From positions 26,434 through 90,433 of the forward strand of contig JAFQDK010000053.1 in the NCBI GenBank assembly GCA_017399305.1: a stretch of DNA of 64,000 nt, in the 5' to 3' direction. Positions 1 to 64,000 of the stretch are shown here, in pieces (positions within the stretch are counted from its first letter, which is position 1; each line of letters starts with the position of its first letter). The DNA is from Clostridia bacterium. GTDB lineage: Bacteria > Bacillota > Clostridia > Oscillospirales > CAG-272. The notes under the pieces were generated by a model, which searched no databases, was not told the origin of the DNA, and saw nothing but the letters and a program-made list of their open reading frames with translations. Made by a program: the position numbers and the translations under genes.

Positions 1-214
1 TAACCGGCATATATGTTGTACCATTGTAAATAAAAGGTTCTATAACTGTACCGTTTGCATCTTTCAATTCGCACAAAACATTATCTTTATAAACTTTGAT
101 ATTATTATAAAAAACTTCAATTGTTTTGCTACCTGTTGCCGCATATACTGATCCGCCTGAAATAACGGCACCAATCAATATTCCTGCAATTAAACCATGT
201 AATCTTTTTTTCAT
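1..214 (-). CDS. Secreted protein with copper-amine-oxidase-like (stalk) domain, N-terminal fragment
   Basis: The gene runs off the left edge of the window, so only the first 71 codons are seen. They encode a typical signal peptide (MKKRLHGLIAGILIGAVISG, cleavage probably after VYA-A) followed by a segment ending in FIYNGTTYMPV, which is the hallmark of the copper amine oxidase N-terminal-like or stalk domain common in secreted Clostridia proteins. That domain does not itself imply amine oxidase activity. The start is supported by a GGAGG ribosome binding site 8 bases upstream. It is divergent from the small XRE regulator at 329-562. What follows the stalk domain is unknown. Confidence 0.75.
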   Translation of the reverse strand, partial: MKKRLHGLIAGILIGAVISGGSVYAATGSKTIEVFYNNIKVYKDNVLCELKDANGTVIEPFIYNGTTYMPV

Positions 215-230
215 TTTTTAGTCCTCCACA

Positions 231-275
231 AACTTAGTATATTTATTATTCCTATGGTAATAATTATACTAAGTT
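231..275. repeat. 11-bp inverted repeat between divergent genes, possible operator
   Basis: The arms AACTTAGTATA (231-241) and TATACTAAGTT (265-275) are perfect inverted copies separated by 23 bases, so their centres lie 34 bp (about three helical turns) apart. The right arm overlaps the putative -10 of the leftward promoter, so this may be an operator for the neighbouring XRE regulator. In the leftward transcript it could alternatively form a hairpin in the 5' leader. Confidence 0.4.
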
Positions 276-300
276 TATCATATTTATATTTATTTGTCAA
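272..300 (-). promoter_or_regulatory. Sigma-A promoter for the leftward secreted-protein gene
   Basis: On the minus strand a TTGACA -35 (295-300) and a TAAACT -10 (272-277) are separated by 17 bp, close to the housekeeping consensus. It reads toward the gene starting at 214. Confidence 0.6.
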
Positions 301-328
301 TATAATAAAATTATATTGGGTGATTTAA

Positions 329-562
329 ATGAATATAGAATTTAAAGATTATTATATAAAAATAGGACTAAAAATTTCTTATTACAGAAAACTAAAATCT
401 TTAACGCAAGAGCAACTCGCCGAAATCTTAGGTTGCGGAGTTTCATTTATTGGTCAAATTGAAGCTCCAAATATTTATAAAGCTATTTCATTAGATACAT
501 TATTCAAAATTGCCAAAGCACTTGAAATCCCACCATGCAAATTACTGTCTTTTGATGACTAA
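329..562 (+). CDS. Small XRE-family helix-turn-helix regulator
   Basis: This 77-residue protein is almost entirely an HTH_XRE (Cro/C1) domain: YYRKLKSLTQEQLAEILGC gives helices 1-2, SFIGQIEAP the recognition helix, and SLDTLFKIAKALEI the last helices. It lacks any extra sensing domain, as is usual for stand-alone XRE regulators. A GGGTGA Shine-Dalgarno-like stretch precedes the ATG. The gene is divergent from the secreted stalk-domain gene and the shared intergenic region holds an inverted repeat, so autoregulation or control of that neighbour is an inference. Codon use is more AT-rich than in most of the window. Confidence 0.85.
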   Translation: MNIEFKDYYIKIGLKISYYRKLKSLTQEQLAEILGCGVSFIGQIEAPNIYKAISLDTLFKIAKALEIPPCKLLSFDD

Positions 563-608
563 AATTAACTTTTTAAACACTAACAATGCTGATATTCTTT
601 GAACTGAT

Positions 609-1088
609 ATGGATGTAACTTTTAAAACTCCTGAGGGCTGCTTTAATTACAGAGCTTGCGCGGTTATTATAAACGAAGGCAAAATTCTTGCAATGATAGA
701 CGATCCTTCTTCACACTACTATCTCCCCGGCGGACGAGTAAATCTGCATGAGCGGATTGAAGATGCAGTTTTGCGCGAAGTAAAAGAAGAACTGTATATC
801 AATGCAAAGATAGTCAGACCGCTGTGGGTAAACCAAGGATTTTTTATCGCCGGTAAAGAAAATGAGAAATATCATGAAATATGTGTTTATTTTCTTGTCG
901 ATATTTCAGATACAGACTTACTTTCCCACGGTGAAGAATTTGAAATTACAGAAGGCCCTCAGCGCCACACCTTCAAATGGATACCTTTTGAAGAACTTAA
1001 AGACACATATTTCTTTCCGCTGTTTATCAAAAAAAAGATCTTCAATCTTCCAAAGCATCTTACTTTACACACAGAAATAGAATACTAA
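609..1088 (+). CDS. Nudix hydrolase
   Basis: The 159-residue protein has one Nudix domain. The Nudix box GX5EX7REUXEEXGU is visible around residues 44-66 as GGRVNLHERIEDAVLREVKEEL, with the REVKEEL metal-binding glutamates intact; only the final glycine of the box is altered (YI). Family members hydrolyse nucleoside diphosphates linked to another moiety, such as NTPs, ADP-ribose or dinucleotide polyphosphates; the substrate cannot be read from the sequence. It follows the XRE gene by 46 bases on the same strand with only a weak ribosome binding site, and ends at a strong bidirectional terminator. Confidence 0.88.
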   Translation: MDVTFKTPEGCFNYRACAVIINEGKILAMIDDPSSHYYLPGGRVNLHERIEDAVLREVKEELYINAKIVRPLWVNQGFFIAGKENEKYHEICVYFLVDISDTDLLSHGEEFEITEGPQRHTFKWIPFEELKDTYFFPLFIKKKIFNLPKHLTLHTEIEY

Positions 1089-1089
1089 C

Positions 1090-1119
1090 AAAAAAGCGAC
1101 GGCAATGCCGTCGCTTTTT
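1090..1119. terminator. Bidirectional rho-independent terminator
   Basis: AAAAAGCGACGGCA and TGCCGTCGCTTTTT form a near-perfect stem flanked by A and T runs, between the convergent Nudix and SDR genes. It can end transcripts from both sides. Confidence 0.85.
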
Positions 1120-1121
1120 AT

Positions 1122-1817
1122 TCATCTTAAAAATCCGCCGCCGATATTAATTGTTTCGCCGGTAATAAATGTGTCTTTTGCAAGATACAGTGCAAGGCGT
1201 GCAACCTCCTCGGGGGTACCAATTCTTCCAAGCGGAGTTTCGTCGGCTAGTACCGCCATATCTTCGTCACTAAGGCGAGCGTTCATTTCGGTTGCAATAA
1301 CACCGGGGGCTATACAGTTGACCTGTATGCCGCTCGGTCCAACCTCCTTGGCAAGTGCTTTTGTAAAGCCTATCATACCTGCCTTAGCAGTTGAATATGC
1401 AACCTCACACGAACCGCCTACAACACCGAAAATGGACGAGATATTGATTATCTTGCCGCTTTTTTTATTTATCATTCCGGGCAAGAACACCTTTGATGTG
1501 AGAAACACCGATTTTAAATCTACCGACATGATATTATCCCACTCGGCTTCTGACATATCGGTAATAAGGCCAAAATGAGAGATAGCGGCATTGTTTATCA
1601 GGATATCTACTTCTCCAATCTCATCATGCACTTTCTGAATCGATGCAATCGATGATACATCCCCTTGTATAGGTGTTATATCGAGCTCCAAAACTTCTTT
1701 CAGTTTTTCGGGTGCATTATGCCAGAGAGCAAAAACCTTATATCCGTTTTTAGCAAAGAGCACTGCGGTCTCATAACCGATACCGCGAGATGCTCCTGTA
1801 ACAAGTACCTTTTTCAT
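1122..1817 (-). CDS. Short-chain dehydrogenase/reductase, FabG-like
   Basis: A 231-residue classical SDR. The cofactor motif TGASRGIG lies at residues 7-14, the NNAA motif near 86-89, the catalytic serine in NISSIFG and the YSTAK catalytic Tyr-Lys near 142-146. The PGVIATEM segment is typical of FabG (3-oxoacyl-ACP reductase). There is no fatty-acid synthesis operon around it; instead it overlaps the stop codon of the Na/phosphate symporter gene by one base (TAATG), so it is translationally coupled to that gene. A role outside lipid synthesis is therefore possible, and the gene symbol is withheld. Confidence 0.85.
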   Translation of the reverse strand: MKKVLVTGASRGIGYETAVLFAKNGYKVFALWHNAPEKLKEVLELDITPIQGDVSSIASIQKVHDEIGEVDILINNAAISHFGLITDMSEAEWDNIMSVDLKSVFLTSKVFLPGMINKKSGKIINISSIFGVVGGSCEVAYSTAKAGMIGFTKALAKEVGPSGIQVNCIAPGVIATEMNARLSDEDMAVLADETPLGRIGTPEEVARLALYLAKDTFITGETINIGGGFLR

Positions 1818-3583
1818 TAGTTGTTTACAACATCCTTTGGAGGAAGAACATATTTTTCTTTATAGTCGTTATACAACTCTGTGTAATGTGAATTCTCTTC
1901 ACTCTTGAGCTTATCAAGATAATCGTGAAGATCGAGAGCATCATGTTCCATTTCGATAACACAACCTGCGATATTAGAGCAATGGTCAGCGACGCGCTCA
2001 AGATTGTTAAGAAGGTCATTGAGAACGAAGCCAAGCTCAATTGTACATTCACCTCGCTGAAGTCTTGCAACATGGCGCTTCTTAATTTTAGCATTGAGAT
2101 AATCAATTACTTCTTCAAGAGGTTCAACAGTAAATGCACACTTCATGTCACCGTTGCAGAACGCATCAAGAGAAGCATCGAGAATCTCTTCTACAGCCGC
2201 AATCATAATAGTAATTTCTTTCTGCGCCTTGTCAGAGAAGGTAACCTTCTTTTCAGCCATTTCCTGTGCGGTTCCCGCAACGTTTACGGCATGGTCGGAA
2301 ATACGCTCAAAGTCACCGATAATGTGGAGAAGCTTTGTAAGCTCGTGTCCGTCAGCCTCGGTGAGCTCCTGCGAGCTTACCTTTACAAGGTAAGTTCCAA
2401 GGGTGTCCTCATACTTGTCAACCTTATCTTCTTCTGCCTTGACAGCCTCAAATCCCTTGTCGGTATAATTGTTGAGAAGCAGAATTGAGTTTTTGAGCGA
2501 ACGAACAGAAAGCTTTGCCATATCAATAGCAACCTTACGGGATGTTTCAATAGCAACTGCGGGGGTTGCAATAAGACGCTCATCAAGAAGCTCGGAGGTC
2601 TCTGTTTCGTCCTTAGAATTGGGAACTGTGAGAACCGCAAGCTTTTCAAGCAAGCGGGAAGCAGGAATAAGGAATACAAGCGCTATTAACTTAAATACTG
2701 TATGAACTATAGCAATACCAAGGGGGTCAATAGTTGCGGGGAAATTAAAGTCGACAAACGAATCCACAATATAGAAACCGCCGCCAACAATAAATGCCGC
2801 CGCAATGTTAAAGTAAAGGTGAACAAGCGCTGCTCTGCGTGCATTTCTGCCTGCACCGATAGAAGAAATCATTGCGGATACGCAAGTACCGATATTTTGG
2901 CCGATAATAATCGGAATAGCAGTATAGTAAGAAATTACACCCGTCATCGAAAGTGCCTGCAAAATACCGACAGACGCAGAAGATGACTGAATGATTGCAG
3001 TAAATACAGTACCAACAAGAATACCGAGAACAGGATTTGCAAATCTTGTAAGTACACTTTGGAAAGCAGTAGAAGTCTTAAGATCATTTACAGAGTCGGA
3101 CATAAGGCCCATACCTGTCATAAGCACGGCAAAGCCGATAAGAATAAGTCCGATGTCCTTGCGCTTTGCGTTCTTCTGAAACATAACAAGCAGAATACCG
3201 ACAAAAGCAAGTAACGGTGAGAAGCTTGAGGGTTTGAAGAATTCAAGAATTCCTCCGCCCTGAATACCTGCAGTACTGAGCAGCCATGCGGTTACAGACG
3301 TACCGAGGTTTGCACCCATGATAACACCTGTCGCCTGATGCAGCGTCATAATACCTGCATTTACAAAACCGACCACCATAACAGTGGTAGCCGAGGACGA
3401 CTGAATAACAAGAGTTACACCAAGACCGAGCAAAAAGCCGTTAAAGGTGTTTGAAGTAAGCTTTGCAAGAATGTTCTTGAGCTGCTTGCCTGCGCTCTTT
3501 TCAAGTGCATCGCCCATAACTTTCATGCCGTAGAGGAACAGCGCAAGTCCTCCAAGCAAAGTAAACACATCAAAAACGCTCAT
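1817..3583 (-). CDS. Na+/phosphate symporter family protein with C-terminal PhoU-like domain
   Basis: The 588-residue protein belongs to the NptA/PNaS family. Two inverted transport repeats each carry the diagnostic QSSSA motif (VIQSSSATT near residue 61 and IIQSSSAS near 199), with about eight membrane helices in the first 310 residues. Residues 340-560 form a helical, charged PhoU-like domain that in relatives links transport to phosphate signalling. It would import phosphate with sodium at the cytoplasmic membrane. The start is supported by AAGGAG. The HD phosphohydrolase and topB lie upstream on the same strand. Confidence 0.9.
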   Translation of the reverse strand: MSVFDVFTLLGGLALFLYGMKVMGDALEKSAGKQLKNILAKLTSNTFNGFLLGLGVTLVIQSSSATTVMVVGFVNAGIMTLHQATGVIMGANLGTSVTAWLLSTAGIQGGGILEFFKPSSFSPLLAFVGILLVMFQKNAKRKDIGLILIGFAVLMTGMGLMSDSVNDLKTSTAFQSVLTRFANPVLGILVGTVFTAIIQSSSASVGILQALSMTGVISYYTAIPIIIGQNIGTCVSAMISSIGAGRNARRAALVHLYFNIAAAFIVGGGFYIVDSFVDFNFPATIDPLGIAIVHTVFKLIALVFLIPASRLLEKLAVLTVPNSKDETETSELLDERLIATPAVAIETSRKVAIDMAKLSVRSLKNSILLLNNYTDKGFEAVKAEEDKVDKYEDTLGTYLVKVSSQELTEADGHELTKLLHIIGDFERISDHAVNVAGTAQEMAEKKVTFSDKAQKEITIMIAAVEEILDASLDAFCNGDMKCAFTVEPLEEVIDYLNAKIKKRHVARLQRGECTIELGFVLNDLLNNLERVADHCSNIAGCVIEMEHDALDLHDYLDKLKSEENSHYTELYNDYKEKYVLPPKDVVNN

Positions 3584-3684
3584 GTTTTTCTCCTTTTCTC
3601 ATACAAAAGCATTTATTTTAGTATTATCTTTTTTAATATACCATATTTGCTAAAAATCCGCAATTGTGAATTTTTTACGAAAAT

Positions 3685-4344
3685 TTACATCACGGATTGC
3701 CCGTTTATAGTAATACCAAAAGACAAACCGAGAGTAAGTGCCGCATTTTTGCACATTACCATACGTGTATGGAAAATTTCGAAAAAGTCCATTACAGAGC
3801 CGTATGCGGTGTCTACATCAAGGCGAAGAGTGAGCTTTTTCGTGTCTTTATCAAGGTCAAGGTCGGTTGAATAAACAGAATAATTTACTCTGTCATGAAT
3901 ATCGAAAGTAGACTTATCATCATTGCGGACGCGACTGCGCCGGACATCACTTTTATCTGCAATAATAAGCGCCGCAGCTATCTCATTGACCGGCATACCG
4001 GTTCCCTCGTCATGATTTCCGATTGCAGAAACAACACGCGAAAGATCAAGAGGATCCATCCCCTCCTTGTCGAGTATACGGAAAGCCATGACCGCACCGC
4101 TTTGTGAATGGTCGACACGGTTAATGATGTTTCCGATATCATGCATGTATCCCGCAATTTTCGCAAGGTCAACTGTGTGCGCATCATGCCCGAGTTTTTC
4201 AAGGATATCACCTGCAAGTGTCGCAACCTTAGTTACGTGTGCAAACCCGTGCTCGGTATATCCAAGTGCATGAAGGGCACGATTAGCTTCTTCGATATAC
4301 ACCTTCACCGCAGGATTATTCTTAATCTTTTCGTAAGTTATCAT
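3685..4344 (-). CDS. HD-domain metal-dependent phosphohydrolase
   Basis: The 219-residue protein carries an HD superfamily signature: HGFAHV (first metal histidine, about residue 37), YMHDIGN (the HD doublet, about 67-71), then VDHSQSGA and GNHDEGTG further histidines. These residues bind the divalent metals of phosphohydrolases acting on nucleotides or cyclic nucleotides. The C-terminal third (residues 150-219) is rich in beta-forming residues and not recognised. It has an AGGAG start site, lies 8 bases downstream of topB and 101 bases upstream of the phosphate symporter. The substrate is unknown. Confidence 0.82.
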   Translation of the reverse strand: MITYEKIKNNPAVKVYIEEANRALHALGYTEHGFAHVTKVATLAGDILEKLGHDAHTVDLAKIAGYMHDIGNIINRVDHSQSGAVMAFRILDKEGMDPLDLSRVVSAIGNHDEGTGMPVNEIAAALIIADKSDVRRSRVRNDDKSTFDIHDRVNYSVYSTDLDLDKDTKKLTLRLDVDTAYGSVMDFFEIFHTRMVMCKNAALTLGLSFGITINGQSVM

Positions 4345-4352
4345 TTTTACTC

Positions 4353-6452
4353 CTAAAAGTCGAATTTGGCTCCTGTGCCGTCGAGCTTCAGCACAGCATC
4401 AAACGGCTTTCCAGCCTTTGAAATAAATCCTCTGATCTTTGAAGTTTTCCCCTGAGTCAACAAAAGCTGAATATTCTTTTTCGATATAACTCTGCCGCAT
4501 ATAACCCGATTGACACCGAATTTACAGCCCTCTTTATAATTTGAGCATCCGTATCCGAACGTGGTGCGGCGTATCATTCCGCCACAGAATGGACACTTCC
4601 CTATCTCATCTCCAATAAATCCATCGTCAAAATCATCTTCGGCAGAAAGCTCTCTTTTAGCAAAAACTTCGCTGATTTCTCTCTCCGCAAGTTCAACACC
4701 GCCGCCAATAGTCATTGTGCCACGGAATATCTGTTTTAACGCTTTGCCAAGTTCACTTGTTTTATATTTATCCATCGAGATGCCCATTTGTAAAAGCGAC
4801 TGAATTAAAAACTCTCCGCCCGGCAGGATATAATAAACATCTTTTTTCAGCTCGATATACCCACTCTTGCGTGCATTATCAATAATGCCTGTTCTGGTTG
4901 CCTCTGTGCCAAGTTCAAGTCCTTCAAATATTGCCTTATAATCTTCCTCGTCGTTCTCTTCAACGCCGTCTTTCGCCGCCGCTTTTTCCTCTTTGAAAGG
5001 ATTCTTGAGATAGTTATTCAGCGTTTCGATAGTATAATGCTTTGGCGGAGTAGTCTCCTTTTCCGCCGGCATAAAATTGACATTTACTTCGTCGCCTTTT
5101 TCAAGAGGAGGAAGCATCTTATCCTTTTGTGAATAGTCGTCAAACTTTGTCCATCCGGGTTCAAGAATAACAGTTCCCTTCAGGGTAAACTCTTCAAGGT
5201 CACCAACCGCTATCTTTATCTCGGTCTTCTCCGCTTTACATTCAAGGGCGCAGAACACCGCTACAAATCGGCGGAACACCGTGGAATAAACCTTATTCTC
5301 TGCTTCGCTTAGGTCACCTTTTTTAGGTATCTTATAGGTTGGCGTAAGTGCAGAATGCGACTCTATTTTTGAATCGTCAAAAATAGATTTTTTAAATTTA
5401 AACTCTACAGGATAACCAAGAGATGCAACATTCTCAAGTATCTTCTTTACCTTGCCCTGCTCGGCTGTTGCAAGATACTCAGAATTAGTACGCGGATATG
5501 TGAGATAACCGCGCTCATAAAGGTTTTGCACTATCTCAAGGCTTTCGCCCATTGACATTTTATACTTTTTGCCAAGCACGTTTTGTAGCTTGGAAAGCGA
5601 ATAAAGCTTACCGGGAAGAATCTCGTCTTTCTTGCGTTTTACATTTGTAACCTTTGCACCTGTCTGATTATACTGTGCACAAAGTGCTTCAACCTTATGG
5701 TGCTCGTTTGCAGAGAATTTTACTTTACTTGTAAGCTCAACGGTATACCCTTTTGTCTCCTCTGCACTTCTGCCGACATAATATTTTTCGGGAACAAAAT
5801 GACGTATTGCCATGTCGCGATCATAAATTGCCTTTACAATAGGCACGATAACTCTACCGACTCTGAGCAACTTACCGGTTTTAAGTGTTGCATAGCGAGT
5901 AAGGTTTACGCCGTAAAGCCAATCGATATAGGTACGCGCAAAGCCCTCGTTTGCAAGAGTTTCATACTCGCACTCGTCCTTCATTTCTTCAAGCGCGGCA
6001 CGGACAGTTTCATTTGTCTGATCCGGTAGCCACAATCTTAGAAAAGGCTTGCTTCCTTCAAGTGCATGCATCACGCAAAGGCGAACAATTATTTCTCCCT
6101 CGCGGTCGGCGTCTCCAGCGTTTATAATAGCTTCAACATCGTTTCGGTTGCAAAGATATTTCAGCGTTTCAAACTGACGTACTACGCCGCTATCCACCTG
6201 CTTGTCCGCTCCTCTTTTTAATGTAAAACGGAATTCTTTCGGAAAACATGGAAGATTTTCGATAGTCCAGCGAGCATCAGCAGACGGATTATCAAGATAG
6301 TCCTCTATGTCGCAGAGGGAAAATAAATGTCCGAACGCCCAGCTAACAATGTAGCCGTTGCCCTCAAAATAGCCGTTCTTCTTTTGCTGATTTCCGATAG
6401 CGCCCGAAATGTTGCGTGCAAGGCTCGGCTTTTCGGCAATGATAAGCTTCAT
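4353..6452 (-). CDS. topB: DNA topoisomerase III
   Basis: A 699-residue type IA topoisomerase. It begins with the Toprim motif (MKLIIAEKPSLARNI) and has the second Toprim acidic motif INAGDADREGE near residue 111. The catalytic tyrosine is in YLTYPRTNSEYL near 318, followed by the ATRTGIIDN segment typical of the family. The C-terminus holds a four-cysteine zinc module (CPFCGG ... CSNYKEGC) and a topoisomerase III C-terminal repeat. It would decatenate and relax negatively supercoiled DNA. GGGAGG precedes the ATG. Plasmid and ICE copies of topB exist, but no conjugation genes are seen here, so this looks like a chromosomal housekeeping copy. Confidence 0.95.
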   Translation of the reverse strand: MKLIIAEKPSLARNISGAIGNQQKKNGYFEGNGYIVSWAFGHLFSLCDIEDYLDNPSADARWTIENLPCFPKEFRFTLKRGADKQVDSGVVRQFETLKYLCNRNDVEAIINAGDADREGEIIVRLCVMHALEGSKPFLRLWLPDQTNETVRAALEEMKDECEYETLANEGFARTYIDWLYGVNLTRYATLKTGKLLRVGRVIVPIVKAIYDRDMAIRHFVPEKYYVGRSAEETKGYTVELTSKVKFSANEHHKVEALCAQYNQTGAKVTNVKRKKDEILPGKLYSLSKLQNVLGKKYKMSMGESLEIVQNLYERGYLTYPRTNSEYLATAEQGKVKKILENVASLGYPVEFKFKKSIFDDSKIESHSALTPTYKIPKKGDLSEAENKVYSTVFRRFVAVFCALECKAEKTEIKIAVGDLEEFTLKGTVILEPGWTKFDDYSQKDKMLPPLEKGDEVNVNFMPAEKETTPPKHYTIETLNNYLKNPFKEEKAAAKDGVEENDEEDYKAIFEGLELGTEATRTGIIDNARKSGYIELKKDVYYILPGGEFLIQSLLQMGISMDKYKTSELGKALKQIFRGTMTIGGGVELAEREISEVFAKRELSAEDDFDDGFIGDEIGKCPFCGGMIRRTTFGYGCSNYKEGCKFGVNRVICGRVISKKNIQLLLTQGKTSKIRGFISKAGKPFDAVLKLDGTGAKFDF

Positions 6453-6482
6453 TTTTTCCCTCCCTCATTTTCATTATGAATA

Positions 6483-6511
6483 ATTTTATCATAAAACAAT
6501 GCTTCTTGCAA
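6483..6511 (-). promoter_or_regulatory. Promoter for the topB operon
   Basis: On the minus strand a TTGCAA -35 (6506-6511) and TAAAAT -10 (6483-6488) are 17 bp apart, about 30 bases before the topB start. Confidence 0.55.
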
Positions 6512-6610
6512 TAATGTGCGAAAAATAATATGATTTGGTTTTCCTTTTGCATTGCAAACAAATGAGTAATATGGTAAACTTTGAACAAAAGGAGTTCATT
6601 TAACTATTTG

Positions 6611-6627
6611 TGCCGCGCCCCGCGGCA
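6611..6627 (+). repeat. GC-rich hairpin in the 5' leader of the glycosidase-like gene
   Basis: TGCCGCG and CGCGGCA form a perfect 7-bp stem with a CCC loop, ending 4 bases before the CGGAG ribosome binding site. No T run follows, so it is not a terminator. It may affect translation or mRNA stability. Confidence 0.5.
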
Positions 6628-6641
6628 GAACGGAGTTTTAT

Positions 6642-8666
6642 ATGCTTTCTGTAAAATATAACAACGGAACTTTTTCTTTTGGCGTTGACAACGACGAAAA
6701 AGATGCCGTTTGCTTTATTCCTCATGCCACAATCGAGTTGATCGGCGGAAAAGAGATTCCTATCAAAGAGTTCGATCAATTCATGGCATATGACAAATGC
6801 ACTGACGAGGGAAACGGACTATTTAAGATTGTGCGCTCGATAAAAAATATCAGCGACAGCGACATTACTTTCCGTGACATTTTCGAGGTAAAAACCGCAT
6901 TTATTCCCTCCCGCTATCTTATCCCCTGTGTGAACTACAACGGCAACGAGGGCTGTAGAGAAAATACACCTATAGGTCTTGAGCGTGACGGTAAACCTTG
7001 GATCTTTGCATATGACCGCATGGGTATTCCTTCATGTTCGCTTTGCGAGAACAAAAATTTCGGCACTGCTATTTTTGCAAGCGATTGTGACGAAAGCTCG
7101 CTCCGCTCATCGTGTTCACTCATTAAAAACGATGACGGAACATTTACACAGCGTATTTATCACCCTGTAGTTGAGGCTCCGTATACATATTCGAGCAAGA
7201 ATATTTTAACCGAACGCTATGATGAATATATCACGCTCGCGGCAGGCGAAGAAATTACTTTTACCATGTATGTTTTCGCCTGTGTTCCTATGTACGAAAA
7301 CTATGCGGCGGCAAATCTCCTTGACCGCACGGCTGAAGTTTTCAACCTTGAACGCAACGTTTGTCTTTCACCTAAAGAGGTTTGGGATCTCGGCATTAAA
7401 TATGCAAATGCCCTACTCTATGACTACAAAGGACACAAAATGATAATCACACACTATGCACCACGCCTTTTCCGTTCGCAGCATGGCGCACAGGTGACCG
7501 GCGAAGAAATGGCACGCAAAATGCAGGATCCATATTACACCGAGATAGGCTGCTTTGATGAGCGCTTTGAAATGGGTTGGGCCGACCAAGGTCTGCTCAA
7601 TTCCAGAATGCTTGCAGCTGATGCTATTGAGCGCGGAGACAAGGAGCAGCTTGACATTGCTATTGGCATTTTTGAAAGTTGGGCGGACAAGCAACAAGAA
7701 AACGGACTTATCCGCACACAGTTCCAGCAGTATTTTGAAACTGAGACCTACGACTTTGCAACACCAGACATATGCAACTTTGGTTGGGGTGCATGCGAAA
7801 TGTCGAGGATGTATACTCTTCTTAAAGAAAACGGTATTGACAAACCAAAGTTTAAGGAATTTGCAGTTAAGCTCTGCGATTTCTTCTGCGAAAACTATTC
7901 GAAAAAGTTTGCTTTTGGCAAAGCATGGACACTCGAGGGCGAATGTGTAATGCCGAACGGCACTATCGGTGGCTTTATGGTGCTTGGTATGCTTGAAACC
8001 TACCGTATCACAGGCGACAAAAAGTATCTTGAAACAGCGATAAAAGCAAGCGACTTCTACTATGAGCGTGACCTTGACAGATTTATTTGCTCTGCCGGCG
8101 CACTTGACTGTCAAAGCATCGACAAAGAGACCGCATATCCTTTTATCAATTCCTCAATTATGCTATACGAAGAAACAGGCGATAAAAAGTATCTTGACCG
8201 CGCAAAAAAGGCGGCTTACTACTTCTTCTCGTGGGCTTTCCACTATGACGTACTATACCCCGCTGAAAGCGAGTTCACCGAATACGGCTACTCTACCAAG
8301 GGCGGCACAAGCGTTTCTACAGAACATCATACCATCGACTCTTGGGGTTCTGCCGCAGTGACAGGCTTCTTACAGCTTGCACATTATACAGGTGATGAAC
8401 GTTGGAGAAAGCGCGCACATGCAATGTGGGCGAACGCTATTCAGGGTATCGCAACAGAAGAAAAGCGTACTTTCCATGGGCAGGTCCGTCCCCTTGGCTC
8501 ACAGAATGAAGGATTCTTCCACTGCCGCTGGACAAAGTATCGCCCCACCTGCGAAGAACGAGGTCACTACAACGATTGCCTTTGCGCTTGGGCAGGTGCA
8601 TACCGAATGATGACGCTCTTTGACCAGAAGGATGAAAAAATCAAAGATAAATTTTTGGAAAGATAA
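6642..8666 (+). CDS. Cytosolic (alpha/alpha)6-barrel glycosidase-like protein
   Basis: A 674-residue protein without signal peptide. Residues 1-230 are beta-rich, like the N-terminal sandwich of several glycoside hydrolases. Residues 240-660 contain repeated helical hairpins of the six-hairpin glycosidase fold, with recurring ITGDKKYLETAIKASDFY- and ETGDKKYLDRAKKAAYYF-type repeats. Conserved-looking acidic clusters include CFDERFEMGWADQG (about 306-319) and STEHHTIDSWGSA (about 559-571). The exact GH family is not recognised. It stands alone between terminators, with a GC hairpin in its leader. An intracellular role in oligosaccharide breakdown is inferred. Confidence 0.65.
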   Translation: MLSVKYNNGTFSFGVDNDEKDAVCFIPHATIELIGGKEIPIKEFDQFMAYDKCTDEGNGLFKIVRSIKNISDSDITFRDIFEVKTAFIPSRYLIPCVNYNGNEGCRENTPIGLERDGKPWIFAYDRMGIPSCSLCENKNFGTAIFASDCDESSLRSSCSLIKNDDGTFTQRIYHPVVEAPYTYSSKNILTERYDEYITLAAGEEITFTMYVFACVPMYENYAAANLLDRTAEVFNLERNVCLSPKEVWDLGIKYANALLYDYKGHKMIITHYAPRLFRSQHGAQVTGEEMARKMQDPYYTEIGCFDERFEMGWADQGLLNSRMLAADAIERGDKEQLDIAIGIFESWADKQQENGLIRTQFQQYFETETYDFATPDICNFGWGACEMSRMYTLLKENGIDKPKFKEFAVKLCDFFCENYSKKFAFGKAWTLEGECVMPNGTIGGFMVLGMLETYRITGDKKYLETAIKASDFYYERDLDRFICSAGALDCQSIDKETAYPFINSSIMLYEETGDKKYLDRAKKAAYYFFSWAFHYDVLYPAESEFTEYGYSTKGGTSVSTEHHTIDSWGSAAVTGFLQLAHYTGDERWRKRAHAMWANAIQGIATEEKRTFHGQVRPLGSQNEGFFHCRWTKYRPTCEERGHYNDCLCAWAGAYRMMTLFDQKDEKIKDKFLER

Positions 8667-8674
8667 CAAACAAC

Positions 8675-8706
8675 AAAAACTGCAACCGAAAACGGTTGCA
8701 GTTTTT
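8675..8706. terminator. Bidirectional rho-independent terminator
   Basis: AAAAACTGCAACCG and CGGTTGCAGTTTTT form a 14-bp stem with an AAAA loop between convergent genes. Confidence 0.85.
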
Positions 8707-8718
8707 TGTTATTGAAAG

Positions 8719-9339
8719 CTATTTAAATGTATTCTCAATAGGTTCATCGCATTCCCAACTAATCACTTTGAAATCATGTGATTTTAGAATTTTCTCGCTT
8801 TCCTCGAAATCTTTATAATAACATGTAGTTTTATCGTATATCCTTATGGTAGGCTCAATAGGACCCGATGTTTTGTCGTTAGGTTCACCCAAAAAATACT
8901 CAGCATCCGCAACGCTTAAAAGTACTTTATATTGGTCAGTATTCTTTAAGACAATTTTGTCGTAAACAGGTTTGCGTCCACTGTTATATCCATGAAATTC
9001 AGGATTATTAATCTGTTCAACCCTGAAGGCATACAACTCATTACCTTGCTCGTTCTTAAATTCTTCTTTCCATCTGCGGGTTTTACCGTTCCCCTCATCA
9101 ATATTGAATCCGTCAAATTCGCAAATTATAGTATCTTCTATTGTATGTATCTCACCGTCAATTTCATAAACAAATTTAAAATCAAATTCTCCGTATTTAA
9201 TTTCCGGTTTTGGAGGAGCCGGTGATAGCAACAATCCAACTGCTAATATTATCCATGGCGACAAAGCAATAAAAACAACAATTACACATGCTAAAGCCAA
9301 TGCAATAATTCCAATCATTATTTTCTTTGTAGTACTCAT
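8719..9339 (-). CDS. Membrane-anchored protein of unknown function
   Basis: The 206-residue protein has a single N-terminal membrane helix (about residues 5-35, IMIGIIALALACVIVVFIALSP followed by LAVGLLL) and a soluble domain presumably outside the cell. I chose the ATG at 9339 because a strong GAGGGGGGGAGAAG ribosome binding site lies just before it; an in-frame start 13 codons upstream would contain that site. No known domain is recognised. It has its own promoter and is divergent from the lysine operon. Confidence 0.6.
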   Translation of the reverse strand: MSTTKKIMIGIIALALACVIVVFIALSPWIILAVGLLLSPAPPKPEIKYGEFDFKFVYEIDGEIHTIEDTIICEFDGFNIDEGNGKTRRWKEEFKNEQGNELYAFRVEQINNPEFHGYNSGRKPVYDKIVLKNTDQYKVLLSVADAEYFLGEPNDKTSGPIEPTIRIYDKTTCYYKDFEESEKILKSHDFKVISWECDEPIENTFK

Positions 9340-9376
9340 AGAAACTTCTCCCCCCCTCTTCTTAATCTCTACATTC

Positions 9377-9405
9377 AATATATCATATTTCTATATTGAT
9401 TACAA
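9377..9405 (-). promoter_or_regulatory. Promoter for the membrane-anchored protein gene
   Basis: Minus-strand TTGTAA -35 (9400-9405) and TATATT -10 (9377-9382) with a 17-bp spacer. Confidence 0.5.
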
Positions 9406-9432
9406 GAATTAAAATATTTTATCGGTAAGGTG

Positions 9433-9461
9433 TTGACAAACGGAGAAATATATATTACAAT
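9433..9461 (+). promoter_or_regulatory. Promoter of the lysine operon
   Basis: Consensus TTGACA -35 (9433-9438), 17-bp spacer and TACAAT -10 (9456-9461). Transcription would start just before the L-box aptamer. Confidence 0.75.
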
Positions 9462-9471
9462 CTTGTCAAAT

Positions 9472-9711
9472 GGTAGAGGCGCGTTTGGTCGTTAGTAGCC
9501 GTGACGGAATAGGTCTTGCAAACCGTTGTCACTGCGAAAGAGGCGGACGCCGAAGGCTGCACAGCAAAGTGCTGACCTGGTTATACATAATAAGATGTGT
9601 ATGACTGTCGCGAAATCAATCGCGGAGGGCTATCGGTCAATAGATTTTGAAATTTTTTTAGCAAAATGTATTTACTGAGCAGCCAATCCGTTTGGATTGG
9701 CTGTTTTTTCT
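9472..9711 (+). ncRNA. Lysine riboswitch (L-box) with terminator expression platform
   Basis: The leader carries the L-box core: TAGAGGCGCG at the 5' side, AGTAGCCGTGACGGAATAGG, AAAGAGGCGGACGCCGAAGG, GCTGACC, and GAAATCAATCGCGGAGGGCTATC at the 3' side, in the order seen in the Bacillus subtilis lysC leader. The aptamer covers about 9472-9635. Downstream, CAGCCAATCC and GGATTGGCTG (9680-9703) plus six T residues form an intrinsic terminator. Lysine binding is expected to favour termination and so reduce dapA-dapB-lysA expression. This 350-base gene-free stretch is fully explained by promoter, riboswitch and terminator. Confidence 0.93.
9680..9709 (+). terminator. Riboswitch-controlled attenuator of the lysine operon
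   Basis: A 10-bp stem with a GTTT loop is followed by six T residues and ends 20 bases before dapA. Confidence 0.88.
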
Positions 9712-9729
9712 ACCTAGGAAGGATAAACT

Positions 9730-10617
9730 ATGAAAAACACAGTATTCAAGGGCGTTGCAACTGCGCTCATCACTCCTCTTACTGAAAACGGTATTGACTT
9801 TGACGCTTTTGGCAGACTTATCGACTGGCAGATTGAAGAAGGCATCAATGCGCTTGTCGTATGCGGCACCACAGGCGAAGCTTCAACTCTCACTGACGAG
9901 GAACATCGCGCCGCTATCTCCTTTGCAGTTGAGCGTGCGGCCGGTCGTGTACCGATAATTGCAGGCACAGGTTCCAATGATACCGCTTATGCACTTGAGC
10001 TTACACGCCATGCCTGCGAGGCAGGTGCAGACGCTATCCTCGTTGCAACCCCGTACTACAACAAGGCCACACAAAAAGGTCTTATCCAAATGTATACCAC
10101 AATTGCTGACGAAAGCACTGTACCGGTAATACTTTACAATGTTCCATCACGTACAGGCGTAAACATCGAACCTAAGACATATGCGGCTCTTGCTGATCAC
10201 CCAAACATTGTGGCAATCAAAGAGGCAAACGGAAATATATCGAAAATTGTCGAAACCATGTCGCTTGTACATGACAAGCTTGACCTTTACAGCGGCAATG
10301 ATGACCAGATAGTCCCCCTCATGTCACTTGGCGGATGCGGCGTTATCTCTGTTATATCCAATCTGCTCCCCAAAGAAACTGTTGAACTTTGCAATAAATT
10401 CTTCGCAGGTGATATTGCAGGTGCAGCCGAGATGCAGTACAAATATCACTATCTTATCGATGCACTCTTCTGCGAAGTAAACCCAATTCCCGTTAAGGCT
10501 GCCATGGCTGCGATGGGCTACTGTGAAAACTATCTCAGACTGCCACTTACACCTATGGAGGAGAACACCAAAGCGGTATTGCTTAAGGCAATGCGCGATG
10601 TTGGAATAAACGTTTGA
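9730..10617 (+). CDS. dapA: 4-hydroxy-tetrahydrodipicolinate synthase
   Basis: The 295-residue protein condenses pyruvate with aspartate semialdehyde in the diaminopimelate/lysine pathway. It has the family hallmarks CGTTGEASTLT (near residue 41), the catalytic tyrosine in ILYNVPSRTG (near 134) and the Schiff-base lysine in IVAIKEANGN (near 162). AGGAAGGA lies before the start. It is the first gene after the lysine riboswitch and is followed after one base by dapB. Confidence 0.96.
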   Translation: MKNTVFKGVATALITPLTENGIDFDAFGRLIDWQIEEGINALVVCGTTGEASTLTDEEHRAAISFAVERAAGRVPIIAGTGSNDTAYALELTRHACEAGADAILVATPYYNKATQKGLIQMYTTIADESTVPVILYNVPSRTGVNIEPKTYAALADHPNIVAIKEANGNISKIVETMSLVHDKLDLYSGNDDQIVPLMSLGGCGVISVISNLLPKETVELCNKFFAGDIAGAAEMQYKYHYLIDALFCEVNPIPVKAAMAAMGYCENYLRLPLTPMEENTKAVLLKAMRDVGINV

Positions 10618-10618
10618 T

Positions 10619-11356
10619 ATGAATATAATTTTAAACGGCGCTAACGGACGTATGGGCAAAGAAGTCCGTGCTGCTATCGAAAAAGACGGTACTCTCGGAG
10701 TTATCGCCGCTATTGATAAGAGCTATGAGCTTATGAATGCGGTGCAAATGACCAACTTTCCTGTTTACGACATCGGCGCTGACGTTATAATTGATTTCTC
10801 GCATCATAGTGCAATTTATGAAGTTGCAGAGTACGCAGAAAAGTTTAATACGCCTGTTGTTCTTTGCACTACAGGACAAACCGAAGAAGAACTTGCCGAA
10901 ATACAAGCTCTTGCGAAAAACGTACCTGTTTTCTTTTCTGCCAATATGTCAATGGGGGTTGCGCTTCTCTGTGAACTTGCAAAAAAAAGTGCAGAGGTTC
11001 TTCCCGATGCAGAGATAGAGATAATAGAAAAGCATCACTCAGCAAAGCTTGATGCACCAAGCGGCACAGCGTTGATGTTGGCAAATGCGATAAAGAGTGT
11101 GCGCGACAAGTTGAAATTTGTACTTGGACGTAACGGAAGACAAGCACGCGACAAAAATGAAATTGGTATTCACGCGGTGCGCGCAGGCAGTATCGTTGGT
11201 GAGCATGAGGTTATCCTTGCTACAAAAAACGAAATCATTACTGTTTCACACAGTGCAATGAGCCGCTGCGTGTTTGCCGACGGCGCAATTGCCGCCGCAA
11301 AATGGATAAAAGGCAAGCCTGCCGGAATGTATACCATGCAGGATATGATAGGTTAA
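10619..11356 (+). CDS. dapB: 4-hydroxy-tetrahydrodipicolinate reductase
   Basis: The 245-residue protein reduces the DapA product with NAD(P)H. The N-terminal nucleotide-binding motif is GANGRMGKE (residues 7-15) and the catalytic/substrate motif is EKHHSAKLDAPSGTA near 138-152, matching the conserved HHxxKxDAPSGTA. The length is slightly short for the family but no key block is missing. The start codon overlaps the region just after the dapA stop, so translation is probably coupled. Confidence 0.95.
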   Translation: MNIILNGANGRMGKEVRAAIEKDGTLGVIAAIDKSYELMNAVQMTNFPVYDIGADVIIDFSHHSAIYEVAEYAEKFNTPVVLCTTGQTEEELAEIQALAKNVPVFFSANMSMGVALLCELAKKSAEVLPDAEIEIIEKHHSAKLDAPSGTALMLANAIKSVRDKLKFVLGRNGRQARDKNEIGIHAVRAGSIVGEHEVILATKNEIITVSHSAMSRCVFADGAIAAAKWIKGKPAGMYTMQDMIG

Positions 11357-11360
11357 ATTT

Positions 11361-12656
11361 ATGTTATATTCCAATCTTTCAGTTAATGAAAAGGGGCATC
11401 TGACTATTGCCGGACTTGACGCCGTTACACTTGTAGAACAATACGGTTCTCCGCTTATGGTGCTTGACGAAAACAAAGTGCGCGAAAACTGCCGCACCTA
11501 TATTGATGCTGTTAAAAAATATCTGCCCACAGGGTCAAAACCGCTTTATGCCGGCAAGGCTTTCTGCTTTAAATCGCTTTACAATATAATTGAAAGCGAA
11601 GGCATGGGAGCTGATGTGGTGTCCCCCGGTGAGCTTTATGTGGTGAACGCGGCAAACTTCCCTCTTGAATATGTTTATTTCCACGGAAATAACAAGACCG
11701 ACGAAGATATTACCTTTGCCATCAAAACCGGAATCGGCCGTTTTGTAGCAGATAATCGCGACGAACTTATTTCAATTGACCGCATTGCCGGCGAGAATGG
11801 CAAAAAGCAACGTGTTTTGCTTCGCCTTTCGCCCGGAATTGACCCACATACTCACGCTAAGATAAGCACAGGGAACGTTGACTCAAAATTTGGTACAGCT
11901 ATCGAAACAGGACAAGCCACGGAACTGCTCAAATTTGCTTTGACACTTAAAAATATCGAAGTTGAAGGATTCCACTGCCATATCGGTTCACAGATATTCG
12001 AAAGCGAGCCTTTCTGTGATGCGGCCGATATCATGCTTAGATTTGTCGCAGATGCAAAAGAAAACTTGGGATTTGAAACAAAGTATTTAAACCTTGGCGG
12101 TGGCTTCGGTGTGCGTTATGTTGAGTCACATCCCAAGATTGACATTGCAGACAACATCAAAAAACTCGGTGAGCATGTAAATGCCGCCTGTGAAAGATTT
12201 GGCATCACTGCTCCTGCGATTTTGCTTGAGCCGGGCAGAAGCATCGTTGCCGATACTTGCACTACCCTTTATAGAATCGGCAGCGTAAAAACAATCACAG
12301 GCTATAAGAGTTACGTTTCGATCGACGGCGGCATGACAGACAATCCTCGCTATGCGCTTTACGGTTCTGAATACACAGTGCTTAACGCATCGAAGGCAGA
12401 CAAATCTGCCGACTTTGTTTGCACAATAGCCGGACGTTGCTGCGAAAGCGGCGACCTTATTCAGGAGGGGGTCAAAGTTGCATCTCCCGAGCGTGGCGAC
12501 ATTCTGGCTGTGCTCACCACAGGTGCATATAACTACTCAATGGCATCAAACTATAACCGCATCTGCCGCCCCGCTGTTATCATTGTCAAAGATGGCGAAA
12601 CAAGAGTAGGGATACGACGCGAAACATTTGAAGATTTAATTAGATATGATATGTAA
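11361..12656 (+). CDS. lysA: Diaminopimelate decarboxylase
   Basis: The 431-residue fold-type III PLP enzyme makes lysine from meso-diaminopimelate. The PLP lysine is in PLYAGKAFCF (near residue 61), the phosphate-binding glycines in LNLGGGFG, and the C-terminal substrate motifs are CESGD and TGAYNYSMASNYN. It ends the riboswitch-controlled operon and its stop codon lies inside the terminator stem. Other lysine-branch genes (dapF, dapL or succinylase genes) are not in this window. Confidence 0.96.
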   Translation: MLYSNLSVNEKGHLTIAGLDAVTLVEQYGSPLMVLDENKVRENCRTYIDAVKKYLPTGSKPLYAGKAFCFKSLYNIIESEGMGADVVSPGELYVVNAANFPLEYVYFHGNNKTDEDITFAIKTGIGRFVADNRDELISIDRIAGENGKKQRVLLRLSPGIDPHTHAKISTGNVDSKFGTAIETGQATELLKFALTLKNIEVEGFHCHIGSQIFESEPFCDAADIMLRFVADAKENLGFETKYLNLGGGFGVRYVESHPKIDIADNIKKLGEHVNAACERFGITAPAILLEPGRSIVADTCTTLYRIGSVKTITGYKSYVSIDGGMTDNPRYALYGSEYTVLNASKADKSADFVCTIAGRCCESGDLIQEGVKVASPERGDILAVLTTGAYNYSMASNYNRICRPAVIIVKDGETRVGIRRETFEDLIRYDM

Positions 12657-12680
12657 AAAAGAGCCTTGCGGCTCTTTTTT
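12655..12680. terminator. Bidirectional terminator between lysA and the sdpI-like gene
   Basis: AAAAAAGAGCC and GGCTCTTTTTT form an 11-bp stem with a TTGC loop. Confidence 0.85.
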
Positions 12681-13314
12681 ATTTATGTTTTTTATAATAT
12701 AAAAACGAGTACACGATTGGTGTTATTACCATAACGGAAACAGTGCATATAAAAACTATCCACGCAAACTTAAAACACGAGCAAACTATAAGCACAAGTC
12801 CGCACACTACCCATAATACACCTGCAAAACGGTGGGTTGCATTCCAGTTGCCCTCATCATTCAATGTCCACGGTATTTTGATACCTATAGTATAGTTTTG
12901 GCGGCATTTTGGAAGATAGTTGCCTATTGCAAAAAACAGAATTCCGGTAAACAACATCATAACAGTTGAAACATTTACCATATAGCCAAGCGCGGTTAAA
13001 TACATAAGCACACTTGTAAGTACAGAAAGTACCGGGCAAATCCAAAGCACAAGACCAAACGGCTTGTCTGTAATATTTTTGCGCTTGGGGTCAAGAGAAG
13101 TTGCCAAAACACAAATCAAATGCACTGCAAGTATAAACACAGGTATAAAGAATACTGCAAACGACTTTGAACTCCAGCCGTCAGCCGTGCCGTCTTTACC
13201 AAAATGCGTAGGAACTTGATCAGGCAATTTATCCCAAAGTAACAATCCGGCAAATATCGGTAAAAGTATAATAATTGATGAGATAATAATTATTGGTAGC
13301 TTTCTTTTAATCAT
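12679..13314 (-). CDS. SdpI-family immunity-like membrane protein (DUF1648)
   Basis: The 211-residue protein has about six membrane helices. It begins with the DUF1648 pattern (KLPDQVPTHFGKDGTADGWSSK, residues 29-50, conserved PxHxxxxGxxD-like core) and ends with the SdpI module, including GNYLPKCRQNYTIGIKIPWT (around 132-151), characteristic of SdpI. In B. subtilis SdpI gives immunity to the SDP toxin and sequesters the SdpR repressor. Here it overlaps the SdpR-like ArsR gene by 8 bases. No toxin gene is seen nearby. Confidence 0.88.
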   Translation of the reverse strand: MIKRKLPIIIISSIIILLPIFAGLLLWDKLPDQVPTHFGKDGTADGWSSKSFAVFFIPVFILAVHLICVLATSLDPKRKNITDKPFGLVLWICPVLSVLTSVLMYLTALGYMVNVSTVMMLFTGILFFAIGNYLPKCRQNYTIGIKIPWTLNDEGNWNATHRFAGVLWVVCGLVLIVCSCFKFAWIVFICTVSVMVITPIVYSFLYYKKHK

Positions 13315-13579
13315 TGTTCTCTCCCTTCAGCTCACTTATCCAAAGCAAGATTTCTTCAAGAACGGAAGTATTGAGCTCATAATAAATATATTTTCCGTCA
13401 CGGGTATCATAAATAAGATCGGCTTCTTTAAGTACCGACAAATGACGCGAAACAGCCGCGCCGCTGACATTAAAACGTTCGCAAATCTCACCTGCTGACA
13501 TTTTTCCACTCTTTAACAGATTCAAAATCTCACGTCGGGTTGTATCTGCAAGTGCGCGCATCGTATTATGAAGCCCCAT
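13307..13579 (-). CDS. ArsR-family regulator, SdpR-like autorepressor
   Basis: The 90-residue protein is a winged-helix ArsR regulator: LADTTRREILNLLKSGKMS (helices 1-2), AGEICERFNVSGAAVSRHLSVLKEADL (recognition region) and YDTRDGKYIYYELN (wing). It has no cysteine metal site, as in the SdpR subgroup. It is the first gene of an operon with the SdpI-like gene and sits directly behind a perfect palindrome that overlaps its promoter, strongly suggesting autoregulation. Confidence 0.9.
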   Translation of the reverse strand: MGLHNTMRALADTTRREILNLLKSGKMSAGEICERFNVSGAAVSRHLSVLKEADLIYDTRDGKYIYYELNTSVLEEILLWISELKGENND

Positions 13580-13590
13580 AGTATCGCCCT

Positions 13591-13623
13591 TTCATTTAAC
13601 ATTTAACTTAAATGTTAAATGAA
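13591..13623. promoter_or_regulatory. Perfect 33-bp operator palindrome for the SdpR-like repressor
   Basis: TTCATTTAACATTTAA (13591-13606) and its exact reverse complement (13608-13623) flank one central base. The palindrome starts at the -10 box and lies in the transcription start region of the operon, the expected position for repression. Confidence 0.8.
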
Positions 13624-13651
13624 TTATAGCATATACGTTTTAGTATGTCAA
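13623..13651 (-). promoter_or_regulatory. Promoter of the sdpR-sdpI-like operon
   Basis: Minus-strand TTGACA -35 (13646-13651), 17-bp spacer and TATAAT -10 (13623-13628): a full consensus match, overlapped at its end by the operator palindrome. Confidence 0.8.
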
Positions 13652-13679
13652 TAAAAAAAGGCAGTAAAATACTGCCTTT
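13652..13679 (-). terminator. Terminator after the two-component operon
   Basis: On the minus strand TAAAGGCAGTA pairs with TACTGCCTTT around a TTTT loop and is followed by a run of T. The stem includes the stop codon of the gene ending at 13678. Confidence 0.75.
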
Positions 13680-14046
13680 ATTTCATAAGCTCATTTGTAA
13701 GTCGCAGGATTTCAGGGGCGATTCTTTCGCGCTCCTTTTTTACTGTGTGCTTATAAATGGGATACGCAAGCGAAAGAAGCACGATACCAACTATGCCAAC
13801 TGCTATACCGGATACAAACATTTCCCACACCATAGCAAGACTCATTCCACCGCCCATGATAAGTGCTCCGATAATGCCAACTGCTATCGAGAGTATATTC
13901 GCCTTATCGGTAACACTTTTATCAAGACGGCGAAGTTTTATAAGATTATCCTCTTCCTCTTCTGCTATATACTTTTTTCTTATGCGTCTAATCTCCTCCT
14001 GCTGCTTTGCAGAATAGGTATATTTAAACGTATCTTTGTTTTCCAT
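13678..14046 (-). CDS. Two-helix membrane protein, paralogue of the protein at 16820-17182
   Basis: The 122-residue protein has a charged N-terminal cytoplasmic part, two membrane helices (about residues 44-66 and 72-94, GIIGALIMGGGMSLAMVW then SGIAVGIVGIVLLSLAYPIY) and a basic C-terminal tail ending TNELMK. The pattern IMGGGMSLAMVW...GIVGIVLLSLAYPIYK is clearly shared with IVMGSGMSLVMTD...GVIGMAMALLTYPIYK of the protein at 16820-17182, and both end in a (L/S)xxxMxK helix. It is the last gene of the operon with the response regulator and histidine kinase, overlapping the preceding gene by 23 bases. Function unknown; a role in sensing or responding to envelope stress is an inference from context. 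Confidence 0.7.
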   Translation of the reverse strand: MENKDTFKYTYSAKQQEEIRRIRKKYIAEEEEDNLIKLRRLDKSVTDKANILSIAVGIIGALIMGGGMSLAMVWEMFVSGIAVGIVGIVLLSLAYPIYKHTVKKERERIAPEILRLTNELMK

Positions 14047-14728
14047 TTTTAATTCTCCTGATTTCAGAATTTGTATGTACTATCATATAAATTGACAGTA
14101 TAATTACCGTTATGCTTACGCCTGCGCCTGTCAGCATTATCATTAGCCGCTGGCTTTCCACTGCCATTTCTGCGCCAAACTGCGAAAACATCGCCGTTTC
14201 AAGCGAAATCATAGAAACGAGCGCCGCAGAAAGCGTGATTATCTTTGTTATCATCATAACAGGGCTGTTGTATTTGCGATATCTCACAAGATTTACTATG
14301 GCAAGTGTGGTGATATAAAATGTATATGTTGCCATTGCGTATATCAAAACCCCCTTATACTCTGATCCTTTATCCCGATACAGTATCATCAAAACCGCAC
14401 CCGAAAGCACGATATTAACCGTCAAGAGAATATATGAGCAAAGTTTTGCACGGCGAAGCTCACCAAATCTATCGTTTCCTATTCCCTTTGCACGGATATA
14501 ATTTGCAATCAACAAGCGCATTGTCACAAGTATAGAATAATAGACCGCAAGCACAACAAACCACATTGAACGGGAAAGAAAAAAAGAAATGATGTTTACT
14601 ATAATATAAAACAGATTAAACAGCAATGAGGCGTTGACCGAAACCTCTGTTCTAAATCTCACATCATTAATATAGCGATTACCAACGGGATTTCCCAAAA
14701 TTCTATCTTTAATTCCTTTAAAAAACAT
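14024..14728 (-). CDS. Polytopic membrane protein in the two-component operon
   Basis: A 234-residue protein with about six predicted membrane helices (roughly 33-50, 56-75, 96-115, 127-147, 160-178 and 196-216), a basic N-terminus and a basic C-terminal tail (EIRRIKNGKQRYV). No known family is recognised. It is separated from the kinase gene by one base, so co-translation with the kinase is likely, which suggests a partner of the kinase or an output of the system. Confidence 0.65.
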   Translation of the reverse strand: MFFKGIKDRILGNPVGNRYINDVRFRTEVSVNASLLFNLFYIIVNIISFFLSRSMWFVVLAVYYSILVTMRLLIANYIRAKGIGNDRFGELRRAKLCSYILLTVNIVLSGAVLMILYRDKGSEYKGVLIYAMATYTFYITTLAIVNLVRYRKYNSPVMMITKIITLSAALVSMISLETAMFSQFGAEMAVESQRLMIMLTGAGVSITVIILSIYMIVHTNSEIRRIKNGKQRYV

Positions 14729-14729
14729 T

Positions 14730-15803
14730 TTATTCTCTCCGAATACGTACAGTAAAGGTACTTCCCTTTCCAGCTTCGCTTTCTACGCTGATTTCGCCGT
14801 GAACAATATCGACAACACGTTTGACAAGTGAAAGACCAAGACCGTTGCCTGCAGAAGCGTGTGAGGTATCTCCCTGATAGAATTTTTCAAATATATGCGC
14901 GCCGACCTCAGAAGACATTCCGCATCCGGTGTCGATAACTTTTATCACCGCATGATTGGCAGTAGCGGTAAGAGAAACCGAAACCTTGCCGCCGCTCTCT
15001 GTAAACTTGAATGCATTGGAAAAGAGGTTATTCCACACCAACGAAAGCAGTTCTGCATCCGCATTGACAATAACATTTTCTGCAATATCGGTTCCTATCT
15101 CGATATCTTTACTTTCCCACACACTTTCATATTGCAAAAGGCATTCACAAAGCTGTTCACTAAGGTCATATTCCTCAGTTTTGGGATATATCTGCTGATT
15201 TTCAAGTCGGTTTAATCTAAATATATTGGTCATCAAATCCGCAAGACGACGTGAACCGTCAGTGACAGCTTTTGCATATTCGATGCGTTTTTCATCAGAA
15301 AGCTCTGGCGCTTGCAAGAGTGTGCCGTAATTCTGCATAACCGCAAGCGGAGTTTTCATCTCGTGCGAAACATTCGCAATAAAGTCAACGCGAAGAGTTT
15401 CCACACTTCCGAGTTCCTCAGCCATTTTATTAAAACACTCGATTACTTCATTAAAAGTATCATCAAGTCCGAGTCTGCTTTGCGGTTTTATTCTCACCGA
15501 AAAGTCGCCTTTCATTATTTTATCGGCGGCATCAGTAATGCGTTTTACAGGTTTTTCAACCGTATACTTTCTACGCACTGTATCTAACATACTGAATATT
15601 AGACTAAGCAGAACTACATTTAAAAAAGTAATCTTAGCGGCACTTGCTATATTGTCATCTGTCAATACTATCCCCAAACTTTTTGCCATTGTAGAAACAA
15701 AAAGCATAGTACAACATGTGATGACAAAGGCAACAAGCAGAAAAAATGAAAAGTAGTTATTTATCCATTTCAGAACCGCTTTTAGTTTATTATCATTTTT
15801 CAT
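14730..15803 (-). CDS. Sensor histidine kinase with short extracytoplasmic loop
   Basis: The 357-residue kinase has two N-terminal membrane helices (about 18-40 and 57-73) separated by a loop of only about 15 residues, then a HAMP-like linker (84-135), a HisKA domain with the phospho-acceptor His147 in NVSHEMKTP, and an HATPase domain with NNLFSNAFKF (N box, about 258-267), DTGCGM (G1, 291-296), and GNGLGL (G2, 319-324). The tiny loop suggests sensing inside the membrane or through a partner protein. It overlaps the response regulator gene by 4 bases. Confidence 0.93.
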   Translation of the reverse strand: MKNDNKLKAVLKWINNYFSFFLLVAFVITCCTMLFVSTMAKSLGIVLTDDNIASAAKITFLNVVLLSLIFSMLDTVRRKYTVEKPVKRITDAADKIMKGDFSVRIKPQSRLGLDDTFNEVIECFNKMAEELGSVETLRVDFIANVSHEMKTPLAVMQNYGTLLQAPELSDEKRIEYAKAVTDGSRRLADLMTNIFRLNRLENQQIYPKTEEYDLSEQLCECLLQYESVWESKDIEIGTDIAENVIVNADAELLSLVWNNLFSNAFKFTESGGKVSVSLTATANHAVIKVIDTGCGMSSEVGAHIFEKFYQGDTSHASAGNGLGLSLVKRVVDIVHGEISVESEAGKGSTFTVRIRRE

Positions 15804-16471
15804 TTTATCACCGCCTTGTAACCAAGTCCATGAACAGTGACAATTTCAAAATCGTTACAATCGGCAAGTTTTCCGCGTAGTTTTGTCATATACACATCTA
15901 CAGTACGAGGACCCGATGCGGTATCGGCGTCCCAAAACTCATCCATAAGCTGTGTTCTTGTGAATGTCTTTTTTGGATATGAAAGCAGTTTGTAAAGCAA
16001 ACTGAATTCCCTTGCAGTGAGCGTTATTTCATCGTCACCGAGATAAGCTGTATGCTCGTCCATATCCATTTTGAAATCACCTACGGTAAGTGTGCGGCTT
16101 GATGCTATCTTGGCACGGCGAAGAAGCGCGCCTATGCGCAAAAAGAGTTCGTCAAGGTCAATTGGCTTTACCATATAATCATCAATGCCTACGCGAAATC
16201 CGCGCTGTTTGGAAGCAAAATCATCACGCGCAGTCATAAACAGTATCGGTATATCTGCGTTAAGTGAACGTACGGTTTTAGCAAACTCAAAGCCATCTAT
16301 ATTCGGCATCATAACATCTGACACAATAAGATCAAACACATTGTCGTACATCGCATCATATGCTTCTTCTGCGCCAAGGCATCCGGTTGCTTCATATCCG
16401 CTGTTATTGAGGAACTGGCATACCGAGCGATTGAGTTCCCTATCATCTTCTACTACCAATATTTTAAACAT
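15800..16471 (-). CDS. OmpR-family response regulator
   Basis: The 223-residue protein has a receiver domain (acidic pair E8-D9-D10, phospho-acceptor D52 in VSDVMMPNIDG, conserved threonine in FMTARDD, lysine in MVKPID) and a C-terminal winged-helix DNA-binding domain (about 125-223). I chose the ATG at 16471 because AGGAGG lies 6 to 11 bases before it; the longer in-frame reading would run through this site. It is the first gene of a four-gene operon with the kinase and two membrane proteins, and its promoter carries 11-bp direct repeats suited to an OmpR-type dimer. Confidence 0.94.
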   Translation of the reverse strand: MFKILVVEDDRELNRSVCQFLNNSGYEATGCLGAEEAYDAMYDNVFDLIVSDVMMPNIDGFEFAKTVRSLNADIPILFMTARDDFASKQRGFRVGIDDYMVKPIDLDELFLRIGALLRRAKIASSRTLTVGDFKMDMDEHTAYLGDDEITLTAREFSLLYKLLSYPKKTFTRTQLMDEFWDADTASGPRTVDVYMTKLRGKLADCNDFEIVTVHGLGYKAVIK

Positions 16472-16501
16472 GGATGAGCCTCCTGAGTCTAAATGTACTT
16501 T

Positions 16502-16507
16502 AGTATA
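16502..16507 (-). promoter_or_regulatory. -10 box of the response regulator operon
   Basis: TATACT on the minus strand lies 19 bp downstream of the second TGTTAAC repeat, a spacing typical of promoters where a response regulator replaces or overlaps the -35. Confidence 0.5.
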
Positions 16508-16512
16508 ACATA

Positions 16513-16559
16513 TAGTAACACTCAAATGTTAACAAAATGTTAACATTTGAGTGTTACTA
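16513..16559. promoter_or_regulatory. 47-bp inverted repeat with 11-bp direct repeats, putative response regulator box
   Basis: Perfect 21-base arms (16513-16533 and 16539-16559) flank a 5-base AAAAT spacer. Within it TGTTAAC occurs at 16527-16533 and again at 16538-16544, exactly 11 bp apart, the half-site spacing used by OmpR/PhoB-type regulators. No T run follows on either side, so a simple terminator is unlikely. A similar pair occurs at 17254-17270. Confidence 0.6.
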
Positions 16560-16562
16560 ACT

Positions 16563-16808
16563 TTATCTTTTTATAGCATCGATGCGCGCCTTAGCCGCTT
16601 CGGTTCTCTCTTTTGCTTCTGCAATCTGCTTATCGCGCTCTCTTTGCATAAGCTCTTTGCGCTTTTCCGGATTGCGCATTGCCTTGGCTTCTTCCCACTG
16701 TGCCTTGGATTCTGCCTTTGCTGCCTCAAAGTTTGCCTTATCTACCTCGTGCTGTGCCTTTGCACTTTCTTTCATATCTTTAAATGCGTTCTTAAAAAAG
16801 TTTAACAT
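16563..16808 (-). CDS. Small highly charged helical (coiled-coil-like) protein
   Basis: The 81-residue protein is made almost wholly of A, K, E, R, D and Q and should form one long amphipathic helix. Its start MLNFFKNAFKDMKESAKAQ has hydrophobic residues on one face, which may allow membrane or protein association. No known family is recognised. It follows the two-helix membrane protein gene by 11 bases on the same strand and precedes the response regulator promoter, so the pair forms a small operon adjacent to the two-component system. Confidence 0.65.
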   Translation of the reverse strand: MLNFFKNAFKDMKESAKAQHEVDKANFEAAKAESKAQWEEAKAMRNPEKRKELMQRERDKQIAEAKERTEAAKARIDAIKR

Positions 16809-16819
16809 TGTTTTTCTCC

Positions 16820-17182
16820 TTACTTATTCATTATCTTTTCGCTGAGGGCTATTATTTCTTTAGCATGCTTTGCTTTTCTTTCGGCAAGCATCTTCTTATA
16901 TATCGGATATGTCAAAAGTGCCATCGCCATGCCGATAACTCCTACGACAATTCCGGGCACCATTGCATTTGCGATGCCAATAGTCGCGCCGATATCTGTC
17001 ATTACAAGACTCATTCCGCTTCCCATTACAATTGCAGAGATGCTGCCGAATACATATGCAAACACATTTGCCGGACGCTTTGCTTTTGCATCAAGTGCGC
17101 GGAGCTCGTCAAGTTCGGTGATTTCTTTTGCTGTGTACTGTGCGCGGATATTCTGTGCGATAAAATTCTTGTCGTTGTTCAT
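16820..17182 (-). CDS. Two-helix membrane protein, paralogue of the protein at 13678-14046
   Basis: The 120-residue protein has a charged N-terminal helix (AKEITELDELRALDAKAKR), two membrane helices (about 38-60 and 66-88) and a basic C-terminal tail ending SEKIMNK. It shares the GxGMSLxM and GxxGxxxxxxTYPIYKK patterns with its paralogue on the other side of the two-component genes, as well as the same length and topology. It is the first gene of an operon with the small helical protein. A direct repeat like that before the response regulator lies about 70 bases upstream. Function unknown. Confidence 0.7.
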   Translation of the reverse strand: MNNDKNFIAQNIRAQYTAKEITELDELRALDAKAKRPANVFAYVFGSISAIVMGSGMSLVMTDIGATIGIANAMVPGIVVGVIGMAMALLTYPIYKKMLAERKAKHAKEIIALSEKIMNK

Positions 17183-17250
17183 TTGGTGTTACCTCTTTCA
17201 TTTGTTTTGTGACCTTATTCTACCGCTGAGTTGTTATTTAATTTTTTAAA

Positions 17251-17275
17251 AATTGTTAACGATATGTTAATTTTG
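17251..17275. promoter_or_regulatory. Second putative response regulator box
   Basis: TGTTAAC (17254-17260) and TGTTAA (17265-17270) are 11 bp apart. Over 28 aligned bases the site matches the box at 16513-16559 at 20 positions. It lies upstream of the operon starting at 17182. Confidence 0.5.
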
Positions 17276-17279
17276 AAAA

Positions 17280-17395
17280 TAAATTAATGTTTACGAAATT
17301 ACGGCGACGCACCAACATGTGGTGGGCAATGCGACCAAAGGTCGTTATTCCCCACGGTTTGTAGTTTCCAATTTGCAACGCTAAACATTAATTTA
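17280..17395. mobile_element. 116-bp element with 14-bp terminal inverted repeats (MITE-like)
   Basis: TAAATTAATGTTTA (17280-17293) and its exact reverse complement (17382-17395) bound a non-coding segment that contains short GC-rich hairpins such as GCGACCAAAGGTCG. The same left end occurs at 38204 and 63807. No clear target duplication is visible. Together with the promoter region this accounts for the 266-base gap 17183-17448. Confidence 0.5.
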
Positions 17396-17413
17396 CCTTA
17401 TAATACTACACAG

Positions 17414-17443
17414 AAAAAGCACCAAGCGTTTTGCTTGGTGCTT
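17414..17443 (-). terminator. Terminator of the trpXYZ operon
   Basis: On the minus strand AAGCACCAAGC pairs with GCTTGGTGCTTTTT, followed by CTG. Confidence 0.8.
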
Positions 17444-17448
17444 AACAA

Positions 17449-18228
17449 TTATACTTTATTTCCGACTTCGATGCTGATCTTATTGAAGATATTAAGAAGA
17501 TCATCAACACAGGCGTTTTTCTTTTCATCGCCGCGAATATCAACAATGCATTTACCCTCATGCATCATTATAAGTCGCGTTCCGTACTCAATGGCAAAGC
17601 GGAGATTGTGCGTTACCATAAGTGATGTAATCTTGCTCTTATGCACAAACTTATCTGTAAGATGCATTACCGTTTCGGAAGACTTTGGGTCGAGGGCGGC
17701 GGTATGCTCATCAAGAATAAGCATATCAAGATCTGTCATATTTGCAATAACAAGTGCAAGTGCCTGTCTCTGTCCGCCACTGAGAGAACCGACAAGGGTA
17801 TTCATTCTGTTTTCAAGCCCCATCTCACATTCTTCAAGCAATGTGCGATAATACTCAATACGCTTTGAATTAACGGCGCGAGTGAGTCCGAAAATTTTGT
17901 TTTTATTATCGGCAAGCGCCATGTTTTCAAGTATCGTAAGATTGGCACAAGTGCCCATCTTGGGGTCCTGAAATACTCTGCCGATGCGCTCCGCACGACG
18001 ATACTCGCTCATTTTTGTGAGGTCCTTGCCATCAAACACGATTCTGCCGGAGTCGGGAACAAGTGAGCCGCAGATAAGATTCAACATTGTTGTCTTACCA
18101 CTACCGTTTGATCCGATGACGGAAACAAACTCGCCCTCTTCTATTTTAAGATTGAAGTTATCGAACAATACCGACTCATCAGGAGTACCCTTATTAAAGG
18201 TAAGAGATATGTTTTCGAGTTCAAGCAT
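17449..18228 (-). CDS. trpZ: Tryptophan-type ABC transporter ATP-binding protein
   Basis: The 259-residue ATPase has Walker A GSNGSGKTT (near residue 39), a Q-loop RVFQDPKMG, the signature LSGGQRQALAL (near 148), Walker B LDMLILDEHTAALD and the H-loop VTHNL. It overlaps the permease gene by 8 bases and is the last gene of a three-gene uptake operon. The family is the one paired with PF04392 binding proteins; the tRNA-Trp T-box upstream points to tryptophan as substrate. Confidence 0.88.
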   Translation of the reverse strand: MLELENISLTFNKGTPDESVLFDNFNLKIEEGEFVSVIGSNGSGKTTMLNLICGSLVPDSGRIVFDGKDLTKMSEYRRAERIGRVFQDPKMGTCANLTILENMALADNKNKIFGLTRAVNSKRIEYYRTLLEECEMGLENRMNTLVGSLSGGQRQALALVIANMTDLDMLILDEHTAALDPKSSETVMHLTDKFVHKSKITSLMVTHNLRFAIEYGTRLIMMHEGKCIVDIRGDEKKNACVDDLLNIFNKISIEVGNKV

Positions 18229-19159
18229 TCTTCTCTGCCCCCTTTTTCATTGCACTGCTTCCGACAAGTGCAAGTGTAAACAGCACTGCCATAATTATCT
18301 TATTATATGCAGACGGAACGCCGAGAAGTGTTGCGATACCAAGACAGCCCTGGTAAATAACAGCGCCGAGAATAACAGCAGTAGTCGGTTTCATAAAACG
18401 GATCTTGCCGAACAGCGAAAGTCCGATAATAAGTGATGCAAGACCGATAACTACCATGCCGACGCCCATGCCCTGGTTTACGTTTCCACGGCTTTGCACG
18501 ATGAGTGCGCCTGAAACTGCGGCATATCCGTTGCCGATAGCAAGACCGAGTATTTTGCAAACTCGCTGATCCTTTGCCAGCATTGTTACATACTGCGCGT
18601 TGCTGCCTGTTGCGCGGAGCAAAAGTCCGCTTTTTGTCTTGAGATAAGCATCAAGAAGCAGTTTAAATGCAACAGCGATAGCAAAAAATGTAACAAGGCG
18701 CTGAAGATTGAAGCCACCAACATCGGTGGGAAGCAAATTGGCCGGGAAGGTACGAAGCAATGTAGGCACGCCTCTGCCAAGGTCGATAGTTGAAAGTGCG
18801 CCGTCACCGGCAAAGGTGCCACCCATACCCACAATAGTTATAACAAGGTTTACCGAGATAAGCGCTGTTGACACGAGTATTCCGCAAAGGAGCGGACGTA
18901 TACCAAGCTTGACATGCAAAAATCCGGTAAGTGAGCCAAACACAAAGCCGACGATAAAAGACACTATCAGCGCGAGCCAAGGGTTTACACCGGCGCGAAC
19001 AAGCAGACCGAATGCAACACCGCCGGAAAGCACGGTTCCCTCAACGGTAAGGTCTGGAAAATCAAGTATTGTATACGAAACATAATATCCCATTGCAAGG
19101 ATGGCATACATAAAGCCATCCTGCAATATGACATCAATTGAGCTTAAGAGTGCAGACAT
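18221..19159 (-). CDS. trpY: Tryptophan-type ABC transporter permease
   Basis: The 312-residue protein has about eight to nine membrane helices and belongs to the branched-chain amino acid/ribose-type permease superfamily. The segments SYTILDFPDLTVEGTVLSGG and LGLAIGNGYAAVSGALIVQSRG are typical of the subfamily that works with PF04392 substrate-binding proteins. It lies between the binding protein and ATPase genes. Confidence 0.88.
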   Translation of the reverse strand: MSALLSSIDVILQDGFMYAILAMGYYVSYTILDFPDLTVEGTVLSGGVAFGLLVRAGVNPWLALIVSFIVGFVFGSLTGFLHVKLGIRPLLCGILVSTALISVNLVITIVGMGGTFAGDGALSTIDLGRGVPTLLRTFPANLLPTDVGGFNLQRLVTFFAIAVAFKLLLDAYLKTKSGLLLRATGSNAQYVTMLAKDQRVCKILGLAIGNGYAAVSGALIVQSRGNVNQGMGVGMVVIGLASLIIGLSLFGKIRFMKPTTAVILGAVIYQGCLGIATLLGVPSAYNKIIMAVLFTLALVGSSAMKKGAEKNA

Positions 19160-19176
19160 TTTATATGTCCTTTCGA

Positions 19177-20160
19177 TTATTTATTGGTGGTTACGATTTC
19201 AGCATTTGCATAAGATGCTGGCAATTCAATACCGAATGCTGCAAGCACTTCGCTGTTAACAACGGGAGTTGCATCAGAAATAGTCTTAACTGCCATATCT
19301 GCAAGTTTTGCCCCCTCAAGTGCATCTGCTGCCATATCGCCTGTTACCTTACCAAGTGCTACATAGTCGATAGAAACAGAAGCAAGACAACCGTTTTTAA
19401 CCTGCTCTACCTCTGAGCCATATACAGGAATGTTCGCTTCATTTGCGGCTTCAAGAACTACGGTGAGGTTATTTACAACTTTATTATCAGTGAAGTTGTT
19501 AAGGCAATCAACCTTTGCACAAAGCGCGGTTGCAGCTGCAGGAATGTCAGCGTCATTCTGAATGCTCTGAGGAACTATCTCGATGCCGTAAGGCTGTGCT
19601 GCCGCCTCAAGAAGTGCAAGTTGAGCAATAGAGTTAGCTTCGCTTGAAGTATAGAGAACGCCAATCTTCTTTACATCGGGCTGAAGAGATGTGATGAGTT
19701 TAATCTGCGCTGCCATATCAAGCACATCAGATGTACCGGAACAATTGTAACCGGGCTTTTCCATGCTCTCAACAAGACCCACGCTCATCGGATCGGACAC
19801 TGCACAGAATACAACGGGAATATCCTTTGCCTCAGCAGCTGCAAAGGCTGAAGAAGCTGCAGGAGTTGCAATAGCAACTATCATATCATAATTCTGTGCG
19901 GCATACTGACTTGCATATGTGCTGCAGTCGCTGTCAGCAGAAGAGTCAGAACCAATCTGACGGGTAATCTCAACCTTGTCGCCAAAGCGTGCGGTGAGCG
20001 CCTGCTCTACGCCTGCATAACAGTTGTCAAGCGAGGGATGGCTGATATACTGAACCACACCGACCTTATATACATCGCTGTCGGTATCAGTGTCGGAACA
20101 AGAAGCAAATGCAAAAACAGAAACAAGTGCGATAAGAATGATTGATATAAGCTTTTTCAT
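19177..20160 (-). CDS. trpX: Tryptophan-type ABC transporter substrate-binding lipoprotein
   Basis: The 327-residue protein begins with a lipoprotein signal (lipobox FASC, Cys20) and is an ABC_sub_bind (PF04392) periplasmic-type binding protein: YKVGVVQYISHPSLDNCYAGVEQAL, then the IVAIATPAA and VVFCAVSDPMSVGLV segments. TrpX-TrpY-TrpZ systems with Trp T-boxes are known in Firmicutes. Its transcript starts with such a T-box, so uptake of tryptophan is the best reading. Confidence 0.88.
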   Translation of the reverse strand: MKKLISIILIALVSVFAFASCSDTDTDSDVYKVGVVQYISHPSLDNCYAGVEQALTARFGDKVEITRQIGSDSSADSDCSTYASQYAAQNYDMIVAIATPAASSAFAAAEAKDIPVVFCAVSDPMSVGLVESMEKPGYNCSGTSDVLDMAAQIKLITSLQPDVKKIGVLYTSSEANSIAQLALLEAAAQPYGIEIVPQSIQNDADIPAAATALCAKVDCLNNFTDNKVVNNLTVVLEAANEANIPVYGSEVEQVKNGCLASVSIDYVALGKVTGDMAADALEGAKLADMAVKTISDATPVVNSEVLAAFGIELPASYANAEIVTTNK

Positions 20161-20258
20161 GGTAATTCTCCTAAAATAAATTAAATGTAAGTTTGGTTGA
20201 GTATAACTTATTCAAATCGCCATCGTCTTGATAAAATATACATTGTCTATCTCCTTTG

Positions 20259-20298
20259 TAAAAACAAAAATCCTGTCCCATATAAAATGGGACAGGAT
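20259..20298 (-). terminator. T-box regulated terminator
   Basis: On the minus strand ATCCTGTCCCAT pairs with ATGGGACAGGAT around a short loop and is followed by TTTTTGTTTTT. Confidence 0.88.
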
Positions 20299-20528
20299 AC
20301 TAAAACCTGCGGTGCCACCCAAATTTGTAAGTATAACTTACACTCTTTGCTGTGTACTATCATACACATGGCGCTGTAACGGTCGCCATCCGTCGCCCCT
20401 AACCTCTCGGCTCAGTTTGCCCTCATGAGTCCATTCACTGACGTTTCACTGCCGCAATCACACCGCCTGCGGCTCTCTTGGAATGAAAGTGTGTCAGATA
20501 CTACTCTCAATCAATGGTTTATTTGGTA
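20259..20528 (-). ncRNA. T-box leader, probable tRNA-Trp specificity
   Basis: On the minus strand the leader contains the GAGAGTAG-type AG bulge of Stem I, a specifier context GAATGGACTC with a TGG codon (20431-20433), and the conserved T-box bulge GGGTGGCACCGC (20309-20320) that pairs with the uncharged tRNA CCA end. A terminator hairpin follows. Uncharged tRNA-Trp would stabilise the antiterminator and switch on trpXYZ when tryptophan is scarce. The T-box identity is firm; the Trp specifier rests on the TGG in the expected loop and on the downstream genes. Confidence 0.9.
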
Positions 20529-20535
20529 TGTCATT

Positions 20536-20564
20536 ATGTTATCACGCTAAAGTGATATTGTCAA
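20536..20564 (-). promoter_or_regulatory. Promoter of the T-box/trpXYZ operon
   Basis: Minus-strand TTGACA -35 (20559-20564) and TAACAT -10 (20536-20541), 17-bp spacer. Confidence 0.65.
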
Positions 20565-20578
20565 GTATTTTTTTAAAA

Positions 20579-23362
20579 TTAATCGACAAAATTTGTTTTA
20601 TCAAATCCATCAAGTTTTGCAACAGACTTGAGACTATTTGAAATCGTTATAACTGCATCGCCGTTCACCTTGGGGGTATCGGCTGTATGATACAAACCAA
20701 TCTCTTTTGCAAAGGTACCGCCAGTAATGTTCATAGCAATATTACCGTTAAACTGTGCCACTGTACCTGTTACATTTGAGCCTGTACGGTGAATGCCGTA
20801 AACACCGCCGGTAAAGCTACCGCCGCTGATATTAAATACAACATTACCGTCGCAACCGTTCATGCCAACTGCACTTGTTGCATTTACGCCATCATATGTA
20901 AATTCACCGCCACTGATGCTGATATTAAGAGTCACTCCCTTATCAACAGTGCCTATAGGAGTTGCCGAGGCAGTACGCATATTGCCGCCGCGAAGAATAG
21001 ACCACGTGCCGCTTGTAATGCTTATCTTGCAATCTTCATGGCAAGATACATCATATGCAGTAATCGCGCCTGAGCCTATGCGGTATCCTACATTGACTGC
21101 TATATCCTTTGTACCGATGCAAACAACGCCCTCTCCTACAGTAAAGTTATTGTAATTACAATTTATTGATTTTCCGGCAGAAGAAGTATTTATTGTAACA
21201 TTTTCAAGTGTGAGTTCGCTTGCGAGGGTGATATTACCCTCAAGAATTATTGATGCAGAATTGGTTTCTCTATAATCAACGCCGCCGTAAACAGATGTTA
21301 CAGTCACGTTGTCCGCACACTCTACAAGATAGGTTATCTTTGTAGTGAGGGGACCGCAAACTACTACTGTACCACCGCTCTCGCGAAGCATTGACACTGC
21401 AAGTCCGAGAGTGTTTACAGCAGTATCGGCTGTCTTACCGTCGTTATCAACTTTACCAAAGTTTGAAACGTAAACAACCTTACTGTCTACTACAGGAAGC
21501 ATTGGTACATCTGCTTTATGCGCAAATACCTCATTATAGAAATTGTATGCAAGTCTTGGATATGTTGTATTTGTGGGATGAACAGAGTCATTATAATTAA
21601 GCATAACATTGTAATAGTCATGCACATTTTCATGCGTAGGAATAAACGGAAGTCCAAGTTCATCCGCTATACTCTTAATAAGTCGAGGAAGTGTGTACAC
21701 TGTTCCCTGATATGTAATATCTCCGTTAGGTGCAGGGATCATCGAGGAAAGATACATTTCCTTGACGGTATCAAGTGTCCTGAGATCAGCGATAAGTGCT
21801 TTGTATGATGCAACGAAATCCGCTTCTGCTGCAACATCTGTCATGCTGCGGGCATCATTGGTTCCAAGCATAACAATAACTATCTCAGCAGAGGAACTCA
21901 TGTATTTGGTGTACTCTGCAGTATTGGGATACCAAAGATTTGGACTCTTCTTTTTAACATTATACGGCGAATCAAGATTCATGACATAGGATGCAGCCTT
22001 GCCGCAGTTAACAACCTTAAAGCCCTTACCAAGCAATTTCTGAAGCTGTGCGGGATAGCTGTAAATCGAAGCCGGAGACGAGCCTGTACCCTGAGTTACA
22101 CTATCACCGACACATGCAACTATAATCGTTTCGCCATTTGCAATACGTTTAGCATAACCATATGCTTTTTCTGCGATAACATCATTATTAATAAGCTTTT
22201 CTGCCACTGTTTCTCCCCCTTTGCACTTTGAAGCAAGCGAATTGTAACATGCTACAAAAGCATCGCCTCTTGAAAAAACTGCAGAGGCTTCGGTATGGTC
22301 AATAAGTCCCACTTTGTTTGCAAGTTCATACGGATTGTTCCAAGTAAAGTCGCCGTCCTTATCGCTATAGTCCATTGCACGAAGAAGAAGTGTAAGGAAT
22401 TGCGCCTCATCAACTATACCATCGGGGTCGAATACTTTTTCGCTGCGTCCGCTGGTGATTCCGTTTGCATATGCGTATCCGATGTAAGGCACTGCCCATG
22501 CAGGAACATCCTCAAACGATACGGTATAATTGCCGTTGAGTGCCGCCTGCTCTGCTCCTAGAAAACGTACTATCTGAACAATAGATTCTGCGCGGGTAAG
22601 CTTGTTATTAAGACGAAAATCGCTGCCGCTATCATCATATCCTTTAACAAGTCCGAGGGAATAAAGTGCATTTGCAACCATATCCTTTTTATCTTCAGCT
22701 ATGGCGTTCTTTTCGATTATTTCAACATCCTCGCTGATGATAATTTCGCCATCACCCGTAATCTTCTGATATGTACCGGATTTAACGATAAGAGTAGCTC
22801 CTTTTTCAGCATAAAGCGACATATAACAAGGCTCACTTGAATAAGGACTGCCTACTGTAATTACCTTTTCACCGATAACAAGAGTGCATCCAGCTGTGAT
22901 TGAGATAGTATTGCTCTCTTTTGTCTCCTGAAAAAGAATAATATCGTCAATTATTGTATCCTGATAAAGTTTCATGCTTGACCCCTGTGACATCTTGAGC
23001 GCACATGCGGGATTATTTGCAGGTTCAAGCTTTTTGTAATCAGTTGTGCCATCATTTGATGTAATAAACAAGGTGCTGCCAAGTTTTGGCATCTGATATT
23101 CGCCTGCAATAAACAGCTTGCCGGAAACGACCATTGTTCCGCCATCTTTCATAAGCGAAATTATACCGTTTGCATCAATTGACATAAGCTGCTTTTTAGC
23201 AGTAGCGGCACTAAGACCGTCATTGTTATTATTACCGTTTGTAAAATCGACATAGCCAATTGCATCGCAAGTTACCTTCGGCTCGTCTGCTGCAAATGCG
23301 GCGAGAGCGAAGGCCGATATAATAAGAGCTACCGTTAGCAAAGTAATAAAAATCTTTTTCAT
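20579..23362 (-). CDS. Large surface SGNH esterase with S-layer homology region and beta-helix-like modules
   Basis: The 927-residue protein has a signal peptide (cleavage near AFA-ADEP), a first module of repetitive beta structure (about 35-215), an S-layer homology region (about 225-380, with LTRAESIVQIVRFL, FEDVPAWAVPYIGYAYANGI and FSRGDAFVACYNSL), an SGNH/GDSL hydrolase domain (about 410-615: nucleophile Ser421 in VGDSVTQG, LGTNDAR, and the Asp-His pair in DSVHP) and a second beta module (about 628-927) that resembles the first (VYVSNFG...GGTVVVCG). It is expected to be secreted, held to the cell wall by SLH repeats, and to remove acyl groups from a polysaccharide. The start at 23362 is chosen because GGAGG precedes it. 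Confidence 0.82.
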   Translation of the reverse strand: MKKIFITLLTVALIISAFALAAFAADEPKVTCDAIGYVDFTNGNNNNDGLSAATAKKQLMSIDANGIISLMKDGGTMVVSGKLFIAGEYQMPKLGSTLFITSNDGTTDYKKLEPANNPACALKMSQGSSMKLYQDTIIDDIILFQETKESNTISITAGCTLVIGEKVITVGSPYSSEPCYMSLYAEKGATLIVKSGTYQKITGDGEIIISEDVEIIEKNAIAEDKKDMVANALYSLGLVKGYDDSGSDFRLNNKLTRAESIVQIVRFLGAEQAALNGNYTVSFEDVPAWAVPYIGYAYANGITSGRSEKVFDPDGIVDEAQFLTLLLRAMDYSDKDGDFTWNNPYELANKVGLIDHTEASAVFSRGDAFVACYNSLASKCKGGETVAEKLINNDVIAEKAYGYAKRIANGETIIVACVGDSVTQGTGSSPASIYSYPAQLQKLLGKGFKVVNCGKAASYVMNLDSPYNVKKKSPNLWYPNTAEYTKYMSSSAEIVIVMLGTNDARSMTDVAAEADFVASYKALIADLRTLDTVKEMYLSSMIPAPNGDITYQGTVYTLPRLIKSIADELGLPFIPTHENVHDYYNVMLNYNDSVHPTNTTYPRLAYNFYNEVFAHKADVPMLPVVDSKVVYVSNFGKVDNDGKTADTAVNTLGLAVSMLRESGGTVVVCGPLTTKITYLVECADNVTVTSVYGGVDYRETNSASIILEGNITLASELTLENVTINTSSAGKSINCNYNNFTVGEGVVCIGTKDIAVNVGYRIGSGAITAYDVSCHEDCKISITSGTWSILRGGNMRTASATPIGTVDKGVTLNISISGGEFTYDGVNATSAVGMNGCDGNVVFNISGGSFTGGVYGIHRTGSNVTGTVAQFNGNIAMNITGGTFAKEIGLYHTADTPKVNGDAVITISNSLKSVAKLDGFDKTNFVD

Positions 23363-23389
23363 GATTTCCTCCATAGATGGGATAAGTCA

Positions 23390-23418
23390 ATAATAGCACA
23401 AATATCAGCTTTATGCAA
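23390..23418 (-). promoter_or_regulatory. Promoter of the SLH-SGNH gene
   Basis: Minus-strand TTGCAT -35 (23413-23418) and TATTAT -10 (23390-23395), 17-bp spacer. Confidence 0.5.
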
Positions 23419-23424
23419 CACAAA

Positions 23425-23444
23425 AGCAGGCTATAAAGCCTGCT
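23425..23444 (-). terminator. Short terminator-like hairpin at the end of the small membrane protein gene
   Basis: AGCAGGCT and AGCCTGCT form an 8-bp stem with a TTAT loop, followed by TTTTGTG on the minus strand. It spans the stop codon at 23431. Confidence 0.55.
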
Positions 23445-23988
23445 CTTTATTTAGTATAGGAATATTATTTGACTCGAAATATTCTATTACTCTTTCGTCA
23501 TATTTAGTGTAAAAATGTACATAGCGAGCCCAATAGGTAGTAAAATCCAATGCTCCGTTTTCATAGTTTTCAAACTCAGGACGAGTATCATTAAGATATA
23601 CAATGGAATACTCATATTCGCCTTGTTTATTCTTTATATATTCAGGCGAAGAATAACGCGGCTTGAATTGAGATTTCAATATTAAAAGTCCAGCAAAATC
23701 TTCTACATTGTAATGCTTTTTTCTAAAGTTTTTATAACAGATTTTACCATCTTCTATATACAGCCCATTATTCTTTCCCATGAGATAAAAAAACGTCGGC
23801 GCAACTATACAGACAAAAATACCAAAAAGGGAAATAAAAAAATAAAATATATCCTTTTGAATCACAGCATCTATTGTACAATATATAAACAATCCCGCAC
23901 AAGGAGCTATCATTATGATTGCTATGATTAAAAGAATCGTCAAATCCTTTTTTTGTATTTTGCCGTACGGAGGTATATATAAGTTCAT
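23431..23988 (-). CDS. Two-helix membrane protein of unknown function
   Basis: The 185-residue protein has two membrane helices (about 16-38 and 46-68) followed by a soluble domain with YIEDGKICYKNFRKKHYNVEDFAGLLIL, reminiscent of PH-like domains in small bacterial membrane proteins, but the family is not firmly recognised. It lies 24 bases downstream of another small membrane protein gene on the same strand and may be co-transcribed. Confidence 0.55.
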   Translation of the reverse strand: MNLYIPPYGKIQKKDLTILLIIAIIMIAPCAGLFIYCTIDAVIQKDIFYFFISLFGIFVCIVAPTFFYLMGKNNGLYIEDGKICYKNFRKKHYNVEDFAGLLILKSQFKPRYSSPEYIKNKQGEYEYSIVYLNDTRPEFENYENGALDFTTYWARYVHFYTKYDERVIEYFESNNIPILNKEQAL

Positions 23989-24012
23989 CTTTCACCTCTA
24001 ATTAAAACTGAA

Positions 24013-24471
24013 TTAAAACTGCACTTCGTAATAGTAAAAGTTTTTTCTGATTTTCTCGGTATAAAAATAGTTTCCGTCACTGCTGGAATAACCTTTGCCA
24101 TCAGGCTTCAGAGTTCCCATTAAAACAAAATCACAGGGGGTATCATTAGCGGAATAGTAAAATCCGTACTCCTTACTTGACGGTGCAATTCCACTGCCGC
24201 CGCAATAAAAATCAATTATTTCCCCTTTGCGAGAAACATCTTGAATTCCTTTAAGATTCAAAGTATCGCTGAAATCATTTTCGGATATATCCTCGGCAAT
24301 AACATGGTAATTCCCCTCGACAAGATTGACTATTTGACTCTTTGACAAGTGATCGGTATTTGCTATACGAATTATCAAAAACAAAACAAGACTGACGGCA
24401 AGGCATGTTATCACAAATACCGTACGGTATCTATTAACCCTTTTCATATATTGCTCTTTTGATTCAGCCAT
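24013..24471 (-). CDS. Single-pass membrane protein of unknown function
   Basis: The 152-residue protein has a basic N-terminus, one membrane helix (about 18-38, VFVITCLAVSLVLFLIIRIA) and an extracytoplasmic domain. The ATG at 24471 is chosen because AGGTGAT lies at proper distance; an upstream in-frame GTG falls inside that site. No family recognised. Confidence 0.5.
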   Translation of the reverse strand: MAESKEQYMKRVNRYRTVFVITCLAVSLVLFLIIRIANTDHLSKSQIVNLVEGNYHVIAEDISENDFSDTLNLKGIQDVSRKGEIIDFYCGGSGIAPSSKEYGFYYSANDTPCDFVLMGTLKPDGKGYSSSDGNYFYTEKIRKNFYYYEVQF

Positions 24472-24543
24472 ATGTATCACCTGCTTTCGATATCAGTATA
24501 ACATAGATAGTAAAAAATGTATAGTGAAATTCCGCGGGAATCT

Positions 24544-24629
24544 GAACCCAAAGTGTGCGCCGCGCTTTGCGATTGCTTTTTCTTTGATATAGCGCGCACT
24601 TCTTTCGTTGCTTCAGGGCGAGTGGGTTC
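24544..24629. repeat. Imperfect nested inverted repeat next to tRNA genes
   Basis: GAACCCA (24544-24550) pairs with TGGGTTC (24623-24629), and AAGTGTGCGC (24551-24560) with GCGCGCACTT (24592-24601, one mismatch). No gene is supported in this stretch. It may be a remnant of a small repeat element inserted downstream of the tRNAs. Confidence 0.4.
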
Positions 24630-24644
24630 CGATTACGTTGTACT

Positions 24645-24678
24645 GCAAAAAGAAAACAGGAACGCATTTGCGTTCCTG
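24645..24678 (-). terminator. Terminator of the tRNA operon
   Basis: CAGGAACGCA and TGCGTTCCTG form a perfect 10-bp stem; on the minus strand TTTTCTTTTT follows. Confidence 0.85.
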
Positions 24679-24687
24679 CTTTATTTC

Positions 24688-24765
24688 TGGGGTGAGCGGT
24701 GGGAATCGAACCCATGACCTCCAGGGCCACAACCTGGCGCTCTAACCAACTGAGCTACGCCCACC
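24688..24765 (-). tRNA. tRNA-His (anticodon GTG)
   Basis: The minus strand folds into a full cloverleaf: acceptor GTGGGCG with CGCTCAC, D-arm GCTCAGTTGGTTAGAGC, anticodon stem CCAGG with loop TTGTGGC and stem CCTGG, and T-arm GGTTCGATTCC. The extra G at position -1 opposite C73 is the tRNA-His hallmark, and the CCA end is encoded. It follows tRNA-Arg by 23 bases. Confidence 0.95.
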
Positions 24766-24788
24766 ATAACCTCACCGTAGGTGAGGCA

Positions 24789-24865
<77 letters not shown>

Positions 24866-24891
24866 ATCTAACTGCCGTGGCAACGACAGTT

Positions 24892-24920
24892 ATTATATCA
24901 GTTTTAAACGCGCTTGTCAA
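24892..24920 (-). promoter_or_regulatory. Consensus promoter of the tRNA operon
   Basis: Minus-strand TTGACA -35 (24915-24920) and TATAAT -10 (24892-24897) with a 17-bp spacer: a perfect housekeeping promoter, as expected for stable RNA. Confidence 0.88.
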
Positions 24921-24940
24921 CACATTTTCGAAAATTAATG

Positions 24941-25429
24941 TCAAAAAATAATCGGCAGGCATTTTGCGTTTGTAGCTTTGATATAGTCATCAGGCGAAAG
25001 CTTTATCTGTGAGCCTATTCTTCCACCCGACACCATAATCGTATCATACAGAATACAAGTTTCATCAATAACAGTCGGATAATCCTTTTTCATCCCGATT
25101 GCGGTACAACCGCCGCGGATATATCCTGTAACCTTGGTGATATCCTTAACGGGTATAAGCTCAACCGCTTTTTCGCCGACAGCACGAGCCGCCGCCTTCA
25201 AATCGAGCTCCTCGGCAACAGGAATGACAAATGCAAAATATCCCCCGCTCTTTCCTTGTGCAATAAGAGTTTTGAAAGTTATCTCCTTGGGCTGGCCGAG
25301 TTTTTCGGCAAGATGCACTCCGTCTATAAACTCATCGCACTCATATGTTATTACTTCAAAATCAACGCCTAATGTTTCAAGAATACGCATAGCATTGGTT
25401 TTGACATCTTTTTCTTTATTCTTTGCCAT
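24941..25429 (-). CDS. ybaK: YbaK/EbsC-type Cys-tRNA(Pro) deacylase
   Basis: The 162-residue protein has the YbaK/ProX-like editing fold: TFKTLIAQGKSGGYFAFVIPV, LDLKAAARAVGEKAVELIPV and GYIRGGCTAIGMKK, including the lysine and glycine-rich segments lining the substrate pocket. Such enzymes hydrolyse cysteine mischarged onto tRNA-Pro. The start overlaps the SGNH gene stop by one base (TAATG), so it is translationally coupled to that operon. Confidence 0.88.
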   Translation of the reverse strand: MAKNKEKDVKTNAMRILETLGVDFEVITYECDEFIDGVHLAEKLGQPKEITFKTLIAQGKSGGYFAFVIPVAEELDLKAAARAVGEKAVELIPVKDITKVTGYIRGGCTAIGMKKDYPTVIDETCILYDTIMVSGGRIGSQIKLSPDDYIKATNAKCLPIIF

Positions 25430-26424
25430 TACTTTTTATGTACTCCTGCTTTTTCGAGAGCTTCAATCACATACTGGGCATATACATGCTGACCAATGGT
25501 ATTAGGATGCAATCCGTCAGTATAAAATGTGCGCATCTGCGGAACCGCTTTTTCGCCATCAATAACAGCTACACCGTGTGCGGCATATACCTCTCTGAGT
25601 ATTTCATAAACTCTTGTGAAAGGCATACGCTCGGGACGGCGATCCTCGTCTGCGCGCCATACAGGAAGAATACCAAATATTTTTGCATCGGAATAAATAG
25701 CACAAAGTTTATCAAAAAACTCCGTTGCCGCTGCGCGATACTTTTCTTCATCTGCAAGATATCTTCCCCAGTCATTTGTACCGTATGCGACAGTAATGAC
25801 ATCAGGGGTAAACGGAAGCTCCTCGTCAAGGCTTTCAGCAAGGAACACATATCCTCCGACACCGTGATTGAGATAAACAGCGTCAAAATGGCGTGCAACT
25901 GTAGTTGCGTAACTCATCGATGTGTAATGAGTATCGTAGCCATGAGTGATAGAGTCACCGATGCAGAGAAGTTTCAGTCTTCCCTCTGTGGATGTAGGAG
26001 TAAAGTGTGAGCCATCGTCAAGATTGAAGTTCCATACTTCGATACCGCAGGAATAAGGAAGGAATATGCGAACGCGACGTTCCTTTTTATCAGGGAACTT
26101 ATAGAAAAACTGTCTTTGTCCCTCGCTGTCTGCATAAGTAAAAAGCGAATGTACCATAACATCGCCGTCATACAGGTCAAACGAAAGAAAATTTCGGCTG
26201 GTGCGTGAAATAACATCAAATTCAAATGCAATAAGCTGACCATCATATGTAAAGTCAAGGCACACCCCTGAATTGCAAGGCGGCTGACCTATAAAATTGC
26301 GGCTCTTGTATATCTCTTTTTGTTTATCCGTAAAACGAATAAACTCTGTTCGTCCATTTGCGCGGGTGCGCACATCAATACAGTTTGCAGCGATGCTCTT
26401 AATCTGTTCGTGGTTAAGTATCAT
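25429..26424 (-). CDS. SGNH/GDSL hydrolase with N-terminal beta domain
   Basis: The 331-residue cytosolic-looking protein has no signal peptide. Residues 1-140 form a beta-rich domain of the type placed before SGNH esterases. The hydrolase domain shows the block I nucleophile CIGDSITHG (near residue 152), GVGG, block III YGTNDWG and the C-terminal DGLHPN catalytic Asp-His. It would de-esterify a carbohydrate or small substrate. It overlaps the radical SAM gene by 11 bases and ybaK by one. Confidence 0.85.
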   Translation of the reverse strand: MILNHEQIKSIAANCIDVRTRANGRTEFIRFTDKQKEIYKSRNFIGQPPCNSGVCLDFTYDGQLIAFEFDVISRTSRNFLSFDLYDGDVMVHSLFTYADSEGQRQFFYKFPDKKERRVRIFLPYSCGIEVWNFNLDDGSHFTPTSTEGRLKLLCIGDSITHGYDTHYTSMSYATTVARHFDAVYLNHGVGGYVFLAESLDEELPFTPDVITVAYGTNDWGRYLADEEKYRAAATEFFDKLCAIYSDAKIFGILPVWRADEDRRPERMPFTRVYEILREVYAAHGVAVIDGEKAVPQMRTFYTDGLHPNTIGQHVYAQYVIEALEKAGVHKK

Positions 26425-27307
26425 TTTTTAACACTCCTTCATAATTAAAGGCGGGGATAAAGCTATCTGATACGCTTTCTCCGTCTTGTAAAAACATCTT
26501 TTTTACTCCGCACATAAGTGCGTAATTTACAACTTCATCATATTCACTGTCAGTGATTGGTCTTGATATCTCAGAAAACTCACAATCACTTCGCGGTGTA
26601 TACTGCCGCATTATAGATATGTAAGCATCATTTCGGCAAATATCGGTAAAGGCGTCTATGACGTCCTTCGAATCGCCGGTATTGCTCGGCAAAACGAGGT
26701 GGCGTACTATAACACCGCACTTCATAATTTCACCGTCAAAAACACACGCCGGTTGCTGATGCATCATCTCACGAAGTGCGGCTTGCGCCACATTTGGATA
26801 ATCGGCCGCATTCGAGTATTTTTTCGCCACAGATGACGACATATACTTAAAATCTGTAAGGTATATATCTATAATTCCACGCAAAAGTTTGATGGTTTCG
26901 ACACGCTCATACCCACTTGTATTATAAACAAAAGGCAGATCAAATCCCTTTTCTTTAGCCATGTGCACAGCGGCGATTATCTCTTTTATATACTGCGTTG
27001 GTGAAACAAGATTTATATTGTGTGCGCCTTTTTCCTTAAGCTCAAAGAATATTTCACACAAGCGCTCAACCGTTATTTCAAGTCCGTCTCCGCCGCTTGA
27101 TATATCACGATTCTGGCAATACACACATTTTAGCGGGCAATGTGAGAAAAACACAGTTCCGCTCCCCTGTGATCCAGATATCGGAGGCTCTTCCCACATG
27201 TGAAGTGCGGCGCGGGCAACCTTAAGGCTGCCATCTGCGCCGCAATAACCTTTAATACTATTCTCACGGTCCGCAAGACAAACACGCGGACATAAAGTAC
27301 ACTTCAT
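26414..27307 (-). CDS. Radical SAM protein, PflA/PflX-like
   Basis: The 297-residue protein has the radical SAM cluster motif CPLKCVYCQN (near residue 60) and an N-terminal cysteine set CTLCPRVC ... GYCG that may hold a second site, as in COG1313-type proteins related to pyruvate formate-lyase activating enzymes. The segment LTDFKYMSSSVAKKYS and LVLPSNTGDSKDV are typical of that group. The physiological substrate is not known. It overlaps the TraX-like gene by one base (TAATG). Confidence 0.85.
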   Translation of the reverse strand: MKCTLCPRVCLADRENSIKGYCGADGSLKVARAALHMWEEPPISGSQGSGTVFFSHCPLKCVYCQNRDISSGGDGLEITVERLCEIFFELKEKGAHNINLVSPTQYIKEIIAAVHMAKEKGFDLPFVYNTSGYERVETIKLLRGIIDIYLTDFKYMSSSVAKKYSNAADYPNVAQAALREMMHQQPACVFDGEIMKCGVIVRHLVLPSNTGDSKDVIDAFTDICRNDAYISIMRQYTPRSDCEFSEISRPITDSEYDEVVNYALMCGVKKMFLQDGESVSDSFIPAFNYEGVLKNDT

Positions 27308-28146
27308 TATCCAAATGCAAAATAAAGGATCAAGAGGTGTACAGGATAAAAAACGTAAAACGAATACTTCAATACTGCATTGGCAACTCGGGATTTGGGC
27401 ATTCCGCTCTTTTGATTGTAAAAAAGAATAAATGCAAGCGAAAGCAATGCCGCAGTCTGTATCAAAGCCATTATGGGATTATAGCCAGAGAACAAATGCG
27501 AAATAATCGGTATTCTGACAAGATTGATTCTGAACGATCTGTAAACTACCACAAGAATACTTCTTGCAATAAGTTTCCAATATGCCAAAACTGAAAATCC
27601 TACAAAAAGCATTGGAATCTTGTTTTTGTCTTCAACATTGAAAACTCCAAACAAAGCAACAAAACCAACGCCTGTCACACCGTAATCAGCTGAGATAAAC
27701 GCCGCGAAAAATGAGAGAAAAATAAATGTAGCGACACTCAAGAGTTTTGCATATTTAATCTGACGCTTTTTATAAAAGTCATTAAGCCACAGAAATACAA
27801 GACCGATAAGCAAAGTGAAGAATATATTATCAAGATGTATATCGGGTAAAATGCCGTTCATGGTAACAAGTGTAATCTTTCCCGAAACAAACAGGTCGAA
27901 AGGTATTTCGGAGATAATTGCAAAAGCAAACAAACGCATTGCGTACTTAGGTACACTGCGTGTATGGCGGAAACCGTTTGCAATCAAAAATGCAAAGAGT
28001 GGCAAAGACAATCTGCCTATGGCACGAAGAAAATAATACCCGTCACCAAAATCTATTGACGCAAATCCGCTCGAACCGATCGAATAGCCGATATGGTCGG
28101 CAAGCATAAATACGATTGCCAATATTTTTATAAAAAGAGCGCTCAT
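27307..28146 (-). CDS. TraX-family membrane protein
   Basis: The 279-residue protein has about eight to nine membrane helices. It begins with LFIKILAIVFMLADHIGYSIG and contains LRAIGRLSLPLFAFLIANGFRHTR, the conserved pattern of the TraX family, named after the F-pilin acetylase; chromosomal Clostridia homologues have no proven role. The ATG at 28146 is chosen over an upstream in-frame start because GGAGG lies 6 bases before it. It starts a tightly overlapping operon with radical SAM, SGNH and ybaK genes. Confidence 0.82.
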   Translation of the reverse strand: MSALFIKILAIVFMLADHIGYSIGSSGFASIDFGDGYYFLRAIGRLSLPLFAFLIANGFRHTRSVPKYAMRLFAFAIISEIPFDLFVSGKITLVTMNGILPDIHLDNIFFTLLIGLVFLWLNDFYKKRQIKYAKLLSVATFIFLSFFAAFISADYGVTGVGFVALFGVFNVEDKNKIPMLFVGFSVLAYWKLIARSILVVVYRSFRINLVRIPIISHLFSGYNPIMALIQTAALLSLAFILFYNQKSGMPKSRVANAVLKYSFYVFYPVHLLILYFAFG

Positions 28147-28175
28147 GCAACAACCTCCTTTAAACTGATACATAG

Positions 28176-28204
28176 ATTATATCATATAAAACTTACAATG
28201 TGAA
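28176..28204 (-). promoter_or_regulatory. Promoter of the traX-like operon
   Basis: Minus-strand TTCACA -35 (28199-28204) and TATAAT -10 (28176-28181), 17-bp spacer. Confidence 0.55.
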
Positions 28205-28230
28205 GTTTTTTTGAAAATATCTGCATAATA

Positions 28231-28258
28231 TTGACAACAAAACTGTATATGGTATAAT
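28231..28258 (+). promoter_or_regulatory. Promoter of the MarR-ABC exporter operon
   Basis: TTGACA -35 (28231-28236) and TATAAT -10 (28253-28258) with a 16-bp spacer. Confidence 0.75.
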
Positions 28259-28259
28259 A

Positions 28260-28288
28260 GTTAACAGGTTAATTATTAACTTGTTAAC
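28260..28288. promoter_or_regulatory. 29-bp operator palindrome, likely MarR-family binding site
   Basis: GTTAACAGGTTAAT and ATTAACTTGTTAAC are inverted copies (one mismatch) around a single T. It abuts the -10 box and the GGAGG of the MarR gene, so binding would block transcription. Confidence 0.75.
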
Positions 28289-28300
28289 GGAGGTGCAACT

Positions 28301-28768
28301 GTGTATAAAGAAAGTGCAAGTGAACTCAAAGCACGAAGTACAGTTCACAAACTGATAATCACGATGAAAAAACATCGTGGGCTTTTTGATGAGATGCGTG
28401 AGCGAACAGGTTTAGGTCGTTCTGCCCACCGCATGCTGATGATAGTTTCGGATAGTGACGGGACTCTTTCACAAACTTTTCTTGCTGAAAAGCTTGAGAT
28501 AAGTACAGCGGCCGTAGCAGTAATGCTGAAAAAGATGGAAAGCGATGGGTACATATCACGTAAAGCAAATGCCGCCGACTCTCGTTTTAACACCATCGAG
28601 CTGACACAAAAAGGAGCTGAAGTTGTCGAAAGCTCAAAAAAAGCATTCTTTGCCATTGACTCTGCCCTGTTTGAAGGTTTTGCAGAAAATGAAATGGATA
28701 ATCTGAATGAGTTTCTCGATCGTCTGCAAACAAATATCGCAAAACTTGAAGGAGGAAAAAGATCTTGA
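28301..28768 (+). CDS. MarR-family transcriptional regulator
   Basis: The 155-residue protein starts at GTG, 7 bases after GGAGG. The winged helix is seen in LSQTFLAEKLEISTAAVAVMLKKMESDGYISRKANAADSRFNTIELTQKG (about residues 62-110), flanked by dimerisation helices. It is the first gene of an operon with two ABC exporter half-transporters and sits behind a palindromic operator, the usual arrangement for ligand-relieved repression of a drug exporter. Confidence 0.92.
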   Translation: MYKESASELKARSTVHKLIITMKKHRGLFDEMRERTGLGRSAHRMLMIVSDSDGTLSQTFLAEKLEISTAAVAVMLKKMESDGYISRKANAADSRFNTIELTQKGAEVVESSKKAFFAIDSALFEGFAENEMDNLNEFLDRLQTNIAKLEGGKRS

Positions 28769-30522
28769 AAACATGGGGAAAATACATAAAGCCGTATAAG
28801 CTTTATTTCATTTTAGGTCCTCTGTGTATGATAATTGAGGTCATTGGTGAGGTACTGATGCCAAAACTGTACTCGCTCATTGTTAAAAAGGCCGAAACTC
28901 AACTCACGGCTGACACTGGGTCTATTTGGTATGTTATCGGCATGGCAGCCGTAATGATACTGATTGCTATACTCATGATGCTGGGCGGTATTGGTGGCGC
29001 TTATTTCGGGGCAAAAGCTTCTGTCAATTTTGGCAGCGACCTTAGACTCGATGTTTATAAAAAAGTGCAGAAATTCTCTTTTGCCAACATCGACAAGTTC
29101 CAAACCGGCTCACTTATTACGCGTCTTACAAACGATGTAACACAGCTTCAAAACTTTGTAAATATGCTTCTGCGAATGTTTTTGCGTACCCCCGGTATGC
29201 TTATCGGTGCGCTTATAATGACTATAACGATAAGTCCTAAGCTCTCACTCGTGCTTGCCATTGCAATACCGATACTCGCAATTCTGCTTGCAGTGGTCAT
29301 GAAAGTCGGATTCCCTCGTTTTGGAGCAATGCAAGGCAGAGTAGACGAGCTTAACAACACTGTCGGAGAAAACCTTACAAATATGCGAGTTGTAAAATCA
29401 TTTGTACGCGAAGACTTTGAAGAAGAAAAATTCGATGCCGCAAACACTCAGCTTCGCAACAGTGCAATGAATGCAATGAACGTTATGATACTCACTCAGC
29501 CAGTCATGATGCTGGTGATGAATCTTACTACCCTCGCGGTAATCTGGTTTGGCGGTAACATGGTTTTTAGTAGCGAGCTTGCCTACAGTGACTTCAACGC
29601 TCTTCTCACTTACATAAATCAGATACTTATGTCGCTTATGATGGTTACAATGCTGTTTATGAGTTCATCGCGTGCCGCAGCATCTGCAAAGCGTATCAAG
29701 GAAGTGTTGAATGAGCAGCCAGACATCAATGACGACAATGCCGCAAGCAAAAACAGCGTTGTTAAAAAGGGCGAAGTTGAATTTAAAAATGTTAGTTTCC
29801 GTTATTACAAAAACAGCCCCGACTGCGTGCTTGATGACATTAGCTTTAAGATAAATGCAGGCGAAACACTCGGCATTATCGGCGGCACCGGCAGTGGAAA
29901 ATCTACTCTCGTTTCTCTTATACCTCGACTTTACGACGCCGACAGCGGAGAGATTATGATCGACGGCATAAATGTGCGCGACTACTCACTGTATACCCTG
30001 CGCGACGGTATCGGCATGGTATTGCAAAAAAATCTGCTTTTCTCCGGTACTGTAGAAGAGAACCTGCGTTGGGGTGATGAAAATGCCACTCTTGAAGATA
30101 TGAAGGCTGCCGCTGAAATTGCGCAGGCAAACGGTTTTGTCGAAAATTTCACCGACGGTTATTCGCATGAAATAGAGCGTGGCGGTACAAATGTTTCTGG
30201 CGGTCAAAAGCAACGTCTTTGTATTGCACGCGCGCTTATCAAAAAGCCTAAGATTCTGATTTTAGACGACTCTACCAGTGCTGTTGATACCGCAACTGAA
30301 GCGAAAATCCGCGAAGCATTTGCTACAACATTAAAGGATTCCACAAAAATTATTATTGCTCAGCGTATCACATCTGTAATGGATTCGGACCGTATCCTTG
30401 TGCTTGACGACGGCAAAATTGCCGGACTTGGCACACATAGTGAGCTTATGGAAAGCTGTGAAGCGTACAAAGAAATATACGCGCTACAAATGGAAAACAA
30501 GGAGGTGGCGGCAAATGGCTAA
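28765..30522 (+). CDS. ABC exporter half-transporter, subunit 1
   Basis: The 585-residue protein has a six-helix exporter membrane domain (about 15-300) and a nucleotide-binding domain: Walker A IGGTGSGKST (near 372), Q-loop, signature NVSGGQKQR (near 471), Walker B ILILDDSTSAVD. The residue after Walker B is Asp (LDDSTS) rather than the catalytic Glu, so this subunit probably carries the degenerate ATP site of a heterodimer. It begins with TTG overlapping the MarR stop, with GGAGG upstream. Confidence 0.9.
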   Translation: MKTWGKYIKPYKLYFILGPLCMIIEVIGEVLMPKLYSLIVKKAETQLTADTGSIWYVIGMAAVMILIAILMMLGGIGGAYFGAKASVNFGSDLRLDVYKKVQKFSFANIDKFQTGSLITRLTNDVTQLQNFVNMLLRMFLRTPGMLIGALIMTITISPKLSLVLAIAIPILAILLAVVMKVGFPRFGAMQGRVDELNNTVGENLTNMRVVKSFVREDFEEEKFDAANTQLRNSAMNAMNVMILTQPVMMLVMNLTTLAVIWFGGNMVFSSELAYSDFNALLTYINQILMSLMMVTMLFMSSSRAAASAKRIKEVLNEQPDINDDNAASKNSVVKKGEVEFKNVSFRYYKNSPDCVLDDISFKINAGETLGIIGGTGSGKSTLVSLIPRLYDADSGEIMIDGINVRDYSLYTLRDGIGMVLQKNLLFSGTVEENLRWGDENATLEDMKAAAEIAQANGFVENFTDGYSHEIERGGTNVSGGQKQRLCIARALIKKPKILILDDSTSAVDTATEAKIREAFATTLKDSTKIIIAQRITSVMDSDRILVLDDGKIAGLGTHSELMESCEAYKEIYALQMENKEVAANG

Positions 30523-32410
30523 ACGTACTTTAGAAGATCTGCAAAAGCAATACAACTCCTCTGCCGCTCCTCAAAAAAGCAACATGCCGCCAATGGGTCC
30601 AAGACGCGGCCCCGGTCCCGGCGGTCGTGGTATGCCAGTTGTAAAGCCCAAAGGGGATGCAAAAAAAGTTATCGGCAGGCTACTTGGTTACATAGGTGCA
30701 TACAAATACCTGTTATTTGCGGCACTGATGTTTGTTGCTCTTACTGCTGTTTCCGGCACTGCGGCATCATATTTACTTCGCCCTATACTGAACATTGTTT
30801 CCGGTGAGGAAATGGCCGATGCTTCGCTTGCTGACAAGCTGACAAAAATAGCTTCTTATGCAATCATACTCATATGCATTTACGCCGCAAATATCAGCGC
30901 ACAGTACCTACAAGCAAAGCTGATGCTTCATATATCGCAGAACTCAATGAAAAAACTGCGCCACGACCTTTTTGCAAAAGTACAAAAGCTACCGATAAAG
31001 TTCTTCGACAATGAAAGTCATGGCGAAATAATGAGCCGTTTTACAAACGATGTTGACAACATTGCGATGATGCTTGACCATACTTTAACAAGCCTTGTTT
31101 CAGGCTCAATAACGCTGGTAAGCACATTTATAATAATGTGTTACACAAACATCTGGCTAACTATAATTACCATTGTATTTATCCCGATATTCATTTTTGG
31201 CGGCAAAGCAATAACCAAACGCTCAAGAAAATACTACTCCTCACAGCAGGCGGCACTCGGCGCGGTAAACGGATATGTAGAGGAAACCGTATCCGGACAA
31301 AAGGTTGTAAAGGTATTCAATCACGAAGATACCTGTGTTGATGAATTCGCAATGCTCAACGATGATCTTCGCGACAAGCAGATAAATGCACAATTCTACG
31401 GTGGTATCATGGGTCCTGTAATGGGAAATACAGGTCAGATCAGCTATGCAATCACTGCCGGCATTGGCGGTGTGATGTGTCTGCTTGACAAGTTTGATCT
31501 CGGCGGTCTCGGTATATTTGTAAACTACTCAAGACAGTTTGCTCGCCCTATAAACGAAATATCAATGCAAATGAATACCGTGTTCTCTGCCCTTGCAGGC
31601 GCTGAGCGCGTATTTGACGTGCTTGACAGAGTTGAAGAAGAGCCTGATGTTCCAAACGCTAATGATATGCCCGATATGAAAGGATACGTAAAACTTAATA
31701 ACGTAACATTCGGATATGTCCCCGGCAAGACAATTCTCAAAAACATTTCGCTATATGCAAAACCCGGTCAGAAAATAGCATTTGTGGGCTCAACAGGAGC
31801 GGGAAAAACAACAATAACCAATCTGCTAAACCGCTTCTACGACATCGACTCAGGCGAGATAACCATTGACGATGTTAATATCCGCAACATCAAGCGCGAT
31901 GTGCTCCGAAAGAATATCGCAATGGTTCTTCAGGATACGCTCCTTTTCACCGGCACCATCATGGAGAATATCCGCTACGGGCGCCCTGATGCTACCGACG
32001 ATGAAGTTATTGCCGCGGCAAAAACGGCAAGCGCGCACAGCTTTATAATGCGCCTTGAAAACGGATATGACACGGTTATCACTGGTGACGGTGCAAACCT
32101 ATCTCAAGGTCAGCGTCAGCTTCTCAACATTGCACGTGCGGCTATCTCTAAAGCGCCGATTCTCGTTCTTGATGAAGCGACAAGTTCTGTTGACACCAGA
32201 ACCGAGCGACACATTGAGCACGGAATGGACCGTTTGATGCAAAACCGCACAACCTTTGTTATTGCACACAGACTGTCAACAGTCCGCAATGCAAATGCAA
32301 TAATGGTTCTTGAAAAAGGCGAAATTATTGAGCGCGGCACTCATGACGAGTTGCTTGCTCTTAAAGGCAGATATTATGAGCTCTATACGGGCATGAAAGA
32401 ACTTGACTAA
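30515..32410 (+). CDS. ABC exporter half-transporter, subunit 2
   Basis: The 631-residue partner has a glycine/proline-rich N-terminal extension (PPMGPRRGPGPGGRGMP, about residues 25-41), six membrane helices (about 60-330) and an ATPase domain with Walker A GSTGAGKTT, signature NLSQGQRQLL and Walker B ILVLDEATSSVD with the catalytic Glu. With subunit 1 (Asp at that place) it forms a BmrCD/TM287-288-type heterodimer. The ATG at 30515 is chosen because AAGGAGG precedes it; it overlaps subunit 1 by 8 bases. Drug or peptide export is inferred. Confidence 0.92.
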   Translation: MAKRTLEDLQKQYNSSAAPQKSNMPPMGPRRGPGPGGRGMPVVKPKGDAKKVIGRLLGYIGAYKYLLFAALMFVALTAVSGTAASYLLRPILNIVSGEEMADASLADKLTKIASYAIILICIYAANISAQYLQAKLMLHISQNSMKKLRHDLFAKVQKLPIKFFDNESHGEIMSRFTNDVDNIAMMLDHTLTSLVSGSITLVSTFIIMCYTNIWLTIITIVFIPIFIFGGKAITKRSRKYYSSQQAALGAVNGYVEETVSGQKVVKVFNHEDTCVDEFAMLNDDLRDKQINAQFYGGIMGPVMGNTGQISYAITAGIGGVMCLLDKFDLGGLGIFVNYSRQFARPINEISMQMNTVFSALAGAERVFDVLDRVEEEPDVPNANDMPDMKGYVKLNNVTFGYVPGKTILKNISLYAKPGQKIAFVGSTGAGKTTITNLLNRFYDIDSGEITIDDVNIRNIKRDVLRKNIAMVLQDTLLFTGTIMENIRYGRPDATDDEVIAAAKTASAHSFIMRLENGYDTVITGDGANLSQGQRQLLNIARAAISKAPILVLDEATSSVDTRTERHIEHGMDRLMQNRTTFVIAHRLSTVRNANAIMVLEKGEIIERGTHDELLALKGRYYELYTGMKELD

Positions 32411-32414
32411 ACGT

Positions 32415-32444
32415 AAAAAAGGACTGCTTTCGCAGTCCTTTTTT
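32415..32444. terminator. Bidirectional terminator
   Basis: AAAAAAGGACTGC and GCAGTCCTTTTTT form a 13-bp stem with a TTTC loop between convergent genes. Confidence 0.85.
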
Positions 32445-32453
32445 AATTTTCAG

Positions 32454-34592
32454 TTATGCAGTAGCAAGATACTTCAGAACACGAATGGCACTAAGTAAAT
32501 TGTAGCCGCCTTCTCTATTGAGACATGCTTTAAGGATTCCGAAGCAGTCTGCAAAAGTGATCTCACCGTCGCCGTTATAATCCATGTAGTCCATCGGATC
32601 TGCAGCATACGCCGCAGCTTTAGACTCTACACTATTGATATTAGTAGCAAGATTGCTTGCAAGTGCTGTTACAGTAGCAGAAATCTCGCCTGTACCAAGA
32701 GCTGCAACATCAACAGTCTGAGAAGTGCCGGTAATCTCATAAACCTTTGCGGCGTTGCCGTCAGCATAAACTGTCAAACGGTATGTGCGCGCACCGTTAA
32801 CAGCATCAAATGAAACTATATTTTCATTCCATTCAAGGTTTGCAGGAACTTCAAGCGCAGTTCTATCTCCGCGGAGAGTATTATCGAATGATGAGTTTGT
32901 CTTTGAGAAAATCCAATCAACGAGTCCGGCGGTCTTTGCAGCCTGTGCCCAGATATTATGTCCACCACCTGCAATTTCAGTGTACTTGATTGTTGTGCTG
33001 CCTGCATTCTTAATAGAATTTACCATAGCACGTGTTGCTGCAACAGGGAGGGTTGCATCTGCATCGCCATGGAAAGTCCAGATGTTCTGATGAGTATAGC
33101 GGGAAGCGATAGCATCGGTTCCGTCATAAAGCTCGCAACCTGCAAGAGGAGCAGCCGCAGCAAATACATAAGGATAACGTGCGGTAAGCGACCATGTTGC
33201 ACCGCCGCCGTTTGAAGAACCTGTTATATAAACTCGTGAAGTATCTACTCGATAGGTATTGAGGAAATAGTCAAGAAGTTCAACCGCAGCATTGAGATAA
33301 TCGCCGTTTTCGTAAACGCCGGTCTTAAGTTCGTTTGCAAACGCTGCGCTACCTGCATAATTTGATACCCACTCTCTTGGGCTCTTTGCGCACTGGGGTG
33401 CAATCATAATACAATCATACTTGGAGTTGAGAACCGCATTGTTGAGTGCTGCGCCGTTTGTGGTGAGCTGGGTGGTATTATCGCTTCCGCGAGAACCGTT
33501 ACCGTGCATGTAAAGGAATACAGGATATGTCTTTGCGCTTGTTTCGTATCCCTCGGGCAAATAGTAGCGGTAAGGAAGCTTAATACCGTTAGACGCGGTA
33601 AATGTGTCGTATTCAAAAATGTCGTTTGCTACAAGAGTTGAGGTTGTTCCCGCCTCGGTAATTACTTTTGAAAAGTTAGCTGCTTTTGCTGCAATAGCAG
33701 CACCGTCACTGTGACCGGAAACGTCAAGAGTGGAGGTAGCACCTGTAGCAACTGTACCGTCAGCACTGATAAATTCTGTAAAATCACCGCCGGTTATCTT
33801 AATGTTAAGAGTACTTGAGATCACAGAAACATTTCCTGTAATGATCTTGCCGACAAATTTACCGCCACTTATTGTAATTCTGGTATCGGCACCAGTGCCA
33901 TTATTTGCAGTTCCGGGATAAATATTATCAATTATACCACCGGAAATATCAATATGCGCCATGCCTTCAAAATCCTTGCTGACCTGACGAGAATATCCGC
34001 AAATCATAAATTTGCCGCTTTTAATTGTAATATGAGAGTCACGGTCAGTAGGTACGGTATTATACTTATCAGCACCATACTGCACACCGCCAAGAATGCT
34101 TGCAGCCTGTGCAATGGTAGAAAAATCGCCGTAATTTACACATTCAATACCTTCATCCATAACAATATGGTTAAACTGGGCAACAAAAAGCACGTGGTTA
34201 TAAGCCATGGAAGTATCGCCACGGAAGGTGATATTCTTAAAAGTAGTATCGCCATTGAGAACATAGCGCTTCTGTGCTATGTTGATACCGTAATTTGTTC
34301 CTGTGCGGTAGTCATTTGCGCCGTAAACCTGTGTTACGGTAACTACACCGCCATGCGAAGGCTCAACAAAATGTTCGCTAACGGTAACCTTGCCTACAAC
34401 TACAACAGTACCTCCATTGTCGCCGAGTGCCGCATATGCCGCATCAAGAGTGCCAACAGGTGTAGTTGCACTTGAACCATCGCCAATGCCGCCGTCTGCA
34501 ACATAGACAACACTATCTGCTGCAAAAGAAGCAAAACACATTAGCAAACCAAGAATAATACTTGCGAGGATAAATAAAACTGTCTTTTTCAT
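32454..34592 (-). CDS. Secreted alpha/beta-hydrolase esterase with beta module and dockerin-like tail
   Basis: The 712-residue protein has a signal peptide (cleavage near FAA-DSV), an N-terminal beta-helix-like module (about 28-300) with the same VVYVADGG...GGTVVVVGK pattern as the SLH-SGNH protein, an esterase domain (about 325-565: YMHGNG oxyanion region, nucleophile Ser460 in GSSNG, Asp512 in HGDAD and His545 in GGGHN), a fibronectin-like stretch (about 575-650) and a C-terminal dockerin-like segment (about 668-711) with one good Ca-binding loop DYNGDGEITFADC and a degenerate second half. It resembles plant cell-wall acetyl or feruloyl esterases. Confidence 0.8.
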   Translation of the reverse strand: MKKTVLFILASIILGLLMCFASFAADSVVYVADGGIGDGSSATTPVGTLDAAYAALGDNGGTVVVVGKVTVSEHFVEPSHGGVVTVTQVYGANDYRTGTNYGINIAQKRYVLNGDTTFKNITFRGDTSMAYNHVLFVAQFNHIVMDEGIECVNYGDFSTIAQAASILGGVQYGADKYNTVPTDRDSHITIKSGKFMICGYSRQVSKDFEGMAHIDISGGIIDNIYPGTANNGTGADTRITISGGKFVGKIITGNVSVISSTLNIKITGGDFTEFISADGTVATGATSTLDVSGHSDGAAIAAKAANFSKVITEAGTTSTLVANDIFEYDTFTASNGIKLPYRYYLPEGYETSAKTYPVFLYMHGNGSRGSDNTTQLTTNGAALNNAVLNSKYDCIMIAPQCAKSPREWVSNYAGSAAFANELKTGVYENGDYLNAAVELLDYFLNTYRVDTSRVYITGSSNGGGATWSLTARYPYVFAAAAPLAGCELYDGTDAIASRYTHQNIWTFHGDADATLPVAATRAMVNSIKNAGSTTIKYTEIAGGGHNIWAQAAKTAGLVDWIFSKTNSSFDNTLRGDRTALEVPANLEWNENIVSFDAVNGARTYRLTVYADGNAAKVYEITGTSQTVDVAALGTGEISATVTALASNLATNINSVESKAAAYAADPMDYMDYNGDGEITFADCFGILKACLNREGGYNLLSAIRVLKYLATA

Positions 34593-34622
34593 GTTTACTC
34601 TCCTTGATTATCAATATAAATT

Positions 34623-34651
34623 ATGATAACACAATATATATTGTGAGTAAA
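34623..34651 (-). promoter_or_regulatory. Promoter of the esterase gene with palindrome in its spacer
   Basis: Minus-strand TTTACT -35 (34646-34651) and TATCAT -10 (34623-34628), 17-bp spacer. The spacer is filled by the perfect palindrome CACAATATATATTGTG (34630-34645), a likely operator. Confidence 0.55.
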
Positions 34652-34695
34652 GACAAATTATCTGTTGTTTTTTCAAAAAAGTTGTACAACATAAC

Positions 34696-34723
34696 AAAAA
34701 GGACTGCCTGAGCAGTCCTTTTT
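34696..34723 (-). terminator. Terminator after the DUF1508 gene
   Basis: AAAAAGGACTGC and GCAGTCCTTTTT form a 12-bp stem with a CTGA-type loop; it can work in both directions. Confidence 0.8.
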
Positions 34724-34729
34724 ATGTAC

Positions 34730-35092
34730 TTATTTTTCGATTTCTGCATCGGGAGCGTTTTTCTTAACGCTTTCAATTCCGTTAAGGCAGCTATCCTTGG
34801 TGGTGTAGCCCTCAGAGGTAGCGATAACTTCACCATTCTTTGCCTTGAGTCTGAATCTGTACTCGCCCGCTTTATCCTGATATACTTCGAACTTGGGGTG
34901 CTTAACAGTCTCAAAATTCTCAACTGTCTGGTCCTCAACTCCGCCAACACAGTTATTGCGAACGCTCTCAATGCCGTTAAGGCAAGCGGACTCGGAAGAA
35001 TATACCTCGGAAGTAGCGATAACCTGACCGTTACCTGCCTTTAAATCAAATTTAACTCCTGTAGAAGTTTCTTTTACAACAAACTTGCCCAT
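34730..35092 (-). CDS. Tandem DUF1508 (YegP-like) protein
   Basis: The 120-residue protein is a duplication of a unit of about 48-55 residues: KFVVKETSTGVKFDLKAGNG...SSESACLNGIESVRNN and KFEVYQDKAGEYRFRLKAKN...TTKDSCLNGIESVKKN. This is the YegP/DUF1508 fold. The molecular role of the family is unsettled. The ATG at 35092 is preferred over an in-frame start 7 codons upstream because GAGGA lies just before it. It stands alone with its own terminator. Confidence 0.88.
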   Translation of the reverse strand: MGKFVVKETSTGVKFDLKAGNGQVIATSEVYSSESACLNGIESVRNNCVGGVEDQTVENFETVKHPKFEVYQDKAGEYRFRLKAKNGEVIATSEGYTTKDSCLNGIESVKKNAPDAEIEK

Positions 35093-35194
35093 CGGCTTAG
35101 TCCTCACTTTCAAAACTTATTGGTTAAAATAACCTTTTCTGTTTAAATTGTAGCATATATTGTTTTTTTCGTCAAGCACTTTTATTCAAGCTGC

Positions 35195-35977
35195 TTAAAT
35201 CTTTTCAAGAGAGTTTGAAAGAAATGCCTTTGTCTTTTCACTCTTTGGTGCACCGAAAACCTCATCAGGAGTGCCAATTTCTTCTATCACACCGTCAGCC
35301 ATGAAAATAACTTTATCTGCCACATTTTTTGCAAACTCCATTTCATGAGTTACAACTATCATGGTGTGATCCTCGCCCTTAAGCCCTTTGATAACTCTCA
35401 AAACTTCGCCTGTAAGTTCGGGGTCAAGCGCGCTTGTCGGTTCGTCAAAGCAAAGTATCTCGGGCTGCATTACAAGTGCACGCGCAATAGCAACTCGTTG
35501 TTGCTGTCCGCCTGAAAGCTCACACGGATATGCGTTGCTCTTATCCGAAAGCCCTACCCTTTCCAAAAGCTCAACCGCCTTTTGATCTATTGATTCAAGA
35601 GCCACCTTTTTTTCCACGCCAGAAAGCTTTTTCTTTTTGAGAGCAAGTGTAGGCGCAAGTGTCAGGTTCTCCATAACGTTATACTGTGGGAACAGATTAA
35701 ACGATTGGAACACTAGACCAAACTTAAGACGTTTTTCGCGAATCTCGTTATCATTATACTCGACATCGGCATCAAAAACGGTTTCTCCGTCTACATAAAT
35801 ACTGCCTTTATCTGCCGTTTCAAGAAAGTTGAGACAACGAAGCAACGTTGTCTTGCCACTTCCTGACGAGCCGATAATCGCAAGAACTTCGCCCTTTTCA
35901 AGCTCAAAATCAATACCTTTGAGGACTTCGGTTTTGCCAAAATTCTTTTTGATGTTTCTAACTTCAAGCAATGCCAT
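35195..35977 (-). CDS. Polar amino acid ABC transporter ATP-binding protein
   Basis: The 260-residue GlnQ/HisP-type ATPase has Walker A GSSGSGKTT (near residue 36), Q-loop VFQSFNLFPQ, signature LSGGQQQRVAIAR, Walker B ILCFDEPTSALDPE and H-loop VTHEM. It is the last gene of a binding protein-permease-ATPase operon for amino acid import. Confidence 0.93.
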   Translation of the reverse strand: MALLEVRNIKKNFGKTEVLKGIDFELEKGEVLAIIGSSGSGKTTLLRCLNFLETADKGSIYVDGETVFDADVEYNDNEIREKRLKFGLVFQSFNLFPQYNVMENLTLAPTLALKKKKLSGVEKKVALESIDQKAVELLERVGLSDKSNAYPCELSGGQQQRVAIARALVMQPEILCFDEPTSALDPELTGEVLRVIKGLKGEDHTMIVVTHEMEFAKNVADKVIFMADGVIEEIGTPDEVFGAPKSEKTKAFLSNSLEKI

Positions 35978-35989
35978 ATCTTGTCCTCC

Positions 35990-36634
35990 CTATGCCTTGT
36001 AATAATTGAGTTTCTTTTCGAAAAATCCGAAAAGAAGTGAAAGCAAGCCTACAAAAACAAGATAGAATACTGCCGTATAGAAGAGCGGCCACATAAGACC
36101 GTATGCCGCAAACTCCTGCGCCGCTTTTATGATCTCAACGATCATAATTACTCTTGCAAGTGCGGTATCTTTTACAAGTGTTATTACTTCATTTGACATA
36201 GGTGCGAGAATACGTTTTACAACCTGCATCAGCACAACCTTGAAAAAGATTTGCGATTTGGTCATGCCAAGTACCTGCCCCGCCTCATACTGCCCTTTGG
36301 CAATACTCTCAATTCCGCCGCGGTATATCTCGGAGAAATAGCAAGCATAGTTAATTACAAACGCCGCTATAACCGATCCAAAGCGCGAAAAAAGAGGTGT
36401 GCCGAGAAAATATCCCGGTACATAAAAAACTATAATTACCTGGAGCATCAGCGGAACACCGCGTATTATCCAAACAAATATTTTTGTTATGTAAGCAAGC
36501 GGCTTAAACTTTGACATAGAACCAAAAGAAATGACCAAACCCAAAGGAAGCGCTAACACGAGTGTTAGCGCAAAAATCAGGCAGGTCTGTTCAAGTCCTT
36601 TAAGCAAGCTTAACGTGACTTCCCAAAAACCCAT
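35990..36634 (-). CDS. Polar amino acid ABC transporter permease
   Basis: The 214-residue HisM-type permease has about five membrane helices and the EAA loop YEAGQVLGMTKSQIFFKVVLMQ (about 136-157), preceded by the conserved RGVPLMLQV segment. It lies 12 bases upstream of the ATPase gene. Confidence 0.92.
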   Translation of the reverse strand: MGFWEVTLSLLKGLEQTCLIFALTLVLALPLGLVISFGSMSKFKPLAYITKIFVWIIRGVPLMLQVIIVFYVPGYFLGTPLFSRFGSVIAAFVINYACYFSEIYRGGIESIAKGQYEAGQVLGMTKSQIFFKVVLMQVVKRILAPMSNEVITLVKDTALARVIMIVEIIKAAQEFAAYGLMWPLFYTAVFYLVFVGLLSLLFGFFEKKLNYYKA

Positions 36635-36672
36635 AAATATTTTCCTTTGTAGATATTATACTTGTTTTAAAA

Positions 36673-37458
36673 TTACTCGATGGTCTCGGTAACCTTAAGA
36701 ACATTCTCAAAGCCATACTTGGTAGCGAGCTCCATGAGCTTGCCACTTTCTTCAAGCTGCTTGATAGCAACATTAACCTTTGCTGTAAGTTCGCTGCCCT
36801 TCTTGAAGCCGATTGCATAAATCTCAGAGTCAAGAACAATATCTTCAACGATTGCAAGGTCTGCATAGTCGCCATTGCCGCAAAGATTCTGCGCAAGAAG
36901 AATGTCAACAACGATGAAATCAACAGCGCCGGACTTAACCTCAGGGAATGCATCAATCTGAGAAGGCGCGGTGTTAACCTTATCAGTTACGGATTCTGCA
37001 TAAGCTGCACCTGCACTACCGCCCTCAACACATGCAGTCTTGCCTGCGAGAGCATCTGCGCTTGTGTAGTTAGCAACATTATCCTTCTTTACAACGATAC
37101 ACTGCTGGTTGAGCATATAACCGTAAGAAAAGTCTACAAGATCGCTTCTCTTAACGCCATTGTCGCTGGAGTTAGCAGTAAAGCCGTTCCAGATACAATC
37201 AATAGCTCCGGAGTTGAGCTCATTGTACTTCTGCTCCCAGTCAATCTCCTGGAAGGAAACATCCATGCCGATAATCTTTCCAACTTCCATTGCGAACTCA
37301 GACTCAAAGCCTGTCCAGTTGCCATCAGCGTCTTTTTCATTCATGTTTTCAAAGATAGTAACACCACAAACAAGGGTGTTGTCTTCCTTTTCTCCGCATG
37401 CTGCGAAGCAAGCTGCGCACATTACAAGCGCAAGAATAAGTGCAAGAATTTTTTTCAT
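36673..37458 (-). CDS. Polar amino acid ABC transporter substrate-binding lipoprotein
   Basis: The 261-residue family 3 solute-binding protein has a lipoprotein signal (lipobox ACFAAC, Cys20), the fold-defining WTGFESEFAMEVGKIIG segment, and GFTANSSDNGVKRSDLVDFS. In many arginine/glutamine binders the segment after ADGxxxGF reads D-x-D; here it is FESEF, so the ligand cannot be named. It starts the operon and has its own consensus-like promoter. Confidence 0.9.
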   Translation of the reverse strand: MKKILALILALVMCAACFAACGEKEDNTLVCGVTIFENMNEKDADGNWTGFESEFAMEVGKIIGMDVSFQEIDWEQKYNELNSGAIDCIWNGFTANSSDNGVKRSDLVDFSYGYMLNQQCIVVKKDNVANYTSADALAGKTACVEGGSAGAAYAESVTDKVNTAPSQIDAFPEVKSGAVDFIVVDILLAQNLCGNGDYADLAIVEDIVLDSEIYAIGFKKGSELTAKVNVAIKQLEESGKLMELATKYGFENVLKVTETIE

Positions 37459-37520
37459 TTTGGTTTTCTCCTATGTATTTAATTTTTTGTTTTATCACTT
37501 TAGCGTGCTAAACTGATAAC

Positions 37521-37549
37521 ATACTAACATATACGTATCACTTTGTCAA
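37521..37549 (-). promoter_or_regulatory. Promoter of the amino acid ABC operon
   Basis: Minus-strand TTGACA -35 (37544-37549) and TAGTAT -10 (37521-37526), 17-bp spacer. Confidence 0.7.
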
Positions 37550-37628
37550 GAGGTTTATGCAAAAAAGTTTAAAGATTTGTACTTAAATCAAAGCGAGGAG
37601 TGTAGACGCCCCATTGTATGTAGTTTAT

Positions 37629-38117
37629 TTAGCTAATACGAGTTACCGTTCCGCTAACAGAAACAACTTCCCAAGTAAGTTTAAGAGAATCTTTTTGAAT
37701 TTGATATGTCTCTTCTATACCTTCAAAAAAGACCGCTTTGTCCATACCACTTCCCCCAATATCACAAGATACTTTCACTTCTTTTTGAGTTGTTACATCT
37801 TGTGTCTTTTCAAATCCGTAATAAGTATTGTAAGTTGCGGTCATTTTTACTGTAAGAACAACATTGTTATAATCATAATTTGTAGAGGCTCCATTAACGG
37901 TAACAATACACTGCGCCTCAGAATTGCAAGAAATAGAATTAGCGCTATCCAATGGTTTTATTAACCAATTTTTCCCACTGAAATAGACATCGTGGAAAAC
38001 ATTTAGATATGTTTCATAATTTTCAGTTGTAAGCTCAACTTCGTTATTCTTACCACTGCAAGCGAACATGCATAAGCATAGTAGAGTTGTCAAAAATAGC
38101 AATACTAATCTTTTCAT
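37629..38117 (-). CDS. Lipoprotein of unknown function
   Basis: The 162-residue protein has a lipoprotein signal (LCLCMFAC, lipid Cys20) and a beta-rich domain with no recognised family. Possible ligand or wall-exposed role is not deducible. It is monocistronic, with repeat-derived sequence upstream. Confidence 0.55.
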   Translation of the reverse strand: MKRLVLLFLTTLLCLCMFACSGKNNEVELTTENYETYLNVFHDVYFSGKNWLIKPLDSANSISCNSEAQCIVTVNGASTNYDYNNVVLTVKMTATYNTYYGFEKTQDVTTQKEVKVSCDIGGSGMDKAVFFEGIEETYQIQKDSLKLTWEVVSVSGTVTRIS

Positions 38118-38203
38118 AATACTTTGTCCTTTCCGAATTCCATAAAACTATTAGAGTATTAACTTTCGAGGTACCAAGAATGACATGGATAGCGATGATT
38201 CGG

Positions 38204-38270
38204 TAAATTAATGTTTACGATACTATCCCTCATCCGTCACTGCGTGGCACCTTCCCCCAAGGGAAAGCAA
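38204..38270. repeat. Copy of the TAAATTAATGTTT intergenic repeat
   Basis: TAAATTAATGTTTACGA is followed by TCCCTCATCCGTCACT and CACCTTCCCCCAAGGG. The same blocks recur in order at 63807-63870, and the first block at 17280. Non-coding. It fills most of the gap 38118-38293. Confidence 0.65.
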
Positions 38271-38293
38271 AATTCACCTAAAAAAGCACCAAC

Positions 38294-38327
38294 AAAAAAG
38301 CGACGGCACGAAAGCCGTCGCTTTTTT
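38294..38327 (-). terminator. Terminator of the DUF177-rpmF operon
   Basis: AAAAAAGCGACGGC and GCCGTCGCTTTTTT form a 14-bp stem with a 6-base loop. Confidence 0.85.
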
Positions 38328-38334
38328 GAAAGGC

Positions 38335-38517
38335 TTACGCCTCTTTCTTAACGATTTCTTCGCCCTTGTAGTAGCCACATTCGCTACATACACGGTGTGC
38401 ACGATTGTACTCGCCGCACTTAGGACACTTTACCATGCCGGGGAGCGGAAGCTTCCAAACATTGGAACGTCTCTTGTCTCTACGTGCCTTGGATGTTTTT
38501 CTCTTCGGTACTGCCAT
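38335..38517 (-). CDS. rpmF: 50S ribosomal protein L32
   Basis: The 60-residue protein starts [18 protein letters not shown], the L32 signature, and holds the zinc-type cysteine pairs CPKCG and CSECG. It follows the DUF177 gene, the classic bacterial arrangement. Confidence 0.96.
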
Positions 38518-38563
38518 TTAGAATACACCTCCTTAGATGCTCTATCTATTATATTTTAATTAT

Positions 38564-39091
38564 TTATTCTTCATCAAACATCTGCAAAAGCTTTGCAAAT
38601 GCAGGATTGATTTCTTTAGTAGGACAATTGCACTGCCCTTCATTTAAATCTTTGCCGCACTTCTGGCAGAGACCTTTGCAATCTTCTTTACAAAGAATGC
38701 GTGTGGGAAAATCAAGCATGAGAACCTCAGTAAGCTGCTCATCAATATCAAGCATACCGTTTTCTACGACTACGAAATCCTCTTCTTTTTCCTCAGCATC
38801 ATCAACCATGCCCTCAGGCACAACTGTGCGCTCAAAATTGATTTCAAATTCACCGCTGACATCACATGCACAGCGCGCACACACAGTCACATACGGAAGT
38901 GTAACCGAAAGTTTAAGGCGCATATAGCCTGCATTGTCAGTGATAACACCCGTAACCCTCGCAGGTGTCGGGAATGTCACGCCTGAAAGATTGACAGAAT
39001 TGCCAACATCCTCAGTCGCAACAGAAAGCATATAATCAATATCCAATCTGTTTTTTTCACCCGAAAGAAGTGAAGATATATTAAGCACCAT
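38564..39091 (-). CDS. YceD/DUF177 family protein
   Basis: The 175-residue protein has the DUF177 cysteine motifs CARCACD (near residue 73) and LCKEDCKGLCQKCGKDLN (near 133-150). Family members are linked to 23S rRNA or ribosome maturation and sit next to rpmF in most bacteria, as here. Confidence 0.92.
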   Translation of the reverse strand: MVLNISSLLSGEKNRLDIDYMLSVATEDVGNSVNLSGVTFPTPARVTGVITDNAGYMRLKLSVTLPYVTVCARCACDVSGEFEINFERTVVPEGMVDDAEEKEEDFVVVENGMLDIDEQLTEVLMLDFPTRILCKEDCKGLCQKCGKDLNEGQCNCPTKEINPAFAKLLQMFDEE

Positions 39092-39131
39092 ATACCGATA
39101 CTCCTTTCAAGCATAGAAATGCAACATAAGC

Positions 39132-39160
39132 ATTATACATCAGCAAATTGCGATTGTCAA
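39132..39160 (-). promoter_or_regulatory. Consensus promoter of DUF177-rpmF
   Basis: Minus-strand TTGACA (39155-39160), 17-bp spacer, TATAAT (39132-39137). Confidence 0.85.
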
Positions 39161-39191
39161 GAAAAAAGTTGCAATATTTTGATGTTTTTCT

Positions 39192-39220
39192 TTGACATTC
39201 GCCGGATATAGTTGTATACT
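39192..39220 (+). promoter_or_regulatory. Promoter of the membrane protein gene at 39250
   Basis: TTGACA (39192-39197), 17-bp spacer, TATACT (39215-39220). Confidence 0.8.
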
Positions 39221-39249
39221 TATACTAACACATAAAACAGGAGATTGCA

Positions 39250-39837
39250 ATGATAAGAAAACTGTTTAAACTTTTGGGCACCGGAATAATCTTGCTTGTA
39301 GTGGGCTTGTTGGGTTACAGAATCTTTTCCCTCAACCATTATCCAGCCTTTGCCGAGGGCATTGTTGCCGTAGATCCACTTAAAGAAAGCCATTTAAGAG
39401 GGGAACTGAGCGGAAAGACTTGGGAATTGCCGGTAGAAATGGATACGGCAGGAGAGTTCTTTGCACATCAACCTATATATTTTGAAAACGAAAAGGTACT
39501 CATCGTTACCATAAGATACAATGACTCGCTGCTTGAGGAACTTAAATTTGACGGCGATGGCAGTGAGCTTCCTCTTTTCCCTTCTCTCTATGCCGACGGC
39601 GTAAAGCGAGTAATTCCAACATGCTACGAATACGGTCATGCATTCGGTCTTTACTCATACCGCCGATACGTTTTTGAGAACGTGGATCTCGCAGCATATG
39701 AACACCTTTACCTTGACATCCACCGCGAAGAAGCTTATGAGGATGTGCCGTATACCACACTTGAGATATACAATACAAGCAGAAAAACAGAAATATACGA
39801 ACTCACTTCCTCTGACAAAAAGGAACTGTTAAAATAG
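39250..39837 (+). CDS. Membrane-anchored protein of unknown function
   Basis: The 195-residue protein has one N-terminal membrane helix (about 8-28, LGTGIILLVVGLLGYRIF) and an extracytoplasmic domain of about 165 residues with no recognised family. AGGAG precedes the ATG. It has a strong promoter of its own and a terminator, so it is a single-gene unit. Confidence 0.6.
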   Translation: MIRKLFKLLGTGIILLVVGLLGYRIFSLNHYPAFAEGIVAVDPLKESHLRGELSGKTWELPVEMDTAGEFFAHQPIYFENEKVLIVTIRYNDSLLEELKFDGDGSELPLFPSLYADGVKRVIPTCYEYGHAFGLYSYRRYVFENVDLAAYEHLYLDIHREEAYEDVPYTTLEIYNTSRKTEIYELTSSDKKELLK

Positions 39838-39839
39838 AC

Positions 39840-39863
39840 AAAAGCCGACATTAGTCGGCTTTT
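39840..39863. terminator. Bidirectional terminator
   Basis: AAAAGCCGAC and GTCGGCTTTT form a 10-bp stem between convergent genes; it includes the stop codon at 39851. Confidence 0.8.
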
Positions 39864-40507
39864 ATTTCTTTAAGTGACTTTATATAAAAAGTTCCGTCAT
39901 CTCGCTTCATTAAAAGAAGTCGGTACGTTGGCGACACCGATTCATTCATTGCACAAGTAAACGTACAAACATAAGTATTCTCGGTTTCATAAAGCTCACT
40001 GATATTTATATCGGCTGAATTGTCTACACCTATACCCACTGACACATATGCATCAACTTTATCAAGATAAGTAAAAAGCTTTGTTGATGAATTGTTTACG
40101 CTGGCTGTTCCTCCAAAATAGCGGTATACCGTACTTTCAAAGTCAAGTGCCGGAATAACCGTGGTAATCTCATATGTCGGATACTGCTCACGTGTTTCGG
40201 TAATAAGTTCTATATTCGCATTATATTTCGAAAAATTGCGTTCAAGAATAAAGCACAGTATCCCGTCACGGTAAAGTTCAGCCGCCTCTGCAGGAGTATC
40301 AAATTCACCGAGATACGGTGTATTTTGCACCATGATCGGGATAATGCCACCAAGTTCACGGGCTACAGGGCTGTCGCTTTCAAGCATACCGATACTTTCC
40401 TCAGCCGAATAATCATGTGTATCAATACCAAGCACATCATACAACGAACAACTACTGAGCAAAAACACACAACTTATAACCAGAAGACATGCTAAAAAAC
40501 GTTTCAT
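39851..40507 (-). CDS. Lipoprotein of unknown function linked to the ATPase-like gene
   Basis: The 218-residue protein has a lipoprotein signal (FLLSSCS, lipid Cys20) and a domain of about 195 residues that is not recognised. It starts 5 bases after the stop of the degenerate P-type ATPase gene on the same strand, so both are almost surely co-transcribed. It lacks obvious metal-binding His/Met/Cys clusters. Confidence 0.6.
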   Translation of the reverse strand: MKRFLACLLVISCVFLLSSCSLYDVLGIDTHDYSAEESIGMLESDSPVARELGGIIPIMVQNTPYLGEFDTPAEAAELYRDGILCFILERNFSKYNANIELITETREQYPTYEITTVIPALDFESTVYRYFGGTASVNNSSTKLFTYLDKVDAYVSVGIGVDNSADINISELYETENTYVCTFTCAMNESVSPTYRLLLMKRDDGTFYIKSLKEIKAD

Positions 40508-40512
40508 AACAT

Positions 40513-42258
40513 TTATACCCGCTCGATAGATACTACGGTAAAGCCTACATCGCTGACCGCTTTTTCAAGTTTATTTACATCAAGCGATGCAGGGCACTTG
40601 ATGCGTGCGGCTTTATCGTCAAGAGAAATATTTGCGCTAACACCGCGAAGTGACTCAAGCGCAGTCTTGACACGGGCACTGCAATGCGCACATGACATAC
40701 CCTCTATTTTCATTGTATAATTAACTTTTCCAAACATACAGTCATCCTCCGAAGAAGCAATATCAGGTAATTTAACATTCAACAGTCTGAGCGAGTTCAA
40801 AAGAACCGCAAAAGACAGTATAAGTGACAAAATCGAAAGCGTTGCCAATGACATTACACTTTGAGTCACTCCGGCTGCTGACAGCAACGCCAAAGCTGAC
40901 AAAACAAATGATATCAACAAATTCTGTTTTATCACACGATGTGATTTTCTGCCAAGCACAAGCGAAAAAAGTATCCCCTCTAAACCACCGTCTTCAAGAG
41001 TGATGTCACTTTTCGTTGACGGCGTAAGAGTACATACGACACCGGCTTTTGCTATTGGAGCGCGGCTTACAACCATTGTGTTCATTTTAACATTATTTTT
41101 TAGTTCTTGCAACACTTTTTCACGTTCGGAAAGTAAAATATCAAAATCACTTTTTATGTCAGCGCGCTCATCTTCTGTAATGAGTATTCTGCAAACACCC
41201 AATTCCTTTAGTCGCTGCATCACTCCGCTTACTGCTTTTTTCTTCTTTCCACCAAGAAGCAAAAGACCGCAAAACTCACCGTTTCTAACCACATACAATG
41301 GAGTATAACCGCCCAAAGCAATATTTTGCACTGCATCAGGCAGTGCTATTTTTTTATCGCGCAGCAGTTTTTTATTTCCGAGGAAATACTTGTCGCCATA
41401 AACGGTAGCACCCACGCCTCTTCCGCAAATTTCAAAGTAGTTATCCGCATAAGGAATATTTGCCCCGTTCTTTACCGCCGCTTGCATAATTACCGATGCG
41501 AATGGGTGCTTTGAATGTGCCTCAATCGAAGCGCATACTGCAAGAACACCAAGCTTGTCGCCATCTACAGAATAGACATCATAGAGCGATTCAACCCGTT
41601 CGGTAACGACGCCATCTTGCTCAAAGATTATTTCTTTTACCTTTCCAAGATTTTCAACAGCGCGAGAAGTTTTAATGTGAACATTGTATTTCGACGCACA
41701 TAATCCACCTATAAGTGATGCAGCGGGACCGATTATACCAACCGTGCAAGGACATGAAACAGAAAGAACAAACAGCCCTTTTTTCAGAGCAAGCATAAGA
41801 CCGACTCTCAATCCAAGGTATACAATAACAGTAATCACAAATGCGCAAAGCGATATCGGCAATGCAATCCTACAAACGCGGTCACTTATGCGATATCCTG
41901 TTATGCCATTCTCTTTTGGCTCAAGATATCTGCCAATAACGACAAAAAACAAAGCCAATGCCGAATTTGCAAAAAGGTTTTTAGTATCCCATGTCGATAC
42001 ACCGTACATGAATGATGCAAGTGTGCCAACAAGCGTAAGCGAATACATATCCGGTTCAAAAGCGCCAAGCGCATCAAAACCTTCGCCAAGAATATCGCGA
42101 GTGATAAACAGCAAGAATAAAAATACCGCAAGCTGTACCAAAAACGGAATTTCAAATACCACAGCACCATATAAAAATATGGTTGCTGTAAATACCCCTG
42201 CCAGCCGTACCGCTTCCGGATTCTCTATATGCAATTGCCTTGTCAACATTTCTTTCAT
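40513..42258 (-). CDS. Degenerate P1B-type ATPase-like protein with C-terminal heavy-metal-associated domain
   Basis: The 581-residue protein is built like a copper-type P1B ATPase but lacks key catalytic parts. Present: hydrophobic helices (about 20-150), the CPC transport motif (SVSCPCTVG, 169-171), an HP motif (SKHPFA, 251-252) and GRGVGATVYG of the nucleotide-binding domain, and a C-terminal HMA domain (510-581) with MSCAHC. Absent: the actuator domain with TGES, since GRYLEPKENG (109-118) leads straight into the next helix; the phosphorylated Asp, since DKTGT is replaced by EQDGV (213-217); the TGD motif (ITEDE); and GDGxND (VVSRAP region, 396-401). The frame is intact and the losses are spread out, so this is a pseudo-enzyme rather than a frameshift. 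Pumping by the usual cycle is not expected; metal sensing or binding is an inference. Confidence 0.82.
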   Translation of the reverse strand: MKEMLTRQLHIENPEAVRLAGVFTATIFLYGAVVFEIPFLVQLAVFLFLLFITRDILGEGFDALGAFEPDMYSLTLVGTLASFMYGVSTWDTKNLFANSALALFFVVIGRYLEPKENGITGYRISDRVCRIALPISLCAFVITVIVYLGLRVGLMLALKKGLFVLSVSCPCTVGIIGPAASLIGGLCASKYNVHIKTSRAVENLGKVKEIIFEQDGVVTERVESLYDVYSVDGDKLGVLAVCASIEAHSKHPFASVIMQAAVKNGANIPYADNYFEICGRGVGATVYGDKYFLGNKKLLRDKKIALPDAVQNIALGGYTPLYVVRNGEFCGLLLLGGKKKKAVSGVMQRLKELGVCRILITEDERADIKSDFDILLSEREKVLQELKNNVKMNTMVVSRAPIAKAGVVCTLTPSTKSDITLEDGGLEGILFSLVLGRKSHRVIKQNLLISFVLSALALLSAAGVTQSVMSLATLSILSLILSFAVLLNSLRLLNVKLPDIASSEDDCMFGKVNYTMKIEGMSCAHCSARVKTALESLRGVSANISLDDKAARIKCPASLDVNKLEKAVSDVGFTVVSIERV

Positions 42259-42359
42259 TTTTCCAATCTTTCCTTTGCGAGTTTACAAATAGTATTGACT
42301 AAATGCATACTTTTTTTCAAAAATAACAGAAAATCATTTAAATGTATAGAAATGTATGT

Positions 42360-42365
42360 TATAAT
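42360..42365 (+). promoter_or_regulatory. -10 box of the DUF951-yfhO-ruvAB operon
   Basis: TATAAT lies 18 bases before the GGAGG of the DUF951 gene. The -35 region is poor (TTTAAA), and AAATGTATAG/AAATGTATG direct repeats overlap the spacer. Confidence 0.5.
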
Positions 42366-42394
42366 AAAATGTATGCTTTTACGGAGGTGTGCAG

Positions 42395-42595
42395 ATGAAT
42401 ATACCCAAGATTTCAGTAGGCGACATTATCGAACTGAAAAAAGTGCATCCCTGCGGCACAAACTCTATGCGAGTGGCACGAGTGGGAAGCGATATACGTA
42501 TTATTTGCAACGGCTGTGGTCGTGACATGACACTTTCACGCGAAAAGCTTGAAAAAGCAATTCGACGTATTATAAGCAATGAGGTGACAGAATGA
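42395..42595 (+). CDS. DUF951 family protein
   Basis: The 66-residue protein matches DUF951: DIIELKKVHPCGTNSMRVAR then IRIICNGCGRDMTLSREKLEK, with conserved CGxN and CNGCGR motifs. The family lacks a proven function. The ATG at 42395 is chosen because GGAGG precedes it by 7 bases. It overlaps the YfhO gene by 4 bases. Confidence 0.88.
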   Translation: MNIPKISVGDIIELKKVHPCGTNSMRVARVGSDIRIICNGCGRDMTLSREKLEKAIRRIISNEVTE

Positions 42596-45408
42596 AAAAC
42601 GAAGGAAACCTTATAAAAAGAGGTAACAAAAAATACCTGTGGCTTGCCTTTTTAGCGCCATGCCTTTTGATGTATGCAATCTATTTTGCACGCGGTACTT
42701 TTCCTTTTGGAGATGAGTCGGTACTTGTACTTGACCTTAACGCGCAATATGTTTACTTTTTCGGTGCGCTTCGCCGCGCGCTTCATGGCGACGCAAGCCT
42801 TATTTACTCATTTTCTCGCGCTCTCGGCGGCGAGTTTATAGGTATTTTTGCATATTACCTTTCAAGCCCTCTTTCCTGGATAGTTGCCTTCTTCCCCGAA
42901 AACATGATGCTTGATGCATTGCTGGTTCTCTTTACCACCAAGTGCGGTCTGTGCGGTCTTACCCTTGCATGGTATCTCGACAGTCACCGAATCGGAACCA
43001 AAACATCGCGAATCATCTTCGGAATACTATATGCGCTCTGCGGATACGGAGTAATATACCAGCACAACACCATGTGGATAGACTGCATGTACCTGTTGCC
43101 GCTCGTTGCTCTCGGTATTGAACAGCTTATATCCAAACGCAAATACCTTTTATTCACAATCTCTCTCGGTGTAGCAATCTTTTCAAGCTTCTACATCGGA
43201 TTTATGATGTGCATCTTCTGCTTTTTATACTTTTTCTATGCATATTTCTGCGTTTGCAAGAATGAATGCGGAGAAAAAAAGCACTTTGTCAAATCCCTTT
43301 TGCGCATGGGAGTGTTCTCAGCAATCGCTTTAGGTCTTGCCGCATGTATAGTTCTGCCGACATATTACTCTCTCGGCTTTGGCAAAACCACCTTCTCAGA
43401 CCCCTCTTATCTGCTTGAATCCCGTTATGACTTTCTGGATCTTGTCAGCGGTATGTTCATAAACGCATATGACACAGTTCGCCCAGAAGGACGTCCGCTG
43501 GTATACTGCGGATTGCTGACAGCAATACTGCTTCCCCTGTTCTTTATGGCAAAGAAAGTATCCATTAAAGAAAAAACAGGCACCGGCGTAATGATCGGCA
43601 TTTTTGTTGTATCCATGACAATTGACGCCATTGACAAAGTATGGCATGGCATGCAAGCGCCAAACTGGCTCAACTACAGATACAGTTTCATGCTTGTATT
43701 TATTATGATTGTTGCCGCCGCAAAGGCTTTCTGCGAAATTCGTCATTTCACATCCGGGCAAAAGGCCGGAGTCATCGGTGCGTGGTTTATCATACTGATG
43801 ATGTCACAAAAGACAGTAGAATTCAGTGAGGAATCGGTTGTTCTTGACAGAACACTTCTTTGCTTCTATGTAACTGCCGCTTTTCTCGCTATATACGCAA
43901 CTGCGCTTGCGCTGTTCAAAGACAAAACATTTAAAAAAGCCGCTACTTCTGTACTGCTTATAGTTGTCTGCGCAGAAATGATGCTTTCCGGTATTATTTC
44001 TATTTGCTATCTCGACGATGATGTCGTATACTCAACACGTTCATCATATCTCGACAACAAAGCAAAGTACGAAGACAGCGCCGATTTCATACTTGAACAC
44101 GATGACGGATTCTACCGTTTTGATAAAACGCTGCATCCACTCATCAACACCCCAATGACACTTGGAATCCGTGGATTTACCAACTCAACATCCACACTAA
44201 ACAAGGACACCATAAACTTCCTTCAGCATCTTGGTCTGTCTTCGAAATCCCACTGGTCAAAATACTATGGCGGCACTCCTCCATTTGACGCTTTTCTCGC
44301 CGTAAAGTATATCATTGCGACAGACGATTATGATGTCCCGAGCAACTACATCCCCCTTTATCACGGAAACGCCACAACGGTTTATCAGAATCCCAATGCC
44401 CTTTCTGTTGCATATGCGGTAAATGATGGCATTAAAGAAATGCACCTTGCTTATCCCAAAGGTTACAAAGACGACATTGCAGCAGGCAAATATGAAGAAT
44501 ACACTGCTTATTATACTCCGGCACAAAGAATGAACGTCATGATGAGCACAATGCTTGGACTTGATGAAGAAATTAACGTATTTGTACCTGTAAGCGATGT
44601 AAAGCAACGCGATGCGAACATGAATTACACATACGTTGCGGAACATGGCAAGTATTCACCGATAAACGCTGACAGCGCAGCCGCACTTTATTATGACTTC
44701 ATTGCGGAAACTGACGGAATCATCTATATGTATCTCCCCACAGACTATCCCCGTGAGGCAAGTGTTCTTGTAAATGGAGTTGACAAAGGCACGGTTCTTG
44801 CAAACGAAACCGACCGCATGATTTCGCTTGGATCTTTCGCAAAGGATGAATCAATAACAGTTACACTTACACTGAAAGATGACCGTATCTACATCAGAGA
44901 AGATGAACCTCTCTTCTGGTATGTTGATATGGAAGTATACGATGACAGCTTCACTTCTCTCGCTGAAAATCAGTTCACCATTGAGAATTGGAGCGATACA
45001 AAGTTTGAGGGAAAGATCACTGCTACATTTGACCGCACTGCTGTATTTACCTCAATTCCATACGACGCAAACTGGCGCGTATGGGTAGACGGCGAGGAAG
45101 TTCCAACTTACGAAAATCTTGAAGCTCTCGTCGGATTTGACATCACACCAGGTGAACACGATGTCGTAATCAAATATGTCCCTAAGCAACTTTACATCGG
45201 TCTTGCAATAAGCGCCGTAAGCGGTTTTGCGTTAATCGCCATATTCGTATGCGAAATGCTTATCAAAAAGCACCGCGCCAGCAGTGCTCAGGAAGAAGAA
45301 ACGGTTTTTGAATCTGTTGAAGAAGAACCCGCTGACGCTCAGACCGAAAATGAATCCGAAGCACCTGCTAAAGAAGACACTCCCGAAGAATCAGAGGAGA
45401 ACAAATAA
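42592..45408 (+). CDS. YfhO-family membrane protein
   Basis: The 938-residue protein has about 13 membrane helices, starting with FLAPCLLMYAIYFARGTFPFG and LDLNAQYVYFFGALRRAL, the YfhO signature with the DLxxQY motif, then a large extracytoplasmic domain (about 500-855), a last helix (about 862-885) and a very acidic C-terminal tail (EEETVFESVEEEP onward). YfhO proteins act as GT-C type glycosyltransferase relatives in lipoteichoic acid or wall polymer modification. It sits in an operon with ruvA and ruvB, with 1- to 4-base overlaps. Confidence 0.88.
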   Translation: MKNEGNLIKRGNKKYLWLAFLAPCLLMYAIYFARGTFPFGDESVLVLDLNAQYVYFFGALRRALHGDASLIYSFSRALGGEFIGIFAYYLSSPLSWIVAFFPENMMLDALLVLFTTKCGLCGLTLAWYLDSHRIGTKTSRIIFGILYALCGYGVIYQHNTMWIDCMYLLPLVALGIEQLISKRKYLLFTISLGVAIFSSFYIGFMMCIFCFLYFFYAYFCVCKNECGEKKHFVKSLLRMGVFSAIALGLAACIVLPTYYSLGFGKTTFSDPSYLLESRYDFLDLVSGMFINAYDTVRPEGRPLVYCGLLTAILLPLFFMAKKVSIKEKTGTGVMIGIFVVSMTIDAIDKVWHGMQAPNWLNYRYSFMLVFIMIVAAAKAFCEIRHFTSGQKAGVIGAWFIILMMSQKTVEFSEESVVLDRTLLCFYVTAAFLAIYATALALFKDKTFKKAATSVLLIVVCAEMMLSGIISICYLDDDVVYSTRSSYLDNKAKYEDSADFILEHDDGFYRFDKTLHPLINTPMTLGIRGFTNSTSTLNKDTINFLQHLGLSSKSHWSKYYGGTPPFDAFLAVKYIIATDDYDVPSNYIPLYHGNATTVYQNPNALSVAYAVNDGIKEMHLAYPKGYKDDIAAGKYEEYTAYYTPAQRMNVMMSTMLGLDEEINVFVPVSDVKQRDANMNYTYVAEHGKYSPINADSAAALYYDFIAETDGIIYMYLPTDYPREASVLVNGVDKGTVLANETDRMISLGSFAKDESITVTLTLKDDRIYIREDEPLFWYVDMEVYDDSFTSLAENQFTIENWSDTKFEGKITATFDRTAVFTSIPYDANWRVWVDGEEVPTYENLEALVGFDITPGEHDVVIKYVPKQLYIGLAISAVSGFALIAIFVCEMLIKKHRASSAQEEETVFESVEEEPADAQTENESEAPAKEDTPEESEENK

Positions 45409-46019
45409 TGTTTTACTATATCTCAGGCATTCTTGCTCACCGCGAAGCAGGACTTGCCGTTATCGACTGCGGCGGTATTGGCTATAAGCTGACCGTATCG
45501 CAGAATACCCTTGCCGAGCTTGACCGCAGTGCATCACGCACTGACAAAGTAAAACTTTTCACCTACATGGCCGTGCGTGAAGACGCCGTCGAGCTTTTCG
45601 GGTTTTACACCGAAGAAGAACTAAGCACATTCAAGCTTTTACTAACCGTTTCGGGTATAGGTCCTAAAGCTGCAATGGGCGTTCTGTCTGCATTCACGCC
45701 GGATGGACTTGCCAAGGCGGTAACAACCGAAGATACAAAGGCTATCTCACGTGCAAATGGCATCGGAGCAAAAGGCGCCGCCAGAATTGTACTCGAACTC
45801 AAAGACAAGCTCTCTTATGCAGGCGATGTAAGCACTTCTCAAATTAAAACTGCCGGCACTGCTCCAAAAACAAGCAGTAAGCTTTCTGAAGCTGCCGAAG
45901 CGCTAACGGCGCTTGGCTACAGCCGTGCAGAGGTAAACGGAGTTCTCGCAAAGATAAATACAAACGGTATGGAATCAGGCGAGATAATTCGTGCCGCGCT
46001 TGCGCAGTTCATGAAATAA
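45408..46019 (+). CDS. ruvA: Holliday junction branch migration protein RuvA
   Basis: The 203-residue protein has the OB-fold start MFYYISGILAHREAGLAVIDCGGIGYKL, the helix-hairpin-helix region LLLTVSGIGPKAAMGVLSAF and ANGIGAKGAARIVLELKDKL, and a C-terminal domain III (SEAAEALTALGYSRAEV) that contacts RuvB. It tetramerises on Holliday junctions. It overlaps the yfhO stop and precedes ruvB. Confidence 0.96.
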   Translation: MFYYISGILAHREAGLAVIDCGGIGYKLTVSQNTLAELDRSASRTDKVKLFTYMAVREDAVELFGFYTEEELSTFKLLLTVSGIGPKAAMGVLSAFTPDGLAKAVTTEDTKAISRANGIGAKGAARIVLELKDKLSYAGDVSTSQIKTAGTAPKTSSKLSEAAEALTALGYSRAEVNGVLAKINTNGMESGEIIRAALAQFMK

Positions 46020-46030
46020 GGAGATAGACT

Positions 46031-47116
46031 ATGGATAATTTCTACAGCGAAGACCTTGATTTTGAAAACCGCATAGTCGATTCTTCATACACCCCGATGG
46101 ATACCGATGTTGAAGTTTCGCTTCGCCCTAAAACCCTTGACGACTATGTCGGTCAGGCTAAAGCCAAAGACAATCTCAAGATTTATATCGATGCAGCCAA
46201 GATACGCGGCGAAAGCCTTGACCACGTTTTGCTGTATGGCCCTCCCGGTCTCGGTAAAACTACGCTGTCAAATATCATTGCATCAGAAATGGGTGTAAAC
46301 ATCCGCACCACTTCCGGACCTGCTATTGAAAAGCAAGGTGACCTTGCGGCGCTGTTGACCAACCTTTCTGAAGGAGATGTGCTGTTTATAGACGAGATTC
46401 ATAGACTGCCGCGTACTGTGGAAGAAATACTCTACCCTGCAATGGAAGATTTTGCGCTGGATATCATCGTGGGTAAAGGGCCATCTGCGCGCTCTATCCG
46501 CATCCCACTTGCTAAATTCACTCTTATTGGTGCGACTACACGCGCAGGTCAGCTTACAACTCCGTTGCGTGACCGTTTTGGTGTTCTTCTAAAGCTTGAA
46601 CTTTACACCACTGAGGAGCTTGCGTCTATAGTAAAACGCTCGGCAGATATACTCAATGTAGAAATGGAAGAAGCAGGTGCGCTTGAAATCGCGTCACGCT
46701 CACGCGGAACACCGCGTATTGCAAACCGCCTTTTAAAGCGCGTACGCGACTTTGCAACTGTGAAGGCGGGCGGCAAAATTACAGAAGAAGTTGCCAAAGA
46801 AGCTCTTGCTGCTCAGGAGATTGACGAACTTGGGTTGGACAACACCGACCGCAGAATGCTTGAAGCTATCATCAAGTTTTATGGCGGCGGTCCCGTGGGT
46901 CTTGATACACTTGCCGCAACGGTAGGCGAAGAAGCAATCACGCTTGAAGATGTTTATGAGCCTTACCTTATGCAGATTGGTTTTCTTTCAAGAACACCGC
47001 GAGGCAGATGTGTTACTCGCCTTGCTTATGAGCATCTTGGAATCCCTTTCAAAGCACAACCGAAGGAAAATACACCAACGCAAGCTTCATTCTTTGACGG
47101 CGGTGAACAAGTATGA
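46031..47116 (+). CDS. ruvB: Holliday junction helicase RuvB
   Basis: The 361-residue AAA+ motor has Walker [11 protein letters not shown] (near residue 68), Walker [10 protein letters not shown], sensor 1 IGATTRAG and the C-terminal winged helix ([17 protein letters not shown] to [11 protein letters not shown]). It drives branch migration with RuvA. GGAGA precedes the ATG and the stop overlaps the nitroreductase start. Confidence 0.97.
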
Positions 47117-47838
47117 ACGAAGTATTAAAGCAATTATATGAAAGAAAATCAGTAAGAGCGTTTCTCGACAAAGAAATATCTCCTGAAGACAAAAGCGCAA
47201 TTTTGCGCGCGGCTGTCGAAGCTCCAACCGCCGGTAATCAGCAATTATATACCATAATAGACATTACCGATCAAAGTCTGAAAGAACAGCTTGCGATAAG
47301 CTGTGACAATCAGCCATTTATTGCAAAGGCAAAGATGGTTCTGATTTTCTGTGCCGACTGCAAAAAATGGTATGACGCATATATTGATGTTGGTGCTTCT
47401 CCAAGAAAGCCTGGAATCGGGGATCTTTTGCTCGCCGTCAGTGACACAAATATTGCCGCACAAAACGCTGTAACTGCAGCGGAGAGTCTTGGTATCGGTT
47501 CATGCTACATAGGTGATATAATGGAAAACTGCGAGATACACCGCAAGATGCTCGGTCTTCCCAAATATATCTTCCCTACAGCAATGCTTGTGTTCGGCTA
47601 TCCTACAGAACAACAAATTACACGTGCAAAGCCACAGCGTGCCGATATGAAACACATCGTTCACGAAAACGGTTATCGCAAAATGAACAGTGATGAGCGA
47701 AAACAGATGTTTTCGCCTAAAGCGATTGAAAGATCATATGAAGATTGGATGACCGCTTTTTGCAACAGAAAGTACAACTCAGACTTCTCTCGCGAGATGA
47801 CACGTTCTGTAAGTGAATATTTAAAAGATTTTGAATAA
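47113..47838 (+). CDS. Nitroreductase-family protein
   Basis: The 241-residue flavoprotein has the FMN-binding start [32 protein letters not shown] and [20 protein letters not shown] blocks of NADPH-dependent nitro/flavin reductases. The C-terminal [24 protein letters not shown] extension is typical of one Clostridia subgroup. It overlaps ruvB by 4 bases. Substrate unknown. Confidence 0.9.
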
Positions 47839-47868
47839 AAAAGACTGCCATAAGGCAGCCTTTTTTAT
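47839..47868. terminator. Terminator of the ruvAB operon
   Basis: AAAAAAGACTGCC and GGCAGCCTTTTTT pair in a mostly complementary stem around ATAA; convergent genes on both sides. Confidence 0.75.
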
Positions 47869-47871
47869 TCA

Positions 47872-48084
47872 TCAAACTCCTATTGCATCTTCGATGATAT
47901 CGCGAATATGCTCACGGCAAACTTCGCTTGCATTAATAGTTTCGCAAAGCGCGCGTGCCTGCTGTTCATCTGTAAAAACATCTCTTACAGTATATACTTC
48001 CTTGCTATCCTCCCGTTCTGAAAACCTAAAGCCATAAACGGTTATACCATCCTTTTTATCAGTTACTATTTCACAAACCAGCAT
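47872..48084 (-). CDS. DUF6514-like small protein
   Basis: The 70-residue protein starts MLVCEIVTDKKDGITVYGF, with a beta-rich first half and a helical second half (DEQQARALCETINASEVCREHIRDIIEDAIG) like the DUF6514 family of Clostridia. The ATG at 48084 is preferred because GGAGG lies 5 bases upstream. Function unknown. Confidence 0.65.
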   Translation of the reverse strand: MLVCEIVTDKKDGITVYGFRFSEREDSKEVYTVRDVFTDEQQARALCETINASEVCREHIRDIIEDAIGV

Positions 48085-48179
48085 ATCGACCTCCAAAAGG
48101 TAATTTTTGCCATTTACTGGTATGATTATACTATACAAAATTAAAGAAGTCAATACAATTTCCATTTTTTTACATCAAA

Positions 48180-48207
48180 TAAAAAAACCGCCGAAGCGGT
48201 TTTTTTG
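48180..48207. terminator. Terminator after cysK-like gene
   Basis: AAAAAACCGC and GCGGTTTTTTT form the stem; it works on the minus strand for the cysteine synthase gene. Confidence 0.8.
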
Positions 48208-48211
48208 AGAC

Positions 48212-49156
48212 TTAATACAATATTGTCTGTTCTTCAAAAAGCGGAGTTGAAAAATATCTTTCTGCAGTATCAGGAAGAACGGTTACTACAGTTTTGCCTT
48301 TGCCAAGCACCTTAGCAAGTTTAATTGCAGCTGCAACATTTGTACCGCTGGAGATGCCGCACATTATTCCCTCTTTGGCGGCAAGTGCTTTAGATGTACG
48401 GATTGCTTCTTCATCCTTGACAATGCAGATATCCTCGTAAATGTCCTGATTGAGGATGACAGGAATTACACCGTCACCAATTCCCATCTGAACATGAGTT
48501 CCTATCGAGCCGCCCGAAAGGATAGCGGCATTTTCAGGCTCTACTGCCCAGATCTTTATATCGGGATTATATTTTTTAAGTGTTTCTCCAATGCCTGTAA
48601 TCGTACCGCCGGTTCCTATACCTGAGCAAAAGCCGTGGATAGGGCCGTTTACCTGCTCGATAATCTCCATGCCGGTCTGGTCACGCTGTATCTGCGGATT
48701 TGCAGGATTCTCAAACTGCTGCGGAACAAACACGTTTGGATCTTCTTTTTGCATAGTAAGCGCAATATTAAGGCACTCCTCGATACATGCGCCGATATTG
48801 CCTGCATCGTGAACAAGAATAACCTCTGCACCATAGTGACGAACAAGTTTCCTTCGCTCCTCACTGACAGAATCGGGCATGATAATTCTCGTCTTATATC
48901 CAAAAACAGCACCGACAAGTGCAAGCCCTATTCCCTGATTGCCGCTGGTAGGCTCGACAATAATAGTGTTTTCATTAATCTTGCCTTGCGCCTGCGCAGC
49001 TTTTATCATATTATATGCGGTTCTTGTTTTTATAGAGCCGCCGACATTTAATCCCTCAAATTTAACGAGAACATCTGCACAGTCATCCGGCACGATGTTC
49101 TGAAGTTTAATTATCGGGGTATGTCCCATTGCTTCAAGAATATTATTATATATCAT
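48212..49156 (-). CDS. cysK: Cysteine synthase-family PLP enzyme
   Basis: The 314-residue fold-type II PLP enzyme has the PLP lysine in VGGSIKTRTAYN (near residue 43), the substrate loop TSGNQGIGLA (near 70), the phosphate-binding GTGGTITG (near 176) and CGISSGTN near the C-terminus. It would make cysteine from O-acetylserine and sulfide. Two motifs differ from textbook CysK (usually GGSxKDR and TSGNTG), so a related beta-replacement reaction is possible. It has its own promoter and terminators. Confidence 0.85.
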   Translation of the reverse strand: MIYNNILEAMGHTPIIKLQNIVPDDCADVLVKFEGLNVGGSIKTRTAYNMIKAAQAQGKINENTIIVEPTSGNQGIGLALVGAVFGYKTRIIMPDSVSEERRKLVRHYGAEVILVHDAGNIGACIEECLNIALTMQKEDPNVFVPQQFENPANPQIQRDQTGMEIIEQVNGPIHGFCSGIGTGGTITGIGETLKKYNPDIKIWAVEPENAAILSGGSIGTHVQMGIGDGVIPVILNQDIYEDICIVKDEEAIRTSKALAAKEGIMCGISSGTNVAAAIKLAKVLGKGKTVVTVLPDTAERYFSTPLFEEQTILY

Positions 49157-49189
49157 GAGTATACCTCAAATTGATGTGAAATCTTTTAC

Positions 49190-49218
49190 ATTGTATCATA
49201 TATATACAAAGTTAGCAA
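49190..49218 (-). promoter_or_regulatory. Promoter of the cysteine synthase gene
   Basis: Minus-strand TTGCTA -35 (49213-49218) and TACAAT -10 (49190-49195), 17-bp spacer. Confidence 0.6.
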
Positions 49219-49228
49219 TAACAGAAAT

Positions 49229-49260
49229 AAAAAAAGAACCGCCAAAGCGGTTCTTTTTTT
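49229..49260 (-). terminator. Terminator of the pheS-pheT operon
   Basis: AAAAAAGAACCGC and GCGGTTCTTTTTTT form a 13-bp stem with a CAAA-type loop directly after pheT. Confidence 0.85.
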
Positions 49261-49261
49261 A

Positions 49262-51697
49262 TTAAACAGTACGTACGCCTGCATCAAATGTTTTGTTAAG
49301 ACGCTTTACAACGCTGTTTGCAACAGCTTCAATCTCTGCACCGGTAAGTGTCTTCTCGGACGAGCCGATAACAAGTCTGACCGTTACAGACTTCTTACCC
49401 TCGGGAATCTGTTTGCCCTTATACTCATCAACGAAACGTGCATCATGAAGAAGCTCATTCTTCTTGCTCATTATGCAAGCATAAATCTCATCCCACTTGA
49501 CCATAGAATCAACAAGGAATGAAACGTCATAATCATTCATCGGGAACTCAGGAAGATGTGTATATCGGTTTGTTCTCGACTTAAACGGTACAAAAGCATC
49601 CATATCAAGCTCTACAAGCACTGCAGAAAGAACCTTGATACCGCATGCGAGTGCGGCCTTCTTTGAAAGAAGTGCCATATCGCCGATTTTTTGACCGCCC
49701 AAACAGATGTTAAGCCATACAACATTATCTGCCCAATAAGGCTTTTCATTTCTCTCAAAAGTGAAGCCTTCCATATGTGTATAGCGAGGCATCATTTCGA
49801 TAACACCCTTTGCGCGACGGAAAAGATTATCTATATCGTCCGACTTGCCAACAAATGCGCAGCCAAGATGTCTCTTCTGGCAAGGAAGTTTTTCGTTTTT
49901 GTAATTCTCGGTATAATCCTTATCGAGGAAAATCTGAGCTTCCTCAAAAATATCAAACTCATCAAAGTTGCGCTCGTTCTTAACAATTGCTTTACAAATG
50001 TTAGGAAGAAGCGAGGATTTGATATACTTTTCACTCGGAGACGGAGGGGTTGCGAGTGCAAGAATGCCGTCAGTGCTTGGAAGAAGTGCATTTACAAACT
50101 CTTCGGTCATCCAGGGATATGTGAAAATTTCCTGCATATTGCAGCGGAATGCAAGATACTCCTTAACCTTACGGACAAGGTCGGTATCAAGCTGATTAAT
50201 TGCACCGTCAAAGGAAGTGGTAATCTGTGTTGCCTCGAAATTCTCATAGCCGTACATACGGGCAACCTCTTCCATAATATCTGCCTTTATGGAAACATCG
50301 CCTGTAGAACGCCATGTGGGAACGACAATATGCATCTTCTCATCGGTGAAAGTTACTTCAAAGCCCATTGTGCCAAGCTTCTTTTCAACAACTTCCTTAG
50401 GGATACGCTTGCCAAGACGGCGGTCAAGCCACTCAAGCTCAACGTCGATTTCCTTCTTTACAAGCTTATTGGGATACTGGTCATTGAATGCAGTAACCTT
50501 CATATCGGGATAAAGCTCTGCAAAGAGCTTCATAGCAAGAGAAAGAGCTATATCGCAACGCTCAGGGTCTACAGCCTTTTCATAACGCGAGGAAGCCTCG
50601 GTTCTGTTATCATAACGAAGCGCGGTTCTGCGAACTCCCTTTGACTCAAAGTTTGCAACCTCAAGGATAACACTCGATGTATCGGGAAGAACAGAATCCT
50701 TTGCGCCGCCCATAACGCCTGCAAGTGCAACCGCACCCTCGGCATCTGCGATAACGAGGTCATCTGTTGAAAGTGCGAGATCCTTGTCGTTAAGAAGCTG
50801 AAGCTTTTCTCCATCCTTTGCGCGTCTAACTTCGATATGATCAATAATATGGTTAGAGTCAAATACGTGTGTAGGCTGACCTGTCGCAAGCATTACATAG
50901 TTCGTAACGTCAACAAGCGCATTGATCGGACGCATGCCTACTCTCCAGATACGGCTCTGCATCTCAAAAGGAGAAGGTTTTACAGAAAGACCCTCTACTC
51001 GTGCGCCGATGTAACGGGGACATCTCTCGGTGTCATCAATTCTTACATCATAGGTCTCTGTAGTTTCGGGAACATATTTATCAAACTCAACAAGCGGAAG
51101 ATCATAAAGTGCCGCAAGCTCGCGTGCGATACCGTAATGTCCCCAAAGGTCGGGACGGTTGGTCATAGACTTGTTGTCAATCTCAAGAATAATATCATCA
51201 AGGTCAAGCGCAACTGCAAGAGGAGTACCAGCCTTGGCATCAAACGATGTGATATCCATGATCTCATGCTCTTCTACTGCGGGGAAAAGATCTGCGAGTC
51301 CTACTTCAACAGAAGCACAGATCATACCAAAGCTCTGAACTCCGCGGAGCTTTGCATTTTTGATTTCAACAGGCTCGCCCTCGCCGTGCCAGCGCACCAT
51401 TGCGCCGGGACAAGCAACAACAACTTTCTCGCCTGCGTAAAGGTTGCTGCCGCCGCAAACGATATCCTTGATATCCTCTTCGCCAACATCGACCTTGCAA
51501 ACACGAAGCTTGTCCGCATTTGGGTGAGGAAGAACTTCTTTAATCTCACCTACAACGATCTTGTCAAAGCTCTCAGCAAGGCTCTCCGCACCCTCTACCT
51601 CGACAGTAGACATGGTAAGATCATACGCAAGGCGTGTAAGATCCATGTCATCAGGGAGCTTTACATAATCCTTTATCCAATTTAACGATAATTTCAT
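49262..51697 (-). CDS. pheT: Phenylalanyl-tRNA synthetase beta subunit
   Basis: The 811-residue subunit has all usual domains: the N-terminal tRNA-binding EMAP/OB domain (about 40-150, VGEIKEVLPHPNADKLRVCKVDVG), B3/B4 editing domain (about 210-385), B5 (about 405-475), the catalytic-like core (about 490-680) and the C-terminal ferredoxin-like anticodon-binding domain (FPMNDYDVSFLVD to the end). It pairs with PheS to charge tRNA-Phe. AAAGGGGG precedes the start, 15 bases after pheS. Confidence 0.97.
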   Translation of the reverse strand: MKLSLNWIKDYVKLPDDMDLTRLAYDLTMSTVEVEGAESLAESFDKIVVGEIKEVLPHPNADKLRVCKVDVGEEDIKDIVCGGSNLYAGEKVVVACPGAMVRWHGEGEPVEIKNAKLRGVQSFGMICASVEVGLADLFPAVEEHEIMDITSFDAKAGTPLAVALDLDDIILEIDNKSMTNRPDLWGHYGIARELAALYDLPLVEFDKYVPETTETYDVRIDDTERCPRYIGARVEGLSVKPSPFEMQSRIWRVGMRPINALVDVTNYVMLATGQPTHVFDSNHIIDHIEVRRAKDGEKLQLLNDKDLALSTDDLVIADAEGAVALAGVMGGAKDSVLPDTSSVILEVANFESKGVRRTALRYDNRTEASSRYEKAVDPERCDIALSLAMKLFAELYPDMKVTAFNDQYPNKLVKKEIDVELEWLDRRLGKRIPKEVVEKKLGTMGFEVTFTDEKMHIVVPTWRSTGDVSIKADIMEEVARMYGYENFEATQITTSFDGAINQLDTDLVRKVKEYLAFRCNMQEIFTYPWMTEEFVNALLPSTDGILALATPPSPSEKYIKSSLLPNICKAIVKNERNFDEFDIFEEAQIFLDKDYTENYKNEKLPCQKRHLGCAFVGKSDDIDNLFRRAKGVIEMMPRYTHMEGFTFERNEKPYWADNVVWLNICLGGQKIGDMALLSKKAALACGIKVLSAVLVELDMDAFVPFKSRTNRYTHLPEFPMNDYDVSFLVDSMVKWDEIYACIMSKKNELLHDARFVDEYKGKQIPEGKKSVTVRLVIGSSEKTLTGAEIEAVANSVVKRLNKTFDAGVRTV

Positions 51698-51712
51698 TTT
51701 CAGTCCCCCTTT

Positions 51713-52750
51713 TTAATTAAACTGCTTGAGGAATCTCAAATCGGTGCTGTGGAAGAGACGTACATCGTCAACACCGTAACGCATCATAACAAGTCGGTCA
51801 AGTCCGATATTTACATAGAAGCCTGTGTATTCGTCAGGGTCAAGGCCTGCCGCACGAAGTACGTTTGGATGAGGTGTGCCACCGGGCATAATCTCAATCC
51901 AACCAACATGCTTACACACACTACAGCCCTTGCCGCCGCAAACAAGGCAGCCCATGTCAATTTCAAATCCGGGCTCAACGAATGGGAAGAAGCCAGCACG
52001 CATTCTTACAGGAACATCCTGTCCGAACACTTTGGAAAGGATACTCTTTATCATTACCTTACCTGCGGTATATGTGAAATCCTTATCAACGATAAGCGCC
52101 TCATACTGGAAGAACGCTCTCTCGTGACGTGCATCGGTAGTTTCATTTCTATAAACTCTGCCGGGATAAACAAAACGGTAAGGAGGCTTGTGAGTCATCA
52201 TATAACGCACACTGTCACCGGTAAGGTGAGGACGAAGGCAAAGCTTTTCGTTTGCTTCGCCACTATCTGCTCCCTCAAGCCAATAAGTATCCATGCTCTC
52301 ACGTGCAGGGTGGTTTGGCGGGAAGTTAAGATTGTCAAACGCATAATACTCGCTTGTAATCTCAGGGCCGCCAAAAACCTCAAAGCCCATAGAACGGAAT
52401 GCATCGTTGAGGTCATAGCACATCTGGGTGATAGGATGAAGTCCACCGATTGCAGGCTTAGTACCAGGAATTGTATAGTCAAAATCAAGAGAGATTTCGG
52501 AAGCCTTGAGCTTAAGCTCTTCACGGCGACCTTCTATCTGCTCTGTGAGCAAATTTTTAACATTATTAACAGCTTTTCCCATCTCGGGACGAAGAGAAAC
52601 GTCAAGCTTAGGAAGCTCCTTCATAAGACCGGTAATGCTACCCTGCTTACCAAGAAGTGCGCCTTTTACTTCCTGCAATTCATTTTCGGTCTGAGCCGCC
52701 TGAATTTTCGCAGTCCCCTCTCGGAGCAACGCCTCCAATTTATCTTTCAT
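51713..52750 (-). CDS. pheS: Phenylalanyl-tRNA synthetase alpha subunit
   Basis: The 345-residue class II catalytic subunit has an N-terminal coiled coil (about 1-90), motif 2 (YRNETTDARHERAFFQYEALIVD, near 201), the Phe-pocket region and motif 3 (GLDRLVMMRYGVDDVRLF, near 317-334). No T-box or attenuator is visible in the short leader, unlike some Firmicutes. Confidence 0.97.
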   Translation of the reverse strand: MKDKLEALLREGTAKIQAAQTENELQEVKGALLGKQGSITGLMKELPKLDVSLRPEMGKAVNNVKNLLTEQIEGRREELKLKASEISLDFDYTIPGTKPAIGGLHPITQMCYDLNDAFRSMGFEVFGGPEITSEYYAFDNLNFPPNHPARESMDTYWLEGADSGEANEKLCLRPHLTGDSVRYMMTHKPPYRFVYPGRVYRNETTDARHERAFFQYEALIVDKDFTYTAGKVMIKSILSKVFGQDVPVRMRAGFFPFVEPGFEIDMGCLVCGGKGCSVCKHVGWIEIMPGGTPHPNVLRAAGLDPDEYTGFYVNIGLDRLVMMRYGVDDVRLFHSTDLRFLKQFN

Positions 52751-52791
52751 ATCATAACCCTCATTTCATTGAAGTAAAATCATAACAATTA

Positions 52792-52820
52792 ATTATAACA
52801 CATATGATTTTCAAATGCAA
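52792..52820 (-). promoter_or_regulatory. Promoter of pheS-pheT
   Basis: Minus-strand TTGCAT -35 (52815-52820) and TATAAT -10 (52792-52797), 17-bp spacer. Confidence 0.7.
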
Positions 52821-52832
52821 TATTGCAAAGGT

Positions 52833-52862
52833 AAAAAAAACGACCGTATAACGGTCGTTTTT
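52833..52862 (-). terminator. Terminator after the DUF6273 lipoprotein gene
   Basis: AAAAAACGACCGT and ACGGTCGTTTTT form a 12-bp stem; it lies between that gene and the pheS promoter. Confidence 0.82.
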
Positions 52863-52867
52863 GTCAA

Positions 52868-53623
52868 TTATCTTATCGCTATCCACATTGCAGGACGAAC
52901 AGCTATTGTGTCACTTCCCATATCGTAACCAACGAGAGAAACCTCACCTGTATTCTTTACGCGTGCTGCACCGTTTTCACCTGCTGTACGCAACCACCAG
53001 CGGCATGTTCCGTTAAGACTTGCATCATCATCCGAGAAACCGTTAGCGGTATACACACCCGCCGCTTTTGCATATGCAGTAGCACTTACAACACGGCTTT
53101 CATTAGCATCGAAAAACTCGTCAATTTCGCTTGTGCTAAGCAGAAAAACCTTATCAACAACAGAATTCTCAAGCGTTGTATCACATACATTTGTTTTCTC
53201 GGAGTCAGAGAAAGCAGTGTTTAAAAAATCATTATTAAGCCAAGCGCGAATCGTCGAGTTCTCCCATGTAACACCATCTGCGCCGGTGCTGTCATATGCC
53301 TTTGCATCAAGTGCAAAATCGCTGATAAGAAGTGCATATTTGCCGCCAATATCCAATACCGTCCACTCTATCGGCTCTGCCCCGTTTGAAGTGTCGTTAT
53401 CCTGCTCATATACACCGAAACTTACTTTCTGCCCAACTTCAATGATATTCATATCAATCAAGGCATCATTACTGTTATTTACATTCTCAGGTTCAATAGC
53501 GTTCACATCTTCGGTTGTAGCTACTGTGACCTCCGCAGTACTCTCAGCCTCATCTCCGTCAAAGCAAGCTGTGAAAGACAGTGACAGCAAAAGCACAAGT
53601 GTGATTGCAAACAGTTTTTTCAT
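52868..53623 (-). CDS. DUF6273-domain lipoprotein
   Basis: The 251-residue protein has a lipoprotein signal (LSFTACFD, lipid Cys19 or so) and a Thr/Glu/Asn-rich linker, followed by a DUF6273 domain: EWTVLDIGGKYALLISDFALDAKAY, TIRAWLNNDFLNTAF, and RWWLRTAGENGAARVKNTGEV. The fold is frequent in secreted Clostridia proteins and is of unknown role. The ATG at 53623 is chosen for its GGAGAG site and for the signal peptide. Confidence 0.82.
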   Translation of the reverse strand: MKKLFAITLVLLLSLSFTACFDGDEAESTAEVTVATTEDVNAIEPENVNNSNDALIDMNIIEVGQKVSFGVYEQDNDTSNGAEPIEWTVLDIGGKYALLISDFALDAKAYDSTGADGVTWENSTIRAWLNNDFLNTAFSDSEKTNVCDTTLENSVVDKVFLLSTSEIDEFFDANESRVVSATAYAKAAGVYTANGFSDDDASLNGTCRWWLRTAGENGAARVKNTGEVSLVGYDMGSDTIAVRPAMWIAIR

Positions 53624-53705
53624 TTTTCTCTCCATACTTAAATGCATAATAGTCATAGTATACCATTTTTGTGCCAAAAAGCAAGAGTTTTGTCGAAAAA
53701 GAATA

Positions 53706-53733
53706 AAAAAAGCCGACAGGTGTCGGCTTTTTT
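53706..53733 (-). terminator. Terminator after the aldose epimerase gene
   Basis: AAAAAAGCCGACA and TGTCGGCTTTTTT form a 13-bp stem with a GG loop. Confidence 0.85.
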
Positions 53734-53735
53734 AG

Positions 53736-54635
53736 TCACCCCACTTTAAAGGTGAGTGTACGTGTCCAGGTCTTTCCTACCTCGGCTTTTTCTATGCCGA
53801 GTTTTGTTTCCCATACATGGTCGGTATCGGTAAGGTCACTTGTGCCACACCAAGGCTCGATACTGAGTATCTGCATCTTGTCCGGAACGCCCCAAATACA
53901 CATGAACGGAAAATCTTTTATGCCCATTTCAACAAATCTGCCCGACTTCTTTGAAAGAAGGGTGATTGTATCCGCCTTGATATCGCTGAAAAGTTTAGGA
54001 TCATCGTTAAAGAACTTTTCACCTACGAACATATCCGTGCCGTTTTCAAGTTCAACAGGAGTTTTCTTTCCGGTAAGAAGGCGTGTACCCGCCTCTGTTT
54101 CAGTGCGGTTAAAGTGCTGGGGAGGATCGAAACGAAGCACGTAGTCATCGCCGCTCTCACCGAGTTCAATCGGACAATAGAATCCGGGATGTGCGCCAAG
54201 GCAGAAATAAACGTCCTTATTATCTTTATTTACTACCTCAAAACGCTGCTCAAGCACATCATCTACGAGTTCAAAGATAACACGGAAAATAAACTCATAG
54301 GGGAGAAAGAACTTTGTATCCTCGTTTGAAGCGAGCTCCAGAACCACCTTTTTGTCAGTTGCTTCGGTTGCAGTAAAATCCATATCCTTTGCAAATCCGT
54401 GCATGGTTGCAGGATATACCTTGCCACCGATAATAGTACGGTCATGAGCAATGCGACCTGGGTTTGGGAAAAGGAGAATAGAATGTGTATTCCAGATTTC
54501 CGCACCGGGCTGCCACATATACTCTTTTTCGGTAACCTTGGAATAAATGCTCTGAAGCTCTGCACCAAGAGTTACAACGCCTACTTTAAGTTTATCATTT
54601 TCAAGTATGTATTTCACTGTAATTTCCTTCTTCAC
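53736..54635 (-). CDS. Aldose 1-epimerase family protein
   Basis: The 299-residue cytosolic protein is a galactose mutarotase-like beta sandwich: VTLGAELQSIYSK (N-terminal), catalytic-region histidines in PATMHGFAKD and LGAHPGFYCPI, and the acidic residue region IEPWCGTSDLTDTDHVWE near the C-terminus. It interconverts sugar anomers. It lies 6 bases downstream of a GH43 gene, so it may process the sugar released by that enzyme. Confidence 0.9.
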   Translation of the reverse strand: MKKEITVKYILENDKLKVGVVTLGAELQSIYSKVTEKEYMWQPGAEIWNTHSILLFPNPGRIAHDRTIIGGKVYPATMHGFAKDMDFTATEATDKKVVLELASNEDTKFFLPYEFIFRVIFELVDDVLEQRFEVVNKDNKDVYFCLGAHPGFYCPIELGESGDDYVLRFDPPQHFNRTETEAGTRLLTGKKTPVELENGTDMFVGEKFFNDDPKLFSDIKADTITLLSKKSGRFVEMGIKDFPFMCIWGVPDKMQILSIEPWCGTSDLTDTDHVWETKLGIEKAEVGKTWTRTLTFKVG

Positions 54636-54641
54636 AAATAA

Positions 54642-55598
54642 TTATTCAGATACCTCTATCCAATCTTCAAGACCTGCTGCCTTACCAAATACGGGCATAT
54701 CACCGTCCCAAGTAAAGGTCTGTGCACGAACACCTCTTGCACCCCAACCGCCGTTAGGAGTGCGCATTGCATGATAAACAATTATATCGGTCTTGCCGTC
54801 CTTCGTTGTTGTGAACGAGCAATGCCCTGTTCCGTGTGTACCCTCGCTCTGTTCAAATACAAGCTCGGGATTCTTTGTCCAGTTTTTAGGATCCATGATA
54901 TCACCGCCGCGGAATGTGAGAAGACCGAGACAGTAATACTGGCTCCAGCTGCCCGATGCGGAATAAACGATGTGAATGGTATCATCCTTATAAAGAATCT
55001 GCGGACCTTCATTGATATAAGGACGGAACTTGCCATCCCACTCACAATGACCGCAATGACGCTTTTCCCACTCATACTCAGGTTTGGAAATAAGCACACG
55101 TTCGCCCTCAATCTCTGTGGGGGACTTCATCTTTGCGATATAGATATTCTGAGCCACATTCTCAGTTCCTTCCCAGCCGGACCAAGAGAAATAAAGCTCG
55201 CCGTTATACTGAATTACAGTACCGTCAATTGCCCAGTGGTCATCGGGAGAAGTTATCTTGCCGATCATCTCATACTCACCGTCGGGGCGGCCGTTCTTCG
55301 ACTTGAGTACATACATACGGTGGTTTACATTGCTACCGTTATCAGCCGCAACATAGAGATACCAATCACCGTTGATATAATGAATCTCCGGTGCCCAGAG
55401 TTCTCTGGAATACTCTGTTCCCTCTTCAGGAACGAAAACGGTATTTCCCTCACGGGTGAGAAGATTGATATTGTCTGCAGAGCTAACCTGAATCGAGCGG
55501 TCTGCGCAGGAATATACATAATAATATTTGCCCTCAAAAAGGACTACAAATGGGTCAGCACCTTTTTCAAGGATAGGGTTCTTAAAACGTATTGACAT
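54642..55598 (-). CDS. Glycoside hydrolase family 43 protein
   Basis: The 318-residue protein is a five-bladed beta-propeller of GH43 type. ADPFVVLFEGKYYYVYS holds the catalytic base Asp (about residue 15), WAIDGTVIQYNGELYFSWSG the pKa-modulating Asp region, and INEGPQIL the likely acid Glu. No signal peptide is present, so it acts inside the cell, probably on arabino- or xylo-oligosaccharides. It starts an operon with the aldose epimerase and has AGGAG before the ATG. Confidence 0.9.
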   Translation of the reverse strand: MSIRFKNPILEKGADPFVVLFEGKYYYVYSCADRSIQVSSADNINLLTREGNTVFVPEEGTEYSRELWAPEIHYINGDWYLYVAADNGSNVNHRMYVLKSKNGRPDGEYEMIGKITSPDDHWAIDGTVIQYNGELYFSWSGWEGTENVAQNIYIAKMKSPTEIEGERVLISKPEYEWEKRHCGHCEWDGKFRPYINEGPQILYKDDTIHIVYSASGSWSQYYCLGLLTFRGGDIMDPKNWTKNPELVFEQSEGTHGTGHCSFTTTKDGKTDIIVYHAMRTPNGGWGARGVRAQTFTWDGDMPVFGKAAGLEDWIEVSE

Positions 55599-55629
55599 AA
55601 TTATCTCCTTAGTTTTAGGGGTTTTCTAC

Positions 55630-55658
55630 ATTATAACATGCAAAAAGCATCATTACAA
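55630..55658 (-). promoter_or_regulatory. Promoter of the GH43-epimerase operon
   Basis: Minus-strand TTGTAA -35 (55653-55658) and TATAAT -10 (55630-55635), 17-bp spacer. Confidence 0.65.
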
Positions 55659-55723
55659 TATAAAAAATCGATATATTAGTGAAAATTTTTAATGACAATT
55701 TTTTTATTTTTTCAAAAATAGTA

Positions 55724-55752
55724 TTGCATTTTTTGTTTTAGTATGATAAAAT
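55724..55752 (+). promoter_or_regulatory. Promoter of secG
   Basis: TTGCAT -35 (55724-55729), 17-bp spacer, TAAAAT -10 (55747-55752). Confidence 0.65.
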
Positions 55753-55823
55753 GAAATCCGCATTGTAAAAATGCATCACTATGTCAACAAAAGATTCTTA
55801 AAACTTCGGAGGATAGATTACTT

Positions 55824-56339
55824 ATGGAACTCGTTATTGGTATTATTCTTTTGATCGGCGCACTTTTCCTTATTATCGCCGTGCTCATGCAGCAGGGTAA
55901 GCAGAAAGGTCTTTCCGGCGCAATTTCCGGCGGTGCAGACACTTTCTTCGGCAAGCAGAAAGGTAAAACCGTTGACAAAATTCTTTCCAAAGCGACCACA
56001 ATCGTTGCTGTATTGTTTGTTGCTCTCGTTCTTGTTATGTACCTCATTCAGCCTGATATGCCTGATATGAGCAACATTCAGCACGGTAAGGACACTCCCG
56101 TTGTTACTACTGAGCATGTTCACGTTGAAGGTGAAGATCACGCAGCAGAGACCACCGAGGCTCCCGTAGAGACCACCGAAGCTCCTGCTGAGACCACCGA
56201 AGCTCCTGCTGAGACCACTGAGGCTCCTGCTGAGACCACTGAGACTCCTGCTGAGACCACTGAGACTCCTGCTGAGACCACTGAGACTCCTGCTGAAACA
56301 ACTGAAGCTCCTGCTGAAACAACTGTAGCAGCTGAGTAA
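55824..56339 (+). CDS. secG: SecG translocase subunit with long repetitive C-terminal tail
   Basis: The first 80 residues are a normal SecG: helix 1 (LVIGIILLIGALFLIIAVLMQ), the loop QGKQKGLSGAISGGADTFFGKQKGKT and helix 2 (ATTIVAVLFVALVLVMYLI). SecG assists SecYE in protein export. The tail of about 90 residues is unusual: a His-rich stretch (TEHVHVEGEDH) then nine copies of a seven-residue ETTEAPA-type repeat. SecG ends outside the membrane, so the tail would extend into the wall space. The gene precedes rnr, a common neighbour, but a terminator separates them. Confidence 0.9.
   Translation: MELVIGIILLIGALFLIIAVLMQQGKQKGLSGAISGGADTFFGKQKGKTVDKILSKATTIVAVLFVALVLVMYLIQPDMPDMSNIQHGKDTPVVTTEHVHVEGEDHAAETTEAPVETTEAPAETTEAPAETTEAPAETTETPAETTETPAETTETPAETTEAPAETTVAAE
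56148..56333 (+). repeat. 21-bp tandem repeat within secG
   Basis: About nine in-frame copies of a 21-bp unit, GAGACCACTGAGGCTCCTGC-like, encode the ETTEAPA tail. The middle copies are nearly identical at DNA level, which suggests recent slippage and copy-number variation. Confidence 0.88.
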
Positions 56340-56354
56340 TCAATACGGTTTACA

Positions 56355-56392
56355 AAGTCCGCTTTTGGTATATACTAAAAGCGGACTTATTT
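56355..56392 (+). terminator. Terminator of secG
   Basis: AAGTCCGCTTTT and AAAAGCGGACTT form a 12-bp stem, followed by ATTTATT. The rnr start is 20 bases further, so some read-through is plausible. Confidence 0.7.
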
Positions 56393-56411
56393 ATTATCAA
56401 AAAGGAAAAAC

Positions 56412-58478
56412 ATGAGAAAAAACAAAAAGACACCATTTGCCAAAAGCAAAGCGGCAAAGCGTTTTGCAAAAAACACAAAAAGGCGCTCTTCCCCACCGAC
56501 ATACGAAAGCTTGCGCAATTCATACCACGAAACAGTACGAATTGAGGGATTATTCAGCGCAACCGAACGCGGTTTTGGCTTTGTAACGGCTGATAAAGGA
56601 TATAATTTACCTGCGGATATTTTCATCCCTGCTAAGTTCACCAAAAATGCAATCAGCGGTGACCGCGTTGCAATTGAGGTAAAGAAGCGCGAATTAAAAC
56701 GCAACACTGACAGCCAGTTTCATATCGAAGGTCAAATAACCGAAATTATTGAGCGCGGAATAAAGAGTTTCTGCGGCACACTGATCCTTGACGCAAGACT
56801 TGTCGGACGCAACTTTTCTCCATACCGCGTTATACCAGACAATCCGCGGCTTGGATTTGAAGCTGAAATTGATGATATCAAAAGCATTGACATCGGCAAC
56901 AAGGTCGAAGTCAAACTTCTGGATTACGGAAGCGGACCACGTCCTCCCAAGGGCGAAATAATTCGCGATTTGGGAAAAACATTTTCTCTTGGCGCAAACT
57001 ATGAATCTGTACTGTTTGAGCACGGCATACGCACAGAATTTCCGATTGAGGCTATGCGCTGTGCCGAAGCAGCGGCAAAAGAAGAAATAAGCGAAAAAGG
57101 CAGACTTGATTTACGCGAAATGCCCATTTTCACCATCGACGGCGCTGATGCAAAAGACCTTGACGACGCAATATCGCTTGAGGTGACAAAGGACGGGTAT
57201 CTTCTCGGTGTGCATATCGCCGATGTATCACATTATGTGCGTTACGGTACGCCAACCGATAAAGAAGCTTTTGCCCGTGGTACAAGCGTATATTTCATCG
57301 ACAAGGTAGTGCCAATGCTGCCTGTATGTCTGTCAAACGGTGTTTGCTCACTCAATGCAGATACAGACAAATACACACTTTCCGCCTTCATAACACTTGA
57401 CAAGCAAGGCGAGATCAAGAGTTGTCGCATTGAAAACGCCATCATCCGATCTAAGGTACGCGGCGTTTACAGTGAGGTAAACGATTTGTTTATTAACAAA
57501 TCAAAATCAAAGTTTTATAAAAAGTACAAAGAAGTATATAAATCCCTGACGGCGATGTTCCCACTGTATCAAACTCTGCAAAAGCGCGCAAAGCTACGCG
57601 GTGTACTGGAACTTGAAAGTACAGAAGCAAGATTCATCCTCGATGAAAACGGTATGCCAACAGATATTATCAAGCGTGATCGCGGCGATGCAGAAAAAAT
57701 GATAGAGCAATTCATGCTGACCGCCAATGAAGCTGTAGCTCGCTATATGTGCGCCCACTCACTGCCTTGTGTCTTCCGCGTACATGAAGCTCCAAGTGAA
57801 GAAAAACTTACCGCATACAAAAACTTTATCCAGAATGCAGGGTTATCAACGCTTTCTTTAAGGGCAAAAAAGCTTTCGACCGCGGCCTTTGAGCCAATAA
57901 TGACCGAGGCTGCCGAGCGAGGCATGGAAAATGTAATTTCACGTCTCACTCTGCGAGCACAAATGAAAGCAAAATACAGCGAAATACGCGATGATCATTT
58001 TGGTTTAGGACTTTCTTACTACTGCCACTTCACTTCACCAATACGCAGATACCCGGATCTGTCGGTTCATCGTATATTGAAATACGCAATGGAAAACGGA
58101 GAACAGTCCGCGATAAAAAGATATACTAAATTCGCAGCGGACAGTGCATCCTCATCAAGTGAAAACGAGCTTAAAGCAATGACAGCTGAACGTGACATCG
58201 AAGATCTCTATAAAGTAATATTTATGGAAAAAGAAGTCGGAAAAGAATTCGATGCGGTGATAAGTTCTGTTACTTCATTTGGTCTCTTTTGCGAACTTGA
58301 AAACACTTGCGAAGGTTTTATCCCGATAGAGATATTGGGCGACGGATTCAAATTCCGCGAAGAAACGCTTACGCTTGGCAGAGGACATAAACAGTACAAG
58401 CTTGGGCAACTGCTGAGAATTCGCATTACAGATGCAAATGTACTCCGCCGAAGAATTTACATGGAACCTGTTGAATAA
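56412..58478 (+). CDS. rnr: Ribonuclease R
   Basis: The 688-residue 3'-5' exoribonuclease has a basic N-terminus, cold-shock domains (about 45-210), the RNB catalytic domain (about 235-570: FTIDGADAKDLDDAISLE with the metal-binding aspartates, then VHIADVSHYV) and a C-terminal S1 domain (about 610-685, EVGKEFDAVISSVTSFGLFCELENTCEGFI). It degrades structured RNA. The usual neighbours smpB and ssrA are not seen here. Its terminator lies inside the convergent SleB-like gene. Confidence 0.96.
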   Translation: MRKNKKTPFAKSKAAKRFAKNTKRRSSPPTYESLRNSYHETVRIEGLFSATERGFGFVTADKGYNLPADIFIPAKFTKNAISGDRVAIEVKKRELKRNTDSQFHIEGQITEIIERGIKSFCGTLILDARLVGRNFSPYRVIPDNPRLGFEAEIDDIKSIDIGNKVEVKLLDYGSGPRPPKGEIIRDLGKTFSLGANYESVLFEHGIRTEFPIEAMRCAEAAAKEEISEKGRLDLREMPIFTIDGADAKDLDDAISLEVTKDGYLLGVHIADVSHYVRYGTPTDKEAFARGTSVYFIDKVVPMLPVCLSNGVCSLNADTDKYTLSAFITLDKQGEIKSCRIENAIIRSKVRGVYSEVNDLFINKSKSKFYKKYKEVYKSLTAMFPLYQTLQKRAKLRGVLELESTEARFILDENGMPTDIIKRDRGDAEKMIEQFMLTANEAVARYMCAHSLPCVFRVHEAPSEEKLTAYKNFIQNAGLSTLSLRAKKLSTAAFEPIMTEAAERGMENVISRLTLRAQMKAKYSEIRDDHFGLGLSYYCHFTSPIRRYPDLSVHRILKYAMENGEQSAIKRYTKFAADSASSSSENELKAMTAERDIEDLYKVIFMEKEVGKEFDAVISSVTSFGLFCELENTCEGFIPIEILGDGFKFREETLTLGRGHKQYKLGQLLRIRITDANVLRRRIYMEPVE

Positions 58479-58855
58479 AAATACCAGTCATACAAGTGCA
58501 CACCGTTTGTTTTTTCAAGCGGTGTGTTTTTCACTTCACTCCACTTTTTGCAATAGAAAATATCCTTAAAAAAGCATAATCTTTCAAGTGCTATCACTGC
58601 CGCATACATATCAGCTTCCGTTGCAGTCTTGGCCCGAGAAAGTCCCAAAGTATGCGCCACAGCTGGTAAAGTCGGCGGAAACGGATCATTTTCGGTTTGA
58701 TTAACAAGCATCTCACAAAATGCAACTTTCACTATAAACGGCTCATCGCGCATCTCGTTTGCCACTATCCTTGCAAGGTATTCACAATCCCCATCTTCTG
58801 CCATAGCAGGAACAACCAAAAACAAAGCTATAATCAATAGAATTACTTTTTTCAT
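58457..58855 (-). CDS. Secreted protein resembling SleB-type cell wall hydrolases
   Basis: The 132-residue protein has a signal peptide (LFLVVPAMA) and the pattern YLARIVANEMRDEPFIVKVAFCEMLVNQTENDPFPPTL, comparable to the SleB core (LAxxVxAExRGEPxxGKVAVAxVxxNR), where the glutamate after xxA is catalytic; here the equivalent Glu is in ANEM. It is shorter than typical spore-cortex hydrolases and lacks a peptidoglycan-binding domain. The ATG at 58855 follows AAGGAGAG. Its 3' end overlaps rnr by 22 bases on the opposite strand. Confidence 0.6.
   Translation of the reverse strand: MKKVILLIIALFLVVPAMAEDGDCEYLARIVANEMRDEPFIVKVAFCEMLVNQTENDPFPPTLPAVAHTLGLSRAKTATEADMYAAVIALERLCFFKDIFYCKKWSEVKNTPLEKTNGVHLYDWYFYSTGSM
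58499..58532 (+). terminator. rnr terminator within the convergent gene
   Basis: CACACCGTTTG and CAAGCGGTGTG pair with one wobble around a T-rich loop and are followed by TTTTTC. It lies in the coding sequence of the minus-strand gene. Confidence 0.65.
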
Positions 58856-58913
58856 ACTTCTCTCCTTTTTCTTATAGTGTTTGATCAATCAAGAAACATA
58901 AACATAGTAATTG

Positions 58914-58942
58914 TTGACTTTGCATATTAAAAATGATAAAAT
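58914..58942 (+). promoter_or_regulatory. Promoter of the ywiB-holA-rnmV operon
   Basis: TTGACT -35 (58914-58919), 17-bp spacer, TAAAAT -10 (58937-58942). Confidence 0.7.
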
Positions 58943-58972
58943 AATTTAATACTATAACATTTAAGGAAAGTT

Positions 58973-59452
58973 ATGAAAAGCATTAAAAAAAGATTTACAA
59001 AAGCAAAAATAGTTTCTAAAGTTACTCAATTTGAAGAAAAGGGCGGTTCAACTTTCAACGACAATGAAATAGAGGCAGGAGAAGTTGACACTACAACACT
59101 TACCACCGATTGCACTATCGCAGATAAGGGGTCAAGAATAGAAATAGAATATGAGGAATCCGAGATTACGGGGATGGCAGGCGCTAAAACCAAGGTCTTT
59201 TTTGACAAAAACAATCCCGGACTTGTCAGTATTCTACGCGAAGGTGCGGTGTCTACCGCGCTTGTGTTTGAAGAAGGCCGCAGACATCACTGTGTATACG
59301 AAACCCCATACTTCCCTATTGAGCTATGCGTAAACACACTCGTACTTGACAATAAGTTAAGTTATAACGGCGGCTCGTTTCATGCTTCGTATCTCGTAGA
59401 AATGAACAGCATTCTTGCTGAAAAAACAGACATCACAATTACTATCCTTTAG
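58973..59452 (+). CDS. YwiB/DUF1934 family protein
   Basis: The 159-residue protein is a calycin-like beta barrel of the YwiB/DUF1934 family: TLTTDCTIADKGSRIEIEYEESEITGMAGAKTKVFF then HHCVYETPYFPIELCVNTL and GGSFHASYLVEMN. Its role is unknown. It lies 9 bases upstream of holA in one operon. Confidence 0.85.
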   Translation: MKSIKKRFTKAKIVSKVTQFEEKGGSTFNDNEIEAGEVDTTTLTTDCTIADKGSRIEIEYEESEITGMAGAKTKVFFDKNNPGLVSILREGAVSTALVFEEGRRHHCVYETPYFPIELCVNTLVLDNKLSYNGGSFHASYLVEMNSILAEKTDITITIL

Positions 59453-59461
59453 GAGTTATCA

Positions 59462-60505
59462 ATGGCAGAGGTTGATATCAAAAAAGAATACAAAGATCCA
59501 AACGGCGTTTATATTCTGTTTGGTGAAGAGGACTATCTTAAGCGTTTTTATGCTTCAAAGGTCCGCGAGAGCGTGCTTGGAGATTCACCGTACGCTCTTT
59601 TCAACCATGCCGTTTTTTCACCGAAAAACTTTTCGGACGATGCACTGATGGATGCTATTGCAACTCCACCTGTATTTGAAGAAAAAAAGCTGATAGAATT
59701 ATCCGAATTCAATTTTACAGAGCTGAAGTCATCTGAAATTGAAATTCTGCTTGACTTTTTCTCTGCGGCAAAAGAATACGATTATGCCGTAATACTGATG
59801 AATGTGGCAAACGGTGCCCTTGACTATGGCACTTCTAAAGGTTCAAAGATAGCGAAGCCTTCCGCAATCTATAAAAAACTGAGCGCTGTCGCAAAATGCG
59901 TATATCTGCCCAAAGCGTCTCAGCGCGATCTTATTGTATGGGTCGGCAAGCATTTTGCCAAAGACAAACTCAGCGCAGATCAAGATGCCATATACCAGTT
60001 AATAGATCAATGCTCCTCTGACATGATGACTATTGCAAACGAGATAGATAAGCTATGCGCTTTTATGCACGCAAACGCTCGCGACACGGTGACAAAAGCA
60101 GATGTAATTAACATCTGTTGTGAGACACGTGAACTTGAGCCGTTTGGCTTATCAAACGCGGTGCTTGCAGGAAAGATCGATGCTGCCCTGAAAATACTGA
60201 ATTTAATGGAACAAAAACATATTCGCCCTGCAATAGCTTTTGCCGGAATATACAGCACATATATCGACCTGTACCGTGTAAAAGCGGCAACGGAAGGCGG
60301 ACTTTCGGTGCCAGATGCGGCAAAACGGCTTAAGATGAACGAATACCGAGCATCATTATATGCAGCAGCTGCCAAGAACAGCAGTTTGAAAAAGATAAGC
60401 CACGTGTTATCCCTCTGTCGTGATGCCGATTTAAAAATCAAAAGTGAAACAACCAATTATGACAGATTGAAATCACTTATCTGCGAAGCAGCAAGAGGTA
60501 GATAA
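59462..60505 (+). CDS. holA: DNA polymerase III delta subunit
   Basis: The 347-residue clamp-loader subunit has the AAA+ like N-terminal part (VYILFGEEDYLKRFYASKVRES), the middle segment LPKASQRDLIVWVGKHFAKDKLSADQDAIYQLIDQCSSDMMTIANEIDKL and a helical C-terminal collar domain. As in other delta subunits there is no Walker A. It opens the sliding clamp with delta' and tau. AGGAG precedes the start. Confidence 0.94.
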   Translation: MAEVDIKKEYKDPNGVYILFGEEDYLKRFYASKVRESVLGDSPYALFNHAVFSPKNFSDDALMDAIATPPVFEEKKLIELSEFNFTELKSSEIEILLDFFSAAKEYDYAVILMNVANGALDYGTSKGSKIAKPSAIYKKLSAVAKCVYLPKASQRDLIVWVGKHFAKDKLSADQDAIYQLIDQCSSDMMTIANEIDKLCAFMHANARDTVTKADVINICCETRELEPFGLSNAVLAGKIDAALKILNLMEQKHIRPAIAFAGIYSTYIDLYRVKAATEGGLSVPDAAKRLKMNEYRASLYAAAAKNSSLKKISHVLSLCRDADLKIKSETTNYDRLKSLICEAARGR

Positions 60506-60506
60506 G

Positions 60507-61076
60507 ATGGAAAAAATCAAAATATCGCTCCCCATAATTGTCGAGGGGAAATACGACAAAATAAAACTTGACTCTATTTTAGATGCCAAAGTCATTACCA
60601 CGGGAGGCTTTGGCATTTTCAATAGCAAAGAAAAAAAGGCACTGATAAAACGCCTTTGCGTAAACGGTGTTATTCTGCTTTGCGACAGCGACGGTGCCGG
60701 GAAAGTAATAAGGTCATATATTAAAAGCTTTCTTCCTGCTGAAAAAGTAATCAACCTTTATATTCCCAAAATCGAAGGCAAAGAAAAGCGCAAGCACGAA
60801 GCTTCAAAAGAAGGTACACTCGGTGTTGAGGGAATGGATGCAGATTTGCTTCGCAATTTGTTTAAACAATACGAAAGCACGATACAAACCACTCGCACTC
60901 CGATAACCAAGCGCGACTTTTATATACACGGTCTCTCAGGAGGCGAAAACAGCGCCGCAAAACGCGACATCATTGCGCTGAATTACGGTCTGCCAAGCGG
61001 TATGACAGCGAACGCTTTGCTCGATGCGCTAAACATTATTTCATCACTTGATGAGTTTGAAGAAATGATAAGATAA
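60507..61076 (+). CDS. rnmV: Ribonuclease M5-type Toprim protein
   Basis: The 189-residue protein has a Toprim domain: LPIIVEGKYDKIKLDSILDA (catalytic Glu), VITTGGFGIF, and LLCDSDGAGKVIRSYI (DxD motif), followed by the DUF4093 C-terminal part. RNase M5 matures 5S rRNA in Firmicutes. It starts one base after the holA stop, with AGAGG upstream. The often adjacent ksgA is not present. Confidence 0.9.
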   Translation: MEKIKISLPIIVEGKYDKIKLDSILDAKVITTGGFGIFNSKEKKALIKRLCVNGVILLCDSDGAGKVIRSYIKSFLPAEKVINLYIPKIEGKEKRKHEASKEGTLGVEGMDADLLRNLFKQYESTIQTTRTPITKRDFYIHGLSGGENSAAKRDIIALNYGLPSGMTANALLDALNIISSLDEFEEMIR

Positions 61077-61147
61077 GCGGCAAATTACAGTTTATATTCA
61101 TGATGTGAGGATTTTTAGTTTTTTTATCGACTAATGGGTGAATGGAA

Positions 61148-61555
61148 ATGATTGGAGAACTTTTAAAAAAATACCGTGAGCAGATTTCGTATCTGTTTTT
61201 CGGAGTAATGACAACCGTTGTAAACTATTTCACATACTGGCTGTTTTCAAGTGTGATTTTAGGTGCCGACTCTGTGCTCACAGTGTCACAGACTATTGCA
61301 TGGCTGGCATCGGTGCTTTTTGCTTTTGTGACTAACAAATTCTTTGTATTCAAGGGCGCCGGCAGTGAACACCTTGCACGTGAGTTTTTCACATTTTTCG
61401 GTGCACGCGCCGTTTCAGGGCTTATCGAAATCGGTGGATTTGCTCTGTTTGTGGACATGCTGGGATTCAACGACTGGATAGTAAAAATAGTAATTGCCGT
61501 CTTTGTTGTCATATTTAATTACGTTCTCTCAAAATTTCTGATTTTCAAGAAATAA
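61148..61555 (+). CDS. GtrA-family membrane protein
   Basis: The 135-residue protein has four membrane helices in the GtrA pattern (EQISYLFFGVMTTVVNYFTYW, LASVLFAFVTNKFFVFK, ARAVSGLIEIGGFALF, VVIFNYVLSKFLIFK). GtrA-like proteins are thought to flip polyprenyl-linked sugars or otherwise aid surface polysaccharide modification. I prefer the ATG at 61148 because GGGTGA lies 6 bases before it; the ATG at 61142 directly abuts that site. Confidence 0.88.
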   Translation: MIGELLKKYREQISYLFFGVMTTVVNYFTYWLFSSVILGADSVLTVSQTIAWLASVLFAFVTNKFFVFKGAGSEHLAREFFTFFGARAVSGLIEIGGFALFVDMLGFNDWIVKIVIAVFVVIFNYVLSKFLIFKK

Positions 61556-61567
61556 GGAGAATTTGCC

Positions 61568-62524
61568 ATGAAAAAACTCACTCTGATTTCCTCGGTTTTA
61601 GCTCTTACAGTTATGTTATCGGCATGCAGCGCTTCAAAAGGCAACATGACTGCAGACAACTCATTTGAAAGCCCCGAAAAAGAGTATTTTTACTCATCGC
61701 AGAACTCTGCCGAGTTAAAAATGGAAAGTGATTCATCTATAAGCGGCGCTTTGAATTATGGTTCAACTGCAGATTCAGCCCAGGGAATCTCTAATACAAT
61801 ACGCGAAGAAAAGCTGGTGTATACTTCACGTGTAACTTTGGAGACAGAAGATTTTGACAAGGCTAACGAAACTTTACACGCAACAATAAAGTCTCTTGGC
61901 GGAATCATTATTTCGGAAAACGCATATAACCTTAATTCTGTAAATCACTCAGGACTTCGTTCAATTGACATCACTGTTCGTATTCCACAGGAAAGCTACG
62001 AAACTTTCCTTGCCGGAATGGAAGACAGCTACAACGTGGCAAGTGTTCAAAACACTGTTGACAACCTCACCGACTACTATTACGACAATGAAAACAGGCT
62101 GAGATCCTATCGCGTGCAGGAAGAGCGTCTATTTACAATGCTTGAAAAAGCCGAAACTGTCGAAGAAATGCTACAAATAGAAGAGCGCCTTTGCGATGTG
62201 CAGTATCAGATAGAAGCATTGACAAACACACAAAACACAATCGACAACGATGTTAAGTATTCTACATTCTATATCAATCTCAATGAAGTCACAAAGTACA
62301 CTTCACCTGCACCAAAAACTTTTGGCGACAGGCTTAATGAAACTGTAAAAGAATCCGGCGAAGCTTTTGCTGAATTTTCTGAAGGTCTGCTATTTGCAAT
62401 CATATACACTGCACCATACATTGTTATCTTTGGTATTGCTCTTGCCATCGGCATTATCGTTGCAAAAAAGAAAAAGCGTGCAAAAGCAACAGAACCAACC
62501 AAGGAGGAAAAGGATGAAAAATAA
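61568..62524 (+). CDS. DUF4349-domain lipoprotein
   Basis: The 318-residue protein has a lipoprotein signal (LSACSAS, lipid Cys20), then a DUF4349 domain (about 75-245): KLVYTSRVTLETEDFDKANE, SLGGIIISENAYN, a central coiled-coil with MLQIEERLCDVQYQIEALT, and a membrane helix near the C-terminus (about 275-297) followed by a basic tail. The family function is unknown. It overlaps the serpin gene by 11 bases, so the two are translated together. Confidence 0.88.
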   Translation: MKKLTLISSVLALTVMLSACSASKGNMTADNSFESPEKEYFYSSQNSAELKMESDSSISGALNYGSTADSAQGISNTIREEKLVYTSRVTLETEDFDKANETLHATIKSLGGIIISENAYNLNSVNHSGLRSIDITVRIPQESYETFLAGMEDSYNVASVQNTVDNLTDYYYDNENRLRSYRVQEERLFTMLEKAETVEEMLQIEERLCDVQYQIEALTNTQNTIDNDVKYSTFYINLNEVTKYTSPAPKTFGDRLNETVKESGEAFAEFSEGLLFAIIYTAPYIVIFGIALAIGIIVAKKKKRAKATEPTKEEKDEK

Positions 62525-63764
62525 GCAAATCATTGCACTAATTGTGCTGTTTGCTATTTGCATCTCGGGATGTAGCCCCGTATCTATATCTTGCCCTCCC
62601 GCAGATGATACTACCAATACCGTAATAATAACTTGTCCCGATTTGACAGCGCCGGATGCAGGCGCGAGCTTCGCGGATAGTTTTATGAAGCTGACATCGA
62701 GTGACGGCAACCGTATGGTTTCCCCATACTCAGCCAAGATGTGTCTTGCGCTTCTCGCAAACGGCGCCAAAGGTGATACTAAGCAGCAGATACTTGATGC
62801 AATTGACATAAATGACCTTGAAGCATACAATGCACAAGTGAAAGAAACTCTTGAAAGATACAAGTCATATGCCGGTATTCTTTCTCTTGAAACAGCAAAC
62901 TCACTTTGGGTAAACAAATCCATGCATGATAAGGATTTTTTGCCCGAATACAGTGAAAAAATGCAGAACTTCTACTCTGCCGAAATCCGAGAAGTAACAA
63001 TTGACAATTCGATAGAAGAAGTCAATGCGTGGGCGAAAGAAAAGACAAAAGGAAAAATTGACTCTATCTTTACCGAGGATCACCGTGCGTTTTCTCTTGC
63101 TCTTGCCAATGCAGTTTATTTTAAGGCGGCATGGGAAATCCCGTTTGAAAAGCATCTGACGAAAAAAGGCAATTTTACCAATCTCGACAACAGTGTTTCC
63201 GAGATTGACTTTATGAATCTTACCGACCGTGTTGGATACTATGAAGCAGACGGCATTAAAGCTGTCAGCCTTGAATACGGTAGGTCAGGCGAACGGGACG
63301 GCAAGTATTATTATCTGCCCGACAAGAACTACTCTTTCAGCATGTATTTTATGCTTTCAGACGGCGAGTTGGATATTGAAAAATTCTTAAATGAAAATGC
63401 TGTTTTTGCAACAGAGAATGTGAATGTTTCAATACCTAAGTTTGAGCTTGAATACAAAGTTCAGATGAACGATATTCTCGTGGCACTCGGAATGGTAGAT
63501 GCTTTTGATAGCAGAGCTGACCTGAGTGGGCTCACAGGCGCAAGCGGTCTCTCGGTTGATGATGTTTTGCAAAAGACATACATCAAGATTGACGAGGAAG
63601 GCACTGAGGCCGCAGCGGTTACCGCTATAACGCTTGATGAATGTGCATACATTTTCACAGAAGCACCCAAAGAATTTATCGCCGACAAACCTTTCTACTT
63701 CGCCATCCGCGACAACACAAGCGGTGAGCTATTGTTTGTAGGCAGATACGAAACAGCAAAATAA
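62514..63764 (+). CDS. Secreted serpin lipoprotein
   Basis: The 416-residue protein has a lipoprotein signal (FAICISGC, lipid Cys18 or so) and a full serpin fold: NRMVSPYSAKMCLALLANGAKGDT (breach helix B start), NAVYFKAAWEIPFEKHLTK, the reactive-loop hinge EEGTEAAAVTAITL, and the C-terminal signature FIADKPFYFAIRD plus LLFVGRYE. The small-residue hinge EEGTEAAA marks an inhibitory serpin of serine or cysteine proteases; the P1 residue cannot be fixed because the reactive loop seems longer than usual. The ATG at 62514 follows AAGGAGG. Confidence 0.9.
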   Translation: MKNKQIIALIVLFAICISGCSPVSISCPPADDTTNTVIITCPDLTAPDAGASFADSFMKLTSSDGNRMVSPYSAKMCLALLANGAKGDTKQQILDAIDINDLEAYNAQVKETLERYKSYAGILSLETANSLWVNKSMHDKDFLPEYSEKMQNFYSAEIREVTIDNSIEEVNAWAKEKTKGKIDSIFTEDHRAFSLALANAVYFKAAWEIPFEKHLTKKGNFTNLDNSVSEIDFMNLTDRVGYYEADGIKAVSLEYGRSGERDGKYYYLPDKNYSFSMYFMLSDGELDIEKFLNENAVFATENVNVSIPKFELEYKVQMNDILVALGMVDAFDSRADLSGLTGASGLSVDDVLQKTYIKIDEEGTEAAAVTAITLDECAYIFTEAPKEFIADKPFYFAIRDNTSGELLFVGRYETAK

Positions 63765-63806
63765 AACAAGACTGGGCTGCTGAAAAGCAGTCCATTCTTA
63801 GCAATA

Positions 63807-63870
63807 TAAATTAATGTTTCTGATATAATCCCTCATCCGTCACTATGTGACACCTTCCACTCAAGGGGAA
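63807..63870. repeat. Copy of the TAAATTAATGTTT intergenic repeat
   Basis: TAAATTAATGTTT is followed by TCCCTCATCCGTCACT and CACCTTCCACTCAAGGGG, nearly the same order and spacing as at 38204-38270. Non-coding. Confidence 0.65.
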
Positions 63871-63884
63871 GCCTAAAAATCTGT

Positions 63885-63911
63885 AAAAAAGACGGGTTCC
63901 CCGGCTTTTTT
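63885..63911 (+). terminator. Terminator-like hairpin downstream of the serpin gene
   Basis: AAAAAAG-CGGG and CCCG-CTTTTTT arms pair with one mismatch and are followed by a T run; it may end the transcript of the operon starting at 58973. Confidence 0.6.
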
Positions 63912-63920
63912 ACTCCTTAA

Positions 63921-63991
63921 AGGGGCGGTCGCGGTGAGCGACATGCGAATGTACGCCCCTCTACACTTTAAAATGCTTGCATTTTAAAGTG
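63921..63991. repeat. Nested hairpin repeats at the end of the window
   Basis: AGGGGCG (63921-63927) pairs with CGCCCCT (63954-63960) and encloses GTCGC/GCGAC (63928-63942). Then CACTTTAAAATGC (63964-63976) pairs with GCATTTTAAAGTG (63979-63991). No gene is seen between 63765 and 64000; the stretch is made of such repeats. Confidence 0.6.
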
Positions 63992-64000
63992 ATTATATAA

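Follow-up and report, generated by a model that had tools for sequence, protein, structure and literature searches.

The copA gene of Escherichia coli reportedly gives rise to a copper chaperone, CopA(Z), which corresponds to the N-terminal HMA domain and is produced by programmed frameshifting. Pseudoenzymes are well known among kinases and proteases. In the open-licence literature, searched with narrow terms, no paper was found on a catalytically dead P-type ATPase or on an internal translation start in copA. CupA of Streptococcus pneumoniae is described in an excerpt of PMC7558416 as a membrane-anchored, cupredoxin-like copper chaperone. In Staphylococcus aureus, the P1B ATPase CopX and the lipoprotein CopL are encoded by a two-gene operon, and CopL has DUF1541 domains, according to an excerpt of PMC5947656.

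Here we describe a degenerate CopA-type gene and the lipoprotein gene that follows it in a 64,000-nucleotide stretch of DNA from a Clostridia bacterium (the window; its genome, G000, has a completeness of 64%), and compare them with these systems. The parts of these two genes described below lie on the minus strand, and residue numbers of the degenerate ATPase are those of P0001.

The gene is of the CopA type but has lost the motifs of a pump

The P0001 ORF (40513..42258) runs from an ATG at 42258 to a stop at 40513 and encodes 581 aa. Homology searches identified orthologues in four further genomes of the genus (G002, G003, G004, and G005). In family and structure searches with the translation minus its first Met, P0001 matched TIGR01525 (heavy-metal P1B ATPase; E 6.6e-39, below its curated cut-off), Pfam HMA (E 1.5e-10, above cut-off), and solved CopA structures (3j09, E 9.3e-32). 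Pfam E1-E2_ATPase and Hydrolase, and CopZ models among the NCBIfam matches, were all matched below their cut-offs. The HMA domain has the GMxCxxC motif of CopZ-type chaperones. The P1B family matches and the match to 3j09 bear out the initial annotation of the gene as a copper-type P-type ATPase.

Alignment with intact CopA revealed that P0001 lacks the N-terminal HMA domain, the whole actuator (A) domain with TGES, the DKTGT motif (replaced by EQDGV at 41608..41622), TGD (TED), and GDGxND (site of the lost P-domain loop at 41053..41067). The missing A domain is marked by a junction at residues 113-126 (41881..41922), as seen against the intact G001 copy and canonical CopAs. The phosphorylated Asp of DKTGT, the A domain with TGE, and TGD and GDGxND of the P domain are lost in all five degenerate copies. 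Neither a displaced A domain nor displaced catalytic motifs were seen within the P0001 ORF by Pfam search and alignments. The four losses listed in the initial annotation (TGES deleted, DKTGT changed to EQDGV, TGD changed, and GDGxND absent) were all recovered in the alignment, and they support its statement that the protein is without what the phospho-enzyme cycle needs. Its remark that the HMA domain is C-terminal instead of N-terminal should be corrected: there has been no relocation, as 36 of 45 P1B ATPase rows (counting two duplicate loci) have one HMA domain at each end, and it is the N-terminal one that is missing here.

The initial annotation further held that the metal sites are kept, which is true of the C-terminal HMA domain but not of the membrane site. 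CPC, HP, and GMSCAHC are all present in the window copy. CPC in M4 (residues 169-171, 41746..41754) is also found in G004 but is CPI in G002 and CPA in G003 and G005, so that the second Cys is lost in three of five copies; the first Cys and the Pro are invariant among the aligned sequences. The Tyr-Asn (YN) pair of M5 is part of the copper transport site. In the M5-M6 region (residues 431-496, 40771..40968), this pair is lost in all five degenerate copies, with Ser in place of an Asn that is present in 25 of 25 other intact CopAs. The aligned M6 is also without its usual Met, but the alignment is gappy there and this was given no weight. Because the YN pair is lost in 5/5 copies and the second Cys of CPC in 3/5, the intramembrane copper site of the degenerate copies is, judged by its residues, broken. 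A protein that still transports, using other residues or borrowing domains of canonical CopA, would make sense of the intact N-domain ligands described below, but no DKTGT Asp, A domain, or GDGxND is left to it and the YN pair is gone from every copy; we consider such activity extremely improbable.

The degenerate form is shared by five of six genomes of the genus

A full-length degenerate copy with an open frame and the same losses is present in five of the six genomes of the genus, all of which are incomplete (53-84%). The copies measure 575-581 aa from the aligned start and contain no stops; the other four are 42-47% identical to P0001. In the sixth genome, G001, this locus is occupied by an intact CopA of 824 aa from its ATG, or 840 aa if an upstream TTG is taken as the start, which has both an N-terminal and a C-terminal HMA domain. 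Downstream of it come the same lipoprotein gene and three gene families matching those beyond the lipoprotein of the window; the upstream side differs. The gene order with the lipoprotein is kept in 6/6 genus genomes. In the window, the degenerate copA stands back to back with the DUF951 and YfhO genes (42389-45408), which overlap by 4 bases; it adjoins yfhO in G002-G005, not in G001.

A tree of 45 proteins, built by a quick method, placed the five degenerate copies and the G001 gene in one group (SH-aLRT 99), within which the five copies were a subgroup (100), and put the canonical CopAs of the genus elsewhere. When the C-terminal HMA domain was cut off (24 rows), a branch with a support of 97 separated the G001 gene and the five copies from the other 18. 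Both trees have long branches among the five degenerate copies. Elsewhere in their genomes, G000, G002, G003, and G004 also carry canonical CopA genes; the incomplete genomes G001 and G005 yielded none. A csoR gene adjoins canonical copA in G000 and G003, and no csoR was found in the other four genus genomes. Matches to a copper-operator-like site (ACCCNNNNGGGT, 1 mismatch) were not beyond chance (8 vs 7.67 expected).

The degenerate form was not found beyond the genus in the samples of family and order genomes and GTDB contigs. Among 395 family genomes, only the five genus copies scored above 900 bits, with the G001 gene at 438 and the rest of the E 1e-60 matches at 246 or less. In 394 order genomes, nothing except the window's own copy was retrieved at E 1e-80. 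In GTDB contigs, 4 of 9 loci had the degenerate form, and these belong to the MAGs of the four other genus copies (RGIG4250, SIG637, RGIG4012, and RGIG1777), in a search that may omit the genome of the window.

The initial annotation had proposed that intact homologues in close relatives would make this gene a lone decaying pseudogene. An intact homologue does exist at the same locus in G001, but the degenerate copies are a clade of five, not a case of lone decay; with open frames and the same losses in five of six congeneric genomes, and with the purifying selection described below, a lone pseudogene is rejected. Homologues in which the same losses go with the same lipoprotein neighbor, as the annotation had suggested looking for in other Clostridia, were recovered in the genus, with the lipoprotein gene adjacent in every genome, and not beyond it in the samples searched. 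An assembly artefact is likewise rejected, because four other copies from separate MAGs share the same losses.

Constraint has been retained in the N domain and the HMA domain

The G003/G005 pair, for which dS is unsaturated, gave a whole-gene dN/dS of 0.21 (0.17-0.27). Within the gene, the ratio was lowest in the N domain (0.09), followed by the linker plus HMA (0.12) and the second P segment (0.14); the three membrane segments had 0.26-0.34, and the first P segment, of 25 codons, had 0.44 with an interval that includes 1. In a neutral simulation of one lineage, none of 500 runs was stop-free. Codon-model likelihoods rejected omega = 1 in all six domains tested (MA-M2, M3-M4, N, P2, M5-M6, and HMA, with the first P segment left out; 2dlnL 34.8 to 144.9). 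The open frames with shared losses in the five genomes, together with the dN/dS of this pair, uphold the earlier claim that selection keeps the gene.

We compared the omegas of the degenerate copies with those of canonical CopA (4 genus rows, 3 for M5-M6 and HMA). The respective values were 0.33 and 0.09 in MA-M2, the fast-evolving N-terminal membrane region (residues 1-121, 41896..42258), 0.23 and 0.035 in M3-M4, 0.21 and 0.06 in P2, 0.26 and 0.016 in M5-M6, 0.17 and 0.13 in N, and 0.12 and 0.14 in HMA; most pairs other than G003/G005 are saturated at synonymous sites, so the single omegas are rough and it is the contrast between domains that counts. Relative to canonical CopA, the degenerate copies are relaxed by a factor of about 3 to 16 in the pump core, 1.3 in the N domain, and 0.9 in HMA. 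The same pattern was observed in same-species pairs (n = 3): membrane-segment identity was 0.78-0.93 in canonical CopA, whose first segment takes in A-domain columns, vs 0.15-0.37 in the degenerate copies, N-domain identity was 0.57-0.62 vs 0.52-0.60, and HMA identity was 0.61-0.64 vs 0.73-0.76. By these measures, constraint on the N domain and HMA is close to its level in the genus's canonical CopA.

In a residue alignment of 31 sequences (five degenerate copies, the G001 gene, and 25 other intact CopAs), 19 positions were invariant in 31/31. Five of them are the nucleotide ligands of the N domain (residues 222-338, 41245..41595), namely, E246, H251, G279, G281, and G294, and seven lie in the HMA domain, including both cysteines and the histidine of CxHC. 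As described in an excerpt of PMC5089723, the nucleotide site of P1B N domains consists of a Glu, a His, and three Gly, and the ATP affinity of isolated plant P1B N domains is very weak. The ligand roles were placed on P0001 by spacing and by alignment to 3j09, and the five predicted ATP-binding residues survive in the degenerate copies.

These data bear on the idea that the body of the gene is a passive carrier, in which a nested copZ and the lipoprotein gene, with an intragenic promoter, are selected and the rest decays slowly, unused as protein. The strong relaxation of the membrane and P-domain parts agrees with it, as does the conservation at the nucleotide level of the nested start and promoter element described below. 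However, slow decay does not fit an N-domain omega near that of canonical CopA, ATP ligands kept in five of five copies, rejection of omega = 1 in every domain tested, or five stop-free copies where simulated neutral runs of a single lineage gave none, and we regard a passive carrier as quite unlikely.

A putative nested start precedes the C-terminal HMA domain

M508 of P0001 (window position 40737) opens a nested in-frame ORF of 74 aa (MFGK..., 40513..40737) that comprises the CopZ-like HMA domain with GMSCAHC, and an internal Shine-Dalgarno (SD) sequence, GGAGGA (40745..40750), is located 7 nt 5' of this ATG. SD and ATG are present at the nested position in 6/6 genus genes, including the intact one of G001 (dG -9.5 to -11.5). 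In rank, the nested SD was 3 of 573 codon positions in P0001 and 20 of 570 in G005. Five invariant residues around the nested start are encoded by identical codons in 0.93 of pairs among the six genus genes (0.44 expected), compared with 0.45 (0.34 expected) in the other 84 codon columns; GC3 of these genes ranges from 0.31 to 0.69.

We also examined a wider set of genes. A C-terminal HMA domain was present in 42 of 49 genes (the six genus genes among them), and an ATG was found just 5' of it in 39 of the 42 and was absent in three. When the ATG with the best SD was taken among several, the nested SD reached -8 kcal/mol in 34/39 genes, vs about 2% of 771 other internal ATGs in the same genes; N-terminal CopA starts reached this level in 15 of 27 cases. 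In a hold-out of 28 loci, all of them from other orders of the class (best-scoring matches, some of them congeners), an ATG was present in 25, of which 20 reached -8 kcal/mol vs 11 of 342 control ATGs; two more loci had GTG at the same place with a strong SD, and one was without a C-terminal HMA domain. The two sets were then pooled as 58 distinct intact genes (33 from the first set and 25 from the hold-out), with the ATG chosen blind to the SD. In this test, 49 of the 58 clostridial copA genes were at -8 kcal/mol or below, and the mean dG was -8.78 vs -5.21 (sd 0.34) in synonymous shuffles, none of 1000 being as low (z -10.5). Taken singly, 5/39 genes beat their own synonymous shuffles at 0.05; most are non-significant because Lys-Glu codons themselves make AAGGAG. 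The SD core occurs in all three codon frames (22, 13, and 4), and therefore it is nucleotides, not one amino-acid motif, that are kept. As the sole available negative control, one N-terminal tandem HMA showed no similar start site. Clostridial copA thus seems to carry a nested copZ. The nested copZ-like start was found in most of the intact clostridial copA genes examined, independently of the degenerate gene of the window.

Could the internal SD and ATG be unused relics of an ancient copA-copZ fusion? In a relative, G307, copA is followed by a separate 60-aa HMA ORF (L155:2540-2746) behind AAGGAG at a similar SD spacing. This arrangement is likely the unfused copA-copZ state, and such a history, the three C-terminal-HMA genes without an ATG, and the small number of genes that beat their own shuffles would suit a relic. 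A relic would not, however, be expected to keep its start in other orders of the class, to hold the SD core in three codon frames, to replace ATG by GTG while retaining a strong SD, as in the two hold-out genes, or to depart from synonymous shuffles as far as the pooled genes do. An unused relic is in our judgment distinctly improbable. With the G307 HMA as a query, no match was obtained in the genus genomes, in a search without a positive control.

Other sources of small HMA proteins vary between genomes. The HMA of the nested gene is the only one found in G005; in G002 a single other was found, the N-terminal HMA of canonical CopA. G003 and G001 each also have one small HMA ORF. Many other genomes of the family have separate small HMA ORFs and so need not depend on a nested copZ alone, and the proposal that the family has no other CopZ was dropped. 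The canonical CopA of G002 (L035) is without a C-terminal HMA domain, and that of G004 (L033) is without the nested ATG. In these two genomes, then, a nested copZ may be supplied by the degenerate gene alone.

A promoter-like element lies within the gene and a lipoprotein gene follows it

A sequence scan detected a sigma-70-like promoter element, TTGCAA-17-TAAAAT with an extended TGn -10 (41084..41112), inside the degenerate gene. TTGCAA, 17 nt, and then TAAAAT or TACAAT preceded by TGn occur at the homologous place in 6/6 genus genes. A cluster of identical codons (residues 380 and 383-385) coincides with TTGCAA, and the residues under the -10 differ between the genus genes. The element is the only sense-strand site of such quality in five of the six genes; P0001 has six. 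Per gene, 238 (P0001), 8, 155, 5, 6, and 2 of 5000 synonymous shuffles were as good, the genes being related and not independent. With six such sites and 238 shuffles as good, the element of P0001 does not stand out when this gene is taken by itself. The window region contained 11 promoter-like sites vs 7.1 (sd 2.6) expected, and none of 45 other P1B genes had a 9/12 match plus TG near the homologous place. The promoter-like element is weaker evidence than the nested start, because it was noticed in the data first and tested afterwards. Should the element be genuine, transcription from it would cover the nested HMA ORF together with the lipoprotein gene, as far as a terminator-like hairpin 3' of the latter (39838..39865; six such sites against 2.8 expected over the 3 kb scanned).

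The lipoprotein gene (P0002, 218 aa, 39851..40507) begins 5 bases downstream of P0001, in agreement with the initial annotation, but a role as a dedicated partner of CopA was not supported. Lipoproteins of this kind occur in 108 of the 395 family genomes, in 18 of 71 genera, and no P-type ATPase was found in the flanks fetched at 40 such loci beyond the genus, 38 of which had 1.5 kb or more of upstream sequence; the single 48-aa ATPase-like blastp match was out of frame inside another ORF, and tblastn gave nothing. None of 26 lipoproteins had a Pfam match, and no remote PDB relative was found by profile. Ten mature residues are invariant in 6/6 genus lipoproteins and are found in at most 5% of 40 others. 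Four of the ten, M59, C85, C181, and M187, each occur in 0/40 outside the genus; they are Cu(I)-type ligands and might form a candidate extracytoplasmic site gained where the gene sits behind copA, which is suggestive only.

The initial annotation had inferred a metal receptor, chaperone dock, or regulatory membrane protein. In a regulatory or receptor role, the full-length protein would bind Cu(I) via the HMA domain and ATP or ADP via the N domain, and would dock on or inhibit canonical CopA or signal to the lipoprotein. The joint retention of HMA, N domain, and membrane region and the gene order kept with the lipoprotein in all six genomes are in line with such a role; no signalling domain is among the Pfam matches, however, the lipoprotein family does without a nearby P-type ATPase at all 40 loci outside the genus, and the intramembrane metal site is broken. 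We consider this role unlikely, although it deserves some weight.

Implications of the degenerate gene and comparison with known systems

The conserved nested SD and ATG, and the promoter-like element upstream of them inside the gene, can be read directly from the sequence. The strongest new evidence points to a chaperone role, because the HMA domain looks like a nested translation unit. With moderate confidence, we therefore propose that the gene is a former second CopA of the genus that has lost the ability to pump and survives as a gene for a copper chaperone. The cell would make two products from it. One would be a free 74-aa CopZ-like Cu(I) carrier translated from the nested start; the other, the full-length protein, would be a membrane-anchored HMA domain with an N domain that may have kept its ATP binding. 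The two would gather Cu(I) in the cytosol and pass it to the canonical CopA encoded elsewhere. The csoR genes beside canonical copA in G000 and G003, and the few other HMA domains found in G005 and G002, fit this proposal; the small HMA ORFs of many family genomes and of G003 and G001, the chance-level number of copper-operator-like matches, and the very weak ATP affinity of isolated plant N domains speak against it.

A broader interpretation, plausible but tentative, is that copA is a two-in-one gene across Clostridia, giving a pump and, from a nested in-frame start, a free CopZ. In this genus, the pump half of the second copA would have died, leaving a nested chaperone with its own promoter and a membrane-tethered HMA fused to an ATP-binding domain, that is, a transporter turned nucleotide-linked metallochaperone. 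The dead pump can be set beside an intact counterpart from the same locus, and the inverted pattern of constraint shows which of its modules still matter. If translated, the nested copZ would reveal a way for a fused pump gene of Clostridia to go on supplying free copper chaperone, and would add to the frameshift of E. coli a second route to a pump and a chaperone from one gene.

P0001 shares with CopA, a P1B-1 copper-exporting ATPase (e.g., 3j09), homology over M3-M6, P, N, and HMA and the N-domain ligands E, H, G, G, and G, but it is without the A domain, DKTGT, TGD, GDGxND, and the N-terminal HMA, and its membrane copper site appears broken. Like CopZ, it has a GMxCxHC HMA domain of about 70 aa with an apparent ribosome site of its own; unlike CopZ, this domain is encoded by the last in-frame stretch of a dead copA gene and also belongs to a membrane protein. 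In E. coli, one gene is likewise said to give both pump and chaperone, but there the N-terminal HMA domain is reportedly released by frameshift, whereas here a C-terminal one would arise from a putative internal start. The idea of a membrane-tethered copper chaperone serving CopA is common to CupA, which has a cupredoxin fold with a binuclear Cu site, whereas the metal domain of P0001 is an HMA domain on a degenerate pump. Finally, the pairing of a P1B ATPase gene with a lipoprotein gene recalls CopX-CopL; in contrast to CopL, the lipoprotein of the window has neither DUF1541 nor any other Pfam match, and copper binding is only suggested by its genus-specific Cys and Met residues.
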